Shown here piece after piece: positions 1 to 64,000 of a DNA stretch of 64,000 nt. Each line of letters begins with the position of its first letter. Positions within the stretch are counted from its first letter, which is position 1. Position numbers and translations under genes: made by a program. The stretch is from assembly GCA_921293015.1 (NCBI GenBank), contig OV121081.1:63505022-63569021 (forward strand), read 5' to 3'. Origin of the DNA: Phorcus lineatus (taxonomy: Eukaryota > Mollusca > Gastropoda > Trochida > Trochidae). The notes under the pieces were generated by a model that was not told the DNA's origin, did not search any database, and saw only the letters and a program-made list of their open reading frames with translations.

Positions 1-1269
1 TAGTGCAAAACCAATTACCTTACGAAACCAATTGGCCATGTTTTTAACGATTTTCAGTAAGCTACCCTTTAACGTGGCTGCGTGATTTAACATATTGTAT
101 TCAGTAACGAATCTGGTTAGGAAAACGAGCAATGATGAAAATTTTGTTTTACAATGTTTACAAATCGCTTACTCTTGCATATGAATTGATGAGATTTGAT
201 AGATTGAATTTTATAGACAGATATTTTCATTGCTACTGCATGTAAGTGGCGGTATCTCATTTCACACAAGCTGTTTCATATTTCATATAGAAGTAGGAAT
301 TATTTCTTATATCATGCTAGAGTTTGTAGGTGAAGAGATAATGATTAACATTTTCATTGGAAGATTCACAAACACATTCACTAATAGTTCTTACAGATCT
401 ATTAACTTCATCTAAGATCACTGCATCATAGTTTGAGACGACTGTTTACAGCGTGACAAGATTGATTTACGTAATTAAGAACGGTGTAATTGTTTTATTC
501 AGACGTTATCAATAGAGATTTGAATTCACCAATTGCATAAGCATTCATGCAGTGTGTCAATGGATCAGCTTTTAAGCTTGCTTCTCTGTGGTCTGTAAAT
601 GGCAATGTATAAACTCATAGCCCATAAACTAAAAGTAGTGAGACGCGTATGTGACGCTCAATTGATAAGAAATGTTTCGATAAACTGATGATTATATCAA
701 AATCCCTTTGGTAATTAATTATGGACATATTTACGTCTCTTCGTTTGTCTGTTTTTCATAGCATTTCATTTGGCTTTTACAAGAGTCTAAATACCTACAA
801 TGATGATATAAGTAAGAATAATATATAATAGTTTTCAATGAAAATCGTACAACAGCCAAAATCACAAGTCTCGTATATGGAACCACCAAGTTACTATCAA
901 TCTGTAGGCTTTTGATCATCTTCAAACACAAAGTTTCTCTAAATCGTCGTGGTTATGTCTGATTTTCGATATTAATCCAGGTTCACAACTTTATTCATTG
1001 TGGCTATTCTACACAGATGGGCATTGAAACTATACTTGTCAGGAGCAATCAGTACTTCTTCACATTTGACGTAGTCCGACTGATAAGCATTGCCACATGT
1101 GAGTGAGGCCGACTTCAACAACACAATGTCGAAGGAAGCTATATTGGTGTAAACAATTTCATTACGTAAGCCAATTGGTGCCATTAGCCAGAGATCTTCG
1201 ATCTACATATCACCGGAACAGTAATTAGGAAAATTGTATTGAGTAAGGTCCGATACTGAGTGACTAATG
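1..1269. other. Non-genic stretch, left edge
   Basis: No reading frame, splice-site chain or RNA gene can be supported. The sequence is AT-rich with only short random frames on both strands. It ends at the start of the 27-bp minisatellite. Confidence 0.4.
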
Positions 1270-1278
1270 TTAATACTG

Positions 1279-1813
1279 CTCGATTACGTGTTGATCTATG
1301 ACTGTCCTCTTTACGTGTTGATCTATTACTGTCCTCTTTACGTGTTGATCTATGACTGTCCTCTTTACACGTTGATCTATGACTGTCCTCTTTACGTGTT
1401 GATCTATGACTGTCCTCTTTACGTGTTGATCTAATACTGTCCTCTTTACGTGTTGATCTATGACTGTCCACTTTACGTGTTGATCTAATACTGTCCTCTT
1501 TACGTGTTGATCTATGACTGTCCTCTTTACGTGTTGATCTAATACTGTCCTCTTTACGTGTTGATTTAATACTGTCCTCTTTGCGTGTTGATCTAATACT
1601 GTCCTCTTTACGTGTTGATCTAATACTGTCCTCTTTACGTGTTGATCTAATACTGTCCTCTTTACGTGTTGATCTATGACTGTCCACTTTACGTGTTGAT
1701 CTAATACTGTCCTCTTTACGTGTTGATCTATGACTGTCCACTTTACGTGTTGATCTAATACTGTCCTCTTTACGTGTTGATCTATGACTGTCCTCTTTAC
1801 GTGTTGATCTTGG
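1279..1813. repeat. 27-bp minisatellite, about 20 copies
   Basis: Tandem array of a 27-bp unit (plus-strand core TTTACGTGTTGATCTATGAC followed by TGTCCTC). Two main variants mix in the array, with ATGAC or AATAC after the GATCT. Because 27 is a multiple of three, the minus strand stays open for 216 codons (1184-1834), reading a nine-residue unit RSTRKEDSH or RSTRKEDSI. There is no homology, no splice context and no coding sequence around it, so I treat the frame as a by-product of the period, but a repetitive charged protein cannot be excluded. Confidence 0.9.
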
Positions 1814-1834
1814 TAATAAGCAGTACCTTAACAT

Positions 1835-3129
1835 TTGACGACACTCTGATCACGCCATGTCACGAAATGCTTTATTTAGTCCAGCTTACCAGAGATGCGT
1901 GTGTCATGGATTATCTGTCATGACATAGATGCGATAAAGATAGGATTCGGTGATGTATGGTTGCTTCTACTTCTACTAGCAGAATGTATCAATTTTGAAT
2001 ATCTATATAAAATTTAGATACACATGGAAATTCAAATTTTGGCCTCTATCAAAACTAGGAATAATTCACTTGTTACATACCCTCATTATATGTCTTGTCT
2101 TTTTGTCTACTCTGCTTGCATTGGACACTTTTTGTGAACGGTTTATACCAAAAAAGGACCTATCTTACACCCTCCAGTTTGCAGGGCACCTCATCTCTGA
2201 GACTTTTCATCATTTAACTTGACTCGACATGACTTGCGAACCAGTTAACAGGCTCTTTGTTTAAATGTATCAACGTTGCATGAAGTTTTATCAGAAAGTG
2301 CCAAGAGATCGAGATCGGCGTATAATGTTAAAGTCTTACGCCGCTTTAGACCCTGACCACAGCTTCCTGTTAACTTAAGTGAACAAGCGTCAGATTTTAC
2401 ATGAAGACTCAAACAGCCGACAGAAGACGTCATTCGACCTTTGACATTTCGATACACATGGCGTTTTCGAAAATGGCGAAACCCGAGACGCCCACTCATG
2501 GTGCTCAAGTAACACATTTTATTACTTTATAGACGTTTTTTCCTAAATGATATAAACATCGTCTAAAACATATTTCATCCATTTTCACAGTGAGCGGACA
2601 AAAGAAAGAGTTATTATTTTATAGATTTTTTTAGTTGTCTTAAAACGGTGCCAACCATAACTCACCGTGTGGTTATACATCCATTAGAGTGAATACATTC
2701 AAATCAAATGCACATTTACAATGGTCTTGCTTTAAAAAGTACTCGCTGTCACGATATTTGTTTGTCCATTACAAACTAATGTCATTGAATGACCACGATT
2801 CTCTAGTAGACATACCATAAACCAATTTAAACAATTCGAGTCTTACTTTGTTGTAACTTATGTTATGACATTTTTGGATTCTTTTCACCCAGGTCTTTTG
2901 AGTGCGAAAATGAGCCAAATGTATGTTTTAACTGCTGTTAAGTTGATATTTTCTCTTTAAGAAATTACTTTAAAAGCTGACTTATTTGATGCTATTTTAA
3001 TGACATCTTCCATGACTTGACATTATACAAGGAACTTTGGTCAGGAACAAAATGGATAGGTATTGAATACTCACTACCAGACGCTGCGTCTTGATGAGTA
3101 GCTGTGTAATTTAGCGTAGCGCATTTAGA
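1835..3129. other. Non-genic stretch
   Basis: Frames of up to 90 codons occur (for example 2245-2517 on the minus strand) but none shows a recognisable domain, codon bias or splice signals. A short stretch near 1928-1955 resembles part of the dispersed repeat at 3245-3585 (ATGCGATAAAGATA followed by ATTCGGT). Confidence 0.35.
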
Positions 3130-3238
3130 GCTGAGATGATTTGGGTGTTAACACCGCTTTCAACTTCACGTATCGTTGCAGGGAGTAAGCCCGCAAAACC
3201 ATTGTTGTAATGCATTGCGGATAAACCTGCGGGTGACG
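3130..3238 (+). repeat. Dispersed repeat, copy 1 (GCCCGCAA family)
   Basis: Shares blocks with 27855-27975: TTAACACCGCTTTCAA, then TTGCAGGGAG, AAGCCCGCAA, ACCATTG, TGCATTGCGG and AAACCTGCG in the same order. The two copies are diverged and differ by an internal length change. It resembles, from memory only, a repeat common in marine gastropod DNA. No protein is encoded. Confidence 0.6.
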
Positions 3239-3244
3239 TATGTT

Positions 3245-3585
3245 TAATATGAGCACATATGCATATATCAGTTTTCAGTTTCATATCAGTTTGTTGATTG
3301 TTAAGAAGTGAGTTGCAATAGATTTTCGTTGTAACGTCATGAAACCATTTCCGTGAATCCAGTCGTCATAGGGAAAGCAGGCCGTTTTCTAAATATTTTC
3401 ATGCGATAAAGATAAAATAGAATCGGTAATATAGAAATTGTTACAATGTCAAAAAGAAGTGTGTCATGAATAAATGACGTTTACGAAATGAATGAGGAAG
3501 AGTTTTATGGAACCTGCTCAGGTAAAACAAAATGTTTTACACATGTTTCGTAAAGGTCATATGACACACTTCCTCAGGTAATAAA
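3245..3585 (+). repeat. Dispersed repeat, copy 1 (ATATGAGCACAT family)
   Basis: A diverged relative lies at 60005-60385. Shared ordered blocks include AATATGAGCACAT, GCATATATCA, GCAGGC, ATAGAAT and TCATATGACAC followed by an AGTAATAA-like end. Inside this copy, GTGTGTCAT near 3460 and ATGACACAC near 3564 are inverted, suggesting a foldback or MITE-like origin. Confidence 0.5.
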
Positions 3586-4017
3586 AAAATTCGCATGTTT
3601 CGTAAAAAAACATATGACACGCTTAATCGGGTAAGAATCTTTATATTTTCTGATATTATCTTGATCTAAATCGGTTCAAAAGTGAAAGACTTCTTTTATT
3701 GCCTGGGATACCCGAGATGTTAAATATAAACATTTCCCCAACTGCACAATCAAGCTTGATTTAACCAATCAGAATGCGGTTTTTCAAGTTGAATATGCTT
3801 TAATTTTAGAAAAGGTTAGATAAAAGAAGATAAAATCCACGTTCAGATATCAGATGTAAAAAAAACTGTCAATCATTACATGAAGGCGAAGTTAAGTAAA
3901 ATTCATCTTCAGTTTTTAAGTAATTCAATACATCTAATATAAAATGACAAATTGATATTTTGCGTACTGTAAAGCACTGTAAAACTGTATCAAAGACAGC
4001 GACCAATACTACGACTA

Positions 4018-4475
4018 TTTATTCTCTGTTCTACATGTCATATGACACTGTAATCTTATTCTCTGTTCTACATGCACGTATGACATTGTAATCTTATCGT
4101 CTGTTCTACATGTCATATGACACTGTAATCTTATTCTCTGTTCTACATGTACGTATGACATTGTAATCTTATCGTCTGTTCTACATGTCATATGACACTG
4201 TAATCTTATTCTCTGTTCTACATGTACGTATGACATTGTAATCTTATCGTCTGTTCTACATGTCATATGACACTGTAATCTTATTCTCTGTTCTACATGT
4301 ACGTATGACATTGTAATCTTATTCTCTGTTCTACATGTCATATGACACTGTAATCTTATTCTCTATTCTACATGTACGTATGACATTGTAATCTTATCGT
4401 CTGTTCTACATGTCATATGACACTGTGATCTTATTCTCTATTCTACATGTACGTATGACATTGTAATCTAACTCT
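4018..4475. repeat. 75-bp composite minisatellite (37+38 bp half-units)
   Basis: About twelve half-units alternate between two types: TCTGTTCTACATGTCATATG and TCTGTTCTACATGTACGTAT, each followed by ACA(C/T)TGTAATCTTAT. The 75-bp dimer keeps a minus-strand frame open for 108 codons (4015-4341) with a 25-residue period; no start or splice context supports translation. The alternation suggests a 37-bp unit that duplicated, diverged, then amplified as a dimer. Confidence 0.88.
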
Positions 4476-5407
4476 TAGGTTAGCAACTGTTTGAGTTTAC
4501 AGAAATTAAGTTCAAGTTTGCTCATATGTCGTTTCGATCTGACACCGTTCAAAATTATCCCATACTCCAAGATCAAATACCCGGAAGTTTAAAGAACCAA
4601 AGAGGGGATGTTAACAATGTGTCAACATCTGATTGATTAAATTGTCTAATATAACTTCTTGAAATATGAATTATTAAAATGACTTCGGCTGAAACCTCAT
4701 TTTAGAAAACTAATCCTTTGTCGTGATAAGGTCGGAGTTATAACGGTGTAACTGCTGACATGTTGGTGATATAGGTGCAGCAGGAATAAGTTAATTTGTC
4801 ATCTTCTTCCTGCCTTATGTGAAATATGTACATTGTCGCAGATCATTGTCAAATAACAACGCTAAGTTTAACTACATATTATATTTCAAGCTGGTTATGT
4901 GCACATTGAAGCCTTTCGAAATCCAACGATGACGGCGGGGCTCCTGTCAAATATATTTTCTCTATTCTTATGACTTTCTGTATATCGAAGGTTTTAATCG
5001 TGTCAGAAAGTTGAACATAATCTTTCAAAAGCTAACACCTCGTTTGATTTATTACACATTATATCGTAAATAGTGAAGTTTATCAACTTTCACTCAAAAG
5101 GAAATTGTAAATGATAGATATAAGTATCTATCTAATTAGAATTTCCCCTTCCTTATATCAATAGCTTTTAGAAATGACATTATCCACATTGCCAAAATTA
5201 TAGAAATCGCGGACTTCCTGACTGAAATCTCAAATTCTGCGAGATGACATCTGTACCTTTGTATCATCAATTCTTGTTTTAACTTCATAGTAATGGCGTA
5301 TTGGGAACTGTTCTCAGAAAGGTGCGTACGTGTAAAAAAAACTCGGTGATACATCGATTTGAAATGAACTTTTTATCACGGGACAACTGCTCAAGACGAA
5401 GAAGAAT

Positions 5408-5541
5408 AAGTTCTTGTGGATAGTCAACTTCTTTATTGCCATCGTGGAATCATATATATCACTTGCTTGAAAACGGTGTTAGTTTCTACACCGAAACGTC
5501 GCAATTCGTGCAATAAAGAAGTTGACTATCCATAAGAACTT
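5408..5541. mobile_element. Short hairpin MITE, copy 1
   Basis: Two 32-bp arms, 5408-5439 and 5510-5541, are inverted copies with one mismatch (core AGTCAACTTCTTTATTGC). The 70-bp centre carries CACCGAAACGTCGC. A related hairpin with the same arm core and a similar centre lies at 61512-61597. No coding capacity; the target duplication was not determined. Confidence 0.65.
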
Positions 5542-5706
5542 GTTCCTCTTTATCAATCCAGCTTCTAAAATGCACCTTAAAGATGCCCAAGACGAAGTGA
5601 TTTTCTTCTTTAATCACACAAAAAAACATGTCTTGAGGTGAAGAGGTGATTATAAAGACTTCTGGTCGTTATGGGTGTAGTATCTTACATACAGGATATA
5701 TATCGT

Positions 5707-5943
5707 CATTTACAACTCCATTAATCTCAACACGTCATTTAAAACTCCATTAATCTCAACACGTCCTTTACAACTCCATTAATCTCAACACGTCCTTTAC
5801 AACACACCATTTACAACTCCATTAATCTCAAGACGTCATTTACAACTCCATTAATCTCAAGACGTCATTTACAACTCCATTAATCTCAACACGTCATTTA
5901 CAACTCCATTAATCTCAACACGTCATTTACAACTCCATTAATC
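5707..5943. repeat. 29-bp minisatellite, about 8 copies
   Basis: Tandem copies of a 29-bp unit, TTTACAACTCCATTAATCTC plus AACACGTCA, with an A/G variant in the AACACG part and one interrupted unit near 5800. The period is not a multiple of three and no frame is kept open. Confidence 0.88.
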
Positions 5944-6551
5944 CTCTGCATTCATCAGATGATTATATGAACAATAATCTTAACCGATTTAAAGTTAGTT
6001 TAGTTAAGTTAGTTAGAATTGGATGTAAGTTATTGCAGTCGACATTGTTTAGGATGTGAGATATGAACAATGAATAGAGCAAAGTCGTGATTTTGAGAAC
6101 CTTGCTAAATGGCACTTGTCCGCCCTAAAGGCTTTTAGTAAAGGGGAGGTTTGTTTTTAAGTGTAACTATATTTTATATACTTTTAAATATCGATAATTT
6201 TTAATTTCCTGTGATCAAATCGCACTGATGGCTTTTTAGCCTCATCGCTGATTGGCTAAAGAGTGAAGGTCACCTGATGAATTAAGCTAAAAAGTGACGT
6301 GGCATGGTAGGAGTATTTTAGGTTCCTGTCGACGTCAATGACTTGTGTGTGATGTCATGTGATTGGCGATGATGACAAAAGCAATGTGATAGATGTACTC
6401 TTTTGGATTGACCGCTGACCTAAAGGATATCGCTTGATCTCACAAAAAGATAGTTCCTGTTGTTCGAGCACTGTGAGCAGAAATGATGACACATGGTTGT
6501 AATCGTTCAATGCCCTTTCAGCGAGAAATAAATTATCATTTTTTATTTTGT

Positions 6552-6582
<31 letters not shown>

Positions 6583-9500
6583 CCATCTATCTAGCATGTA
6601 AAAGGTAAAATATGCACCGACAACTGTTGATTAACAGTGTTGAGTGATTGACAACTACGTGTAATAAGTGTCAAATGATGATTAATTAGCAAGTCGCGAT
6701 ACTTTGATGTGATAGTAATTAGTGTCTTTACAAGCTTTTTAAGAGTAAGAGGATAAATGTATTCAGTGATTAGATTCCTGATTCAGTTTTACCTAAGTTG
6801 CATTCAGTAGGGTTTTACACGAGTAATAGGATGGGTGATTCGATAATTAGAACTCCATGTGGTATCTTGATGTGATCTTATCATCGAGCGCCTTTCCGTT
6901 AAACATATGATGATATTGTAAAGTAATGTTTCATTAATTTTGATAACTTTTTACGCCACACGTTAAATTCTTCTATTGACAGAGTTCCTAAAAGGATAAC
7001 CTATTACTGGATTCTTCGCATTTTTCATGCAATCCGCCCCAATTATAATCTTTTTTTCTAAAGGTGATTAAGAGTCGCTATGTGAATTATGGCTTTGACG
7101 CTCCCGTGATACCATATGAAGTTAGTTATTTTAGTTTTATTTACCTTACACAACTTGTATCTTCAACGGAATATGTTAAATGCATGTACATGGATGATAT
7201 ATGTCTCCTTGACAAATACCACGTTTATATGATCGAGTGATGATGAAATGAGCGGTAGATCCCGAAATGAAACAAACAACGTATTTGTCAAGGGACGACA
7301 GATAAACTATTTATGTCGAAATTGACATTTTTGAGTATTTGCGTCCTAATAAGATTGTAACAGAATGCTGAGTCAAATCATAACATTGGTCTGATGATTT
7401 CATGCGATTGTGTAGCGATAAACTTTAGCCACTTTAGCCAGATAAAGGGTTTACTTCACTGATACAGTCCAGTATTTATCCCTCAATCATATGCTCTAAG
7501 AGTTCGTTTATGTTTTCAAGTATAAGTAAAAAAACCATATACGTTTTCAGATGCCAAAGTTTTACGGCCCTATATATAAATAGAGGTTATTTGCAAATCC
7601 CCGGTAAAAGAAGGTAAAAAGATCAAAGATAACATTTTAGTTGACATTGTTTATAAGGTAATCTTACTTGTTTTGATGTAAATAGTACGTGTAATTCTAA
7701 ATTTATCAATGATTGTCATTTTGCGAACTGAGATAATAAAATGAAATGTTTTGAATGCATATCATCATAATTAGGTTTTGATACGCTCGTATGAAGGCAA
7801 ACAATGTATACAATGATGGGGGAGAATCTCTTCAACTTTGCCACTAGCTGTATAGCAATGTTGGATGGTAACAAGAAACGTTTCATTGTCTTAATACTTT
7901 ATGGTTTTGTCCAACACCATTTTTTCTTTCTTAAGAAAGAAATTCCTTTGACATCTTTGGCCCCAAAAGCTCTTTATCACTTTCATCTACTGAGTTTTGC
8001 TATGTGAACGACAATACTCTCTCCTGACCCCTGATAGCAGCTGTTCAAATTTCCATTTAAAAATTGTTGTTAAGTTTTAGAAATGAAATGTTGTAGTTTA
8101 TTTAAGAGTCACCAAAGGTTATTAACACCTCCTAGCTACGATAAGGGCGGGGAAACGAGATCACCAAGTCAAATTTAAAGTAGTTACCGCCTCCAACTGT
8201 ACCACGTCATCTCCTTCAAACTCTTGACCACACGAATCCCATTCCCGTCACAAAAACGTAAGCTTATTTTCATTCACAAAAACCGCAAGCGCCAATAAAA
8301 CTTGTCATTGTAAACACAGACTTTTATTTGGTTTTTGGAATCAGGTTTAATTTTGAATTTAAAAACCCTATGATTGCGTGTTCGCCCCATATTTGTAAAA
8401 AGTTTAAAAGCTGAAATATCGTGCACAGCTTTTCAAAGTTTCAATATCTTTGTTTTCAAGCTTCGTTGAGATATAGGAAGACTTCATAACAATATTATTT
8501 GATATTTTGCAACGTTTGATGTTACGGTATAGATCATTGATGATTGAAACCGTTTGAAGGATCCGTTCGCCATTTTGAAATCCCCCAGAGAGAGCTAACT
8601 CCACAAAATCATGGTATTACATGGTTGCAAAATGTAATCCATAAGATATTCGCAATTGCATTGAAAATTCAAACTAACGTTTTCACAAATGGCGGTTTGA
8701 GGTTGTATCATTCCAGAATTATTCCAATGCAAGAACATCAGTCGAATGGTTTGTACATTATAAAGCAGCTGATAAGCACTAAGCTAACATCCCAAGTCCG
8801 TACATTCTGTTTTTAATGAAAAGAGCGTGGTGGATCGAGTGCAAAGTGCATTGCGTGCCCTACATTTCATCATAATTAAAAGGTTCAGTATTGTAATTGT
8901 GCTTAGTGAAGGTTTTTGCACGATACCCAACATTTGTTAAGATAATCCATTATTCAGGTTCAGAAGTATGATTGTATTTCCTGAGCAATGAAATTTATCA
9001 TAACATACAAATTGAAGAATGGATACAGAAAATAGATGGTTTTTTTTTAGCTGAGTCGAATTCATTGACGGCCCGGGGAGTTAATTTCCGTATTATGTTA
9101 ATCGAAAACTTATATTGGGTAAGGATAGGTGAAAATATTGCCTGGTTATTTCTATGGAAATACGTACCCCATTGTTTGGAATTAGGTTCCAGGTGTCCCA
9201 GTTGTATGTGTATATATATATACCGTTGCCTTGTTACACATTCGAAGATGGGGTCATTTCCCCAAGCATGGTGTTATATCAAAATTTGTTATAAAGGATT
9301 ATATATAAAGTAGGTAGGAGAAAACAAAGGCATGGCTTTGCCGATGGACTACATATATAAACTACGTGTCATAACGGATCAAGTGTCAAAACAATATGCA
9401 TCAAATGGCATTGCATTTTTTCTCTTTAAATGGTTAAGGGAAAGTTTTAAAATTCCATTCGAAATGCTTAATTGTTATACACATCAATATTGTGATCTTA

Positions 9501-9880
9501 CTACCAACATTCGCGTTGTTGTCATAATTTATTACGTACTAAGCATTTTGAGAAAGTAAACATTATTTAATTTAATTGTTGTTTTGCATTTTAGCACTAA
9601 AACGCTACCGATACTTTTTCTGCTTCACGTAAGACCACATTCTTTCCCAATTCAGGTAGGTAAAAAACTCCTACACTGACCTCTGTCTTATTTGAGCACT
9701 TCTCGGACTTCCAGGAGATTCCTCCAGCGGAATCGGTCTGCAATAGTCCACTGAGCGAACTACTGAGACAAGGGACAGTGATATTTCCCTTTGGTTCTAT
9801 CTATGTTGATGCAAATGTACACATCACATGTCAGAAATAATAATCATGTATTAAAAAAGCAATCTAAACCCCGTTTCTTA
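5944..9880. other. Non-genic stretch upstream of the GPCR
   Basis: No supportable gene. A short ATC/ATG trinucleotide run lies at about 6550-6580. Frames at 8544-8816, 8972-9313 and 9332-9559 have no recognisable domain. The 5' untranslated exon or exons of the GPCR should lie somewhere in or left of this region, because its coding exon begins with a splice acceptor, but I cannot place them. Confidence 0.35.
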
Positions 9881-9905
9881 TTTCATATTTCAGAGAATCA
9901 TCACC

Positions 9906-10988
9906 ATGAATAATAGCTCCTTGGAGTCGAACCTGACCCATGAGACAGCAACTATCAAACCCATCAACGACATGGAGCTCATCAAGTTCGTGCTGGCTGT
10001 GATGGGTGTGGTGGGGAACACTCTGGCCGCCATTGTGTGGGCAGACGACAGACGGAAGTCCTCCTCTTCCCTCTTCCTTCTGTGTCTCTCGCTCTTCGAC
10101 CTGGCCTACCTCGGGGGAGTCGTCGTCTCTCTGCTCCTCTACTTTGAGAGATTCACCAACCTCAACATCCCCATTCTCAGCGTTAAGATCATCAACAATG
10201 TAGCCTCCATTTTGTACAACTCTGCTTTATGCGGCTCCAGTTTGTCCACTATGGCCATCACTGCCGAGAGGTACATAGCGGTGGTGAAACCCCTGAAAGT
10301 TATTGTCGTCTGCTCGAGAAAGCGCGCCAAAGTGGTTGTTGGTGGAATACTGGTTGTGTGCGCAGTGTACGCCGCTCTGTATGGGCTTTATGTCTTTATG
10401 ATTGTCATTCCCGTGCTTGAAACAGCCGCCAGTTCAAACGCCAGCCATTGTACTCAAGGATCAAACAATACTAATATTTGCACCTCGGGTAACCTCGTCA
10501 GATGGATTGTCAAATTCGAGTATGACCTTACCCTCATCATTGGTCAAGCTCTGCTCATATATATTTTGCCTTGGGTCACTATTCTCGTCTTGAACATCCT
10601 ACTCCTGAAGGAAATGGCGACTGCAGATTTCGGATCCAAATTCCGGTCATCTGCACGACGGCAGCTTGAGAAACGTCTGGTGCTATCTGTAATGGCGGTG
10701 TGCGCTCTGTCTCTCATCAGCCATCCTGTGGGTTTTGTTGGTCTCATGTTGCCTCTCTTTGTTCAAGGACGTTCTACAAGGTCACTCTCCTACCTGTTCC
10801 ATACATGGAATATTTTAAAACTTGTTAACAGCGGAGCCAACTTTCTCTTTTATTCCACCATCAGCACCCAGTTTAGACGCACGTTGGTGAAGAAGTGTAA
10901 ATGTTGGTACAGGAGACATGATTGGAAACCGTATTCCTTTTCTGCAGCAAGCTCCACGTCTGAGACCATCATCGTGTGTAACAATTAA
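9906..10988 (+). CDS. Rhodopsin-family (class A) GPCR, neuropeptide/FMRFamide-receptor-like
   Basis: The 360-residue uninterrupted frame encodes a seven-helix plasma-membrane receptor expected to signal through G proteins. The N-terminus (1-22) has glycosylation sequons at N2, N3 and N9. TM1 (about 25-47) carries GN (N38); TM2 has LSLFD (D65); TM3 ends in ERY (121-123), a conservative form of DRY; TM5 has P222; TM6 has SHP (272-274) in place of CWxP; TM7 has NFLFY (312-316) in place of NPxxY. C331 and C333 near helix 8 could be palmitoylated and the tail is Ser/Thr-rich. The usual disulphide Cys at the top of TM3 is not obvious, although the second loop has C182 and C192. ATTTCAG at 9888-9894 looks like an acceptor 11 bp before the ATG, so the 5' UTR is probably spliced while the coding part is one exon. 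The overall pattern fits the expanded FMRFamide/neuropeptide receptor-like set of lophotrochozoans; the ligand is unknown. Confidence 0.92.
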   Translation: MNNSSLESNLTHETATIKPINDMELIKFVLAVMGVVGNTLAAIVWADDRRKSSSSLFLLCLSLFDLAYLGGVVVSLLLYFERFTNLNIPILSVKIINNVASILYNSALCGSSLSTMAITAERYIAVVKPLKVIVVCSRKRAKVVVGGILVVCAVYAALYGLYVFMIVIPVLETAASSNASHCTQGSNNTNICTSGNLVRWIVKFEYDLTLIIGQALLIYILPWVTILVLNILLLKEMATADFGSKFRSSARRQLEKRLVLSVMAVCALSLISHPVGFVGLMLPLFVQGRSTRSLSYLFHTWNILKLVNSGANFLFYSTISTQFRRTLVKKCKCWYRRHDWKPYSFSAASSTSETIIVCNN

Positions 10989-13925
10989 CGTGCCTCGGTG
11001 CTTTAAGTAGCAACAATATATGAGAGTGCCATATTTATTTATCATGTTCAAAAGTATTAGAATACAAAACAGTATTATGAACTTTACACTGTGTGAGTCA
11101 TTGTTTGATCAGACTCATCTACAGAGGTAACTAATGCTGATAAATCTGATTCGAAGAACCAGTCTCTATACCCTCAGCTAGTCCAACAAACTTTTCACAA
11201 GTATACTGAAGAATAATTCTTACACTTTTCTTTAAACAAATAATTTACTGAACCTCGCACGCGTTACAGACCTTTGTTTTGTTTGTTTATGAATAACCTG
11301 GACGAATTGCTCAGTAATTTTTCAAATTATTAATTGTTTTTCTTGATATGAACCGATACTACTTGATGCAGCTGGACTTCACGAAACTCTTAACTCATCG
11401 TTTATATTTACCTGAAAAAAGTATTGCACTAGTGAACTAATTTGAATTTTGCTCAAGTTCTGTAAATCTTGAGATTTTGAGAACAGAATGGATTCTTCTT
11501 CCTCACAGACACATTGACGCCTTATTCAGTAGATGGAGAAGTTTTATGACAATCACTGGTGTTGATCGGATTTGAAGCAAATGTTCAACGTTGATCATAA
11601 TGTTGTTCCTTTTAAAAAATCCAGCACGATATCGTAATGTGAGTAAAAGAAATCTGTTTAAAAAACTCAACATGTTTAGGTAAACTGTTATTGTCCGGTG
11701 TTTTTAAATGAAATTGATTATCATAGAGTTTATTTAATTATTTTTTACGATGGTTTACAATGCCAATAAAATGATTAAGGATTTGATCCTTAACGATCGA
11801 GTATAATTAACTGATATCACAACAATTTTAATATAGTATAACTTGCAGCAGTACCTCCACATGTCTACAGAGTGACACTTGACATGTAGAAGTAGACCTA
11901 GATAAAACAATTAGTTTCGGGGGCGCACGTCTAAAAGCCACCGAATTAATTGTTTGAAATCGAGAATAATTTCTTTCAATTGCTGATGTCTCCAGTCAAT
12001 CGAAGGTACGATTTAACGACGCTCGTTAAGCGTGGATAGAAACTGTCCTTCAAGAATACTGTCATAAATACATTAATCACCTGCCCATGCAAGAAAATTA
12101 CCTACTGCTGTCTGCTTATGTGGATAAACAATTCTGAAATATATAACTTTCAATTATACCCTTCATTTGAGTTGGCCGTTGATATGAGATTTGTGGAAAA
12201 AGTAACTCCCACATTTGTTAATCGTCTACTGAAGCAGATTGATTTCGCTTTCTTCCAAATGTCATTTTCATAGAATAAAACGAACATTCATATTCCCAAG
12301 TACATGCTTATCATTCCCATCAAGTCGTTCTTTAAAAATCAAGCACTATTTCTAAACCTTCTTGATAAAAAAACAAACAAAACAAAACAATTTAAGTGTA
12401 CACTCTAGCTATGCTGTAATTTTAAATGAAAATTCATTCACTGAATATCTTAGACGGTAGCTACCACATGGTCTTTATGGTCTACATGGTCTGGTCTCTA
12501 GTTAGAGTAGTTGTTAGTATGAGTCAAATTCTTACACATGACTTCACCGACCCCAGACTCTCTTCAACTCTATGTTGAATGTTTTTACTTATTTATAACA
12601 TCATCGAGACGTGGAGAAAATTAACGTTTGTGCTTCTGCGCATAATATCATATTCAAATGTGATTAATATTTTCGTTATCTTACACACGAGAAGTGTTTT
12701 TCTGCTGAGAACCATTAACTCAAGTCACACATGATCTGCAATGTTTGCTTTAAATAGACTCAGAAAACAAATCTATTTGAAACTAGCTGCATTATTATAC
12801 GCCCCAAGGTCCACCATGACGGATCGTTGATATCTATCATAAAATCATATGAACCTTTTCCAAATCAGTCTAAACCATCTTGACAAAATGGTATCATCAG
12901 CATTTAATGCTAAATATACGCCTTTTACATGTTTACAACTTTCATCATTATGTACATCTTTAGAAGTTGATTTTTTGTGTCTCATGTACATTTATATAAA
13001 TTATCTGAACTATTAAATACTGGCGACCCTGGCTTGTCGTTTATTCTGCTTTACATATATTTACAAGATTATGTTTGACTCAATGTCGCTACACTGAATC
13101 GATTTGATTAGACATTTCATCCTTCAGCACTGATTAGTAAAGGTTTTGCACATTTGATTCAAACAAATTACTCAAATTTTGAGTCGCTGACAACTCCAAG
13201 CAAATATTTCTTCTTGAAATACTTCGACAGAGCCTAAGAATGCTTTTGTCGGACGAGCTTTATTTGTACCTTACTGCCACCTAAGGACTCTACTTAGACT
13301 TGTGGGGCTTGTGGATTTCCTCTGTCGGGGAGTTTGAAGTGCCTCTTGTTTAAACGAAAGTAATGAGCGATAAAATTAACGATTATGAAATGTTATGGCC
13401 TTTATCTTACAAAACCAAGTTGTATACATTATCTAAAACTTGAACCAACACCATTTAGTACAAGGAATATGTCTTTATGTCAGTTATAAACCTTTCAACC
13501 GATGATTGCGATGAGATAACTTGGACACAAATGGGACTTTCGTATCAAGTCTTTTGATTGGGCTATTCTTTCCAAAAATTAAAAAAACTGTAGTAAAGTG
13601 TGAGACGGGAACTTTTCTTTTAACTTTTGAGGTTTTCTTGGTGTTGACAGATAGGCTAACTCGTTAGTGGCTCTAATATGTCTAATCTTCACTCGTCAAT
13701 GTCCAATAAGATTTGATGGATACATTACTGAAAGTATGGCATCACTAATGGTTAAATATTTCGAGGAAGGTCATCTGAATACATGAATATTCAAAGTTAT
13801 TTGCATTGTGAGAAGTCTGGCTTTTATTTCTCTTGTCGCAATAAGTAAAGATAGACAAACTGCCTGAAAGCTTTCTTCTTGCACGAATACAGACAGTCAG
13901 ACAGACATACCGTCTCACCTCGTAC
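10989..13925. other. GPCR 3' flank and non-genic DNA
   Basis: Beyond a presumed 3' UTR I find no gene, RNA gene or clear repeat. The sequence is AT-rich with only short frames. Confidence 0.35.
11765..11770 (+). promoter_or_regulatory. Candidate polyadenylation signal AATAAA
   Basis: A canonical AATAAA lies about 780 bp after the GPCR stop on the same strand. It is one of few such hexamers there, but AT-rich DNA yields them by chance. Confidence 0.25.
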
Positions 13926-13929
13926 ATAA

Positions 13930-15500
13930 ATCAATAAAAAATATACATATATACATACAAAAAACGTATGACGATCCACCTATTCTGTGTCACGAGAGAC
14001 ACAAAAGCTAAATACATTATATACAAAAAAGCCACACAAGAACACTTAAAATATATCAAATATGATTGAATAAAATATTTTTTCTCCTTTCTAAAATACG
14101 TTTGCATGTTTGGCCGCTCAAAGTACAATAACAGGGTTAGACAATATATATGAGACTTAGCACAGGCGCTAATATATATAAAATTATCACAGGAATTGCT
14201 ATATTTTGCTAAAAGATCTTCTCTAAGATCATCTAAAACTGGACATTCTAAAAAACATGACCTTCGTCTTCAACGCTTTGGCTACAGTTAAAACACACTC
14301 TGTCGCCAACGGTACACTCGTAGATCTCCCGGGGCAACACCGCATCTGAACTGGACCATAGCACGACAACAGGAAAAGGGAAGGCAACTCTGTGGATATG
14401 AAAGTTTAAACTTACTATAAAGTCGTACTTTATTTCCTCCGTCACCCCGTTTACTGTTAGGATTGTCCACGGTTGTTCACCAATTTTCTTTAAGACGTTG
14501 CATTAGTTTGTCAGCAATATCAGATGAGATAAAAGCTAAAGGGAAGAAGTTCCCAATAGGAATAAAATGTTCCAACTTGACACTTCTTAACTTGTAATGC
14601 ACACGGCAGTTTAAAAACCTTAAATCATAGTCTATCTTGATTCAAACGACACATCTTCTTGTAAACTCAGGACACACTCTTCCATTGCCGCACAACCGTG
14701 GGTACCCAGCCCATATCTCCCCCTACTCCACTGGTGGTCGTAAACTTTCTCACTCCCATACAAAATCTTATTGCACGATTTTGGACAGAATTTATTGCTT
14801 GAATATACGTCCCCCATATAGCAGCACCGTAATCAATGGTTGACCACACCATAGAGTCATATAATTTCGTGAGAGTCTCATTATGCATCCCTCCTAAGAT
14901 TCTCCACTTAGATACCGATAAACCATGCAAGTGCTGTATTCGCCGAGTTTGTCACCGCTTTACCCTTTCGCATGTAGTTTAAATGTTCTTTTAGCAGCAG
15001 ACCAAGGTAGTTGTAGCAATCAGTAACATCCAGGTTAAAATCTCCACACTTGAAGCTTGCCTCTGTTCTTGTCACCTACTGGCGTCTTAGTGAACTATTT
15101 TTTATTAGTAGCGTCGACAGTCATCTTGTTATTAGCACACCATGCACCCACACTATCTAAAAGCATATCTAAGTCACTTCCATTTTCTGCTAAAATCACA
15201 ATATCGTCAGCGTATGCCAGTACAAAAATTCGCTTATCATCAACTTGTAGACCAATATTAAAACCATCAAACTATCAAGTCATTCATATACACGTTGAAT
15301 AAAAGGGAAAATAGTAAACATCCTTGTCGCAAACCGCATTTCACATAAAGAGAATTGATGTATTGAAACATTTATTTTTACATAAGACTGGAGATTCATA
15401 TATAAAGACATGAGGGCGTAATACATGTTACCGTTTATACCAAAGTGACTTAGTTTCATCCACATCAGTTCTCTTCTTCCGGAATCTGTTTTGTTCATCC
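13930..15500 (-). pseudogene. Non-LTR retrotransposon (LINE) relic: reverse transcriptase C-terminal half
   Basis: Read on the minus strand, broken frames give ordered parts of a LINE ORF2. First comes an RT palm segment with LMWMKLSHFGINGNMYYAL (about 15400-15465), then the catalytic YADD box within AYADDIVILAENGSDL (about 15183-15230), then the post-RT segment LYDSMVWSTIDYGAAIWG (about 14815-14870), and finally a C-terminal zinc-binding CxxC...H motif, CFNCSQSVEDEGH, near 14260-14300. Stops and frameshifts separate these blocks, for example one in the T run just after the zinc motif, so it is inactive. The 5' half is missing. Such C-terminal CCHC-type ORF2 proteins belong to restriction-endonuclease-free, APE-type LINE lineages common in molluscs; the clade was not resolved. 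Confidence 0.8.
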
Positions 15501-15558
15501 CTCAACGGGCCATTAGACTCCGAATACAAGCAACCTCAGAAAGCGAAATGTAACGTTA

Positions 15559-16000
15559 CTTTATACTTTATCCATACTCGACCCCCAGGGTTGTATGTTC
15601 CGTTACTTTACACTTTATCCATCCTCTGTCCCCCAGGGCTGTATGTTCCGTTACTTTACACTTTATCCATCCTCTGTCCCCCAGGGCTGTATGTTCCGTT
15701 ATTTTACACTTTATCCATCCTCTGTCCCCCAGGGTTGTATGTTCCGTTACTTTACACTTTATCCATACTCGATCCCCCAGGGCTGTATGTTCCGTCACTT
15801 TACACATTATCCATCCTCGATTCCCCAGGGCTGTATGTTCCGTTACTTTACACTTTATCCATCCTCGATCCCCCAGGGCTCTATGTTCCGTCACTTTACA
15901 CATTATCCATCCTCGATTCCCCAGGGCTGTATGTTCCGTTACTTTACACTTTATCCATCCTCGATCCCCCAGGGTTGTATGTTCCGTTACTTTACAGTCA
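15559..16000. repeat. 48-bp minisatellite, about 9 copies
   Basis: Unit CAGGG(C/T)TGTATGTTCCGTTA followed by CTTTACACTTTATCCATCCT and CTGTCCCC or CGATCCCC. Homogeneous copies alternate between subtypes with GTTACTTTACACTTT and GTCACTTTACACATT, implying higher-order amplification. The 48-bp period leaves several frames open on both strands (for example 15591-16010 and 15568-15903); these are not considered genes. It abuts the 5' side of the LINE relic. Confidence 0.9.
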
Positions 16001-16152
16001 CAAAGTCTGATTGTTCATTTGCTCTACGCTTTATCACCCAAGGTACATAAGTTATATTTCGATTAAAGGATTAACTCAAATCCAAGGTATCAAGATGATC
16101 ATATTCAGCAAAGGGATTACATGAGTTATTTTAATTTATTTCAGTATACATA

Positions 16153-16245
16153 ATGAAAAGACCCAGGACTGATAAAGAGCAACTAGCATTGGAATATTTA
16201 GCTCAGATGACGGAGGATCTAAACCCACAAACAAGATACGAATGA
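16153..16245 (+). CDS. Possible short coding exon (30 codons)
   Basis: TTTAATTTATTTCAG (ending at 16144) forms a good splice acceptor 8 bp before an ATG; the frame then runs 30 codons to TGA with a charged, helix-prone sequence starting MKRPRTDKEQLALEYLAQ. No partner exon or homology was found, so chance remains likely. It could instead be a terminal exon fragment. Confidence 0.15.
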   Translation: MKRPRTDKEQLALEYLAQMTEDLNPQTRYE

Positions 16246-18289
16246 AATATTCTGACGTTTTGCTTGTCCTCTTAATGTAGATCATACAGTAAATGGTTTA
16301 TATCCTTGTAATAAGCCGCTGGTACATAAGGGCTTTTTCAAGCAGCGATGAATCAAATTGATCAATAACAATAAAAAGCAAGATAATTTCTAGGTTAACG
16401 ACTAGGCTTATCACAAAACAGATCGTGTTCGCCACTTGGTGAATCATATGCATATACCGAGATTCTTTATAGTGTTTAACAGAGTAATTTTGGTGCGATA
16501 ATCGTTGTCTTTCAAGCTTTCTCTTGCAAAACCAATTTTTTTCATTGAAGTTCCGTTGTTTTGTACTTCTGTTTGATCTTGGTGAAGCATCTCATATTCC
16601 TTTCTTATCATCCGACTAATTGATTTCATGAAATAGTCCCAAACAATCAATTTTTATTTCAAAAGATTGTGCCAATGCGTCAAAACTGAGATGAAAGTAT
16701 AAAATGTCATACTTTGTATGGTTTCAGACTGGGCGTGTGTTGTTTTCTTGTTTACTGGAAATAATGGATTGTTTTGTCAGAACAAAACTGAACTCAAAAC
16801 ATCGTTTCATGTATTAGTGGATTCAAAGAAGAGTCTTTCAAGTCTTCAATTTCAAACCGATTTATTTTTTATTTTGTATTCACCCGAGATGACATCGTAA
16901 TAAACATTTTACGTACACAAAAATGGTAGATTAGTGATTTCAAAACAATGATTTATACTGTCTGTAACTAATTTACTGTTTAGAACTGCTTCGAGGATAT
17001 GAGGTATTGGGACAATAACTGCTATTACTGTTTAAGAATTATCAAATGCTTCAATAGATGAAGTTGGTTTCTTAAGGCTTCTGATGACTTTGCTTTAAAC
17101 CCCAGGTATGAAACACAGGTGTAATGACTTCGGGAGTGCTCCTAGCGCTAGATTCAATGTTTACACGCGAGGAGTGTCATGCTTCTTTAGAAGATTATCA
17201 CTTAATGATGGATCATCTGCAATGAATGATATTTCACGGGATAAAGTAAATGATATCAAAAGCAATGACGCACACACATATTTCGCAAATGATCATAATG
17301 CACGGATGATGAATGTATCTTGATATTATCGACAGGTTTTCATTAATGTTATTTTGAGACAATGAACTCATTCAGGTTACGAGTTAATTCTCAAAGTTGT
17401 ATTAAATCATATGTTCATGTTACTGTTTCATGAACTACGATATTGCAAACTGGTCTTTCCATAAGTTTACATACAAGCTGATGGCCAAAAAAGTTAGCAA
17501 CAGCGATGCGTTAGAAATCGATAAAGTAACAATTGTTGAAGTACCTTAATGAGAAATATTTAATCGTATGTTCTCAGTTAAGATAAAATTCAAAAGTTGT
17601 ACTCAAAAGATGCTCACATTCCTATTCCATCCGTTTAACTAATCAATATTTACAATTTCGTTCACAACTGACTCGTATGTTTGTTTTATTGCGTCAGTCA
17701 CTTTGACCAGCTTTACTTTTTCCTTTTTGAAAACAGGTCAATTATGAAATGAGTACATAAGTACCTATATGTCCTACAATAGCCAATTCGAATGCATTAC
17801 AGTCTTTCAGGTCACCAAGACAAGTCTACATGAATTGTCCTATTTCCATATGAATTGTGAAGGAATGTACTCGAACATCGAAAAAATAAAAAAAACCCAC
17901 AGATATTCTAACAAAGATGCTAAACGTAGTTCATAATTGAGCTCAGTTTTTACAGGAAGCAATCAAGTGTGCGGCTCTTTGTCTGGTTGTTAATTACACT
18001 AGATGTCATCCTCCTCTCGTGGACTCATCAGAGCCAACACGTGGTCCCTATGTTCTCATAGTGTGCTGATGTGGTGGCAGTTGTCTGCCATTCATGGTTC
18101 AGAGTCATAAACTGTGGGCTAGACAAAGCGCAACATAAAGCTTCTTCTGCATCAGCGTATTTGTACCTGCCAGCCTCTTGTAATACCCTGATGTCTATAA
18201 AAGTGGAAAGCTAGTCTCGCTCTAGATGAATGGAGCCAATGAAATCACTTTCCTCAAGCGGCAGCGACAATAAAATGACGAAATATTGA
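16246..18289. other. Non-genic stretch
   Basis: No supportable coding sequence. A TATAAAAG motif sits at about 18194-18201 in a locally less AT-rich stretch (about 17,950-18,260), which might be a promoter or untranslated exon, but nothing downstream confirms it. Confidence 0.25.
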
Positions 18290-18316
18290 GATATTAAACT
18301 TCTCGAATAAATACAT

Positions 18317-18322
18317 TTTATT
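18317..18322 (-). promoter_or_regulatory. Candidate polyadenylation signal AATAAA
   Basis: On the minus strand CCAATAAAATG follows the putative small exon at a typical 3' UTR distance. It strengthens the case that this exon ends a transcript but is not proof. Confidence 0.3.
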
Positions 18323-18481
18323 GGCTAAAATAATTCATGTCATATAAAGTTATAGATAACCAGCTGCGGGCGATATGAGACATTTGCATTGTTAGATATC
18401 ATGCTATTGCAGGGGCCGCGGTATAGCAAGGTGGTCGTAAAGAAGCGAGGTAATGAAGTTGCATCTTCATTGTTAGCGTTG

Positions 18482-18715
18482 CTACTGCTGATGATACCTT
18501 CGCCGACGGGCATCATAATTGCGCTTAAATCTGGTGTAAAACTTGCCCACAGTTGACTTGATAGCGGTTAAGAACAAAAAGGTTAACGGCAAAATCATTC
18601 ACCATAAGATGTTGAGTCCAAGACGGAACCCTTGAAAGTGGTGTTTAGGATTATAGCCTGCCTCCATCCCAGCCAGGGGAACGTTAAGTATAGAAGAGCT
18701 TGAACCACCGGTCAT
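18482..18715 (-). pseudogene. Putative small membrane-protein exon with in-frame TGA
   Basis: A minus-strand exon appears to start at 18721, just after TTATTACACTTGTAG (a good acceptor), with ATG at 18715. The frame reads 38 codons (MTGGSSSSILNVPLAG...), then TGA at 18599-18601 followed at once by an in-frame ATG and 38 more codons with a hydrophobic segment (MILPLTFLFLTAI), a basic tail (ARRRRYHQQ) and TAG at 18482-18484. An AATAAA for this strand lies at 18317-18322, about 160 bp further on. Taken together this looks like the last exon of a transcript for a short single-pass membrane protein, disrupted by TGA, read through, or read as two small peptides. Unrecognised family. Each half is short enough to arise by chance. 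Confidence 0.3.
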
Positions 18716-18721
18716 ACAGCC

Positions 18722-21700
18722 CTACAAGTGTAATAACGTGCAAGATTGTATCTTTATCTGATCAATATCTTCAGCTGATACAACGGTTAACTTCCTGGAC
18801 TTATGAATTATGGGGATGGCGGTAGATTAACACTGCTGGGGTGATTTATAGATGCCAGAATATGGTTACTTATACAAATAGCTTCCTTTTAACCTGTGGG
18901 AATAGGAGCAAGGAATAAGGTAAATCCCAATCTTCATATTATTTGAAATCACACTTTATCACTTAAGTTCTAACATGGTGTATGTTAGACGAAACACCTT
19001 TTAAACATTTCCTAGTGATACGCCTGTTCTTTGTATTTGACTATCAAGAATAATCTTTATATGAGACGAAACATACATTGTCTTTCCATTTATCAGTATT
19101 GACATTTTAAATGACAATAATCTAGTTCGTTTAGAGAAGTATTTAAAAAATATTTTCACAATTATGATGGATATTTTATCTCTCGACACATGGTCGCTCA
19201 TATTAATGTGAAATAATCAATAGCAAAATAATACGACATATGCTGCCAATGGAAATATGGGTAATAGAACATTCATGGCAGGTGTAATAAAATTTATCAT
19301 CTCCTCGACATATTGTTATACTGCACTTCTAATGTTTGCCAAGGTTTAAACTCAGATTGATGGGACAGGTTTCTCTTCGTGGTCCTCTGAACAAATGCTG
19401 ACAATCATGTTTCTCTTGTGTTGTAGAGCACTTGAACAAATGCTGACAATATTTGTCTGGTCAAATCTATTCCTGTGATCTATCGAAAAACTTAACAATT
19501 AATATCGTCTTAATTCTAGTTTTTATTATATCAGGATACCTATAGGAATATTCCCTTAGAACGTTGTATCTTAGAATTTGATACAAATTCAACAGTTATA
19601 CAAACCGGAAAGTGGTCAATAACTTACATGTACATGAACTAATAATGAAGTGTCCACTGCAATTGCTTGAAATGTGTTACCTTTGTGGGACAGGCTTATA
19701 GCCTATTCATTATGCGCTGTTTAATTCATTTATTATATTACGATATATAACTATATAACTATTTGTCACCTTCATTCAAGGAAAATTCTTACGAAATGTA
19801 AAATCGGTTTGTCTCATGCCAGATATGTGAGTGACTTACCAATGGGTTTCAATAAAATCTACAGTTTATCATTTAGTCCTTGGCCAATGAGGTTGGTCAT
19901 TCTAATGAATTGTTCAAGGTTGTGATTTGCAATTCACATTCATATACCCGACGATCTTAACTAACAGCACTGGAACAAAGGGAGTGAATGTGTTCTGCAG
20001 AGAATATTAAATGAAAATAAAGAGTGTATTTGATATCCAAATCCGAAACCGTTGTGAATGGAAGTAAGCGTCAAATTTCTCAATTATAAATAGTGCTATT
20101 CGACATTTTCTCTGAAAGCTTTTCTTAATCAATTCAAAGGAGCCTATTTAAATAGTGCATCATCTACAAGAAAAACTTATCAAATTAGATTGGACAGTTC
20201 AGAGATCAATGTTCAGCGTAGTTCTCTGATTCAATATATGTTTATCTACATGATTTACAAAATGAACGCTTTGAAAATGTGTATCTGCCCGTATCTCTGT
20301 CTCTCTCTCTATTTCCCTCTCTCTGTCACTGTCTGTCTTTCTGTCTGTCTATCTGTCTGTCTCTGTATTTTACTCTCTGTCACTGTTTATCTGCATGTCT
20401 GTCTCTGTATTTTACTTTCTGTTACTGTCTATCTGCCCGTCTGTCTGTCTCTCTATCCCCCCTCTCTCAATTCTATCAAGTTCTCGTGTTTCTTATTCTT
20501 TAAATAACACTGCACTCATAGCCAGGATCAAACTGACCGTCCATCCATCAGAGCTGCTGACAGGATAAGGGTAAACCAGGAACTCAGTCCGTGACGAGGC
20601 AACTACACGATATTTGTATAGAGGTCAACAACAATTCCTAGTATTTTTAGAAACATTTCTGTTTTATCATTTATCATATTAAATGCAATATTACTCAAAA
20701 CATTCAAAATACGACAAGCAGAAGAGTGACATTAGTAAGAAATAAACATCAATGGTTCGAAAAAATATCGGGAGAGGGAAAAAATAACTAAAAATTAACG
20801 ATTAGTGATATATAATTATTTTAGTTCTTAAATACGATTCCTTGTACATATCTTTAATGCTCGTAATATGATAAGCAATTTGGTTGCACCTCCAAGACTA
20901 TCGAAATGAAGAATATGGAGGGTAGTTCAAACCTTCACGACAAATAATCCTTTATTCGCTATTAATGACCTAAACCTTTGTATACTATTTAAAAAATAAA
21001 GAATAACGATAAAATCGATATTTCGACTTCACACAACACAACGTGCCGTTGTCATTATTTAGCTCAGTATAAAACTAACTTAAGTTCGAGGTCTCACATC
21101 TCAGAAATTTCTTATCCACATTCGCCAAGTTAAAAACTTTCCACAGCTTCAAAAGAAGCTGGTTTTCGCCAACACCTATTTGACCTACACCTTGCATGTC
21201 GGAGTCGATGTACGTGCGTCACCGAAGAAACAATTTGTTAAATGAAAAGAAAAAAAAGAAAGAAGAAAAATGTTTCCTTTATTTCAAATAGAGAAATAAA
21301 CACATTAAATAAGAGACGCAAAAGTGCAATGTTTATTACGTAAATCTGGTTTTAAAAAGTACGGCCTTCATTAATGATTAGAAAATACCAAACAAACGAA
21401 GAAATATTTCTCTCTATTATCTTTACGCAGTTTTTCACTAAGGCATTGGAGATTAGAAGAACTCGCGTTATTACCGCACTATCGTATGAAATGTATACAT
21501 TGAAATAATTTGTCATAAGTAAGTATCATTCAAGATGTTAATAAGAGAAAAGAACATTTCTTTTGTAAATATAATGAGAAGTACAAGCCTTAATAGCGTA
21601 GGTGGGAATCTTTAAAAATATCCTGTTTTATGTTACGGATTACTTTACATAACTCGGATAACTTCACATGACATTTGATAGACATTTCCGAAATTATAAA

Positions 21701-21985
21701 TACAAAATACCACAACCTACGTTTTGCCATTTTATTTAAAAGAAATCCACAGTGCCATGGCTGAGTTAAGTTAAGAGAACTTAATAAAAATATTTAAGTT
21801 CACTTAAGACACTTATCTATTATGGTTTATCAATTTCTTCAGTTCGTACAATGCGAGAAGAGAAGAACTACTTACAGCCCACTCGACCAGATTTGATTAT
21901 CAAATGACATGCCACTGGCTTTCTCGAAATGACGGATGTAAAACATCTTGGCTGACAATATCTATATTTTAATGATAGCAACGTA
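18722..21985. other. Non-genic stretch with pyrimidine-rich tract
   Basis: No gene supported. A CTGT/CTCT-rich simple tract occupies about 20290-20470 and creates two artificial Cys/Ser/Leu-rich frames. Confidence 0.35.
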
Positions 21986-22600
21986 TAAAACAAGACTCAA
22001 CAGAGAATGGTAAATCCCACAGTCGCCAAAAGTTTGTAACCTATTAATAATCATAAAATGAAAAAGTCTAATTAACATTCTAATTTGAACAAGCTAACCA
22101 TCCCCCTACAGTCCAGATCTGGCCCCAAACTTCTATCTGTTTTGCAACCCGAAATCACACTTGCGTGTGTACAAGATTTGCCAATGATGATGAACTCAAT
22201 GCCGCTACTGACATAGACAGTCTTAAAGACAAATGGGCAAATTGCATTGAGATCCAGAAATATTATGTTGAAAAATAGAATAAATATCACAACCATGGGC
22301 CTCTGTTTTATATTAGCTTCTATGAACTTATTAACTTCCCCTCGTATGTTCAGAACTGACCGAGCCAGAGCCAACCGTTGTTCAGTAGACAATTGTACTA
22401 GTATGTTTGTTTAACTGTTGTATCATTCAACAGCTTAAGGAGCCAGTGTCAGTTGTTCTGTTTTATATCCACTTCTATGATCTATTGACTTCCCCTCGTA
22501 AAACAAGACTCAACAGAAGATAGATTCCACCAGTCCCAAAACAGTTTGTAACGTCTTAATAACCATCAAATATAATTTCTAATTAACCTTCTAGTAGAGT
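21986..22600. repeat. Diverged direct duplication (about 95-bp units)
   Basis: 21986-22080 and 22500-22595 share AAACAAGACTCAACAGA, CCCA...AGTTTGTAAC, TTAATAA, and TCTAATTAAC(A/C)TTCTA in order. A second pair, 22317-22345 and 22468-22498, shares CTTCTATGA and ACTTCCCCTCGTA. The pattern suggests a nested duplication. The 106-codon minus frame at 22072-22392 lies within it and has no recognisable domain. Confidence 0.55.
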
Positions 22601-24549
22601 TCAGAAGGATGTGGAACAAGGAGTTGTCTGTATACAGAATCAAAATTCAAGTTATTCCTATTGAAACGGTAAAATTTAAATTCTCAGAAAGGTTAAAACA
22701 TGGAAAGGAACCTCTTCAGTAGGTAGATAAAAATATCATACGTGGCCTTTGAGCTATCAATGCAAAGAGTCCAAATTCAACTTGTTTCCATTGAATCAGT
22801 CCAATAAATTTTCAGAAAAACCCTGCGTGCAATCAAACACTCATCGTTCCCTACGGTCGTCCAGCTTTTACCTTTTTACAGGATAGCCATGTACGAAAGG
22901 CTACACCTTTCCGAGTAAGCAATACATTAAGGGAACAAGCAAGACTTAGTGCCAAGTCGGAAAACACAAGACCCGAAACTCAGGTCAACCTACACTTCAG
23001 GACCGTTCAATGACATGGCAATTCCCACATCAAAGATAATTAAGAATTTATTTCAATAATTTTGAAAAGAGCCCAGCTTTTCGGTGCTAAAACGATAACA
23101 ATTAATATCGAAATCTGTAGCTGCCTGCACGTTAACTATTTATCTGAGAAACGTAGGGTTATCATGATAGAAGCCACTTGAAGGCACCTAATCTGATAAA
23201 AGGAATAAAAAGGGATAGAAAAGATCGAAAAAAAGTTAAATCGCCACTCCGTGATTTTCATAACATATTATTTACCTTTGATACGAAATTTAATGTCATA
23301 TGTTGTGATATAAAATCACAACATCTTAACTTTTCATGTCCAAAAGACATGTATGTGACAAATACTGGTTTTCCATGAAAATATAAAAAGAGCCTTAAAA
23401 ATGCACAGAGGTGTTGATATCACGTCCAATATACATGGATACTCGTTATAAAACCTAACAAACGCTATCAACTACTAACTGCCCTCCTTGCTGTTTCTAT
23501 AAGTCTCCAAAATTACGTTTGACTAATTGACGCTGGCCACTGTCCAGTTTTCGATCATAATGGCTACGGTCTACCTTCATATTGTCACTGTAAAAAAACA
23601 ATGTGTCTATTTGGTAACAGTTGATATTTCGCGATCAAATGACACCATTGATTAAGTTTAGCATATATGACTCCAACAACTTATGGAGTAGCCCTTAAAG
23701 GTTCTGATTGACAAAAATGATCCAAATATAATGGCGTTGTACGACACTGTTCAATAAGATATCAGAGCAGTACTGCATCATAACTTAATGCGTATTATGA
23801 CTTCACGCATCATCACAAATGAATATGAAACCGAGAAAGAACTGTGATTAAGTTCTGTAATATGAGCAAGTCAACGGTGGCCCAAACGGAACATGAGGTT
23901 TTCTACAGCTTCTTGATTTTTTCTTCATCGACCGCATGAAACAACATTGAAACCAGAGAAATTTGTACTGAAAAGACATCAATTTAAACGCGAAAAACAT
24001 GAAATTAAACACAAAAACTATAATGAAATTCGAAAAAGTGTAATTGTAATTAAAAAAAAATCAAATTATAAACCCTGAATAACTCAAAACAAAACACATG
24101 AAATTTAAACTGAAAAATGATTAACTATACTTTCTCTGCCTAAGGGACATTTCAAGAAATTCTTCTCCTGCCACCATGACGTTCCCGACAGAGCACAACT
24201 TTCAGTGGACGGGAGTAAGGGTATTAGAGCTTGAATAGGCAGGGAGATAAAGAATCCTTACTCCATAGTCATGTGTGGCACTGACTGTAGCTTGGCAAAT
24301 GAGCATTATCCTGAAACACTACACACCTTCATACCCAGTTTACAACTTGATCTGTATTCGTAATTTCTGCAGTTCAGTGGCGTCATATAAGGCATTAGAA
24401 AACTTTCAATTATTTACACCCATGGATCATGGGGATGGGTGAAGTAACGTGTTTCCACTGCATGCCCTTCCATTTTGTCTCTGGATACAAACGAAGGACC
24501 CAAGTTTCATCTTGAGCCAAATCTAAATCTGGGTCTGTACGGTATACGT
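22601..24549. other. Non-genic stretch
   Basis: No reading frame, splice chain or RNA gene supported on either strand. Confidence 0.35.
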
Positions 24550-25888
24550 GGTGTCTTCTCAATCTGCCTACAACTCATTCTGCCTACAGCTAAAACAGCT
24601 CATGTCAAGGTCTGTTTGTCACGTGAATGTAGGCACAGTGAGAAAACTGTATAGGGCAATTAACCCAACTTACCCATAAGAAAAAATGGAACAGCTTATT
24701 TTGACCTTTAAATTAAATTATGTGTAAGGATTATTTTATCCGATGTATCTCCTACAAATATTTTAATTGCCAAAGAATAAGGACATAGATTTTTAAATCA
24801 AAATTCATAAAAATTCTAAATTCGTGAAAGCTGTATGCAATTCATTGTCTCTCTGGTTCCACTATGTTCCCTGTTGCCTTTGTGCTTATGCCCAATAGAC
24901 AAAGAGTGACGTACAACAGACTGTTCGAGCAACTGAAGAATGTTGTGAATCTTGTAACAGGTTTCGATCTCAACCCGTCTACAATCCAGACAGACTTTGA
25001 ACTTCCTGTCATTTAGTCACTTGCAACTTCCTTTCCCGATACTCATCTTCGAGGATGCCTGTTTCACTATAGTCAGTGTATCCTGCGCAAGATCCAAACA
25101 ATAGGTTTGGTCAGACAGTACACAGAAGACCCTGCAGTCCAGACTGTCGTCCGAAGAGCTGCCTGTTTGCCACTGCTCCCCTTGGAACATGTTCAAGATG
25201 CTTGGGTTGAGGCTCTGAACGAGAGACCCGACATCCCCCTTGTACACGACTTCTGCGACTATGTAACGGAAACCTGGGTAGATGATGAAGCACTCTTCAA
25301 CAAATCCATGTGGATCCAACACGAAAATGACGGCCCGCGCACCAACAACCACCTCGAGGGTTGGCACTCACGATTGAACCGGTCTCTTGGCAAGTCCCAC
25401 CCGAACATCTATGAATTCATTAGTAAACTGAAGGACATTGAAGCAACGAATAAAAGGAAAAAAATTCAGCTGGAGCATGGTGGCAAACCAAGTGGCAGAA
25501 AACGTGCATATCAGGACCTTGATTCTCGTCTTCAGAGACTGAAGGCAGCACTTCACGAGGAGCGAAGAACAAAGCTTCAGTTTTTAAATGCTACTGGCCA
25601 TCTCCTCAAATCTATACTTACAGTGTTAATATACTCCTCACAATAAACATGCGAAATAGACAAAACCAAAAATGTTTCAAATAATAAATGTTGCTTAAAT
25701 TTTTGTGAGGAGTATATTTACATTACAACATATTGCACAACAAATAAAATGATAAAATCTATGACATGTTTTGTTGTCAGTGGTCAAGTTCACTTCTACA
25801 TATAGGGGTGCCCTCTTATTTCTCAGTCTGCCTACACTCTTATTTTGACTGTAGGCAGATTGAGTTGTAGGCAGACTGAGAGTAAACC
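24550..25888 (+). mobile_element. MULE (Mutator-like) DNA transposon, deleted copy with intact ends
   Basis: The left end starts GGTGTCTTCTCAATCTGCCT and the right end, reversed and complemented, starts GGTTTACTCTCAGTCTGCCT; the two align ungapped for about 46 bp with roughly 9 mismatches. The ends include a tandem CTGCCTACA motif that recurs subterminally at about 25827-25835. Both ends are flanked by the 8-bp direct repeat GTATACGT (24542-24549 and 25889-25896), a target duplication in the usual MULE range. The cargo is only the C-terminal part of a transposase, so this is an internally deleted, non-autonomous copy. Confidence 0.8.
24864..25646 (+). pseudogene. MULE transposase, C-terminal part, interrupted by one TAG
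   Basis: The plus frame from about 24864 reads PVAFVLMPNRQRVTYNRLFE, then IQTDFELPVI, a TAG at 25014-25016, then LRGCLFHYSQCILRKIQ and, near the end, TNNHLEGWHSRLN before a stop at 25644-25646. These match the order expected of MULE (FLYWCH-associated) transposases: the second catalytic Asp in TDFE, the GCxFHxxQ block, and the catalytic Glu in NNxxEGWH. The region with the first catalytic Asp and the DNA-binding domain is absent, so the protein cannot be active. The rest of the frame is undisturbed; the single TAG could derive from CAG by one change. An ATG at 25107 could start a 179-residue fragment, but nothing suggests it is used. Confidence 0.85.
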
Positions 25889-25896
25889 GTATACGT

Positions 25897-27580
25897 TGGG
25901 ATGGTTGACTTATGGTGTTTCAACTGCAGGCTTTGTCTTTCGATCGAAATGGAGAATAAGTTTCGTAACAGGGACAAACATGATCCTGGGTCTATGCGGT
26001 ATTCATCAAGAAATTGCTGACAAACGATGACACGGTTTCGCTTTTGTTCTTAAGGCGACATCCCGGTTGACTAACGTGCGATTATTTATTCATATGTTTA
26101 TGTCGAAATATATATATATATAACTAGATCACTTGATGTTTCACTTGTGTAGAGAGCGGTTACCGTATCTAATTCTCCACACGCCTGTATGTATTGCATT
26201 ATCGTGTCAAGCAAAGCGTGTTTTTCTCAGGTCAAATAAGATTGACGACCAGGGGTGGCTATTCTTTCAGTTATGATATGTGTCGGAATGTGTAGGCTTG
26301 CGCTTTTGATGATATTTGAATATGTAGAATTCACATAGTTTTGATAAACTTATAGTTATTTCACCATCTGCTAAAATTACATAATCTGATCAAGTATGAA
26401 AGGTGAAAGCGCCAAAAAAACTTTTTATCTTTACTCCCGTGAGAACTATTACTGACGTGGTTTTTATGTTAAGCTCGACTATATCTAAAGAGATATGAGT
26501 TTAGAGAAATGAATGAGACAAGAGCGATACGATAAGTAGCAATTTTCCTTTGCTTTGCTCCAAGTATGCGAGAGTCGGGTAGCAAGGTTTGATAATAATC
26601 TATGTTCCATCCGCCCGTATTATGTTTCATGTAGCTTTTTGCTACTAAAACTATTTGCTCGATTCATCATATCATAAATAGTTTGAGATGGATAATAACT
26701 AGGCGAGAAATAGTTTTAATGTTTGTAAGCTTTTGAGATTTGCTAAACTAATCTAAATATATTTTTCTCGTTCGACCCAATAGGGAGGATGTATATGGTT
26801 AAATATTTAAATTGAAAAATAATTCACAATGCTTTGAACCTGTTTATGTCATATGTTGTTTGACTTTTAGAAGATATGCATTACTGAAGGTACACGACTG
26901 TGAAAGCATGTATGAATAGACATTATTTGATTAAAAATACTTCCATTTGTCAAAATGTTTTCAGCATTCAATGATCGACCATTTTTCCAGGTACAGAAGT
27001 GACATGATCTCGTATGACAGCAGAGGAAGAAAACAGACGCATATGGGCAATGCAGGTACATGTAATAATTAATATATTAGTTATTACAAGAAATACGTAG
27101 GATTTTGATAAGTTAACAATCGATGAGAAGATGTTTATTAGCAGTCAGGACTCAAATCTTAAATGTAAAAATCATTGGCTTAAGTAAAAATCATTTAACA
27201 CATGCTCTGAAACTGTGTTTTATATCTATAAATCCCTTTAAAAAAAATTGAGGATTATGTTCAACCTTTTTATATATTAAATCTTATCATTGTGCGCCGT
27301 TTCGATACAGATTTTTGCAACTTTTTTCAATTCATTCATGATAAGGATACAATAATCTGTCTAGAAACACCGCAGTCTCAGAATAAACTTGTTATCTGTT
27401 TGTACTTGTTTCCAACATCTAAATGACACTGAAATGGCGACGAGAAGGTTTGTCCCCAAGAACACGCAGAAAAGTATCAAGTGGGCCTGCAGTGTAATTG
27501 AGGAATGGTGAGTAATCCGAAATTGTAAAATCAGGAACGGAGACTTTGGAGACAACCGGGTGAGTGTATAGACATAAAAC
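25897..27580. other. Non-genic stretch
   Basis: Nothing coding supported. A short (TA)n run lies near 26107-26121. Confidence 0.35.
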
Positions 27581-27844
27581 TTGAGAATGTGCATGAGTTT
27601 TTGTCTGACTAGATTTATCTGTGACGCAAAGAGAGAGGACGGGAAAATGTGCCCGCCGAAGACCCTACGGCAATTGGTCCTTCTGATGCAAATGTACTTG
27701 AATGACCTAGATAGTAACATTAACTTTCTATCGGATGCCATATATAGATGCGAGATATACGTTGGACAATGCAATGAAGAAAGGCACGGTCAGTGGCTTG
27801 GGTATCCACATCCGTCAGGCAAGTGTCATCAGTGTCGAACATGA
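27581..27844 (+). pseudogene. Fragment like the Crypton-derived domain of ZMYM/QRICH1-type proteins
   Basis: The 87-codon frame contains LTRFICDAKREDGKMCPPKT followed by LRQLVLLMQMYLND and NFLSD. This resembles the N-terminal core-binding block of Crypton-type tyrosine recombinases and their domesticated ZMYM2/QRICH1-like relatives, where a hydrophobic patch, a K(K/R)DG turn, PP(x)TL and an aromatic helix occur in that order. The catalytic half is not found downstream, so it is a fragment, either an element relic or one exon. The assignment is from pattern memory and needs a search. Confidence 0.4.
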
Positions 27845-27854
27845 ACAGCTGTGG

Positions 27855-27975
27855 TGATATTGGGTTTAACGCCGCTTTCAAGAGTTTTTCACTTATATCG
27901 CGGCTGCTAGTATTATTGCAGGGAGGAAGCCCGCAACACCATTGCGGCTATGCATTGCGGTGAAACCTGCGACCT
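27855..27975 (+). repeat. Dispersed repeat, copy 2 (GCCCGCAA family)
   Basis: Longer relative of 3130-3238: GGGTTTAACGCCGCTTTCAA, then TATATCGCGGC, TTGCAGGGAGGAAGCCCGCA and ATGCATTGCGGTGAAACCTG. The homology may extend to about 28030. It is GC-richer than its surroundings. Confidence 0.6.
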
Positions 27976-29294
27976 GTGGACTCGGGGGAAAGACTCGCCA
28001 AACACGTGTGGATACTATGGTGTTCCACATGGGATTAACGTTTGCGCTCCGCAGCGGTATACAGCTCGTAAGTCTTATCTTGGACTCACCTTAAAGTAGG
28101 AGAAATCAACAGGGTGAATACCTTCGATGTAGGGAAAAGGTCAGCTAAAATAATCAACGTGGATTAAATAATGTTAAGAGCGCACCAAAAGTTGTGACAG
28201 CGTATGAGGTACCTCCTGCTGGAAGGTCTATTGTATCCTTGTTGTAAGTGTGCGACCAGCGCATGCACCCGCAGCATTCTATCTGCGACCCCTGACCAGA
28301 CCCAAGGGCGACGTTTGGTATGCTCCTCTCCAACGGGAAAGGAAACTCTATCCAAGACGGCTCAACGTGTTAGCGACGCAGCTAGATTTAAAGGTCTACT
28401 GTTGGTTGCAAAATAAACACATGCTTGCTTTATTTGAGTTCAATTATGGGTAGCTTTCAACCCCATGAATATAAAAGAGAATGTGCTGAGCATGAGTGGA
28501 AGGAAATGTTTTTAAAGAGATAAACAAGTTTTGTTAAAACTTAAATGTGTTTATACTGTATCACAGGGCTTGCCATGACAACCTCTAACTGTAGCAGTAG
28601 TAAACTTATCTCTATCTTTGATAAATATTACAAAACTAGCATAATTAACAAGCTATTTTCTTTAAGTTTTTTCACGAAGCATTTCAATCTGCTCAACCAG
28701 ATTGTTCCACGAAGGTGTCGGTGAGCACCTAATCTCCAGAACTACTGTACATGAACCAATGCCATCCGTCAGTATAACACCTATTCTCACGAAACATGTA
28801 CCAATGCAAATTGTAAATTATTGAAAAAGAAAAGTGTTTAAATCAAAACAAAAACTTGAGTTTTGAAAAAAGAAAGTTTATTCTTTATGGAGCAAGAAAA
28901 TTCAAACGTCCTGTGTGATGATATGTCTGTAACATTCAGGGGAAGACACATACCCTAATGACCTATATCATGAACATCAACTCGTAACTAAAGATTAAAT
29001 GCAAAAATTTCAAACCTTTGACAAACTCTTGCTATGAAGTAAAGGTTCAAACGTGTAACTTTATGTAAATAAACTTCCTTTAATTTCAGTTCAATGACAT
29101 TTTGATCACAACTGCCGATTCACATTCGTCACTGAAAAACTAGAGATCAATCTTTCAAAACCGATTGAACAAAGTAATTTAACAATAGTCAATTTGAAAC
29201 TATTGATTTGAACTTAACACAAATCCAATAACAGAACCACAAGGCATGAACAGTTGAGTAAGTCAAACTATTGTTTCACATAACTTGAACTATT
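27976..29294. other. Non-genic stretch
   Basis: Overlapping short frames on both strands at 28164-28453 have no recognisable domains. No gene is supported. Confidence 0.35.
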
Positions 29295-29309
29295 GGTAAT
29301 GTAAATTAC
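29295..29309 (-). repeat. 15-bp motif copy beside the DDE-like gene (inverted)
   Basis: GGTAATGTAAATTAC is the reverse complement of GTAATTTACATTACC, one mismatch from the 31151 copy. It lies about 490 bp beyond the 3' end of the transposase-like frame, in the opposite orientation to the copies on the other side. Confidence 0.45.
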
Positions 29310-29483
29310 ACTTCTCCATCAGGTAGATTACATGAACAATATTTAAAGATCAACTTCTCCTTATAGAAGGAAACTAACTTTAACGGTCTCAAATAAAACT
29401 TTTAACTGCAGAAACCAATGTTTGCACTCTTTGCATTAAAAAATAAGTGGTCATGTATGTGGCTTTGGCCAGAGGGATATCTC

Positions 29484-29552
29484 TTTGGCTGAATCGGTAG
29501 AGTGTAGGACTCTCACCCGGAGGTTCCGGGTTCGAATCCCGCGGGAGGTGAT
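29484..29552 (+). repeat. tRNA-like (A box/B box) sequence
   Basis: TGGCTGAATCGGTAGAG matches an RNA polymerase III A box and GGTTCGAATCC a B box at tRNA spacing, with CTC in the anticodon position. The anticodon and acceptor stems do not pair well, so it is a tRNA-derived relic (SINE head, or tRNA-like part of an LTR) and not a functional tRNA. Confidence 0.5.
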
Positions 29553-29575
29553 CTCACTATCACTTCTGTTACATT

Positions 29576-29593
29576 TGGCGCCCAACGTGGGGC
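29576..29593 (+). mobile_element. LTR-retroelement primer-binding site relic (tRNA-Lys CTT type)
   Basis: TGGCGCCCAACGTGGGGC is exactly complementary to the last 18 nt, including CCA, of the common animal tRNA-Lys(CTT). It follows TGTTACA, a plausible LTR 3' end, with a 2-bp gap, as in Gypsy-type elements. No gag-pol follows on this strand, so only an LTR end plus leader fragment appears to remain. Confidence 0.55.
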
Positions 29594-29783
29594 CGGGGCA
29601 ACTCCCTAGTGTTCACTGCACCCTGAGTACGTCGAACTGAGGTGCTTGAAAACTGGATCTCATCCTTTTTCCAATCTGGGTGATATTTTCCACCCAAGCA
29701 CAGCATACAATAGCAGGATGTTGTTCTCGAAAGTATCACCCCAGGAGACAAACCAACAACTGCATGGACAGTCATTGTTCCTT

Positions 29784-30914
29784 TTAAGGCTTTTGCAAAT
29801 TTGTGAGATCCTGAAGTTCGACTCTCACCGGAACAATGTCATCAGCTTTCAGGAAGACATATGTTGCACTTGTGTGGTACTGGGTTCCCCATGCAAAATA
29901 ATCAGATGCATCCTGAATCACCACCTTACCTTGGCAGACAGACAGATGTGCCATTCTCTTTGAAGTCCCACCAATACCATCACATGGTCCCTTTCCATGG
30001 CCTGCCTCAAAGTAATTCCAGATTGCTGGGACTCCAAAGAGGTTCTGATGATCCGATACCACATGGAATATGCTCTTATTTCTATATTGCGAAGAGGGAC
30101 TATCAGTCCAATAGTGAACACATAAGACACATCCTATGTCAGCTTGAAGTTGGGGTATGAGCCGCTTAATAAAAGCAAAGACTGATCCAGCGTTGTGACC
30201 TCCGTCATCAGACACGAAGACATAACTTTTGTGTGACAGAGTAGCGTCAGATCTGAAGTATGCCACAATTGGGTGAAGAGTGACTGTACTTGCATTCCAA
30301 TAGGCACTTTGCACTTCCTCGGCGCTGGAGCATGTAAAATTTTCCGAAAAGTCCATCTGAACAATGACGTGATTTTGTGGCAGATTTTCTTTCAACATTT
30401 GTAATGCTTTGTACTGTTCCTTTATTCTTGATGTGTGATTCAGAAATTCCCAAGTTTCTTTTTGAGCCATTTCAATGAAATCAGACTTGTTCAACTCATT
30501 AGTGACGATTTCCATCCGTTTCTCGCCATCCTCACATGTTACTCTTTGCCAATTTTCATATGTTACTTTTCCATCCTTTGTATTGCTTATTTCTGTCATA
30601 TATTTGTCAGGTCCTTCTGCTGTGACTCCACGAGCGTAGTCTTCAGGATTCAAAGGAACAGAACAACCATGTAGTTTCATGGATTTCAACAATAAGGCCA
30701 TGTTTTGATGACGTTGACAAAGGCATTTGTTTCTGGAAAGAAACTTTGTCAAAGAAATGTGCTTTGTGCGCAGTTTGCAAAATGATGAGAACGATATTTT
30801 GCAGTTTGGATTTTCTCCTTCAAACTTTAGGAATAAGTTCTTCAAGCTGTCATTGAGGACTCTCTTCTGGAGGTGTTCACCCTGTACACGTTTTGAATCA
30901 GCTTTCCCAGGCAT
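29784..30914 (-). CDS. Transposase-like protein with RNase H-type DDE signature (unclassified element)
   Basis: The 376-codon minus frame carries, in order, MDFSENF (about residue 186), VSDDGGHNAG (about 236), WTDSPSSQYRNK (about 268) and WNYFEAGHGKGPCDGIGG (about 300). Conserved Asp, Asp and Glu in these blocks look like the metal-binding triad of an RNase H-fold transposase/integrase. Several Cys and His upstream (C46, C64, C66, H69) may bind zinc. Similar uncharacterised proteins are remembered from mollusc and cnidarian genomes, but I do not assign a superfamily. Reading the same frame upstream of the ATG gives about 17 more sensible codons before a stop, and another frame (to 31150) holds an MGKTRAEIQ start typical of these proteins, so the 5' end may be frameshifted or spliced. 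Copies of a 15-bp motif flank it. Confidence 0.6.
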   Translation of the reverse strand: MPGKADSKRVQGEHLQKRVLNDSLKNLFLKFEGENPNCKISFSSFCKLRTKHISLTKFLSRNKCLCQRHQNMALLLKSMKLHGCSVPLNPEDYARGVTAEGPDKYMTEISNTKDGKVTYENWQRVTCEDGEKRMEIVTNELNKSDFIEMAQKETWEFLNHTSRIKEQYKALQMLKENLPQNHVIVQMDFSENFTCSSAEEVQSAYWNASTVTLHPIVAYFRSDATLSHKSYVFVSDDGGHNAGSVFAFIKRLIPQLQADIGCVLCVHYWTDSPSSQYRNKSIFHVVSDHQNLFGVPAIWNYFEAGHGKGPCDGIGGTSKRMAHLSVCQGKVVIQDASDYFAWGTQYHTSATYVFLKADDIVPVRVELQDLTNLQKP

Positions 30915-31150
30915 TTGACGACTATTATCATCTCTTGATACACAGATGATGTCTCCATTATGATCCGTCTCTGTTTAATGGTAACCGAGCATGCTTTTGA
31001 ATCCGAAAACAATGTTCTTCTATCCATTCCACAGCATCTGCCTAGAGCCCGACGAAGTCTGTATTTCTGCCCTTGTTTTACCCATAATCGTGATCTGAAA
31101 CAAAGGCAAAATAATTCCTTATGGAAGCCTGTTGCAAGTTTCCTTATCAT

Positions 31151-31544
31151 GTAATTTACGTTACCCTATATGTAATCAACGTTACCAACATAAAACCAAG
31201 TGTCATGTTAATTCTTTAAAACATGTAACATGGAGAATCCGTTAAAAGATGGAGCAAAACACAATTATTGCATTCAGAAAGGGATATTCATTATCTGTGC
31301 CCATTCAACATTGTATGGTTTGAATTAAGTTCACTTAATTAAGAAATAGTAATCTACGTTACCAGAACATTCAATACTCTTTACACCAAGTATGTAATTG
31401 ACTTACTTCATGTTTTTAAATCGGCTAATTACTCAACATCTAAAGATTCATACATTCTATCAGAGTAATGGAATTGATTGATATGAAAAGAAATATGATG
31501 ATTTCAGAATCTACTGTTTGGTAATTATATGTAATCACGTTACC
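31151..31544 (+). repeat. Cluster of GTAATnnACGTTACC motifs
   Basis: Four near-identical copies lie 5' of the transposase-like frame: 31151-31165, 31172-31186, 31349-31363 and 31531-31544 (one base shorter). An inverted copy with one mismatch is at 31857-31871, and weaker AGATTAC/AAATTAC remnants follow near 32023 and 32213. Such spaced repeats could be subterminal transposase-binding sites. Confidence 0.55.
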
Positions 31545-31871
31545 ATAACACTTTTCTGAAGTTAGTTCACTGTTTGGATTTCTACAAACTAAAGATATAT
31601 CTAAAACTAATTATGAATGAAGAATTATATTATTGAGAAGTCAAAACACTTTACCTGCACTGTTTCAGGACTCCAGGCCACATATAAAGTAACTAAAATT
31701 CGTTCTCTTCAAATTCATGCACTGGAAGGAACAGGTCAGGAAGCACATGGCATTGGAATGCTTAAAAATGTAAAATGGTCAAATTGTAAAGGAAAAAAAT
31801 TCCATAAACAGCAATTACGCATACCACATAAAAAATGTTGTCATCATGACTTTTGTGGTAATGTAGATTAC

Positions 31872-34650
31872 TAAACGTAAATTACATCAGAGGGTTTGAA
31901 GACCAATGCTGTTGTAATTATTGATATTGAAGTGAAGGACACATCACTGTAAGACTTTCCGTATGCTACAACAAGTGGTATAAGATATTCCAAAGTTTAT
32001 CAAGTCTGAGATATAATGGTCTTGTAGATTACAGTCTTAAAACAACTATCAAATAAATACTTTAACAAGCCATGTGGAGACCGCAAGAGTTAAGGGATGA
32101 AACTTTTGAGAATTTTATCAAGTTTTTAAACTAAATGGCCAACTATCTGGGGAAAAAACCAATGAATATTTTGGATTTTTACGTATATGCAGACTTCTTT
32201 TATTTTTGTCATGTAAATTACAAAACGTAAACAGTTTTTTACCATAGGAAAACAAGTTTGTTTTGCAAATATGCCTTTGAAAACGTTATCTATATTCTCA
32301 AACTTAATGTACAGTGAAAAATAACTATTCATCTTTGTCATTGCGCCCGCGGTACTATTTTAAGTACAGAAACCTTAATTGTAGACAAACACATTTTTGT
32401 CATATAGTGATAAGATGCAGGGTATAAATCTAATAAATTGAGTTGAAGCATTCATATCATAAGTTTGCAAAGCGTGTTTCAGATGACCAGGACCTAATGG
32501 TCAGTTCAGTGGTACAAGGGGCCAAACGCCAGGGTTCAGATTCCAGGCCTAGCTACCAATACTGGTCCGAAATCCCTCCAAATCACTGTTGATGTTAAAT
32601 TCGCTTGAGTTGTCTGGAAAGAAAATAAAAGAATCAAAGCTGTTAATTTTGTTTTCAGTTTTTCAGAAATCAATGGGCGAAAGTAGTCCGATTGAGGTAA
32701 CTAACTTTTCGTGTATTTATACCCGAGATTAAGACAATGAAGGTATGGTTTAATGTGATTTATAACAGTGTTTATACAACAACACGGGTGCTATTATGTA
32801 ATTATGTTATGCTTGTGCCTACGAATACTATAAATAGAACACTAAGCCTAGAATAAGCATATACCTATATTTCAGACACCAGATTTCAGTGCCATCACCA
32901 CTATGTGAATAGTGTAATGTTCTATTTATAGCCGATAACGAGTTAAGTGTAATCACGATTGTTTGGTGAGACTGCTTTGGTTTTAAGGTCGTTGTGCCTT
33001 AAGGATGTTTATGACGTGCTCAAAAATGGCTGATCTCGTATCTCGAGTGCTTGAAAATGTGAAAATGCGAATCTGACTACTAAAACTATAGGAGCCTGTA
33101 CACGTCTGATTACCGTGTTATCAGGAATAAAAGTTCAAATGTTTTGCCTTTACTGGCACTTTAATCAGTTTTTCAGGATTACTTTTTGAGGATATTCTTC
33201 CGATACATATACTGTTATTTCCTATAATAACTGGAGGTTATTGCTGTAACATTTCAACACAGTTCATGTAATGTAGAAAAACAAATGCTGGACTGTGAAC
33301 ACTTTATTTAAATTTGCTAAACATGTGGAAGTTAACATTTTTATAGTTCGGAAATAGATATACACACTTTCATGAGAGTTTGTTAATCGTGCTCTCTGTA
33401 GACTCAACTTGCATGTACGTGATTTGCAAATGTAACATCAAATTCTTGCACCTTTACAGGCATACACTTTCAGGTGCACGAGATTATCTGCACAGTGTTG
33501 TAGACACATCAGTGTGAATGTGCAGGGATATGAACTCTTGGATGTATTCAGGGAGAAATTGTTTGACTACTGCTGCTTTATATAATGGCTAGGCTTGACC
33601 TCAGGGGATGTGGCTGAGGTTATCGCTATCGTTTTCTTCACCATTAGTTCTGGGGGATGAACAAACTTTCAAACTACCAACAGTCAGATTGCAAAAGGTT
33701 ATCAAGTATTCAAACTTACACGGATTCACGGATACAATTCTCAGAAAAACCGCGTTTCTATTTTCAAAACAGTGTTGTGAGGCACTGCACAAGCCAAAAA
33801 GGAAAAACAACGGTAAAAAGCTTAAATCCGCAAGCTTTAGACAACCGTCAACTCAAAAGTAACGACAGGGGCTTCATAATGCAAGGGGCAACATTAATAC
33901 GGAATCTACTGATGCACCAAAGATCGTATTTTTGATAATATGCTTGCTTCCTAAAGAGGTGTCGATGTTTTATGTAAGTCGTAAGAAATTTTTATGAGTT
34001 TTAATATGACCCCTTATCTATTGCAGAAGGCTTGCCTTACGGTGGTTTTAAGATGCGTAGCTTTTGGCAGATAAGGTCGACGCATTACCCACACAATTTC
34101 AGCAACGCAATTATCAGAAGAAAATGAACCAATGAATGAAAACATACTTAACGTATACATCAAAACAGTGTTAAAAACACCTGATTAAAATCTGAGAAGT
34201 TATGAGGGATCTCGTTTTATTACAACGGATCATATCTACTTTTCAGTTAGAGATACATTGAAATAGATAGTGTATGTAAATTAACAAATGCAAAAATGTT
34301 TGTGTTCATTATAAATATTGATAATGATTGATATGGGAGAGTTGACACTTGATATTCTCCTTGGCAATTGTAGCTCTATAAAAACATCGTATGTGGTTGC
34401 CACGTCACGTACTGAGTTCCTGGTTTATCATTACAATAGCAGCGGTTCTTATTGATCCGTCATCAGTGTGTTGATCAGTGCGAGAGTGAGAGTGTGGCAG
34501 AAACTAAGAGAGACATAAAGACAGAGAGATGGAGTGTCAACAACAAAGACAGGAAAAGTCTACAGACGAAAAATACAAAGGTGACAGCGAAAGAGAGAGG
34601 ATGCGAGAGACAGAGAGGAAAAGTATCTGACAGAGAGATATAGAGACAAG
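31872..34650. other. Non-genic stretch with a SINE-like relic
   Basis: No gene supported. The frames at 33601-33935 are short, overlap on both strands and show no domain. It leads into the purine-rich microsatellite region. Confidence 0.35.
32490..32560 (+). repeat. tRNA-derived SINE-like relic
   Basis: TGGTCAGTTCAGTGG resembles a tRNA A box and GGGTTCAGATTCC a slightly altered B box about 30 bp on. No tail or target duplication was identified. Confidence 0.35.
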
Positions 34651-34654
34651 CACG

Positions 34655-35346
<692 letters not shown>

Positions 35347-36411
35347 AGTATTGTATCAGGGTTTACAACTTGTGAAGCTACAACAACAGGTCAAATTGAT
35401 ACTGATCTGAACTGCTGCTATCCAGACACATGTTTCGTATGTCAACACAAACAAAACAAGTTTCAGTTCTCGTTTCAGTTAAACCGGAAGAAACATATTC
35501 CGTATTAATATGACAGAAGATCCTGTATGTATCTGCGCTATTGGCTCGAACCAGAATAACATCTACAGCAACAAGTTTTAGTTTAATCATGGATCAATAA
35601 TGATAGCATTCTCTCCCCACTGAGATAGCTCCAGTCATATCCGCCAACGCAAACTCGGTAATTAACTCCATATCAAGAAATCTTGCTGGTCGTATGTCTG
35701 CCAATACTTTAATGGCTTTCAAAGACTTCTTAACTGAGAAGACAAATGAATTAAAATTTATATATTGCTTTACTCTAATAAATAAAACCAATATCAATAA
35801 TGAATGTATAAAACACATGCATATTGTAAATATCCATCACTTTTCAAACTTTAGTTGTGGTGAATTAAAAGAGGTATCTCCACATTATGATCTTTAAAAA
35901 TATGTTTTTGATAGATAATTCTGAAAAATACACCAGAAGGTATTTTTTGTGTTGTTAAAAATTACTCTTTGGTCCTCGTTGGTCCCTATTTATACTACTC
36001 CATCATGCGAAGTTTCAATGAAACATGTGATTTCACAATGGGATGTATTAGATATGAAGTCATAGAAAGACGGTAGTTTCAACATATTTGTATTATGAAA
36101 TTACATAAGTCTGCATTGGCGAACAAGCCCCGGGCTCAAGCACATTTGGCCTCAGGTTGTTTGATCACGTACTGACTACGGTATGATATTAGTCACAGAC
36201 CTACGGGAAATGTAGAGGACCCAGAGTAGCTAACACAAAATCAGATGGAAAAGGGTAAATTCTGTCCATTCTCATTGAAATCAGATTAAACTAGCTGGGA
36301 CCTCGCTCTGTTTCTTTTTTGAATAAACTTCATAGGGGCCGTGTTATACGACATTTACTTTATTCTACCCAGTCAGCAATGGGACAAGAAAGCCTTTGAC
36401 ATTTGAAGCCA
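35347..36411. other. Non-genic stretch
   Basis: Only short frames on both strands with no recognisable domain. Confidence 0.35.
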
Positions 36412-36690
36412 TCAAAAGTTAGCATACAGTTCCCAGACCCCAGCTCCTTATTCAAATTGTGAAGTAGCATACAGTTCCCAGACCCAAGCTCCTTATTCAA
36501 AGTGTGAAGTAGCATACAGTTCCCAGACCCAAGCTCCTTATTCAAAGTGTGAAGTAGCATACAGTTCCCAGACCCCAGCTCCTTATTCAAATTGTGAAGT
36601 AGCATACAGTTCCCAGACCCAAGCTCCTTATTCAAAGTGTGAAGTAGCATACAGTTCCCAGACCCCAATTCCTTATTCAAATAGTGCCGT
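36412..36690. repeat. 45-bp minisatellite, about 6 copies
   Basis: Unit (plus strand) AGTAGCATACAGTTCCCAGA plus CCCAAGCTCCTTATTCAAA and GTGTGA, with A/C and G/T variants alternating between copies. The 45-bp period keeps a 155-codon minus frame open (36360-36827) with the unit LNKELGSGNCMLLHT; it begins with unrelated sequence and lacks homology or splice context. Confidence 0.88.
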
Positions 36691-39653
36691 GTAAGCTTAA
36701 CGTGAAGTACAGACTGAAGAAAGCTAAAGGTTAAATAGTTAAGAGTTTTTTCATCATACTTTTTTATTTCCGTAAAATGAGATCGTTTTACTGAGTGTAC
36801 GAGTTGTGGGTGATTGAACACATACATTGGTGAATATTCGAAAATTTAAAACTTGTTAATCCTTTCTCTGACCATCGATGTCTTGTCATGCCTTTTACAC
36901 CTTTCATCTCTGCTGAATGGCTGAATGATAAATGGTATTTCGTATAGTTGTTTATATTTGAAGGAATATGTCCTACATGTCAACTTGTCAACAAAGCCAT
37001 TTTGAGTATTTGTTGTAAGTATGATTGCGGCTTTACTTGGGTCACAAGAGAGCAGTGCTTTTATCAGAGGAACCCGGCATTGCGTTCAGTAACACGTTGT
37101 TCGCGGCGGGTATCCTTCTGTTTACGCAGGGAAGGATGATAAACATGATCATCTTTCACCTCGAATTGATGAATGTTTTAAAAATTAGCGGATGTTCGTT
37201 TACACCTACAAGTAACCCTGACGTTCCCTGCGTATGGCAATACGAACAGTATGCTGAAGCAATTCAAAACAAGAGCGTCTATTTGATGTAACAACGGAAC
37301 GGTGGAGGTGACGTAAATGAAGTGAGGTACATTAGACACTGATGTAAACGACATTTGAGCATGGAGGCACGAGACAATGGAGAGCGACCGGTAGGATGAC
37401 AGTAAAAAGGAAGAGTAGTGAGGAGTGATATCTCGAAACTGAGGATCGGATAGGACATGACTATGCAACAGAACAGTTTTAGGAACGGATAGTGAAATAA
37501 ATACTGGTCAACACAGTAAAACAGGGACAACTGTAGATGACTTGAAGCGGACAACTGCAGAGAACATTAGTTCGTGTTTCTGTATGAAGTCAAATATCTC
37601 TCGTCGAGTGTTGTAGTCATGAACTACAAAAGAGCTTTCCTCGTCAATAGACGAGGCATGAATGATTATTCAAATGTTCTAAACTCATTGTCGAAAGAAA
37701 CTCATGTTTCATTGAACAGAGAAATCGTAGTGAACATTGCAATTAAAACGCTCATTTGAGTTTTTTTTAACTTTTGATGATAAAAGATTTTCCGAAGGAA
37801 ATGCAGAAAAAAGAGATACACTTGTTGCAAAGTCATGTGACTCAAATGTCCACACGAACAGACACAGAACAACTGACAAACGTCCCTCCACAAAAACGTG
37901 AAGAACCTCAGAAAGTTGACAAAGTCATCCACAGGCATCAACCAATGAAATATCGCCATAATGCCTCCAGATACATTGGCAATGTGTTTCTGTATTTGCA
38001 AACTGCAGACAGAGTTAGTTGGTATTGGAAATACGAGAAAAAGGTTGTCAGCTTCAGTTGGTCCACCGACAACACATTTGATATACATCTAAATGAATGA
38101 CGTGCTGACTATCCGTGTATTGTGTTTCATAAGAACAATGGGAAGTAGTCGTATACTCTTAAAAGTCCTGATTTTGGCAATAAAGAAGTTGTCACCAAGA
38201 AAACGTTAATTGTATTATACATGTCGCATCTAAATGCCCTTCAAGGCCTTTTGATTGTCTTTTATAGCTTTCGAATTGCAGAGAGTAGGCATTTTCTATC
38301 TATGTTGACGTGGCAACATTTCTTGATAATAGAACACATAAGTAACTTATTCAGTCAAACGAACACACTAGTTGCTAAGCATTGATCCATGTGAAATTTC
38401 CAAGGCATCGAACTTATTGACGGTAAAATAAGAAACGGAAAATAGGATTTGATGAAGTACAAGGCGGGTGCGTATATATCACTTGCCGTAACGAATGAAA
38501 ATAATGACACGATTCTGGACAACCACAAGCGCCATGCGAGAAAACGATATAGGTTTGTGTATGCTATCAAACACAGTCGTGTGGAAACTTTATCAATCAA
38601 TCTTTATACACCGCCAACGGCAATCTATGAATCAAGTTTGATGATATATCAGCAACACGATTTTATGATAATCATTTTTTACTCTAACGGATTGTTGATT
38701 TTTTTTTATTTCGCCTGAGATATCAATTTCTTACAACATGATAAAATGCACTTTTCAAATGGCATCTATGAAGTAGAGACAATTGATTTTGCATTTAAGC
38801 ACCGCAATGGTGAAACTGATCTCCGATATTGCTGAAGTTAATTCGGTAAATATTCTTGTGACTTAAAATTTATCAAACCACATTAATCTGACCACATTGA
38901 CAATTTCGACCAAAATTAGATGAATCTTGTTCGTGATGGTAAATGCAGGTACTAGATGTTAGCATTATAGTATTGATAAAAAAATTGTTTGAACTTTTAT
39001 TCTATTCTAAATTCATAAACGACGATTTTTTATCTTTGCAGGCCTAGTTTAATTTCTTTCATTTTTTATATCAACTTGAGTTCAAATGAAATATTTTATG
39101 CAGTCATATCAAACACTCCCAAAATCTTATCCAGTTATTTCTCCTCTAGAAACCTCTTTTCTATCTAATCTTCAGTGACCTAATTGTTCTTTTTCATAAA
39201 CATTGTCCAGTTACTGGAGGGATATTCCGCATGCTCGAGCAGTATACGACGCAAAACCTTAGTGTTTTCACTATAAAGAAGTTGTTATCTCTAAAATCCT
39301 GTTGTCTTGTCACTTGAATGGCGTGTGGTGATCAGTTCCCTATTTCATTATTGTCAATTCAATCTGGTCTTCACTGGTTGCAGACCCTTCGGGCCAATCG
39401 TCATTAGCGTCATTCTAGCCTGTACTGAACCCTCAGATCATTCACTGGTCAATGCTGAATGATTAATAAAGGAAACCCCTCTCGGGTTTACTTCCAATAT
39501 CCTTTATTAGCTAATCAATAATACAATTAATCGCTAAAAACACAGTCTCATGTTTTCAATTCTAGTTAAGAAGTCTTAATTACAACTTCCAGACAGTGTT
39601 ATTCCTCTTTTGTTTTGATATCATTGTATGTTTGTATAAATAAGTTAATGTTC

Positions 39654-39792
39654 AGTGGCGGTATAGCGCAGTGATTAGCGTGGTCGGCTTCGGATCCCGC
39701 CAGGGGCTCGGCATCATTGTCTGCAGAACAGTACAGTGCTTGTCTACATGCACCAAGTGCAAAGCTACACTGAATTTCAGCGCAGAAAAAAA
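39654..39792 (+). repeat. tRNA-derived SINE-like element
   Basis: GGCGGTATAGCGCAGTGATT fits a tRNA head with an A box (TAGCGCAGTG); the expected B box is degenerate (GGATCCCGCC). An unrelated body of about 80 bp follows, ending in an A run (39785-39792). Confidence 0.4.
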
Positions 39793-41992
39793 ATTGAAAG
39801 AAATGAACAAGAAGAAGGAAATAATTCTGTCGAGCACATTTACACAAAAATTATTTTCAAGTTTCAACCTTCTGTACTATTATGAAGTTCATGAAATAAC
39901 TAATTTTTAAGTCAGATTTGTTTCGGCGTGAACAGAAACACCAAGATGGAATTTGATTAAGAGACCTAATTCAAATGGTGATAATTTCTGCTCGTTTAAT
40001 TTTGCAATTTTAAATGATGTACGAACTGTGAAATGCGTGTCCTGAAAGAATTGTTCAGTGTTGGGTAACACCCAACGCGAATTGCATGAAATACCCATGT
40101 GCAACTGAGTGAACACCGAGTGTCAGGTTTGCAGAGATGTATTGAATGTGAAATAAATGTTGCTAATGCGATTATTACAAAGCCGTTTGACTTGTTTTGT
40201 TTTGGCCATTTGGTACAGTTACCGCAAAATAAAGATCTTATTTTAATGAGACCATAGAACAGAAACCACTCAGCTTGACACACAACAAATCGATATTTCA
40301 AAATCAAAATCTTCAAATCTTAAAAACTTTGCATCTTAATTTGAGACATAAGTCAGACATTGGTACAGGGCTAATCGTAGTTTGTAATCGACTCGGTGTG
40401 TTTTCTACTTGGTGAATTTTCTACTCATCGCAATTTTCCAGCTGCACATTTCTTGTCAAACCTTCCAAAACCGGGATCTTGATACATTGGGCGAGCTGAG
40501 AAATAGGGTAACGGATTATCCTTGTCATTCGTTAAGGCATGTGTTATATTGGACTGAAAACAAAAGGTTCTCATTCACTCATTCTCTGGGGGTGTTCTTG
40601 TTAAGCCATAGCATTGTTGTTCATTCTCCTTGTCCAATTGCTTGTGATAGTGATGTCATACCATTGTACTCCAACTACGATGATATTCGGAAAAAATGAG
40701 TTTCATTGGTTTATGATGAAAGCTTTAAAGAAGGTTAAGGATGCAGACCCTGCCAGATATTGCGGTGAGAGGGGGTTTGTACCATATGTACACATTTTAG
40801 TCTCCATACTATAACGACATGCAGTCACTGACATGCAGTCACGGTGATAAAAATTCACTATTACTATTATTATTAACACACAACCAAAGTCTTTCAAATA
40901 TTTTATTTAATAATTAATATTCATAATATAAATACAATATATACAATTATTAATAAATGCAATTACATGGATATTGCTTTATCAAGACGTTTATACATAA
41001 ATAGCAGAGTTTATACAAGATATGACAGACACAAGATCACACTTCATACAACTGAGACACAAGACAATGATATGAGACAAGCTTGAACAGCAGGAGTTAC
41101 TGGTTTGAGAGACATGATCCCCAGTAAAAAATATCAAATAATTACTTGAAGTTTTAGCAGTGCCTGGCACAACAGTTTCCTTTGCTATCATGCAGCTTGA
41201 AGGCACTTTATTCTTTGCAACATTTACAATTTTGATAACAATAACCTTTATTTTAACCTTCTGAAAGATTAAAATTGGTCCCAACAACAGTTATTATCAC
41301 AGTGAAAATCAAATAGTGGGTTAGGCTATGCATGGTCTGGTAGGTCAAGATGACCAGTAAGGTCATTACTGTAAAGTCTTTCTGAAATAACCAAAGGATG
41401 TAGGATTCCAGTTACTGTCACATTGTATTGTACAGTGAAACAATCCAGCTTGTTTTACTGTACTGACAGTTACAGTCGACTTTCTATGACTTCAGGTTGA
41501 GACTTTTTTATTCTCCAATGTGCTGACAGTAGCAAGCGATGATTCCATTGACCAATATTAGCTTAATGATTCATCTTAGCCTGTGTAACAGGCTTACAAT
41601 TGATTAAGGGAAGATTGGTTGGACAACACTCTGACAGGCCAATTAGATGATGATGATAAATGGATAGAAGACTTACTCCAGTGAAGAGACCAATGGAGGC
41701 ACCTGTTCTGACTGGGTTGGAATGTGACAGAGAATGTTAGATCAGAACAAAGTCAGATCAAATCTATTTTTGTTAAATAACTTCTTTAACATCTCAAATT
41801 TTTATCAAGTCCTCCAGGTTAACAAAAAATGTAACATTTTTTGTGTGTGTTTTTTTTTGTAACAGTCTTATATTTCGGATTACACTATCTGCATCAGGAC
41901 AAATTCTTGTACTTTTTCTTTTAAGTCTGCTATGGGATTCGACCAACACTGATGGCAAGGCAACATTCAAAGTCAGTTTCTTTATAGTGACA

Positions 41993-41998
41993 TTTATT
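41993..41998 (-). promoter_or_regulatory. Candidate polyadenylation signal for CCDC171
   Basis: AATAAA on the minus strand about 270 bp after the stop codon. Another lies at 40902-40907; the sequence does not show which, if either, is used. Confidence 0.3.
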
Positions 41999-42268
41999 TT
42001 TATAGATATTATATAGTATATATTTGGCATAGCATTCAGCCTTTCTCCAAACCAGCCCTACCCCATTTTTTTAAGTAAATAAAAATATGTGTAAGGTATA
42101 TATCATAGCTTGACTTTAAGTGAATGCATCCAGTCATATTTCTGCTGATGAGTGACCAGATCATATCATTTTCCTGAACAAGAGTTTGATATCACAGAAG
42201 AGAACCTCCATAGAGGCGGGATCACAGATATGACAGAACAGTGAAACTCAAGGGTATCACTGGCCAGT

Positions 42269-42335
42269 TTACTTGGAGCGTGGGCGATCTCTACTTTTCT
42301 TTGTGGACTTCTGGGGTGTGTGGAAACCTGGAGAT
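42269..42335 (-). CDS. CCDC171: CCDC171 last coding exon
   Basis: Acceptor CATTGCAG. One base completes Arg, then SPGFHTPQKSTKKSRDRPRS K and TAA at 42269-42271. The basic tail ends the protein; the phase fit with the previous exon is what supports it. Confidence 0.72.
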
Positions 42336-45300
42336 CTGCAATGAGAGGAACAAAAGCTTTGAATAGATTCAAAACAAGCAAGCATGACTTTCTTGCCAAG
42401 CTCACAGATTTCCATTTTCTTCTGAAACTATCAAACTAATACAGTGACAGTCCTAGAAACAACTAGACCGCCTAGAAACATGCAAAACACTACAGCTCTG
42501 GAAGGACTAATGATAAACTATCGGGCACAGTAACTTATCAGCACACTATCACAATTAAACAAATAAACCCATATAAGCTAAGCACATTATTAATTCCTTG
42601 TTGATACAATGAACATTTTATTCTTCACTCTGAAATAACCAGTTTTGAGTCTAGACATTCAAGGTGCAAGTACAACAGTTGTCTAGATGAAGCTGCCACA
42701 GCATCGAGAGGATTGAACTTGACAAGGTCTATAACGCTAACCACTGCAGTTATTATCCACCTGAGAGGGAAGTAAACAACCAATCACAATCAACATGATA
42801 ATATGAAATGATAAGGATATGTTTTGATAAAGGTCAAGGTTGTTGCTCACCTGCCCTGCTTGAGTGGAGACCCCATGGGAGGTTTGACAGGACTGGGCTT
42901 GCCAAGTGAATAGGAAATCTCAGAGTCCTCCCTGCAAGTAGACTTGATGGTGAGGAACAGAAGTGGTGCTGAAATCATCTACTTTCATTATCTTGATAAA
43001 TAAATTAATGTCAGATTTTACTTAAAGTTATCAACCCAGGTAACAAATTGTGGATACAAGACGAGACTTAATTGAAAATGTGAAAGTGAATACATATAAA
43101 CTTTGAAATTCTTTCAAATGGAGGGAATGAGCTTGTCTGTTGTTCAAGTATGGGATGTTGAACTACAGCAGTTCGGAATGAAGTGAATGTAATGTACAAT
43201 ACAGATAGAAATGAAAATGTTAAATGACCTAAAGGCACAACTCACTTGAGAGGCTGGAACCTGCTGGAGACTTCAGGGTCGGACACAGATGGAATGATGT
43301 CAAATTCATCAGGAGGGGAGGTGGACCCCTGGAACAAAATACTGAGGTGAGTCCAAAGGTCATTCTCAGAACACAGCTCTAATCTATTACAGACCACTTC
43401 TATAATCTATTACAGACCACTTCTATAATCTATTCACAGAATACTTCTATAATCTATTACAGAATACTTCTATAATCTATTCACAGAATACTTCTATAAT
43501 CTATTCACAGAATACTTCTATTATCTATTCACAGAATACTTCTATTATCTATTACAGACCACTTCTATAATCTATTTACAGAATACTTCTATAATCTATT
43601 CACAGAATACTTCTATAATCCATTCAAGGACGTGTCTCTAATTTATTACAGAACACTTATCTAAACTAGTAACGGCTAACTCCTTTTGTGCTGATAACCT
43701 CAACGTTAACAAATTTTTAAAAATTTCCTCCATTTCTCAAGAAGGATCCTGTTTCAAACTCTGAAATTGGTGTCTTTTTAATTCATATAAGATTTTCAAC
43801 TTACAAGCTTATGATAGTATACATCTGTTTTGGAGGTTCTATAGTTGATAGCACTTACCCTGGCTGGAAACTCTCTACGGACAGCGTTGTTTAGCTCCTG
43901 TTTGAGACTGGCCACATGTTTGCGATGTGAGTCTATCTCATCCTCCAGTGAGTGGATCTTGGACATAGCTTGGTGCTGCGTGTCGATGAATGTTCCTACC
44001 AGGTTCTGTGCACAGTAGACATAACATCAGATATCTATATTCACTTTGGAATTATTGTTTACTTGAGGGATTGCACAGAAATCAATTGATAATAAATGAA
44101 TGAATAATAATGAAATGAATGACCTGCTGTCTTTTTGTCATTCAATCAATACAACTTCATAGTGAGGCAATAAGAGGCTTTCATTGTATCATCTTCCGTG
44201 ACTCATTTCATACAGCAAGGAAGAAATAAAACCTTGTCAATTGGCTATCATGGAATAAAAACTTTGCGCAGCATCTATTGCTTATCTTGGCTATCTTGTT
44301 TCCCTAAATTCAAGATTGAATGGGCTTGTAATCAAACTATCTCATCCTTGTATCAGTGTGGAAATGTTTTTTGAGGGCTCAATATTTCATTTAAAGAAAT
44401 AACATAAAGTCCTGGGCCTCCTTTCACAAAGCAACCTTTACTAAGGTTAACCTTAACTCCCATTCTTTAACATTGCACTAAGGTTACCTTAAAGACTTAC
44501 GATCACCTTAGGGCTTTGTGAAAGGAGGCCCTGTAAAGCAGGGATGCTGGTGCCCGTGAGCAAGAGGATGCTACTTCTAGGAGGCGTGAAGAACCCACCT
44601 GACAAGCGATGAGCTCTGGTCCAGCCTTGCCGACATCAGACGGGATGAAGTCTACGTTTAGGAGAGCCTTGGAGAGGTCGACCTCGTGTCGGCTGGGGTC
44701 CTTCAGGAGCGACATCTGCTGCTTCACCTGGTGGGGGAAATAAGGGGTTCAAGACTCTGTCCAAAGTCAATTACTTACTTAATTCAACCTTAGAATAACA
44801 AAAGATAATAATGAAAGATCTGCCTCAAATCCTTAAAAAAATGTTTTTTTCTAGCAACCATCTTTCCTATATTTCAACAATAGTTGATAAAGAGAAAAAT
44901 GAAGATCTCACCTGAAGAAGGGCACCTTCAACAGACTTCAGGTAGCGGGTCAAGATCTCCTTATCCCTGGAAACATATACAAATTTAACAAAATTACAAG
45001 TATTTTGTATATTTATGAATGATACCTACCTCTAAACTTATATGCATTTCCTTGTTTGTTTACAAACATCTAACAACAAATCAAACCTTAATCAAGTCTA
45101 GAATTAGACATGTTAAACTTTTCGAGTCTCCACACTTCGCACGTGCAAATCGTGCCCCATGTCACCCACAATCCTTCAGTCCTATCGAGCTCACTTTCTT
45201 GTAGAAGGCAACCCAATAAGCTGATATCCGATCCGTGGGGAGGACAGGGCGGGTTCCAAACTATAAGTTTAGAGGTAGGTATCATTCATAAATATACAAA

Positions 45301-48300
45301 ATACTTGTAATTTTGTTAAATTTCTTTCATTCACTACCTCTAAACTTATATGCAGATTTCCACAGATCGGTGGAGGGTAGGATATCAGCTAGTGATGCTG
45401 GAGACTCAAAAAGAGTAACTGCCTTTAACCAAAAAACAGAGGTCGCGAGAACCAAGTTCCTGCTAAACCAAGTAATGGTAGGCTGGCCTAGGCAGTCGTG
45501 GATTTACAACCGTTAACTGCGGTCGGCCAACATAGGATTTCTCAGCGAGAAGGAGGAACTCCGTCCTTACAACCTCTTTCCAATCAAGAGTTGTAATTAC
45601 CTATGTTACTGCTTGGAGGCCTGGACTGCACCGGCTGCCACAAATGGTCCCAGTTGATGAAGTCCTTGGAGGTCAGATTGGACATCCCTCAGATAGAAAG
45701 TTGAGAAGGTCGTTGACGAGGCCCAGTATCCAGCAGAGATGACGTCCTCGACCGAGGCAGAGTGCCACAGGGGGGCTGACGTAGCCCAGGCTCTAATTTC
45801 ATGCGCAGACACCTTACCAAATATCGGCGGAGACGTCGCAGATTTATGGTAAGCTGCCTTAATCGTCTTTTTCAGCCATGCTGAAACTGTGTTTTTCGTA
45901 ATGTCCTTAATGGAAGAAGGGAGACATGGTAGAAAAAGCCTATGTCTACCCCTTCTAAAGAACTTGGTCCTGGTCAGGTACTCCCTAAGAGAACGAACTG
46001 GACAGAGAAGAAGATCCTTTTCCATGCCGTCTGATAGAGCAACGGACAGAGCCAGAACAGAGAAGCATCTTCTTCCCAACGGCCCAACTGTCGACTTCTG
46101 ATTTTTTGCCACGAAACCGGGAAGGGTAGTAAGGGATACGGACTGCCAGTCTTTAGCATGCGTCATGGTAGAATGGTCTAAAGCATGTAACTCTGACACC
46201 CTGCTTGCAGAAGCCAGCGCCAACAGGAAAGCTGTCTTCCAAGACAAAAACTGCAGGGAAACCTCTTTGATAGGCTCAAACGGATCTGACAGCAGAGCGG
46301 ACAACACCACCGACAGATTCCACTTAAGCTGAAACTTGGGAGTCTTCAGATCCTCTAACTGAAACGATCTGGACAAGCGATGAATGGTCTGGTCCCTTGA
46401 CAAATCGACTCCTTGTAAAGCTAAGGCAGTTGTTAAAGCCGATTTGTAGCCATCGATTGTTCCCGCCTTCAACTTCTTCTCCTTCCTCAGAAAGAGCAAG
46501 AACTCAGCGACGAGTGGGATGGAGATAGCAGCATCAGACTGGAATTGCTGCTTCCACTCGGTGAATTTACTGTATCTGCAGTCATAGAGGGCAGAAGTCG
46601 AAGACCTGAGGCCTCCCCGAACTGCTTCTGCGACTTCTTGAGAAAACCCACTTCTCCTGAGGTTACGTTCGATAACCTCCAGGCGTGCAGATGTAGAGAC
46701 TCGGGGTTTCGATGAAACCTGTCGGACCTTGGCTGTCTCAGTAAGGTTTGAAACACTGGCAGCTCCACCGCCGGATGGGTTGACGACATCAACAGATCTG
46801 GATACCAAGGACGATTGGGCCAGGCTGGAGCAATCAGAATGATGACGCAGCTGTGACGTCTTGCCTTCTCCAAGACTGCTGGAACCAGCGCTGGTGGAGG
46901 GAAGGCGTAAGCAAGAAGACCGTCCCAGCTGATTGACATTGCGTCTACGGCGAAAGCCCGTGGATCCGGAACCGGACTGACGTAGACTGGAAGCTGCGTG
47001 TTCAGACTGGTCGCGAACAGATCTATCATCGGAGATTCCCACAAGTCTGCCACCATCTGGAAGGATGTGGGATGAAGAGTCCATTCTGTTGACTGGATCT
47101 GGTTCGGCCGTGACAAGCTGTCTGCTAGAACATTCAGATGACCTGGAATGTGTCTGGCCCTGATCTGACACCCGTTCTTGTCGATCCAGTCGAACAGTTG
47201 AAGACAAAGATCTAACATCCCCTTTGATCGTGTCCCTCCTTGACGATTTACGTAGGCCACTACTGTCGTGTTGTCTGACGCCAACATTACCTTTTTCCCT
47301 CTCAACTGGTTCTGCCAGAACTGAAGAGATTTCCAGACAGCCAACATCTCCAACTGATTGATGTGAAGTGGCGCTTCTTCCCGAGACCAAGTGCCCTGAA
47401 ACATCTGGTCCATGAGGTGTGCACCCCAGCCCACAATGGACGCGTCTGTCACCAGCAGAACATCCTGCACAAAAGGGACCAGCTGAACTCCCTGCAGCAC
47501 GTTCTGGTCTTGAAACCACCAATGAAGAGAGCGAAGGATCTCTGGTGGAGGACAGCAAACAGTGGAAAGCTCGAGAGATCTCACGGAGTTGATCCAGCAC
47601 TGAAAGTGACGAAGTCTCAGCCTCCCCCTGTTGGTCAAATCCTGCATGCTCGTGAGTCTGCCCAACAGGGACATCCACTGCCTTAGGGTCTGGGGAGACT
47701 GAGCCATAGATCGTATCAAGTTCCGTGCTACCATTACCCTGTCCTCTGGAGGAAGAATCTTCGAGATTCCTGTGTCGAAGATGGCTCCGATGTATTTTAC
47801 CCTCTGGTTCGGAATGAAGTCGGACTTCTCCGGATGCACGATGAACCCCAGATGTTCCAAGGTAAAAACGGCAAGATCTCTGTTCTCCTCCAGACCCTGG
47901 TGAGACTGATCTGGCAACAGGAAGTCGTCTAGGTACCCGTGGATCCTGATGGACCTGGAGTGCAGAAAACTCAGTACCGGAGCTGTGATTCGAGTGAATA
48001 GCCAAGGGGCTATCGAGATCCCAAACGGAAGAACCTTGAACTGAAACAACCTGCCGTTGACTGCGAAACGAAGATACTTCTGCGACGCTGGATGAATTGG
48101 AACGTGGAGATATGCATCTCTCAGGTCTAACGAGACCATCCAGTCCCCTGGTCGTAGAGCCAGTTTCAGCGCCGGTATTGATTCCATCCTGAAGTGAGGC
48201 GGTCTCTGCAGGAAGTTCCGGTTCAAGTTCTTCAGGTCGATGATCATGCGCAGCTCGTCCGTGTCCTTCTTGGGTACAAGAAAGATTGGTGAATAAAACC

Positions 48301-51300
48301 CTTTGGAGACTGTCTTCGGATCCAGTTCTATCACAGCATCCTTCACCAACAGCTTCTGAATTGCCTCCTCTGCTGCCACCAGAGGAGGATCGGACAGATG
48401 AAAACGTGGACCCTCCGGAAAGAAGGTAACCGGAGGAAAAGAATGGAATATCAGACGATAGCCCTGAGAAACTACAGCTTGGGCCACTGAGTCCCCGAAG
48501 AGGGTGCCACTAAACAAAGGAGCCTGGTACAACTTCTCTTTTATCTTTGGGTCAGTATTCTGTGGCAGCTGCTTAATGTAAGCTGAACGTCTTAGCAGAG
48601 TTAACTGGGAGTCCATCCAGAGGAGATGACGATCGAGATCCAAGACGGCATCGCCTAACGAGTCGAAGAAGGCGTTGGCTGTGGCCAAGGACGAGAAGGG
48701 AACCGAAGTAGACCCCTTAGGGTCAGCAGAGTCCGGAATTGCCGGGAGTTGTCTAGCCGCAGTGGCCGCAAACCAATGAATATATGAGGAAGTTTGCATC
48801 GCTTTATGGATAGAAGTCTCCACCTCCTTGAGACGGCTATCGTTCACCTTTATCTGCTCCGAAGGCGTCCCCTTCCCCAACAGGTAGCGGAAGTTGTCAT
48901 CCAAAGAAGTTTCTTCTGCCTTGGTAAAGTTCGCATTATGAACTTTATAGGGAAACCCCCTGTAGAACGAGCTTCTAGATGGTTGCTTATCGAAGCCCAA
49001 CGAACCCACTCTCTCCGACAGTTGTGCCGCTAACTGGGCCGTGGAGTCTGGTGGAGGTAGAGACTTAGCCGCCGCAGGAACAGTCTTTGGAGCTCCCCTA
49101 CTGATGTCATTCTGTATGGGCTGCGTGGGAGCTGGAGGACGAGTCAAGTCTGGGAAGTGCCGGTAGACCTCGTCTATCTTCTCAAACCAGGATAAGCCCT
49201 GAAAGGGAGAGTCCATGGAGGCACCCTTCTTGTTTCTCTTGACTACAGTACCCGTCTGGGAGCCATAGAAAGAAATCTCAGGCGGATCCCGAAACTTCCT
49301 CTTGGAGCCTGAGCCGACGGACTGCTGGGAGACCTCTGGCCGCTGGTTGTCCACGGGCCGCTGGTTGTCCACGGACCGCTGGTTGTCCATGGGCCGCTGG
49401 TTGTCCATGGGCCGCTGGTTGTCCACGGCCCGCTGGTTGTCCACAGTCTGCTGGTTGTCCACAGGCCGCTGGTTTTCCACTGGCTGCTGGTTATCCATAG
49501 GCCGCTGGTTTTCCACTGGCTGCTTCCGGCCCCTGGGACGCCACTGGACTTCTTGGGAAGATGAGGATGACGACTTCTCATAGTCCACCAAACTGTTCTG
49601 GGAACGGTTGCGCTCAGTCGAAGAAGCAGAAGCTGTACTGGATGGCCCCTTGTCCGTGGCCTTGTCCCCCTCCGTCGGAAGAATGATGGGAAGCCGTCCC
49701 CTATCAGTACCCCTGGGGTTCCCATTGGTCTTCGTCTTGGTCACCCCCTTGGAGAACTTCCTGGCCGCCTCAGCCCCCTTTGTTGATAGTCTGTGGCCCT
49801 TCCTGGTCAACCTTGGGTCCCTGGATGACGGCGTGGGCAGCGCGGAATCAAATACAGATGGGGCGATGATAGAGATGGCATCTTCTGACTTCTCTTCACC
49901 CCCCCGCCGACCAGTTATGTGGGAGACTAAGTCTCGCCCTGGCGACGGGGTGAGCCTTTGCTCCTCCGGTACCACTCCTTCAGCTACCTCCGGAAGGCTC
50001 ATCAAGCGGTTCATCAATGGCAACATCTTCTGTGCCATCAATCTGAACTGGGCCAGATCCGCTGCCAGGTCCGTCTGGGGGGGGATGGAGACTGTAGAGG
50101 TCTTGGACGTCGCCTTCGCCAAGCTTCTCTTGCGTGCAGCCACATAAGCTTGGAAGACAGGTTCATCTAAGTCGGAGCAGAACTCGCAAGGCCGGTCGAA
50201 CGAGCAGTTGATCCCGTAACATCGTGGACAGCAAGGATGAGGATCAACCGCCGACATGAATTTATGGCACCCCTCACACTTCTTGGAGTTGCTCATGATA
50301 CTGTGAATAGTTAAGGAAAATCGTTAACACACAGGTAATCATGATACACAATATCAAGTATATATAAAAATGAAACATATATACCAAAGAAGTGATAAAT
50401 GTAGAAATAAGAATCATACATAGAAAACTACATATGAAAAAACATTGAAATAAAAAATAACCCTCAAGTGAAATTTAAACTTATAATTACACATAGAGGA
50501 GATACTAGAAATTAAATATAATAATTTAATTTCCTTACCAAAAATACACATTTTCCAACCCCAACTAAATCGTAAGGCTGGAGAATTGATAAAATATAAA
50601 AATCAAAAATTAAATTTAAACCCGAGTGTAACTTACAAACACGAGGGTCAAAATATATGTGAAAATGGAAGCGTCGTAAAATGCAAATCAACCGCATGAG
50701 AAAAGACGCTACATAGCGCGAATACACGCTACACAAAAAAACGAGAAGAAATACTCGAGAAGAAAATCGATAAATGGGCGGCTTACCATACCCGAATACC
50801 CGACAATCATTAAACGAGGTCAATAATACATAAAACATATTTAGCCAAACAATCGTAAAGCTAAATAAGAATTATTAGAATAGCAAAATTTAAAAATTCC
50901 CGTCACGTGTACGAACACGAGATACGAAGCACGCCATTTTGAAGTGCAACGAAGAATAAACTCCTCAACAAAAAAAGGAGAATAAATGAATATTTACAAT
51001 GTTGCATGTAAAAAAGATATATATGATAATCATAACGATACCAGGATACTGGAAACAGGGAAGTTTCGTAATTTAAAGGTAAGATTTCTCTCCGGTAGAC
51101 AGCAACGTCTTTGCAGGTTGCGTAACAACAAGAAAGTGAGCTCGATAGGACTGAAGGATTGTGGGTGACATGGGGCACGATTTGCACGTGCGAAGTGTGG
51201 AGACTCGAAAAGTTTAACATGTCTAATTCTAGACTTGATTAAGGTTTGATTTGTTGTTAGATGTTTGTAAACAAACAAGGAAATGCATATAAGTTTAGAG

Positions 51301-54300
51301 GTAGTGAATGAAAGAAATATATATATTTATATACATATACACACCACGTAACATTGTTGTATTTGGGTCACACTGTCTGCATTGGTATAGATTATTGTAC
51401 TTTTCTTCAGATTCAAACCCACACCTAAGAGGCATACAGCCATCTCTAACCAATTTCCTCTCGACAAGGCGATGTCATCTTAAATATAACAACGTTACGT
51501 TGTTCACTATCTAAATGGCATGTGTCTTTAAATACAAACAAGATCAGTATTCGCTGAGTATTAGTGCACAGTTGGATAATATCAAATAGGAGCCAAACAG
51601 ACCAAGAGACAAAAGAAAATAGACATGGTTGCTTCTCTGCTTGGCTCTCAAGGGTTATGGCAGTATAACGAATAACATAGCAACCACATTACGGCAAGTA
51701 AGTAAGTATACAACACAGTTAGAAATTCATGCCTTTTAAATAGAGAAATCTTAAAAAGTTATATTAGGTATTCCCCTATCCCCTTGCATGTCTCTGACAA
51801 ACATTCTCAAAGTCTTGTCACTATCATATCTATATATGATGAAAATCTACTGTTATTCCATTACATGAAAATAAACTACATGTATTTGACTTAAAAATGC
51901 TCTGCAGGTTGTATTGCATTTAAAGTTTCTTACCCTAATAAGACAAATATATATTAATAAAAATGTGTATGACCATATTTCAGACAGATGCGCTTCTCCC
52001 TCAACTGACCTGCTGGCTGTCTGGAGAGCACTCTCTGAGTCGGCCATGTTGCCCTGAGTCGACTTCTTGTCCATCTCAAGTTGAAGCACTTGCTTCTGGA
52101 GCTGACGGATTGACTGCTCTCTCCGCCGCAGTTCAACCTTAGCTTCTGACAACCCCTGGTGGAATACAAATTTGACAATGATGTCAATCATGTTTTCTTC
52201 TTGAAGCTGCAAATCAGCCACAAATCAGATCAAACCTTATACTTGTATCTCGCTGGGTTTCTGATCTGAGTGCTGCTCCAAAAGCTTATTGTTAGGTGGC
52301 CTTGTGTATGACCTTTGTCCATGACCTTTGTCGATGACCTTCCATGAATTCAAACAATGAGAGGCCTGCTATAATATCAAATCATGCAGGTGGTTTTCTG
52401 GCCTTGTCACTGATCAGAAAAAGTGTAAAAGTAAACTGTCAGGTCCCCTATAGAGCAGTCTTCAGATTGAAGTGATGTGATGTGAGGAGCCAGTGACAGT
52501 CTCTATTTGATATCAATCAGGTTAGCTATAGTTCCTTACACAAAAAACAATACTATCATGTACCTGTTGAAGCCTTATTTGACCACTGAAAACATAACAC
52601 ATGCACGTACCTGTACTGCCTCTGAGAGTGTGATCTCCTTGTCCATGCCCTGTGTAGCACACATGTCCAGCCTCAGTGTGAGCTCCTCCAGCTGTTGACT
52701 CTGCTCGTGCAGCAGATGCTGTGCCTGCTGCTCCCGTTGCAGTGCGCTGTTCAGCTCCTGACATACTCGGTCAAATTTCTCCAGTCTCACATACTTTGGG
52801 TTCTTGAATGGGAAAATACATTACAGTATTAGTGACTTCAGTGTCTATAACCAATCAAGCCATTAAGATAGGGAAGTGAATAGTAACTGACAATGATAAT
52901 CAATAAAGTTATTTACATCTTTTTCTTATTTCTTCTTATTTGTCATTCTCTGTATGTAAAAAGTAAGCTCACATGTTCCCTAGCATCAGCGATGTTGTCG
53001 AGAGAGGTGACAACATGTCCGACCTCAGCGACAACCTGCTGCTGAAGCTGCTCCACCTCAGCCACCAGATGGCGCCTCTCCGTCTCGGACCGGTGCAGTC
53101 TCTGCGTGAAGTCTAGAATGTGGTTCTGTAGGGCTATCATCAGGTCCTAGAAAAGAGGCAATACAGGCTGTTGAACACTTCCTTAAAATCTTATTACCTT
53201 TATCAATTTACCTTGTGCTGACACTTACTCAGTAACCATCCTGTGAGATCAGTTACAGACATGATTTGTCAGGATGAACTTGAGGAAGATAATCAAAATG
53301 AAATTCAAAATGAAATGGTTTATTTCAACAAAATATGTGTAAGGAGAAAGAACCTGTGAGGAAGCCAGTGTCTGCTTATCTGTGACGCTCAATCCATTGA
53401 GCGTGCGCCCCAGACAACGCCCAAGTCCCCTGATGAGAGAACCTCGCTCACGCAGTGCTCCCATTGGCTGTAGACTGATCCCCGGGAATTGGGGTGCTAA
53501 CTTATCCAGGAGCTTGCTGAATGAACTCCTTGCAGCACCGATCAGAGCTCTCGTCTCAACATCGCCCCCTGGTGGCAAGAGATCAAAGTGAAAATATATA
53601 TGAGAGGACAATGAGCATTGTTACATTTTGGGGATATGTCTGTTAGCACAGGGATGATTTATCACTTCTCTTTGTTCATTTGCTAGAATTTTTATCAAAA
53701 GTAATGATGTGAAAAAACACATATACATGTAAAACTGATTAAAAAAATAGTCAACCCATGTCCATTGTTAGGTCAAGATGTGAGGATTGCCAATTGTAAG
53801 TTTGTGGTCTCAATTCATGACAGGGAATGTTAAGATAATGTGTATCATTGATAATATTGTGATCAAAATATGATGTTTCCTTTGTCATACACACACTGAA
53901 CTTAAAGAAAAGGAAAATGAAGTCTAAGCTAGATTATATGCAGTCAACCGTTACCTACCTTTTTCTCTGACCTGTCCTGCGACCTCCAGGAAGTCTGCCA
54001 TGGCTGGCACCACGATGTCTGTGATGGAGTTTCCTGCCAGCCAGTCCAGCATGTGAGTCTCCCCGTGGCGACCCTCCTGCTCCTCCCCCTCCAACTCCTC
54101 TCGCCTCATCTCCTCCCCCCTGCCGGCAGGGGCACTCAGTCCTACACCTACAATATCCAGAGATATGAGTTCAATTGTGAAATCAGAATAGCCTTTTTAA
54201 ATGGAACTTTTTCCTTTTAGGCAAATGATAGAGACCACTGAAGGATGATAACCTCTACATTCTGAGTGAGGGAATTGTAGTCACAGACTCTCGTAATAGT

Positions 54301-57300
54301 AAAATCCCTGTATTGCATCCTTACAGTAATCTCTGATCCATTATAGATGATAAGATTTAAAATAATGTGATTATTGACTTGCATTTCATTTATACTTTCT
54401 TCAGAAATATTAAACTCAACCATACACAATATAGATTGGATTGTCTATATATATAGAATACAAATATATATAGAGAGAAGAACCTCGCACCTGTAAACTG
54501 CCTGCGACTTCTCCTCACCCCTCCGGTGCAGACAAGCAGACCGTTACTGCCAGACAGTGTGTCATACGTCACAAACATCTTACTGGAGCCTCGCCCCAGA
54601 TGGTTCAATCTGTTGGCGGCCATGACAGCTATCACTCCGGTCCTGAAGCACAGCAGTGGCCTTCTCTTCTCCCTCTTCCTACGGTCTCTCTCCGGCTTGT
54701 CACTCTCAGGACTCAGCTCAGAGTTGAGCACGCTGACCAGATACATTGCTCTCTCCCGACACTGCTCCCAGGCAATCATCTGGTCCTCCATGAGCTGTCT
54801 CTCGCTGGCCAGCTCATTAGCACGTGCGTACAGAGGGTAGAGAGCCCCAGCCATGAGAGCACAGGCTGAGGACAGGGAGGACATCTGGGTGTTCGACTCC
54901 AGCAGCTGACGGCGAAGGTCGGAACATTCTGCCTCTAAACCCTGCTGGACACTTCCTGTTGCACGGATCTTCTCCCATGCCTGGTCTGCGATAGCCTGAC
55001 TTTTCTGCAAAAGAGTGTAATGCTGCTGCAACTCTTCAGAAAATATATGAACAGGATTTCTTAGGTGTTGCTGATTCTATAATGATTTTATGACAATTAA
55101 CTCCCTCCCACCTTTGACCTAGACTGCAGGTCCCCTATGAGCTGAGTGTAGTGCTGCTGTAACTCTTCCTTCTGCTTGTGCCAGGATGACTCCTGCTCCT
55201 TGGTCAGCGCTGTCAGCTTGTTCAGCTGCTCCTCGTAAGACTCCTGCATCACCGCGATCTTCTCGTCTCGACTTGTCACAGTCTCCTCCAGACCTCGCAT
55301 CTGAGCAATCAAACACATACATGCACGTACAATGACTATTGTCTTAATGGCAGTCTGTCCTCATGGAGAAAGTCTTAGAAATATTTATGAACGAAGGAGC
55401 TGAAAGGAGTTGAGCAAGTAATAGATACATGATGACACAAGGGGTGTGTACAAAATCTCAGTGAGCAAACTGATAGTTTGTATACATCCACTCGTGTCAA
55501 TCATGTACATCTGTTTTATCCAATGGGAAACCTTTCACCTGACATCATTTCTCTGGTGAAATCTAATCGGCTTTTAGATCAGTCAGAAGAAATTCCCATA
55601 GACAAATGACCCAGACTACTTTCATGGTACTTAATTTGACCTTTCGTTTTCCCTTACACAGATAGGCATGTATCTTAGTTTAACTTAATTGATATATTAC
55701 TGACTTGTTTTTATTGAGATATGTCGATTTTATAACCAGTGTGTTTGCAGTTTTAATTACATTAATTGTGGATATTTCCTCATTTTTGTTTATCAAAGGC
55801 TTAGATCTGGCAAAGTTTCTAAAATATATTAAATTTCAACTCAGATTATGTCATCAATTTAGTTTGATGATTGAAAAGTTAAAGTTGTCTGGGACACACA
55901 AAATTTAATTTCTGTTTTCAGTGATGACTTTAAACTTGTTTATTATACACTCTAAATGTGTTTAAATGCGGGGTGTGTTGTAAACTACCAACTGCTTGCA
56001 ATCAAATGCAGAGATTATTCATTGCGACGCACTGCTGAATTTAATCTGCTTGCGATTACACCAATTTTTTATTAATGACGCTTACGCACATTTTTTCCTG
56101 ATGTCATGCAGCAGGTCAAAATTTCTGTGTTGCTTCTGAGGGAAGGTAGCAATAGAATTCAACTTCAACCAAACAAATGAACATTTTGAAATTAATTCTC
56201 TTGTTAATTGTTTAAAACTGATTCAGAAGGAGTGTAATTAAGAAAAGGAAATTTATGTACATCGCTGTATATCTAAAGTGTTCTTTGCCGTAACAGCAGA
56301 AATTAATTGCTAAACTTTAAACGATTTTTTTTTTGCAACGCACCCCTGATCTGCTGGATATTTTGTCATTTCAAATAAATAACTAAATAGATAAAAAGGA
56401 AAGTGTCTGTCAGTGTTATTGTTTTGGTCGCCTGTTGACACTGAGCGACATCCTTTCCTTTGATCGTTGGCTACATTTATTCCTTCATGTGAGTAAGTAA
56501 GATAGCATACCCTTGATACAAAACTGTCAATGGCAATCCATCAAATATGCTAGTGGAAAGAGGAAAATGTTACCTGTTTACCTCTACTGAATAAGGAATT
56601 TGAAGACTCCATCTCACCTTCTCATCTGTCTGCTGTAGAGAGTTGATGACGGCGACAACCTGCTTGTACACAGCCTCCGTGAGTTCGGTCCAGCTGAACT
56701 GGTTGAATCCCTTCTCTCCTGGCGGCACCACGATGCGTCCCGCCACCAGACGCTGGTACAGACCGTGCAGGAACGCTAGCTTCTCCTGGGGACAGACAGT
56801 GAAGTGTGTGGGATAACAGTCACAATAGAGGGGCCTTTTTTATGGGAGGGCTTTTGTGACCATTTTCAATCTATGTTACTGGAACTGAGAAAAAATTCTT
56901 TATTGATCTAATGGCGAATTATAGACAACATTCATAATCACTGTGTAATTTGTCTGATTTATGTAGGCATCATAATGGTATCATTTTTATACATAATTTT
57001 AATCAAGAATTTTAAATATTTTTTCATTCTCATCATTATAATGTTATGTATCGTATTAATTGTGTTGAGTTGCACCCTTAAACTTAAAAAATCATGATTG
57101 ATAATGACTGATGTACGTATGAAACCGGGGTTAGTATCAAATGTAGTTTTGTTTGATGTGTTTATGGAAAAAGTGTTGTGATCATACATGCTCCAACAAA
57201 CAAACAATTCCATGGCAGTGTTAGTGCAGGTGATGTTGTAACAAATTCCTTAGTGCGGCAATAAATTATTATCATTATTATTGTTATTATTATCAGGGAT

Positions 57301-60300
57301 TGTAAATTAGACCAAGCTTAACACATCTTATATATCTTATACATCTTTTAGAGATGGTCAATATGTAAATTAATCAATGATATCCAAACCACCAAGTTAG
57401 GGAGCAAAATTTCTCAGAACACAATGTCAACAATAGGAAAGATTTAACTGTCCACTAGAATGACCAAGTCAAAATAATATTTGGATAGAATTTTTGTTTG
57501 AATAATATTCAAATGCAGTACTGGTCTTTGAGGAATCCTCATAGACATTAATAAATTGCTCATCCTGGTAAGTATACTATTATTTTATTTGTGATGATCC
57601 AGTTTTTCAAAGTCTGTGCATACTGAACAAAAAAAGCTAGAAAAGCTTTTTTTTGTCGAATGTGTTAAGGTATCATCTCATGACTATCTTTTAATAACAC
57701 CACAGTAGAAGCTACCACAATGATCCCAGGGGTTGCCATGAGGTTACATAGATTCTGCCTCTTTGGGTTAAGGACTTTGGGTAATGTTCTCTTATTCTCA
57801 TAAACTTCTTCACTACAGCCAGGTACCCTTGAGATACTAATATGACCTTGAGGTTGTTACACTGAGTCCAGGTGACATGAAGGAAGCACACCAGTGATGT
57901 TAGCCAGGGTGACACTGCACACGGTCACTGCCCCTCCCCCGCCCCCCGTCCCACCTGTCTCAAGGGGGGAGTCCAGGAGGGGGGGAGGGCCAGATACTCC
58001 CCCTCCCCCTCACATACCTCGTCCTCTGCACGGTGCCTCTTCACTAGCTTCATAATCTGAAACAGAGGCTCTAATGATTAAGAAGGGAATTAACCTTCAA
58101 GTGATATTGTTTACATCTATAAAGAAATAGTATTTGATAGAGCAATGTTAATTGAGTGATTACATCAATTTGTCAAAAAAATAATCTATGCCATTCTTTA
58201 AAACTTTCTTCGCACAAGTGAATGAGAATATGGATAACTAATTTTGCTAGAAATTAGCAATGAAACAAAATTAACTAAAATAATCTGCCGTAAAGGATTT
58301 TGTACAAAACAACTTTTTTCAGCTACTTGTCCTTACCACTTGCAACATTTCAAAGTCAGACATGGAAGTGAATAATTGGCTTGATACTTTTGTCTTCAGC
58401 ATTAAATGGTTCAGAAACACAACTAACACAAGGCTAGATAAGTTAAAGTATTATAGAGATTCATTTCAAACATTTCCACTAATTGTCAATTTCATATTAG
58501 AAAACTATATCTTAACTAAGGATTGTTAATGAAAGAAAAATCTCAAGCTATTTTTCCTCTGTACATTGAAAAACTATTTTTCAATATTTGAAGACAAGCA
58601 ACTATTTAAAAGCCAATATATCCGCAACAATCTACACCTGGCTTAGGATATCACAGATTAATGGTAGAAATGATATGGACGCATGCATTGATAGCGTAAT
58701 GCCTGGTGACTAAAGACTTATATAGAAGAGATATAGGAGGTTAAGATCAAGGACGTCGCTAGGGTACAGCTTTACAAACCCTCACATGCTTATTCACAGC
58801 TGTCTACAAGAGAAAACAACAAACCATTACATTGTGCTAAATGTTTTTCATATTTTCAATTTTCTAAATTATTCTACAAACATCATTCCTCTGTGATATC
58901 CTAATTTATTAGTAATGCATACGAATCCATTATGACCTTGAAACATTAAATTCTATTTAGACATTGAGTTTTTTCTTTAAATAAATAATTGTTTTTCATA
59001 GAAATTTGCATCTGGTAGATTTATGCTAATGCTGTAACATTCTCCCTGGTCTCTTGCAGCCATCACAATAACTAAATCATACCCATTACCCTACTGGATG
59101 TACAACTATGCAACTACAATTCTTCATGTGGAATACATAACACTAAGCTTCATAAGATCAATAAGGTGTTATGTTACAAACAACAAATGGGTAAAAAGTG
59201 ACTCTAAGACTCTAGAAGCAAAACCCAGAACCTCTTCTGACAGTCTCTGACCCGGGCATGGTCACCACCTCCTGAGAGTCTGAATGTGACCCTGTACACA
59301 TCCTGTTTGAAGGCTATACACTAGGTAAGTAAAGTGGATGTAAAAGTAACCCCCCCCCCCCCCCCCCCCCCCCTCCTGAGAGACTGAACGTGACCCTGTA
59401 CACATCCTGTTTGAAAGCTATACACTAGGTAAGTAAAGTGGATGTAAAAGTAACCCCCCCCCCCTCCTGAGAGACTGAACGTGACCCTGTACACATCCTG
59501 TTTGAAAGCTATACACTAGGTAAGTAAAGTGGATGTAGAAGTAAACCCCCACCTCCTGAGAGTCTGAACGTGACCCTGTACACATCCTGTTTGAAGGCTA
59601 TACACTAGGTTAGTAAAGTGGATGTAGAAGTAACCCCCCACCTCCTCTGAGAGTCCCTGGATGCGGACGCGGTCCTTGTCCTGTGTGGAGCTCGTGGTTT
59701 GCAGGTCCATCTTCATGCGAGTCAGGACTCCTTCAAGTTCTCCTGTCTCGGACCTCATCCGGTTCAACTCCTTCGCTGTCCGTGTGTAGTTCTTCTGTGC
59801 CTCCTGGTGCATCATGGGAATGTTATATGTGTGGTTATGGGTTAGATGAGTCAAACATCTTCAAAAACATTGTAAACCTAGTATCTGCTGATCAAGGAGC
59901 AATAGTATTCAAGTCCTTTTTTGATCGTCATCAGTGAAACATTTATTAAGGTTGATATCTTGTTTTATTACCCATATAGTTAATCATAAATGGGGACATA
60001 TCATTAATATGAGCACATGTGCATATATCATTTTTGACTAGCGTCAATTGTTTCATCATGAGTTACTATATTTCGTCGTCTGTTACGTCATAATTGAAAA
60101 AAATGAAGACAGATATGCTGAACTGGTACCGTGAGTTTAATTTGTTGTTTCATTTACTAACTTCACTGTAGCCGGTCATCGCGAGGGAGGCAGGCCCTTT
60201 TCAAAATTTTGATTTATGAGATTTAAATAGAAATAGAATTGGTTATAAAGAAATTATTACACTCAAAAATTGTCATATGAATTTTACAAAAATCATGCAA

Positions 60301-63300
60301 ATTTGTGTGTAACCATGCTAGGGCAATACAAAAATTCACACTTGTTTCCTAAGAGTCATATGACACAATTACTAAGTAATAATAATCTCCATATATTTGT
60401 TTTCTTTTAACATTCACATTCTGATAACATTTCTTTATGAACAAACTGTTTCATGGTCAATCATTAATTTCAACATATAGATAAATAACGGAAAGTTTCA
60501 AGGGTAGGTTATGAAAGACATATGGCCTCGTTTGGAGGATGTATTAACAATGATGAGGACAAGTTTGGATGGCAAGTTATTTGATTACTTAGTCACTTAT
60601 AGTATTGTTCAATCTATGCTAACAGAAAAACATTAGGCAAATCATAACTAATCATTTTTACAAGATATTGAAATCACTATGAGGAAAACCTGTTCATTGA
60701 TCTACTTTATGAAAAAGAACTTACAACATCAAGAAGTGCAGGAGAAGTTTTTTTCAGCGAAGAAGTTGAAAAATAAGCTAACATACAAAAAGAGAATTTC
60801 TCTACTCAGAAATGAAAAAATGACTTGTAACACAGATCTATACCCTTGGTTATTTTACTAAAACAAGTATGCTGAAATGAAACTGTGATCTTGAATCGTC
60901 ATTTCATTTGTCAGCTATCCATGAATGGCTCAGTTTAAGGGAATTTAACTTTTTCCTATAAATGAAGGATTGGCCAAGTATGAAACAACAGCCCATGCAG
61001 GGTATAAATACATGTCCCATCAGCTGGCTTACTCCATCTGATGAGTCCAATCCAGCACAAAACTAGTAACCCCCGCTAGCATGCTAGCCCCTCCTCGCCT
61101 ATTCCGGTCTCTACTTTATTCTTCAGCCCATGAATTCATTAAACAGTTGAATATTACATTTAGAATTTTTAAAATAGAACTCTAGTTTACGCAAGCACTC
61201 AACACAATACCTCAAGTGCCTTGTCTTTAGCCAAGATGAGTTCTAGTTTACGCAAAGACTCAACACAATACCTCAAGTGCCTTGTCTTTAGCCAGGATGA
61301 GTTCTAGTTTACGCAAAGACTCAACACAATACCTCAAGTGCCTTGTCTTTAGCCAGGATGAGTTCTCGACAAGTGTCCACTTCCTTGGAGAGTTTATCTC
61401 CCGACTTCTTGCTCTTAGACAGCTGAGGACAGATGGACGAAGACAAACATGAATACAACATCCAAGAAGTGAACTGAAGTGAGAGGTCACCTGAGGCAGA
61501 TGGCTCGCAAGACAATGATTTATATCAATGGTCAACTCCTTACCGATATGTCGCTGTTGTTAAAAAAAAGAAGTTGACCATGCACAAAAATCATTGTCAT
61601 ATCTATTCAACAGGTGGATCTGCAGGGATGAAGTGATAGTTGCACTGTACAGCAATGGAATGTGATATTGACCGTAGTGATATACGATTTTGAGACAGAT
61701 GTGAAGGAAATCTACATCAGAAGATAAATAAGCTCAAAAAAACATTATAGATCTTTTGATATCAAGTTGTCGATATTGGTCAACCATTTCTCTTTATTTT
61801 ATTCAGATGTGAATTATTATTCATTTTCTTGAAAATAACTTACTTCAATTTCAAATTAAACGATCTAGTAAGAAATTGTAGAGGCATGTGCCTTCATTAT
61901 GACATGACTTATCACTATCACTGAACCTCTGTACAAAATAACTATTACTACTATTTTCATCAGTACATGGTTCCAGCAAGTGAAGATAGCAGTGCCTTGT
62001 TAACACAGAAATCTGAGGACATTCAGAAATGAACATAGATGAAGAGGTAGTGCTCTGAGATTGGTGATCAGATTTGTTTTGTACCGTCAATACTTGCTGC
62101 AGAAACTGGCCTGAAATGAAACAGAAAACCACCGGATCCTGTGGGAAAAGAATGAAACACCTTATACTTTGATATGAGCAGGTGCTTTACACTGCCCATG
62201 TACATTAAACTTGCCAAGATTGTTTCCTTCTGACACTATCATTCATCAGACACCATACATTAAGTTACTAGTGTGGATGATCCAGCAACATCTATCTGAA
62301 TCTAGTGGCAGGATGAACAAATCCTAAAAAAATAATACCAACCAATGGTCTAGGCCATTGAAAAAAGTCATTGTGCAGTAGGGTTCTCGATACTTGGTCA
62401 TGCAAGATGATTATTCACACCCACGCTTACATCTATACAAACACACGATTCACTACCAACCTCCTCTGATGCAGTCTCGTATTTGCGTTTAAACTCGTGG
62501 AGCAGGCTTCTCAAACTTTCCAACATGGCCGAAGGACTGGGCTGTTTCCTTGATTTGCTCTCTTCCTTTCTCTGTCCTACAACAATCATCACTGGTTATT
62601 GGCACTGCTTCATCAAATGATACAACACCAAATTCATTCATCTTTCTCTGTGATGCATATCTGTGCAACAATGAGGTATCACTCACATTGTGTAGGAAAA
62701 CACAGAAGTCATTCTTTTCATCTTTTCGATAATTTTACATGTGCAATTTGACCATTAATGTCACTGAAATCAAATCACATATAACCCTATTGCATATCTT
62801 ATCAAATGTTTACTTTCTTCAGGGTAAATGTCAACATAGGTTTCACTTGGTCACAATTTGTGGACCATTTCCAGCAATAGCCTGTGGTCACTGGGTCAAC
62901 ATTGGTACCAACAATGTTATTTTTCATTTTATTTAACAAAACACGTTCAATAGTTTCTTTGAGAGTGTGAGAACTGCAGATACTGACTGGTTGTTGTTGT
63001 TTTCTTGGGTTTGTCGAGCGGCGAGAAGTTCTGGAGGAGAATGTCCAGCTCCTTCATACACCCCCCGTACGTCTCCTCCATGTGCACCTGCCGCTTCTTG
63101 GCCTGTCAACCAAACATACATGTCCTTCAGAGATAAAAATCTATCAACTCCCTTAATATGCCCAAATCTTCATTATTCATTCCTAAGCAGATAAAATGCT
63201 TGAAAAGGGTGTAACGATCTATATCCAAGTGTAACAGTTGTAAAAACAGAAAAGTAAAAGTCAATTATTCATAAAATATTGATAGTCTGATTGCCCAAGT

Positions 63301-63945
63301 TCTACATCTACATCCCACACAATGAGTGTAGACAAAGATACAAATCTATCTTGAGTAACATCTGACCTTGCCCAGTTCCTCTTTGAGCTCGTTGAAGTTC
63401 TTCTGATGGATCTCCAGTTCCTGTGAGAGCTGACCAATCATGTTAGACTTGTTCTCCACCTCAGTTGTCAGTCGACGCCGCACGGCATTGTACTCCCTCT
63501 CTATCCTGTAACACACCATGATGCCATCCAAATATCTCTTACTCACATTAAACAAGTAAATCCCTCACTCTTTATTTACACAAATCAACACTTGACCAAC
63601 ATGTGTCAACACAATGGTACGCTCTCATTACTTTATTCAACTTTAAAATCATAGAATTAAGTCCTAGAGTGACCGACCAAACAGCTATGAAAGGGTGCTC
63701 TGTCTTTTTGTTCATAGTTGATGTTTAATAAGTTTAAATATGAATGAATTTGTAAATTGCATTGACAGATTACTTCCAAGGATGTTGAGAGTAGAAAAAA
63801 ATCAGAACTCCAGAGTATTTAAGATCACCGTTTCTAAAACACTTAATTAAAAGAACATGATTCAACTCAAGAATCTTACTTATCCAGCTTGTTGATGGCT
63901 TCCTTCTTGACCTTCCGTTCATCATTGTAGGCCTGTTCAATCTCC
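42269..63945 (-). CDS. CCDC171: CCDC171 orthologue, partial (21 exons; 5' end outside window)
   Basis: Joined minus-strand exons (63880-63945, 63367-63505, 62988-63102, 62461-62576, 61333-61422, 59642-59803, 58018-58056, 56618-56785, 55112-55300, 54491-55004, 53959-54147, 53354-53568, 52973-53146, 52611-52802, 52010-52155, 44912-44966, 44599-44727, 43859-44005, 43246-43328, 42851-42931, 42269-42335) all have GT-AG borders and compatible phases. They give about 1,024 residues, against about 1,326 for human CCDC171. Identification rests on blocks remembered from the vertebrate protein: FLHGLYQRLVAG, FSWTELTEAV, SWHKQKEELQQHY, SACALMAGALYPLYAR, GVIAVMAANRLNHLG and LLVCTG. Most of the rest is predicted coiled coil. 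It is a largely uncharacterised coiled-coil protein; I infer no catalytic role. A 6.3-kb DIRS element occupies the intron between the 52010 and 44966 exon ends. An 18-bp microexon at 58786-58803 may belong too. Confidence 0.82.
42851..42931 (-). CDS. CCDC171: CCDC171 window exon 20
   Basis: EDSEISYSLGKPSPVKPPMG SPLKQG in phase, acceptor ACTTGCAG, donor CAG/GTGAGC; disordered, basic and Pro/Ser-rich. Confidence 0.75.
43246..43328 (-). CDS. CCDC171: CCDC171 window exon 19
   Basis: Acceptor TTGTTCCAG, then GSTSPPDEFDIIPSVSDPEV and SSRFQPL, ending in AA of a split Lys before GTGAGT. Acidic/Ser-Pro rich, likely disordered. Confidence 0.78.
43388..43640. repeat. 24-bp minisatellite in a CCDC171 intron, about 10 copies
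   Basis: Unit ACTTCTATAATCTATTCACAGAAT, with a variant ACTTCTATAATCTATTACAGACC one base shorter; the two types are mixed. It lies about 60 bp upstream (gene sense) of the acceptor of exon 43246-43328. Confidence 0.85.
43859..44005 (-). CDS. CCDC171: CCDC171 window exon 18
   Basis: Forty-nine codons, phase 0: NLVGTFIDTQHQAMSKIHSL and a final coiled coil (LKQELNNAVRREF), donor AGG/GTAAGT. Confidence 0.82.
44599..44727 (-). CDS. CCDC171: CCDC171 window exon 17
   Basis: Forty-three codons, phase 0: VKQQMSLLKDPSRHEVDLSK to KAGPELIACQ; donor CAG/GTGGGT. Confidence 0.82.
44912..44966 (-). CDS. CCDC171: CCDC171 window exon 16 (just downstream of the DIRS insertion)
   Basis: Acceptor TATGTTTCCAG. 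One base completes Arg, then DKEILTRYLKSVEGALLQ; donor CAG/GTGAGA. Only 14 bp separate this exon from the transposon end at 44981. Confidence 0.82.
45026..45202. repeat. DIRS inverted terminal repeat, 3' copy
   Basis: 177 bp, exact reverse complement of 51128-51304 by direct reading. Starts CTACCTCTAAACTTATATGC. An additional 45 bp of unique terminal extension (44981-45025) lies outside it. Confidence 0.93.
45262..45354. repeat. DIRS internal complementary region
   Basis: 45262-45323 is the exact reverse complement of the left extremity 44981-45042 (62 bp), and 45320-45354 is the exact reverse complement of the right extremity 51284-51318 (35 bp). The halves overlap by the shared ATTT. This is the splint used in the DIRS model to join element ends into a circle, and it defines the termini. 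Confidence 0.92.
45606..48005 (-). CDS. DIRS tyrosine recombinase frame (catalytic part about 45606-46600)
   Basis: The open frame has 799 codons, but the first 460-odd overlap RT/RNase H in another frame and read as low-complexity Ser/Arg-rich sequence. The recombinase begins near residue 465 (SARLEVIERNLRRSGFSQEV), with a core-binding helix region (FTEWKQQFQ, FLLFLRKEKKLKAGTIDGYK) and a catalytic domain: Arg in ASRVSELHAL (about 600), HxxR in HEIRAWA (about 735), Trp in GYWASSTTF and the Tyr nucleophile in TFYLRDV (about 771). All key residues are present. It replaces the DDE integrase of LTR elements and joins circular DNA to the target. How its translation starts inside the overlap is unclear. 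Confidence 0.9.
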   Translation of the reverse strand: MAIHSNHSSGTEFSALQVHQDPRVPRRLPVARSVSPGSGGEQRSCRFYLGTSGVHRASGEVRLHSEPEGKIHRSHLRHRNLEDSSSRGQGNGSTELDTIYGSVSPDPKAVDVPVGQTHEHAGFDQQGEAETSSLSVLDQLREISRAFHCLLSSTRDPSLSSLVVSRPERAAGSSAGPFCAGCSAGDRRVHCGLGCTPHGPDVSGHLVSGRSATSHQSVGDVGCLEISSVLAEPVEREKGNVGVRQHDSSGLRKSSRRDTIKGDVRSLSSTVRLDRQERVSDQGQTHSRSSECSSRQLVTAEPDPVNRMDSSSHILPDGGRLVGISDDRSVRDQSEHAASSLRQSGSGSTGFRRRRNVNQLGRSSCLRLPSTSAGSSSLGEGKTSQLRHHSDCSSLAQSSLVSRSVDVVNPSGGGAASVSNLTETAKVRQVSSKPRVSTSARLEVIERNLRRSGFSQEVAEAVRGGLRSSTSALYDCRYSKFTEWKQQFQSDAAISIPLVAEFLLFLRKEKKLKAGTIDGYKSALTTALALQGVDLSRDQTIHRLSRSFQLEDLKTPKFQLKWNLSVVLSALLSDPFEPIKEVSLQFLSWKTAFLLALASASRVSELHALDHSTMTHAKDWQSVSLTTLPGFVAKNQKSTVGPLGRRCFSVLALSVALSDGMEKDLLLCPVRSLREYLTRTKFFRRGRHRLFLPCLPSSIKDITKNTVSAWLKKTIKAAYHKSATSPPIFGKVSAHEIRAWATSAPLWHSASVEDVISAGYWASSTTFSTFYLRDVQSDLQGLHQLGPFVAAGAVQASKQ
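46487..50296 (-). CDS. DIRS gag-RT-RNase H-methyltransferase-like polyprotein
   Basis: 1,269 codons. Residues 7-41 form a Cys-rich N-terminal module (CEGCHKFM, CCPRCYG, CEFC). Residues about 250-330 hold a tandem hexapeptide, PVDNQR/PMDNQR. RT spans about 640-870, with LRMIIDLKNLN, WMVSLDLRDAYLHVPIH and the catalytic GYLDDFLL (about 787). RNase H follows, with TDASIVGWG (about 950), NQLEMLAVW, ASDNTTVVAY and HIPGHLNVLADSLSR. From about 1094, MIDLFATSLNTQLPVYVS and IAPAWPNRPWYP match the DIRS methyltransferase-like segment. The catalytic Asp pair is present and no stop interrupts it. Gag and pol appear fused in one frame, and the last 1.5 kb overlaps the recombinase frame. Confidence 0.92.
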   Translation of the reverse strand: MSNSKKCEGCHKFMSAVDPHPCCPRCYGINCSFDRPCEFCSDLDEPVFQAYVAARKRSLAKATSKTSTVSIPPQTDLAADLAQFRLMAQKMLPLMNRLMSLPEVAEGVVPEEQRLTPSPGRDLVSHITGRRGGEEKSEDAISIIAPSVFDSALPTPSSRDPRLTRKGHRLSTKGAEAARKFSKGVTKTKTNGNPRGTDRGRLPIILPTEGDKATDKGPSSTASASSTERNRSQNSLVDYEKSSSSSSQEVQWRPRGRKQPVENQRPMDNQQPVENQRPVDNQQTVDNQRAVDNQRPMDNQRPMDNQRSVDNQRPVDNQRPEVSQQSVGSGSKRKFRDPPEISFYGSQTGTVVKRNKKGASMDSPFQGLSWFEKIDEVYRHFPDLTRPPAPTQPIQNDISRGAPKTVPAAAKSLPPPDSTAQLAAQLSERVGSLGFDKQPSRSSFYRGFPYKVHNANFTKAEETSLDDNFRYLLGKGTPSEQIKVNDSRLKEVETSIHKAMQTSSYIHWFAATAARQLPAIPDSADPKGSTSVPFSSLATANAFFDSLGDAVLDLDRHLLWMDSQLTLLRRSAYIKQLPQNTDPKIKEKLYQAPLFSGTLFGDSVAQAVVSQGYRLIFHSFPPVTFFPEGPRFHLSDPPLVAAEEAIQKLLVKDAVIELDPKTVSKGFYSPIFLVPKKDTDELRMIIDLKNLNRNFLQRPPHFRMESIPALKLALRPGDWMVSLDLRDAYLHVPIHPASQKYLRFAVNGRLFQFKVLPFGISIAPWLFTRITAPVLSFLHSRSIRIHGYLDDFLLPDQSHQGLEENRDLAVFTLEHLGFIVHPEKSDFIPNQRVKYIGAIFDTGISKILPPEDRVMVARNLIRSMAQSPQTLRQWMSLLGRLTSMQDLTNRGRLRLRHFQCWINSVRSLELSTVCCPPPEILRSLHWWFQDQNVLQGVQLVPFVQDVLLVTDASIVGWGAHLMDQMFQGTWSREEAPLHINQLEMLAVWKSLQFWQNQLRGKKVMLASDNTTVVAYVNRQGGTRSKGMLDLCLQLFDWIDKNGCQIRARHIPGHLNVLADSLSRPNQIQSTEWTLHPTSFQMVADLWESPMIDLFATSLNTQLPVYVSPVPDPRAFAVDAMSISWDGLLAYAFPPPALVPAVLEKARRHSCVIILIAPAWPNRPWYPDLLMSSTHPAVELPVFQTLLRQPRSDRFHRNPESLHLHAWRLSNVTSGEVGFLKKSQKQFGEASGLRLLPSMTADTVNSPSGSSNSSLMLLSPSHSSLSSCSF
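49340..49520. repeat. 18-bp repeat inside DIRS gag
   Basis: About ten units of CCGCTGGTTGTCCAC(G/A)(G/C)(G/A) encode PVDNQR/PMDNQR on the minus strand. Units differ by a few bases, so it probably varies in copy number between insertions. Confidence 0.85.
50297..51127 (-). other. DIRS 5' leader
   Basis: AT-rich region between the 5' inverted repeat and the gag ATG, without conserved frames. It presumably carries the element's promoter and leader; I see no definable motif. Confidence 0.5.
51128..51304. repeat. DIRS inverted terminal repeat, 5' copy
   Basis: Exact inverted partner of 45026-45202. Only 14 bp of terminal extension (51305-51318) lies outside it, so the two extremities are unequal, as in other DIRS elements. 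Confidence 0.93.
52010..52155 (-). CDS. CCDC171: CCDC171 window exon 15 (upstream of the DIRS insertion)
   Basis: GLSEAKVELRRREQSIRQLQ to LQTASR, ending in AG of a split Arg codon before GTCAGT. Its intron to the next exon is over 7 kb, of which 6.3 kb is the DIRS element. Confidence 0.82.
52611..52802 (-). CDS. CCDC171: CCDC171 window exon 14
   Basis: Sixty-four codons, phase 0: NPKYVRLEKFDRVCQELNSA, a Gln-rich coiled coil (HEQSQQLEELTLRLD), ending LSEAVQ before GTACGT. Confidence 0.82.
52973..53146 (-). CDS. CCDC171: CCDC171 window exon 13
   Basis: Fifty-eight codons, phase 0: DLMIALQNHILDFTQRLHRS then EVEQLQQQVVAEV; strong coiled coil. Donor CAT/GTGAGC. Confidence 0.82.
53354..53568 (-). 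CDS. CCDC171: CCDC171 window exon 12
   Basis: GDVETRALIGAARSSFSKLL through RGLGRCLGRTLNGLSVTDKQ, phase 1 to phase 0. Acceptor GCCACCAG, donor CAG/GTTCTT. Non-coiled, conserved-looking block. Confidence 0.82.
53959..54147 (-). CDS. CCDC171: CCDC171 window exon 11
   Basis: Acidic Glu-rich start (REELEGEEQEG) then MLDWLAGNSITDIVVPAMAD. Two in-frame acceptors exist six bases apart (exon start 54147 or 54141), a possible NAGNAG-like choice of two extra residues. Confidence 0.78.
54491..55004 (-). CDS. CCDC171: CCDC171 window exon 10 (largest, most conserved)
   Basis: 171 codons plus one base. Contains SACALMAGALYPLYAR, a long helix, a basic linker (RRKREKRR), GVIAVMAANRLNHLG and NGLLVCTGG, the best family signature in the window. 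Donor CAG/GTGCGA. Confidence 0.9.
55112..55300 (-). CDS. CCDC171: CCDC171 window exon 9
   Basis: Sixty-three codons, phase 0, MRGLEETVTSRDEKIAVMQE to GDLQSRSK, with SWHKQKEELQQHYTQL matching a remembered CCDC171 segment; coiled coil. The leading Met is internal. Confidence 0.85.
56618..56785 (-). CDS. CCDC171: CCDC171 window exon 8 (conserved FLHxLYQ/FSWxEL block)
   Basis: Fifty-six codons, phase 0, from EKLAFLHGLYQRLVAG through GFNQFSWTELTEAVYKQ to QQTDEK. This non-coiled block is the first of the strongly diagnostic CCDC171 segments. Confidence 0.88.
58018..58056 (-). CDS. CCDC171: CCDC171 window exon 7 (39 bp)
   Basis: Acceptor CTGTTTCAG, thirteen codons IMKLVKRHRAEDE, donor GAG/GTATGT; phase 0 at both ends, leading directly into the conserved EKLAFLHGLYQ block. 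Confidence 0.78.
58786..58803 (-). CDS. CCDC171: Possible 18-bp CCDC171 microexon
   Basis: On the minus strand a strong pyrimidine tract (GTTTGTTGTTTTCTCTTGTAG) precedes six codons, TAVNKH, and then GTGAGG. Both flanking exons are phase 0, so its inclusion keeps the frame and gives LSEE-TAVNKH-IMKLVK, which reads as continuous helix. It is short enough to be chance; transcript data are needed. Confidence 0.45.
59267..59640. repeat. 89-105-bp tandem repeat with poly(C) tract, at a CCDC171 donor
   Basis: Four copies start with CCTCCTGAGAG at 59267, 59372, 59463 and 59552 and continue GACCCTGTACACATCCTGTT, TACACTAGGTAAGTAAAGTG and a run of C. In the first copy the C run (59350-59373) has grown to about 24. 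The copy starts resemble the end of exon 59642-59803 plus its donor. Confidence 0.88.
59642..59803 (-). CDS. CCDC171: CCDC171 window exon 6
   Basis: Fifty-four codons, phase 0 at both ends, acceptor GCACCAG, donor GAG/GTGGGG. Begins EAQKNYTRTAKELNRMRSET and ends RVRIQGLSEE; coiled coil. A tandem array that copies the donor context follows. Confidence 0.82.
60005..60385 (+). repeat. Dispersed repeat, copy 2 (ATATGAGCACAT family), in a CCDC171 intron
   Basis: Relative of 3245-3585 with the same ordered blocks, from AATATGAGCACATGTGCATA to GTCATATGACAC and AGTAATAATAA. Diverged and partly deleted relative to the first copy. Confidence 0.5.
61212..61373. repeat. 61-bp tandem repeat spanning a CCDC171 splice donor
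   Basis: Nearly three copies of CTCAAGTGCCTTGTCTTTAG plus CCAGGATGAGTTCTAGTTTA and CGCAAAGACTCAACACAATAC. The rightmost copy overlaps exon 61333-61422, so the exon's 3' end and GT donor exist three times in a row, with the two intronic copies almost unmutated. Confidence 0.85.
61333..61422 (-). CDS. CCDC171: CCDC171 window exon 5
   Basis: Thirty codons, phase 0 at both ends, LSKSKKSGDKLSKEVDTCRE then LILAKDKALE. The last 26 bases of the exon and its donor are repeated twice more downstream in a 61-bp tandem array. Confidence 0.82.
61512..61597. mobile_element. Short hairpin MITE, copy 2 (in a CCDC171 intron)
   Basis: Arms 61512-61541 and 61568-61597 are inverted with about 25 of 30 positions matching (ACAATGATTT...TGGTCAACT). 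The centre TACCGATATGTCGC resembles the centre of the 5408-5541 hairpin, and both share the GTCAACT(T/C)CTT arm core, so they look like one family. Confidence 0.5.
62461..62576 (-). CDS. CCDC171: CCDC171 window exon 4
   Basis: Acceptor TGTTGTAG, donor GAG/GTTGGT. A low-complexity start (QRKEESKSRKQPSPSA) is followed by a helix, LESLRSLLHEFKRKYETASE. Confidence 0.75.
62988..63102 (-). CDS. CCDC171: CCDC171 window exon 3
   Basis: Acceptor TTGACAG. Begins AKKRQVHMEETYGGCMKELD and ends in a Lys/Thr-rich linker. The donor A/GTCAGT is the one that fits the next exon's phase; GTATCT five bases on would shift the frame. Confidence 0.65.
63367..63505 (-). CDS. CCDC171: CCDC171 window exon 2
   Basis: Acceptor TTACAG, donor AAG/GTCAGA. 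Encodes IEREYNAVRRRLTTEVENKS and a following heptad-rich stretch ending LKEELGK; coiled coil. Confidence 0.8.
63880..63945 (-). CDS. CCDC171: CCDC171 window exon 1
   Basis: Enters mid-codon after ACAG and ends GGATAA before GTAAGA, giving EIEQAYNDERKVKKEAINKL in a coiled-coil register. The last two bases pair with the first G of the next exon to make Lys. Confidence 0.75.
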
Positions 63946-64000
63946 CTGTACACAATCAAATACTACCATCAAATTGTATGTCAACGAATGTTTATATCTA

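Follow-up and report, generated by a model that had tools for sequence, protein, structure and literature searches.

A DIRS1-like retrotransposon, probably young, at the 3' end of an intron in Phorcus lineatus, and the inverted repeat that accompanies it

DIRS1-like elements and the copy in the window

DIRS1-like elements are described in PMC3266345 as having a right extension and two ICRs that overlap on a 3-bp junction (AAT being the commonest), and as making no target-site duplication. In the published replication model (PMC3266345, PMC5633606), the two outer ends of the element base-pair with the ICR, which acts as template for the circle junction; this template role is treated in PMC5633606. 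Here, we describe an element of this kind in the window, by which we mean the whole analysed stretch of 64,000 nucleotides from P. lineatus (contig OV121081.1, assembly GCA_921293015.1). It lies in intron 14 of a coiled-coil gene on the minus strand. Its ends were set by comparing 20 other copies, and its parts are as follows.

44985..51314, minus strand: DIRS1-like retrotransposon with ITRs, ICRs and ORFs, 6330 bp when the crossover bases are not counted; the 3' (right) end is 44985
44981..44984, no strand: AAAT at the right end, comprising the 3-bp circular junction (44982-44984) and one host base; varies between copies
51315..51318, no strand: AAAT at the left end, identical in 18 of the 19 other copies readable there
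44985..45025, minus strand: right extension, 41 nt, outside the perfect ITR; spans the branch-point zone of the acceptor
45026..45202, minus strand: right ITR, 177 nt, 100% complementary to 51128-51304
51128..51304, minus strand: left ITR, 177 nt, 100% complementary to 45026-45202
45262..45319, minus strand: right ICR, 58 nt, exact complement of 44985-45042
45320..45323, minus strand: circular junction within the ICR, ATTT on the plus strand; constant across the 20 other copies read
45324..45354, minus strand: left ICR, 31 nt, exact complement of 51284-51314
46487..50296, minus strand: gag-RT-RNase H ORF of 1269 aa, uninterrupted by stops, with a YLDD motif
45606..48005, minus strand: putative tyrosine recombinase frame, with a mechanical start at TTG; overlaps the pol ORF

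The insert in intron 14 is a DIRS1-like retrotransposon. It has ITRs, ICRs that are complementary to both outer ends and join on a short junction, and both RT and RNase H. In pol, the Pfam matches are to RVT_1 (3.6e-22) and to RT_RNaseH (6.9e-5; 23.4 bits, slightly under the curated 24.8). The putative recombinase frame matches Phage_integrase with an E-value of 0.0086 and 16.3 bits, below the Pfam cut-off of 27.1, and the motif residues R, HxxR and Y were spotted in it by eye. As to a methyltransferase, a general Pfam search of the element gave just RT, RNase H and one spurious repeat match. The gag part contains an 18-bp minisatellite (49281-49560), the source of a Pfam “Cementoin” match.

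DIRS1-like elements belong to the DIRS order of tyrosine-recombinase retrotransposons. The features shared with those of PMC3266345, among them LgDIRS, AcaDIRS and SkoDIRS, are the ITRs, the right extension, two ICRs complementary to the ends and joined on a 3-bp junction (AAT), ATT termini and the lack of a target-site duplication. Its ICRs (31 and 58 bp, plus the junction) fall within the ranges given in Table 3 of PMC3266345 (24-110 bp for left and 36-89 bp for right ICRs), and at 6330 bp it slightly exceeds the longest of the 28 elements there (6283 bp). The putative recombinase frame and pol share a long open overlap of about 1.5 kb (46487-48005); in PMC3266345, such an overlap is recorded in half of the elements, none from Mollusca. 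The minisatellite in gag sets the element apart from those described in PMC3266345. Further, whereas Dictyostelium DIRS-1 is clustered at centromeres, the present copy is inserted in the intron of a gene. It belongs to a standard DIRS1-like family, and its insertion is unusual by position only.

Other copies and the origin of the 62-bp repeat

The assembly (957.8 Mb, 74 contigs) was searched for copies of the family. The right end returned 185 candidates, of which 40 were scored, all matching over 338 or more of the 343 bases at 99-100%; the left end returned 219, of which 40 were likewise scored. Besides the copy in the window, 20 more were read at the right end, 19 of them at the left end too (the stretch taken for the remaining one, L010/L035, missed it). 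Pairing between the ICR and the right end is present in all 20, with the 58 bases exact in 19 and a single mismatch in L023, and the junction within the ICR is AAAT in every one. Of the 19 left ends, 18 have AAAT directly after them and one has AAAC. The trinucleotide before the right end, by comparison, varies among the 20: AAC (6), ATT (6), AAT (3), AAA (2), GTT (2) and GAT (1). The four bases at the two ends are unequal in 15 of the 19 copies readable at both (equal in 4), and there is therefore no target-site duplication; in the window copy they are equal (AAAT). Integration appears to have a polarity, in that the element's AAAT is kept at the left end (18/19) and the crossover bases at the right vary and resemble target bases.

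These comparisons explain a feature that had drawn attention in the first-pass annotation, namely a perfect 62-bp inverted repeat beside the splice site. The repeat is real: its arms (44981-45042 and 45262-45323) are 62 nt long, 100% complementary and 219 nt apart. A chance origin is ruled out by the exactness of the arms and by an expectation, roughly calculated, of about 2e-28 for a repeat of that length in 9 kb. The repeat is not special to this site. Since positions 44981-44984 vary between copies, the 62 nt resolve into 58 bp of element plus four bases (the 3-bp junction and 1 host bp) that happen to equal the junction. What remains is the ordinary pairing of right terminus and ICR in DIRS1-like elements, and an arm of 58-62 bp is unexceptional because the right ICRs of Table 3 in PMC3266345 span 36-89 bp. 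A hairpin formed specially at this gene can be rejected, as every other copy read carries the same pairing.

The first-pass annotation had also placed the end of the element 14 bp from the acceptor. It was right about the closeness but not about the exact end: the invariant end in the 20 copies (TTAACA...) lies at 44985, which leaves 15-18 nt of host sequence, AG included, between the element and exon 15.

A constant ICR junction together with variable bases at the right end is what one would expect of a junction templated by the ICR rather than by the ends. The copy comparison hence backs the old DIRS model. In a comparison of 21 copies at their right side (1.3-2.3 kb), the mean pairwise divergence is 0.21% and the maximum 0.52%; such low values point to a recent burst of this family.

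The host gene and the acceptor of exon 15

The minus strand from 63945 to 42269 can be read as 21 exons separated by GT-AG introns, giving 1024 codons free of stops and then a stop codon. The exons were chosen by eye, with frame and borders checked afterward; the 5' part of the gene is beyond the window, and the model lacks the gene start. The gene may be CCDC171, as it is named in the first-pass annotation; Pfam searches of the product gave weak matches only (0.11 and 0.28), below the cut-off. The following parts of the model surround the insertion.

52010..52155, minus strand: exon 14, followed by the donor GTCAGT
44967..52009, minus strand: intron 14, 7043 nt when filled, 709 nt minus the element and one AAAT
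44967-44968, minus strand: native acceptor AG of exon 15
44912..44966, minus strand: exon 15, 55 nt, in frame; AG/G joins exons 14 and 15
44599..44727, minus strand: exon 16
44994, minus strand: best candidate branch A within the element near the acceptor (gTAAT, matching yUnAy at 4 of 5 positions), 27 nt before the acceptor's G; a weak candidate, by motif match only

The exon at 44966-44912, its AG and the donor after 52010, all proposed in the first-pass annotation, fit this stop-free model, and the element is indeed in sense orientation, because its ORFs and the gene are on the same strand. Two side observations concern the surrounding sequence. The acceptor of exon 13 in our by-eye model (52802-52803) reads CAAG instead of CAG or TAG. 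In the intron flank, 51343-51404 and 51473-51541 have short dispersed matches across the assembly, some as inverted pairs, and resemble the ends of a small repeat.

To score the acceptor, we derived a PWM from this one gene's 20 other acceptors, and the empty intron end was reconstructed by joining both host flanks. The filled site scores 10.33, the fifth best of 21, against 10.55 for the empty site. The two intron ends differ only upstream of about -18/-19, and the last 18 nt are kept. The polypyrimidine stretch and the AG are intact, and the branch-point zone has been replaced by the element; the usual branch-point window (44985-45008) is, as had been claimed, element DNA. The idea that the insertion bears on splicing is supported only in part: everything upstream of about -18 has been exchanged, but the acceptor itself scores the same with and without the element. 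In the filled site, a strict yUnAy motif lies 49 nt before the AG, in addition to gTAAT at 27 nt; the empty site offers only GTTAC, at 48 nt. The scan has little power, because strict matches with no intervening AG are present in just 7 of the 20 other acceptors.

There is no sign that the family prefers 3' splice sites in the small sample of 20 other copies, as none of the 69 AGs within about 62 nt of their right ends attains the native score of 10.33 (the best reaches 8.57). Translation of the flanks of three copies (L020, L023 and L024) revealed one clear exon, in L024 (G000:C1:10419915-10428914, right end at C1:10426415). The exon is 162 nt long, encodes a match to the nucleoside-transporter Gate domain (PF07670, 2.6e-8) and begins 115 nt downstream of the copy, which is inserted in the sense direction; unlike the window site, this insertion retains the host's own branch-point zone.

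Competing RNA structures and the fate of the acceptor

Vienna folds, which admit no pseudoknots and ignore co-transcriptional order, predict two different states for this intron end. When 45400-44912 is folded locally, the zone from -55 to -16 has a mean P(unpaired) of 0.002, and the candidate branch A is at 0.002 as well; the same zone has values of 0.17-0.57 at 19 other acceptors of the gene model and 0.235 at the empty site. However, the left ITR, 5.9 kb upstream, is an alternative partner for the right ITR, and their predicted duplex amounts to -330 kcal/mol, versus -86 for the ICR arm. When a piece of the left terminus was joined via 60 A, the P(unpaired) of the zone rose to 0.396, and inclusion of the left terminus gave -409.5 for the joint fold versus -184.7 plus -20.2 for the separate ones. 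In the full fold (51400-44912), the ITR stem forms over 177 of 177 positions, no ICR base is paired with the right end, and 44994 is unpaired; of the tract leading up to the AG, positions 44971-44981 pair with 51318-51328. By our estimate, the ITR stem and the ICR hairpin should largely exclude each other, because together they would make a pseudoknot in which 59 nt cannot span a stem of 177 bp. Transcription order could still favour the local ICR hairpin. The burial of the branch-point zone proposed in the first-pass annotation is thus borne out by the local fold but vanishes from the nested optimum once the left ITR is present; hiding of the branch point in a hairpin is possible, though short of established.

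We consider it likely, with a probability of roughly 0.7, that a young DIRS1-like element inserted near the 3' end of intron 14, that the repeat serves the element, and that splicing still uses the native acceptor at least partly. Integration would have come about by crossover, carried out by the tyrosine recombinase at an AAT/AAAT site that lay 15-18 nt short of the intron's 3' end. It would have swapped out the branch-point zone while sparing the polypyrimidine stretch and the AG. The 62-bp repeat, being the right terminus facing the ICR, presumably has a role in replication of the element and none for the gene. The branch point is probably an A in the right extension, with 44994 the best candidate, or one upstream of that extension. 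We favour continued use of the acceptor because the insertion leaves its score unaltered and the ICR hairpin loses out to the long ITR stem.

The serious rival, unlikely in our estimation but by no means negligible, is damage to the gene by the insertion: with the only available branch points sequestered in the ICR hairpin, exon 15 would be skipped, or intron 14 would be retained. The near-total pairing of the zone and of the candidate A in the local fold speaks for this, and sequestration of a branch point in RNA structure is reported to inhibit splicing and to cause exon skipping in model pre-mRNAs (PMC2275289). In the theophylline-aptamer constructs of that study, the branch point was likewise hidden in a stem, but one that was ligand-controlled and tested; the stem at the window site is predicted only and is disputed by the competing ITR stem. 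The consequences would be substantial, as skipping of exon 15 brings a stop one codon past the junction and removes the last 187 codons of the model, and retention of intron 14 adds codons until a stop inside it. The left ITR argues against this outcome: it wins in the nested optimum, where 44994 is unpaired, and the stem and the hairpin would probably not coexist.

An outcome that we deem improbable is that the insertion gives rise to chimeric transcripts through cryptic acceptors in the element, exonisation or an end of transcription within it. Among the 471 AGs of intron 14, seven equal or exceed the native acceptor in score, a cryptic acceptor at 45459 (11.7) and a donor at 45029 (10.3) could bound an exon of about 430 nt, and the right extension holds the hexamer variants CATAAA (45017) and AATATA (45013). 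These cryptic sites are string matches only, and the sense strand of the element has no AATAAA and a single ATTAAA (50530), near its 5' end. Quite speculative, and to our minds very improbable, is the notion that the two exclusive foldings form a bistable switch, with splicing dependent on timely transcription and pairing of the left terminus, and that the right end of this family (gUAAU plus a U-rich tail) is a portable branch-point module that would make sense insertions next to an AG tolerable. Finally, an assembly artefact or a pseudogene copy, which would make the splice site irrelevant, is the least probable reading: the locus does rest on one assembly, but the DNA of exons 15 and 16 (44590-44984) matches the assembly only at its own place, the upstream flank (51322-52300) does so at full length only there (42 other matches are short repeat pieces), the gene model is open over 21 exons, and the junctions resemble those of other copies. 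The assembly yielded no empty allele or second copy of the gene, and the titles and abstract openings covered by a literature search held no case of a DIRS insertion affecting splicing, which leaves the absence of such a case unproven.

This locus shows ordinary DIRS anatomy at an unlucky or a tolerated position. The striking inverted repeat near a splice site is replication hardware of the element, which corrects the earlier reading of it. The site offers a clean natural test of how near to a 3' splice site an insertion can come: the intron retains its final 18 nt, everything farther upstream has been exchanged, and the competing structures have limits given to the single base.
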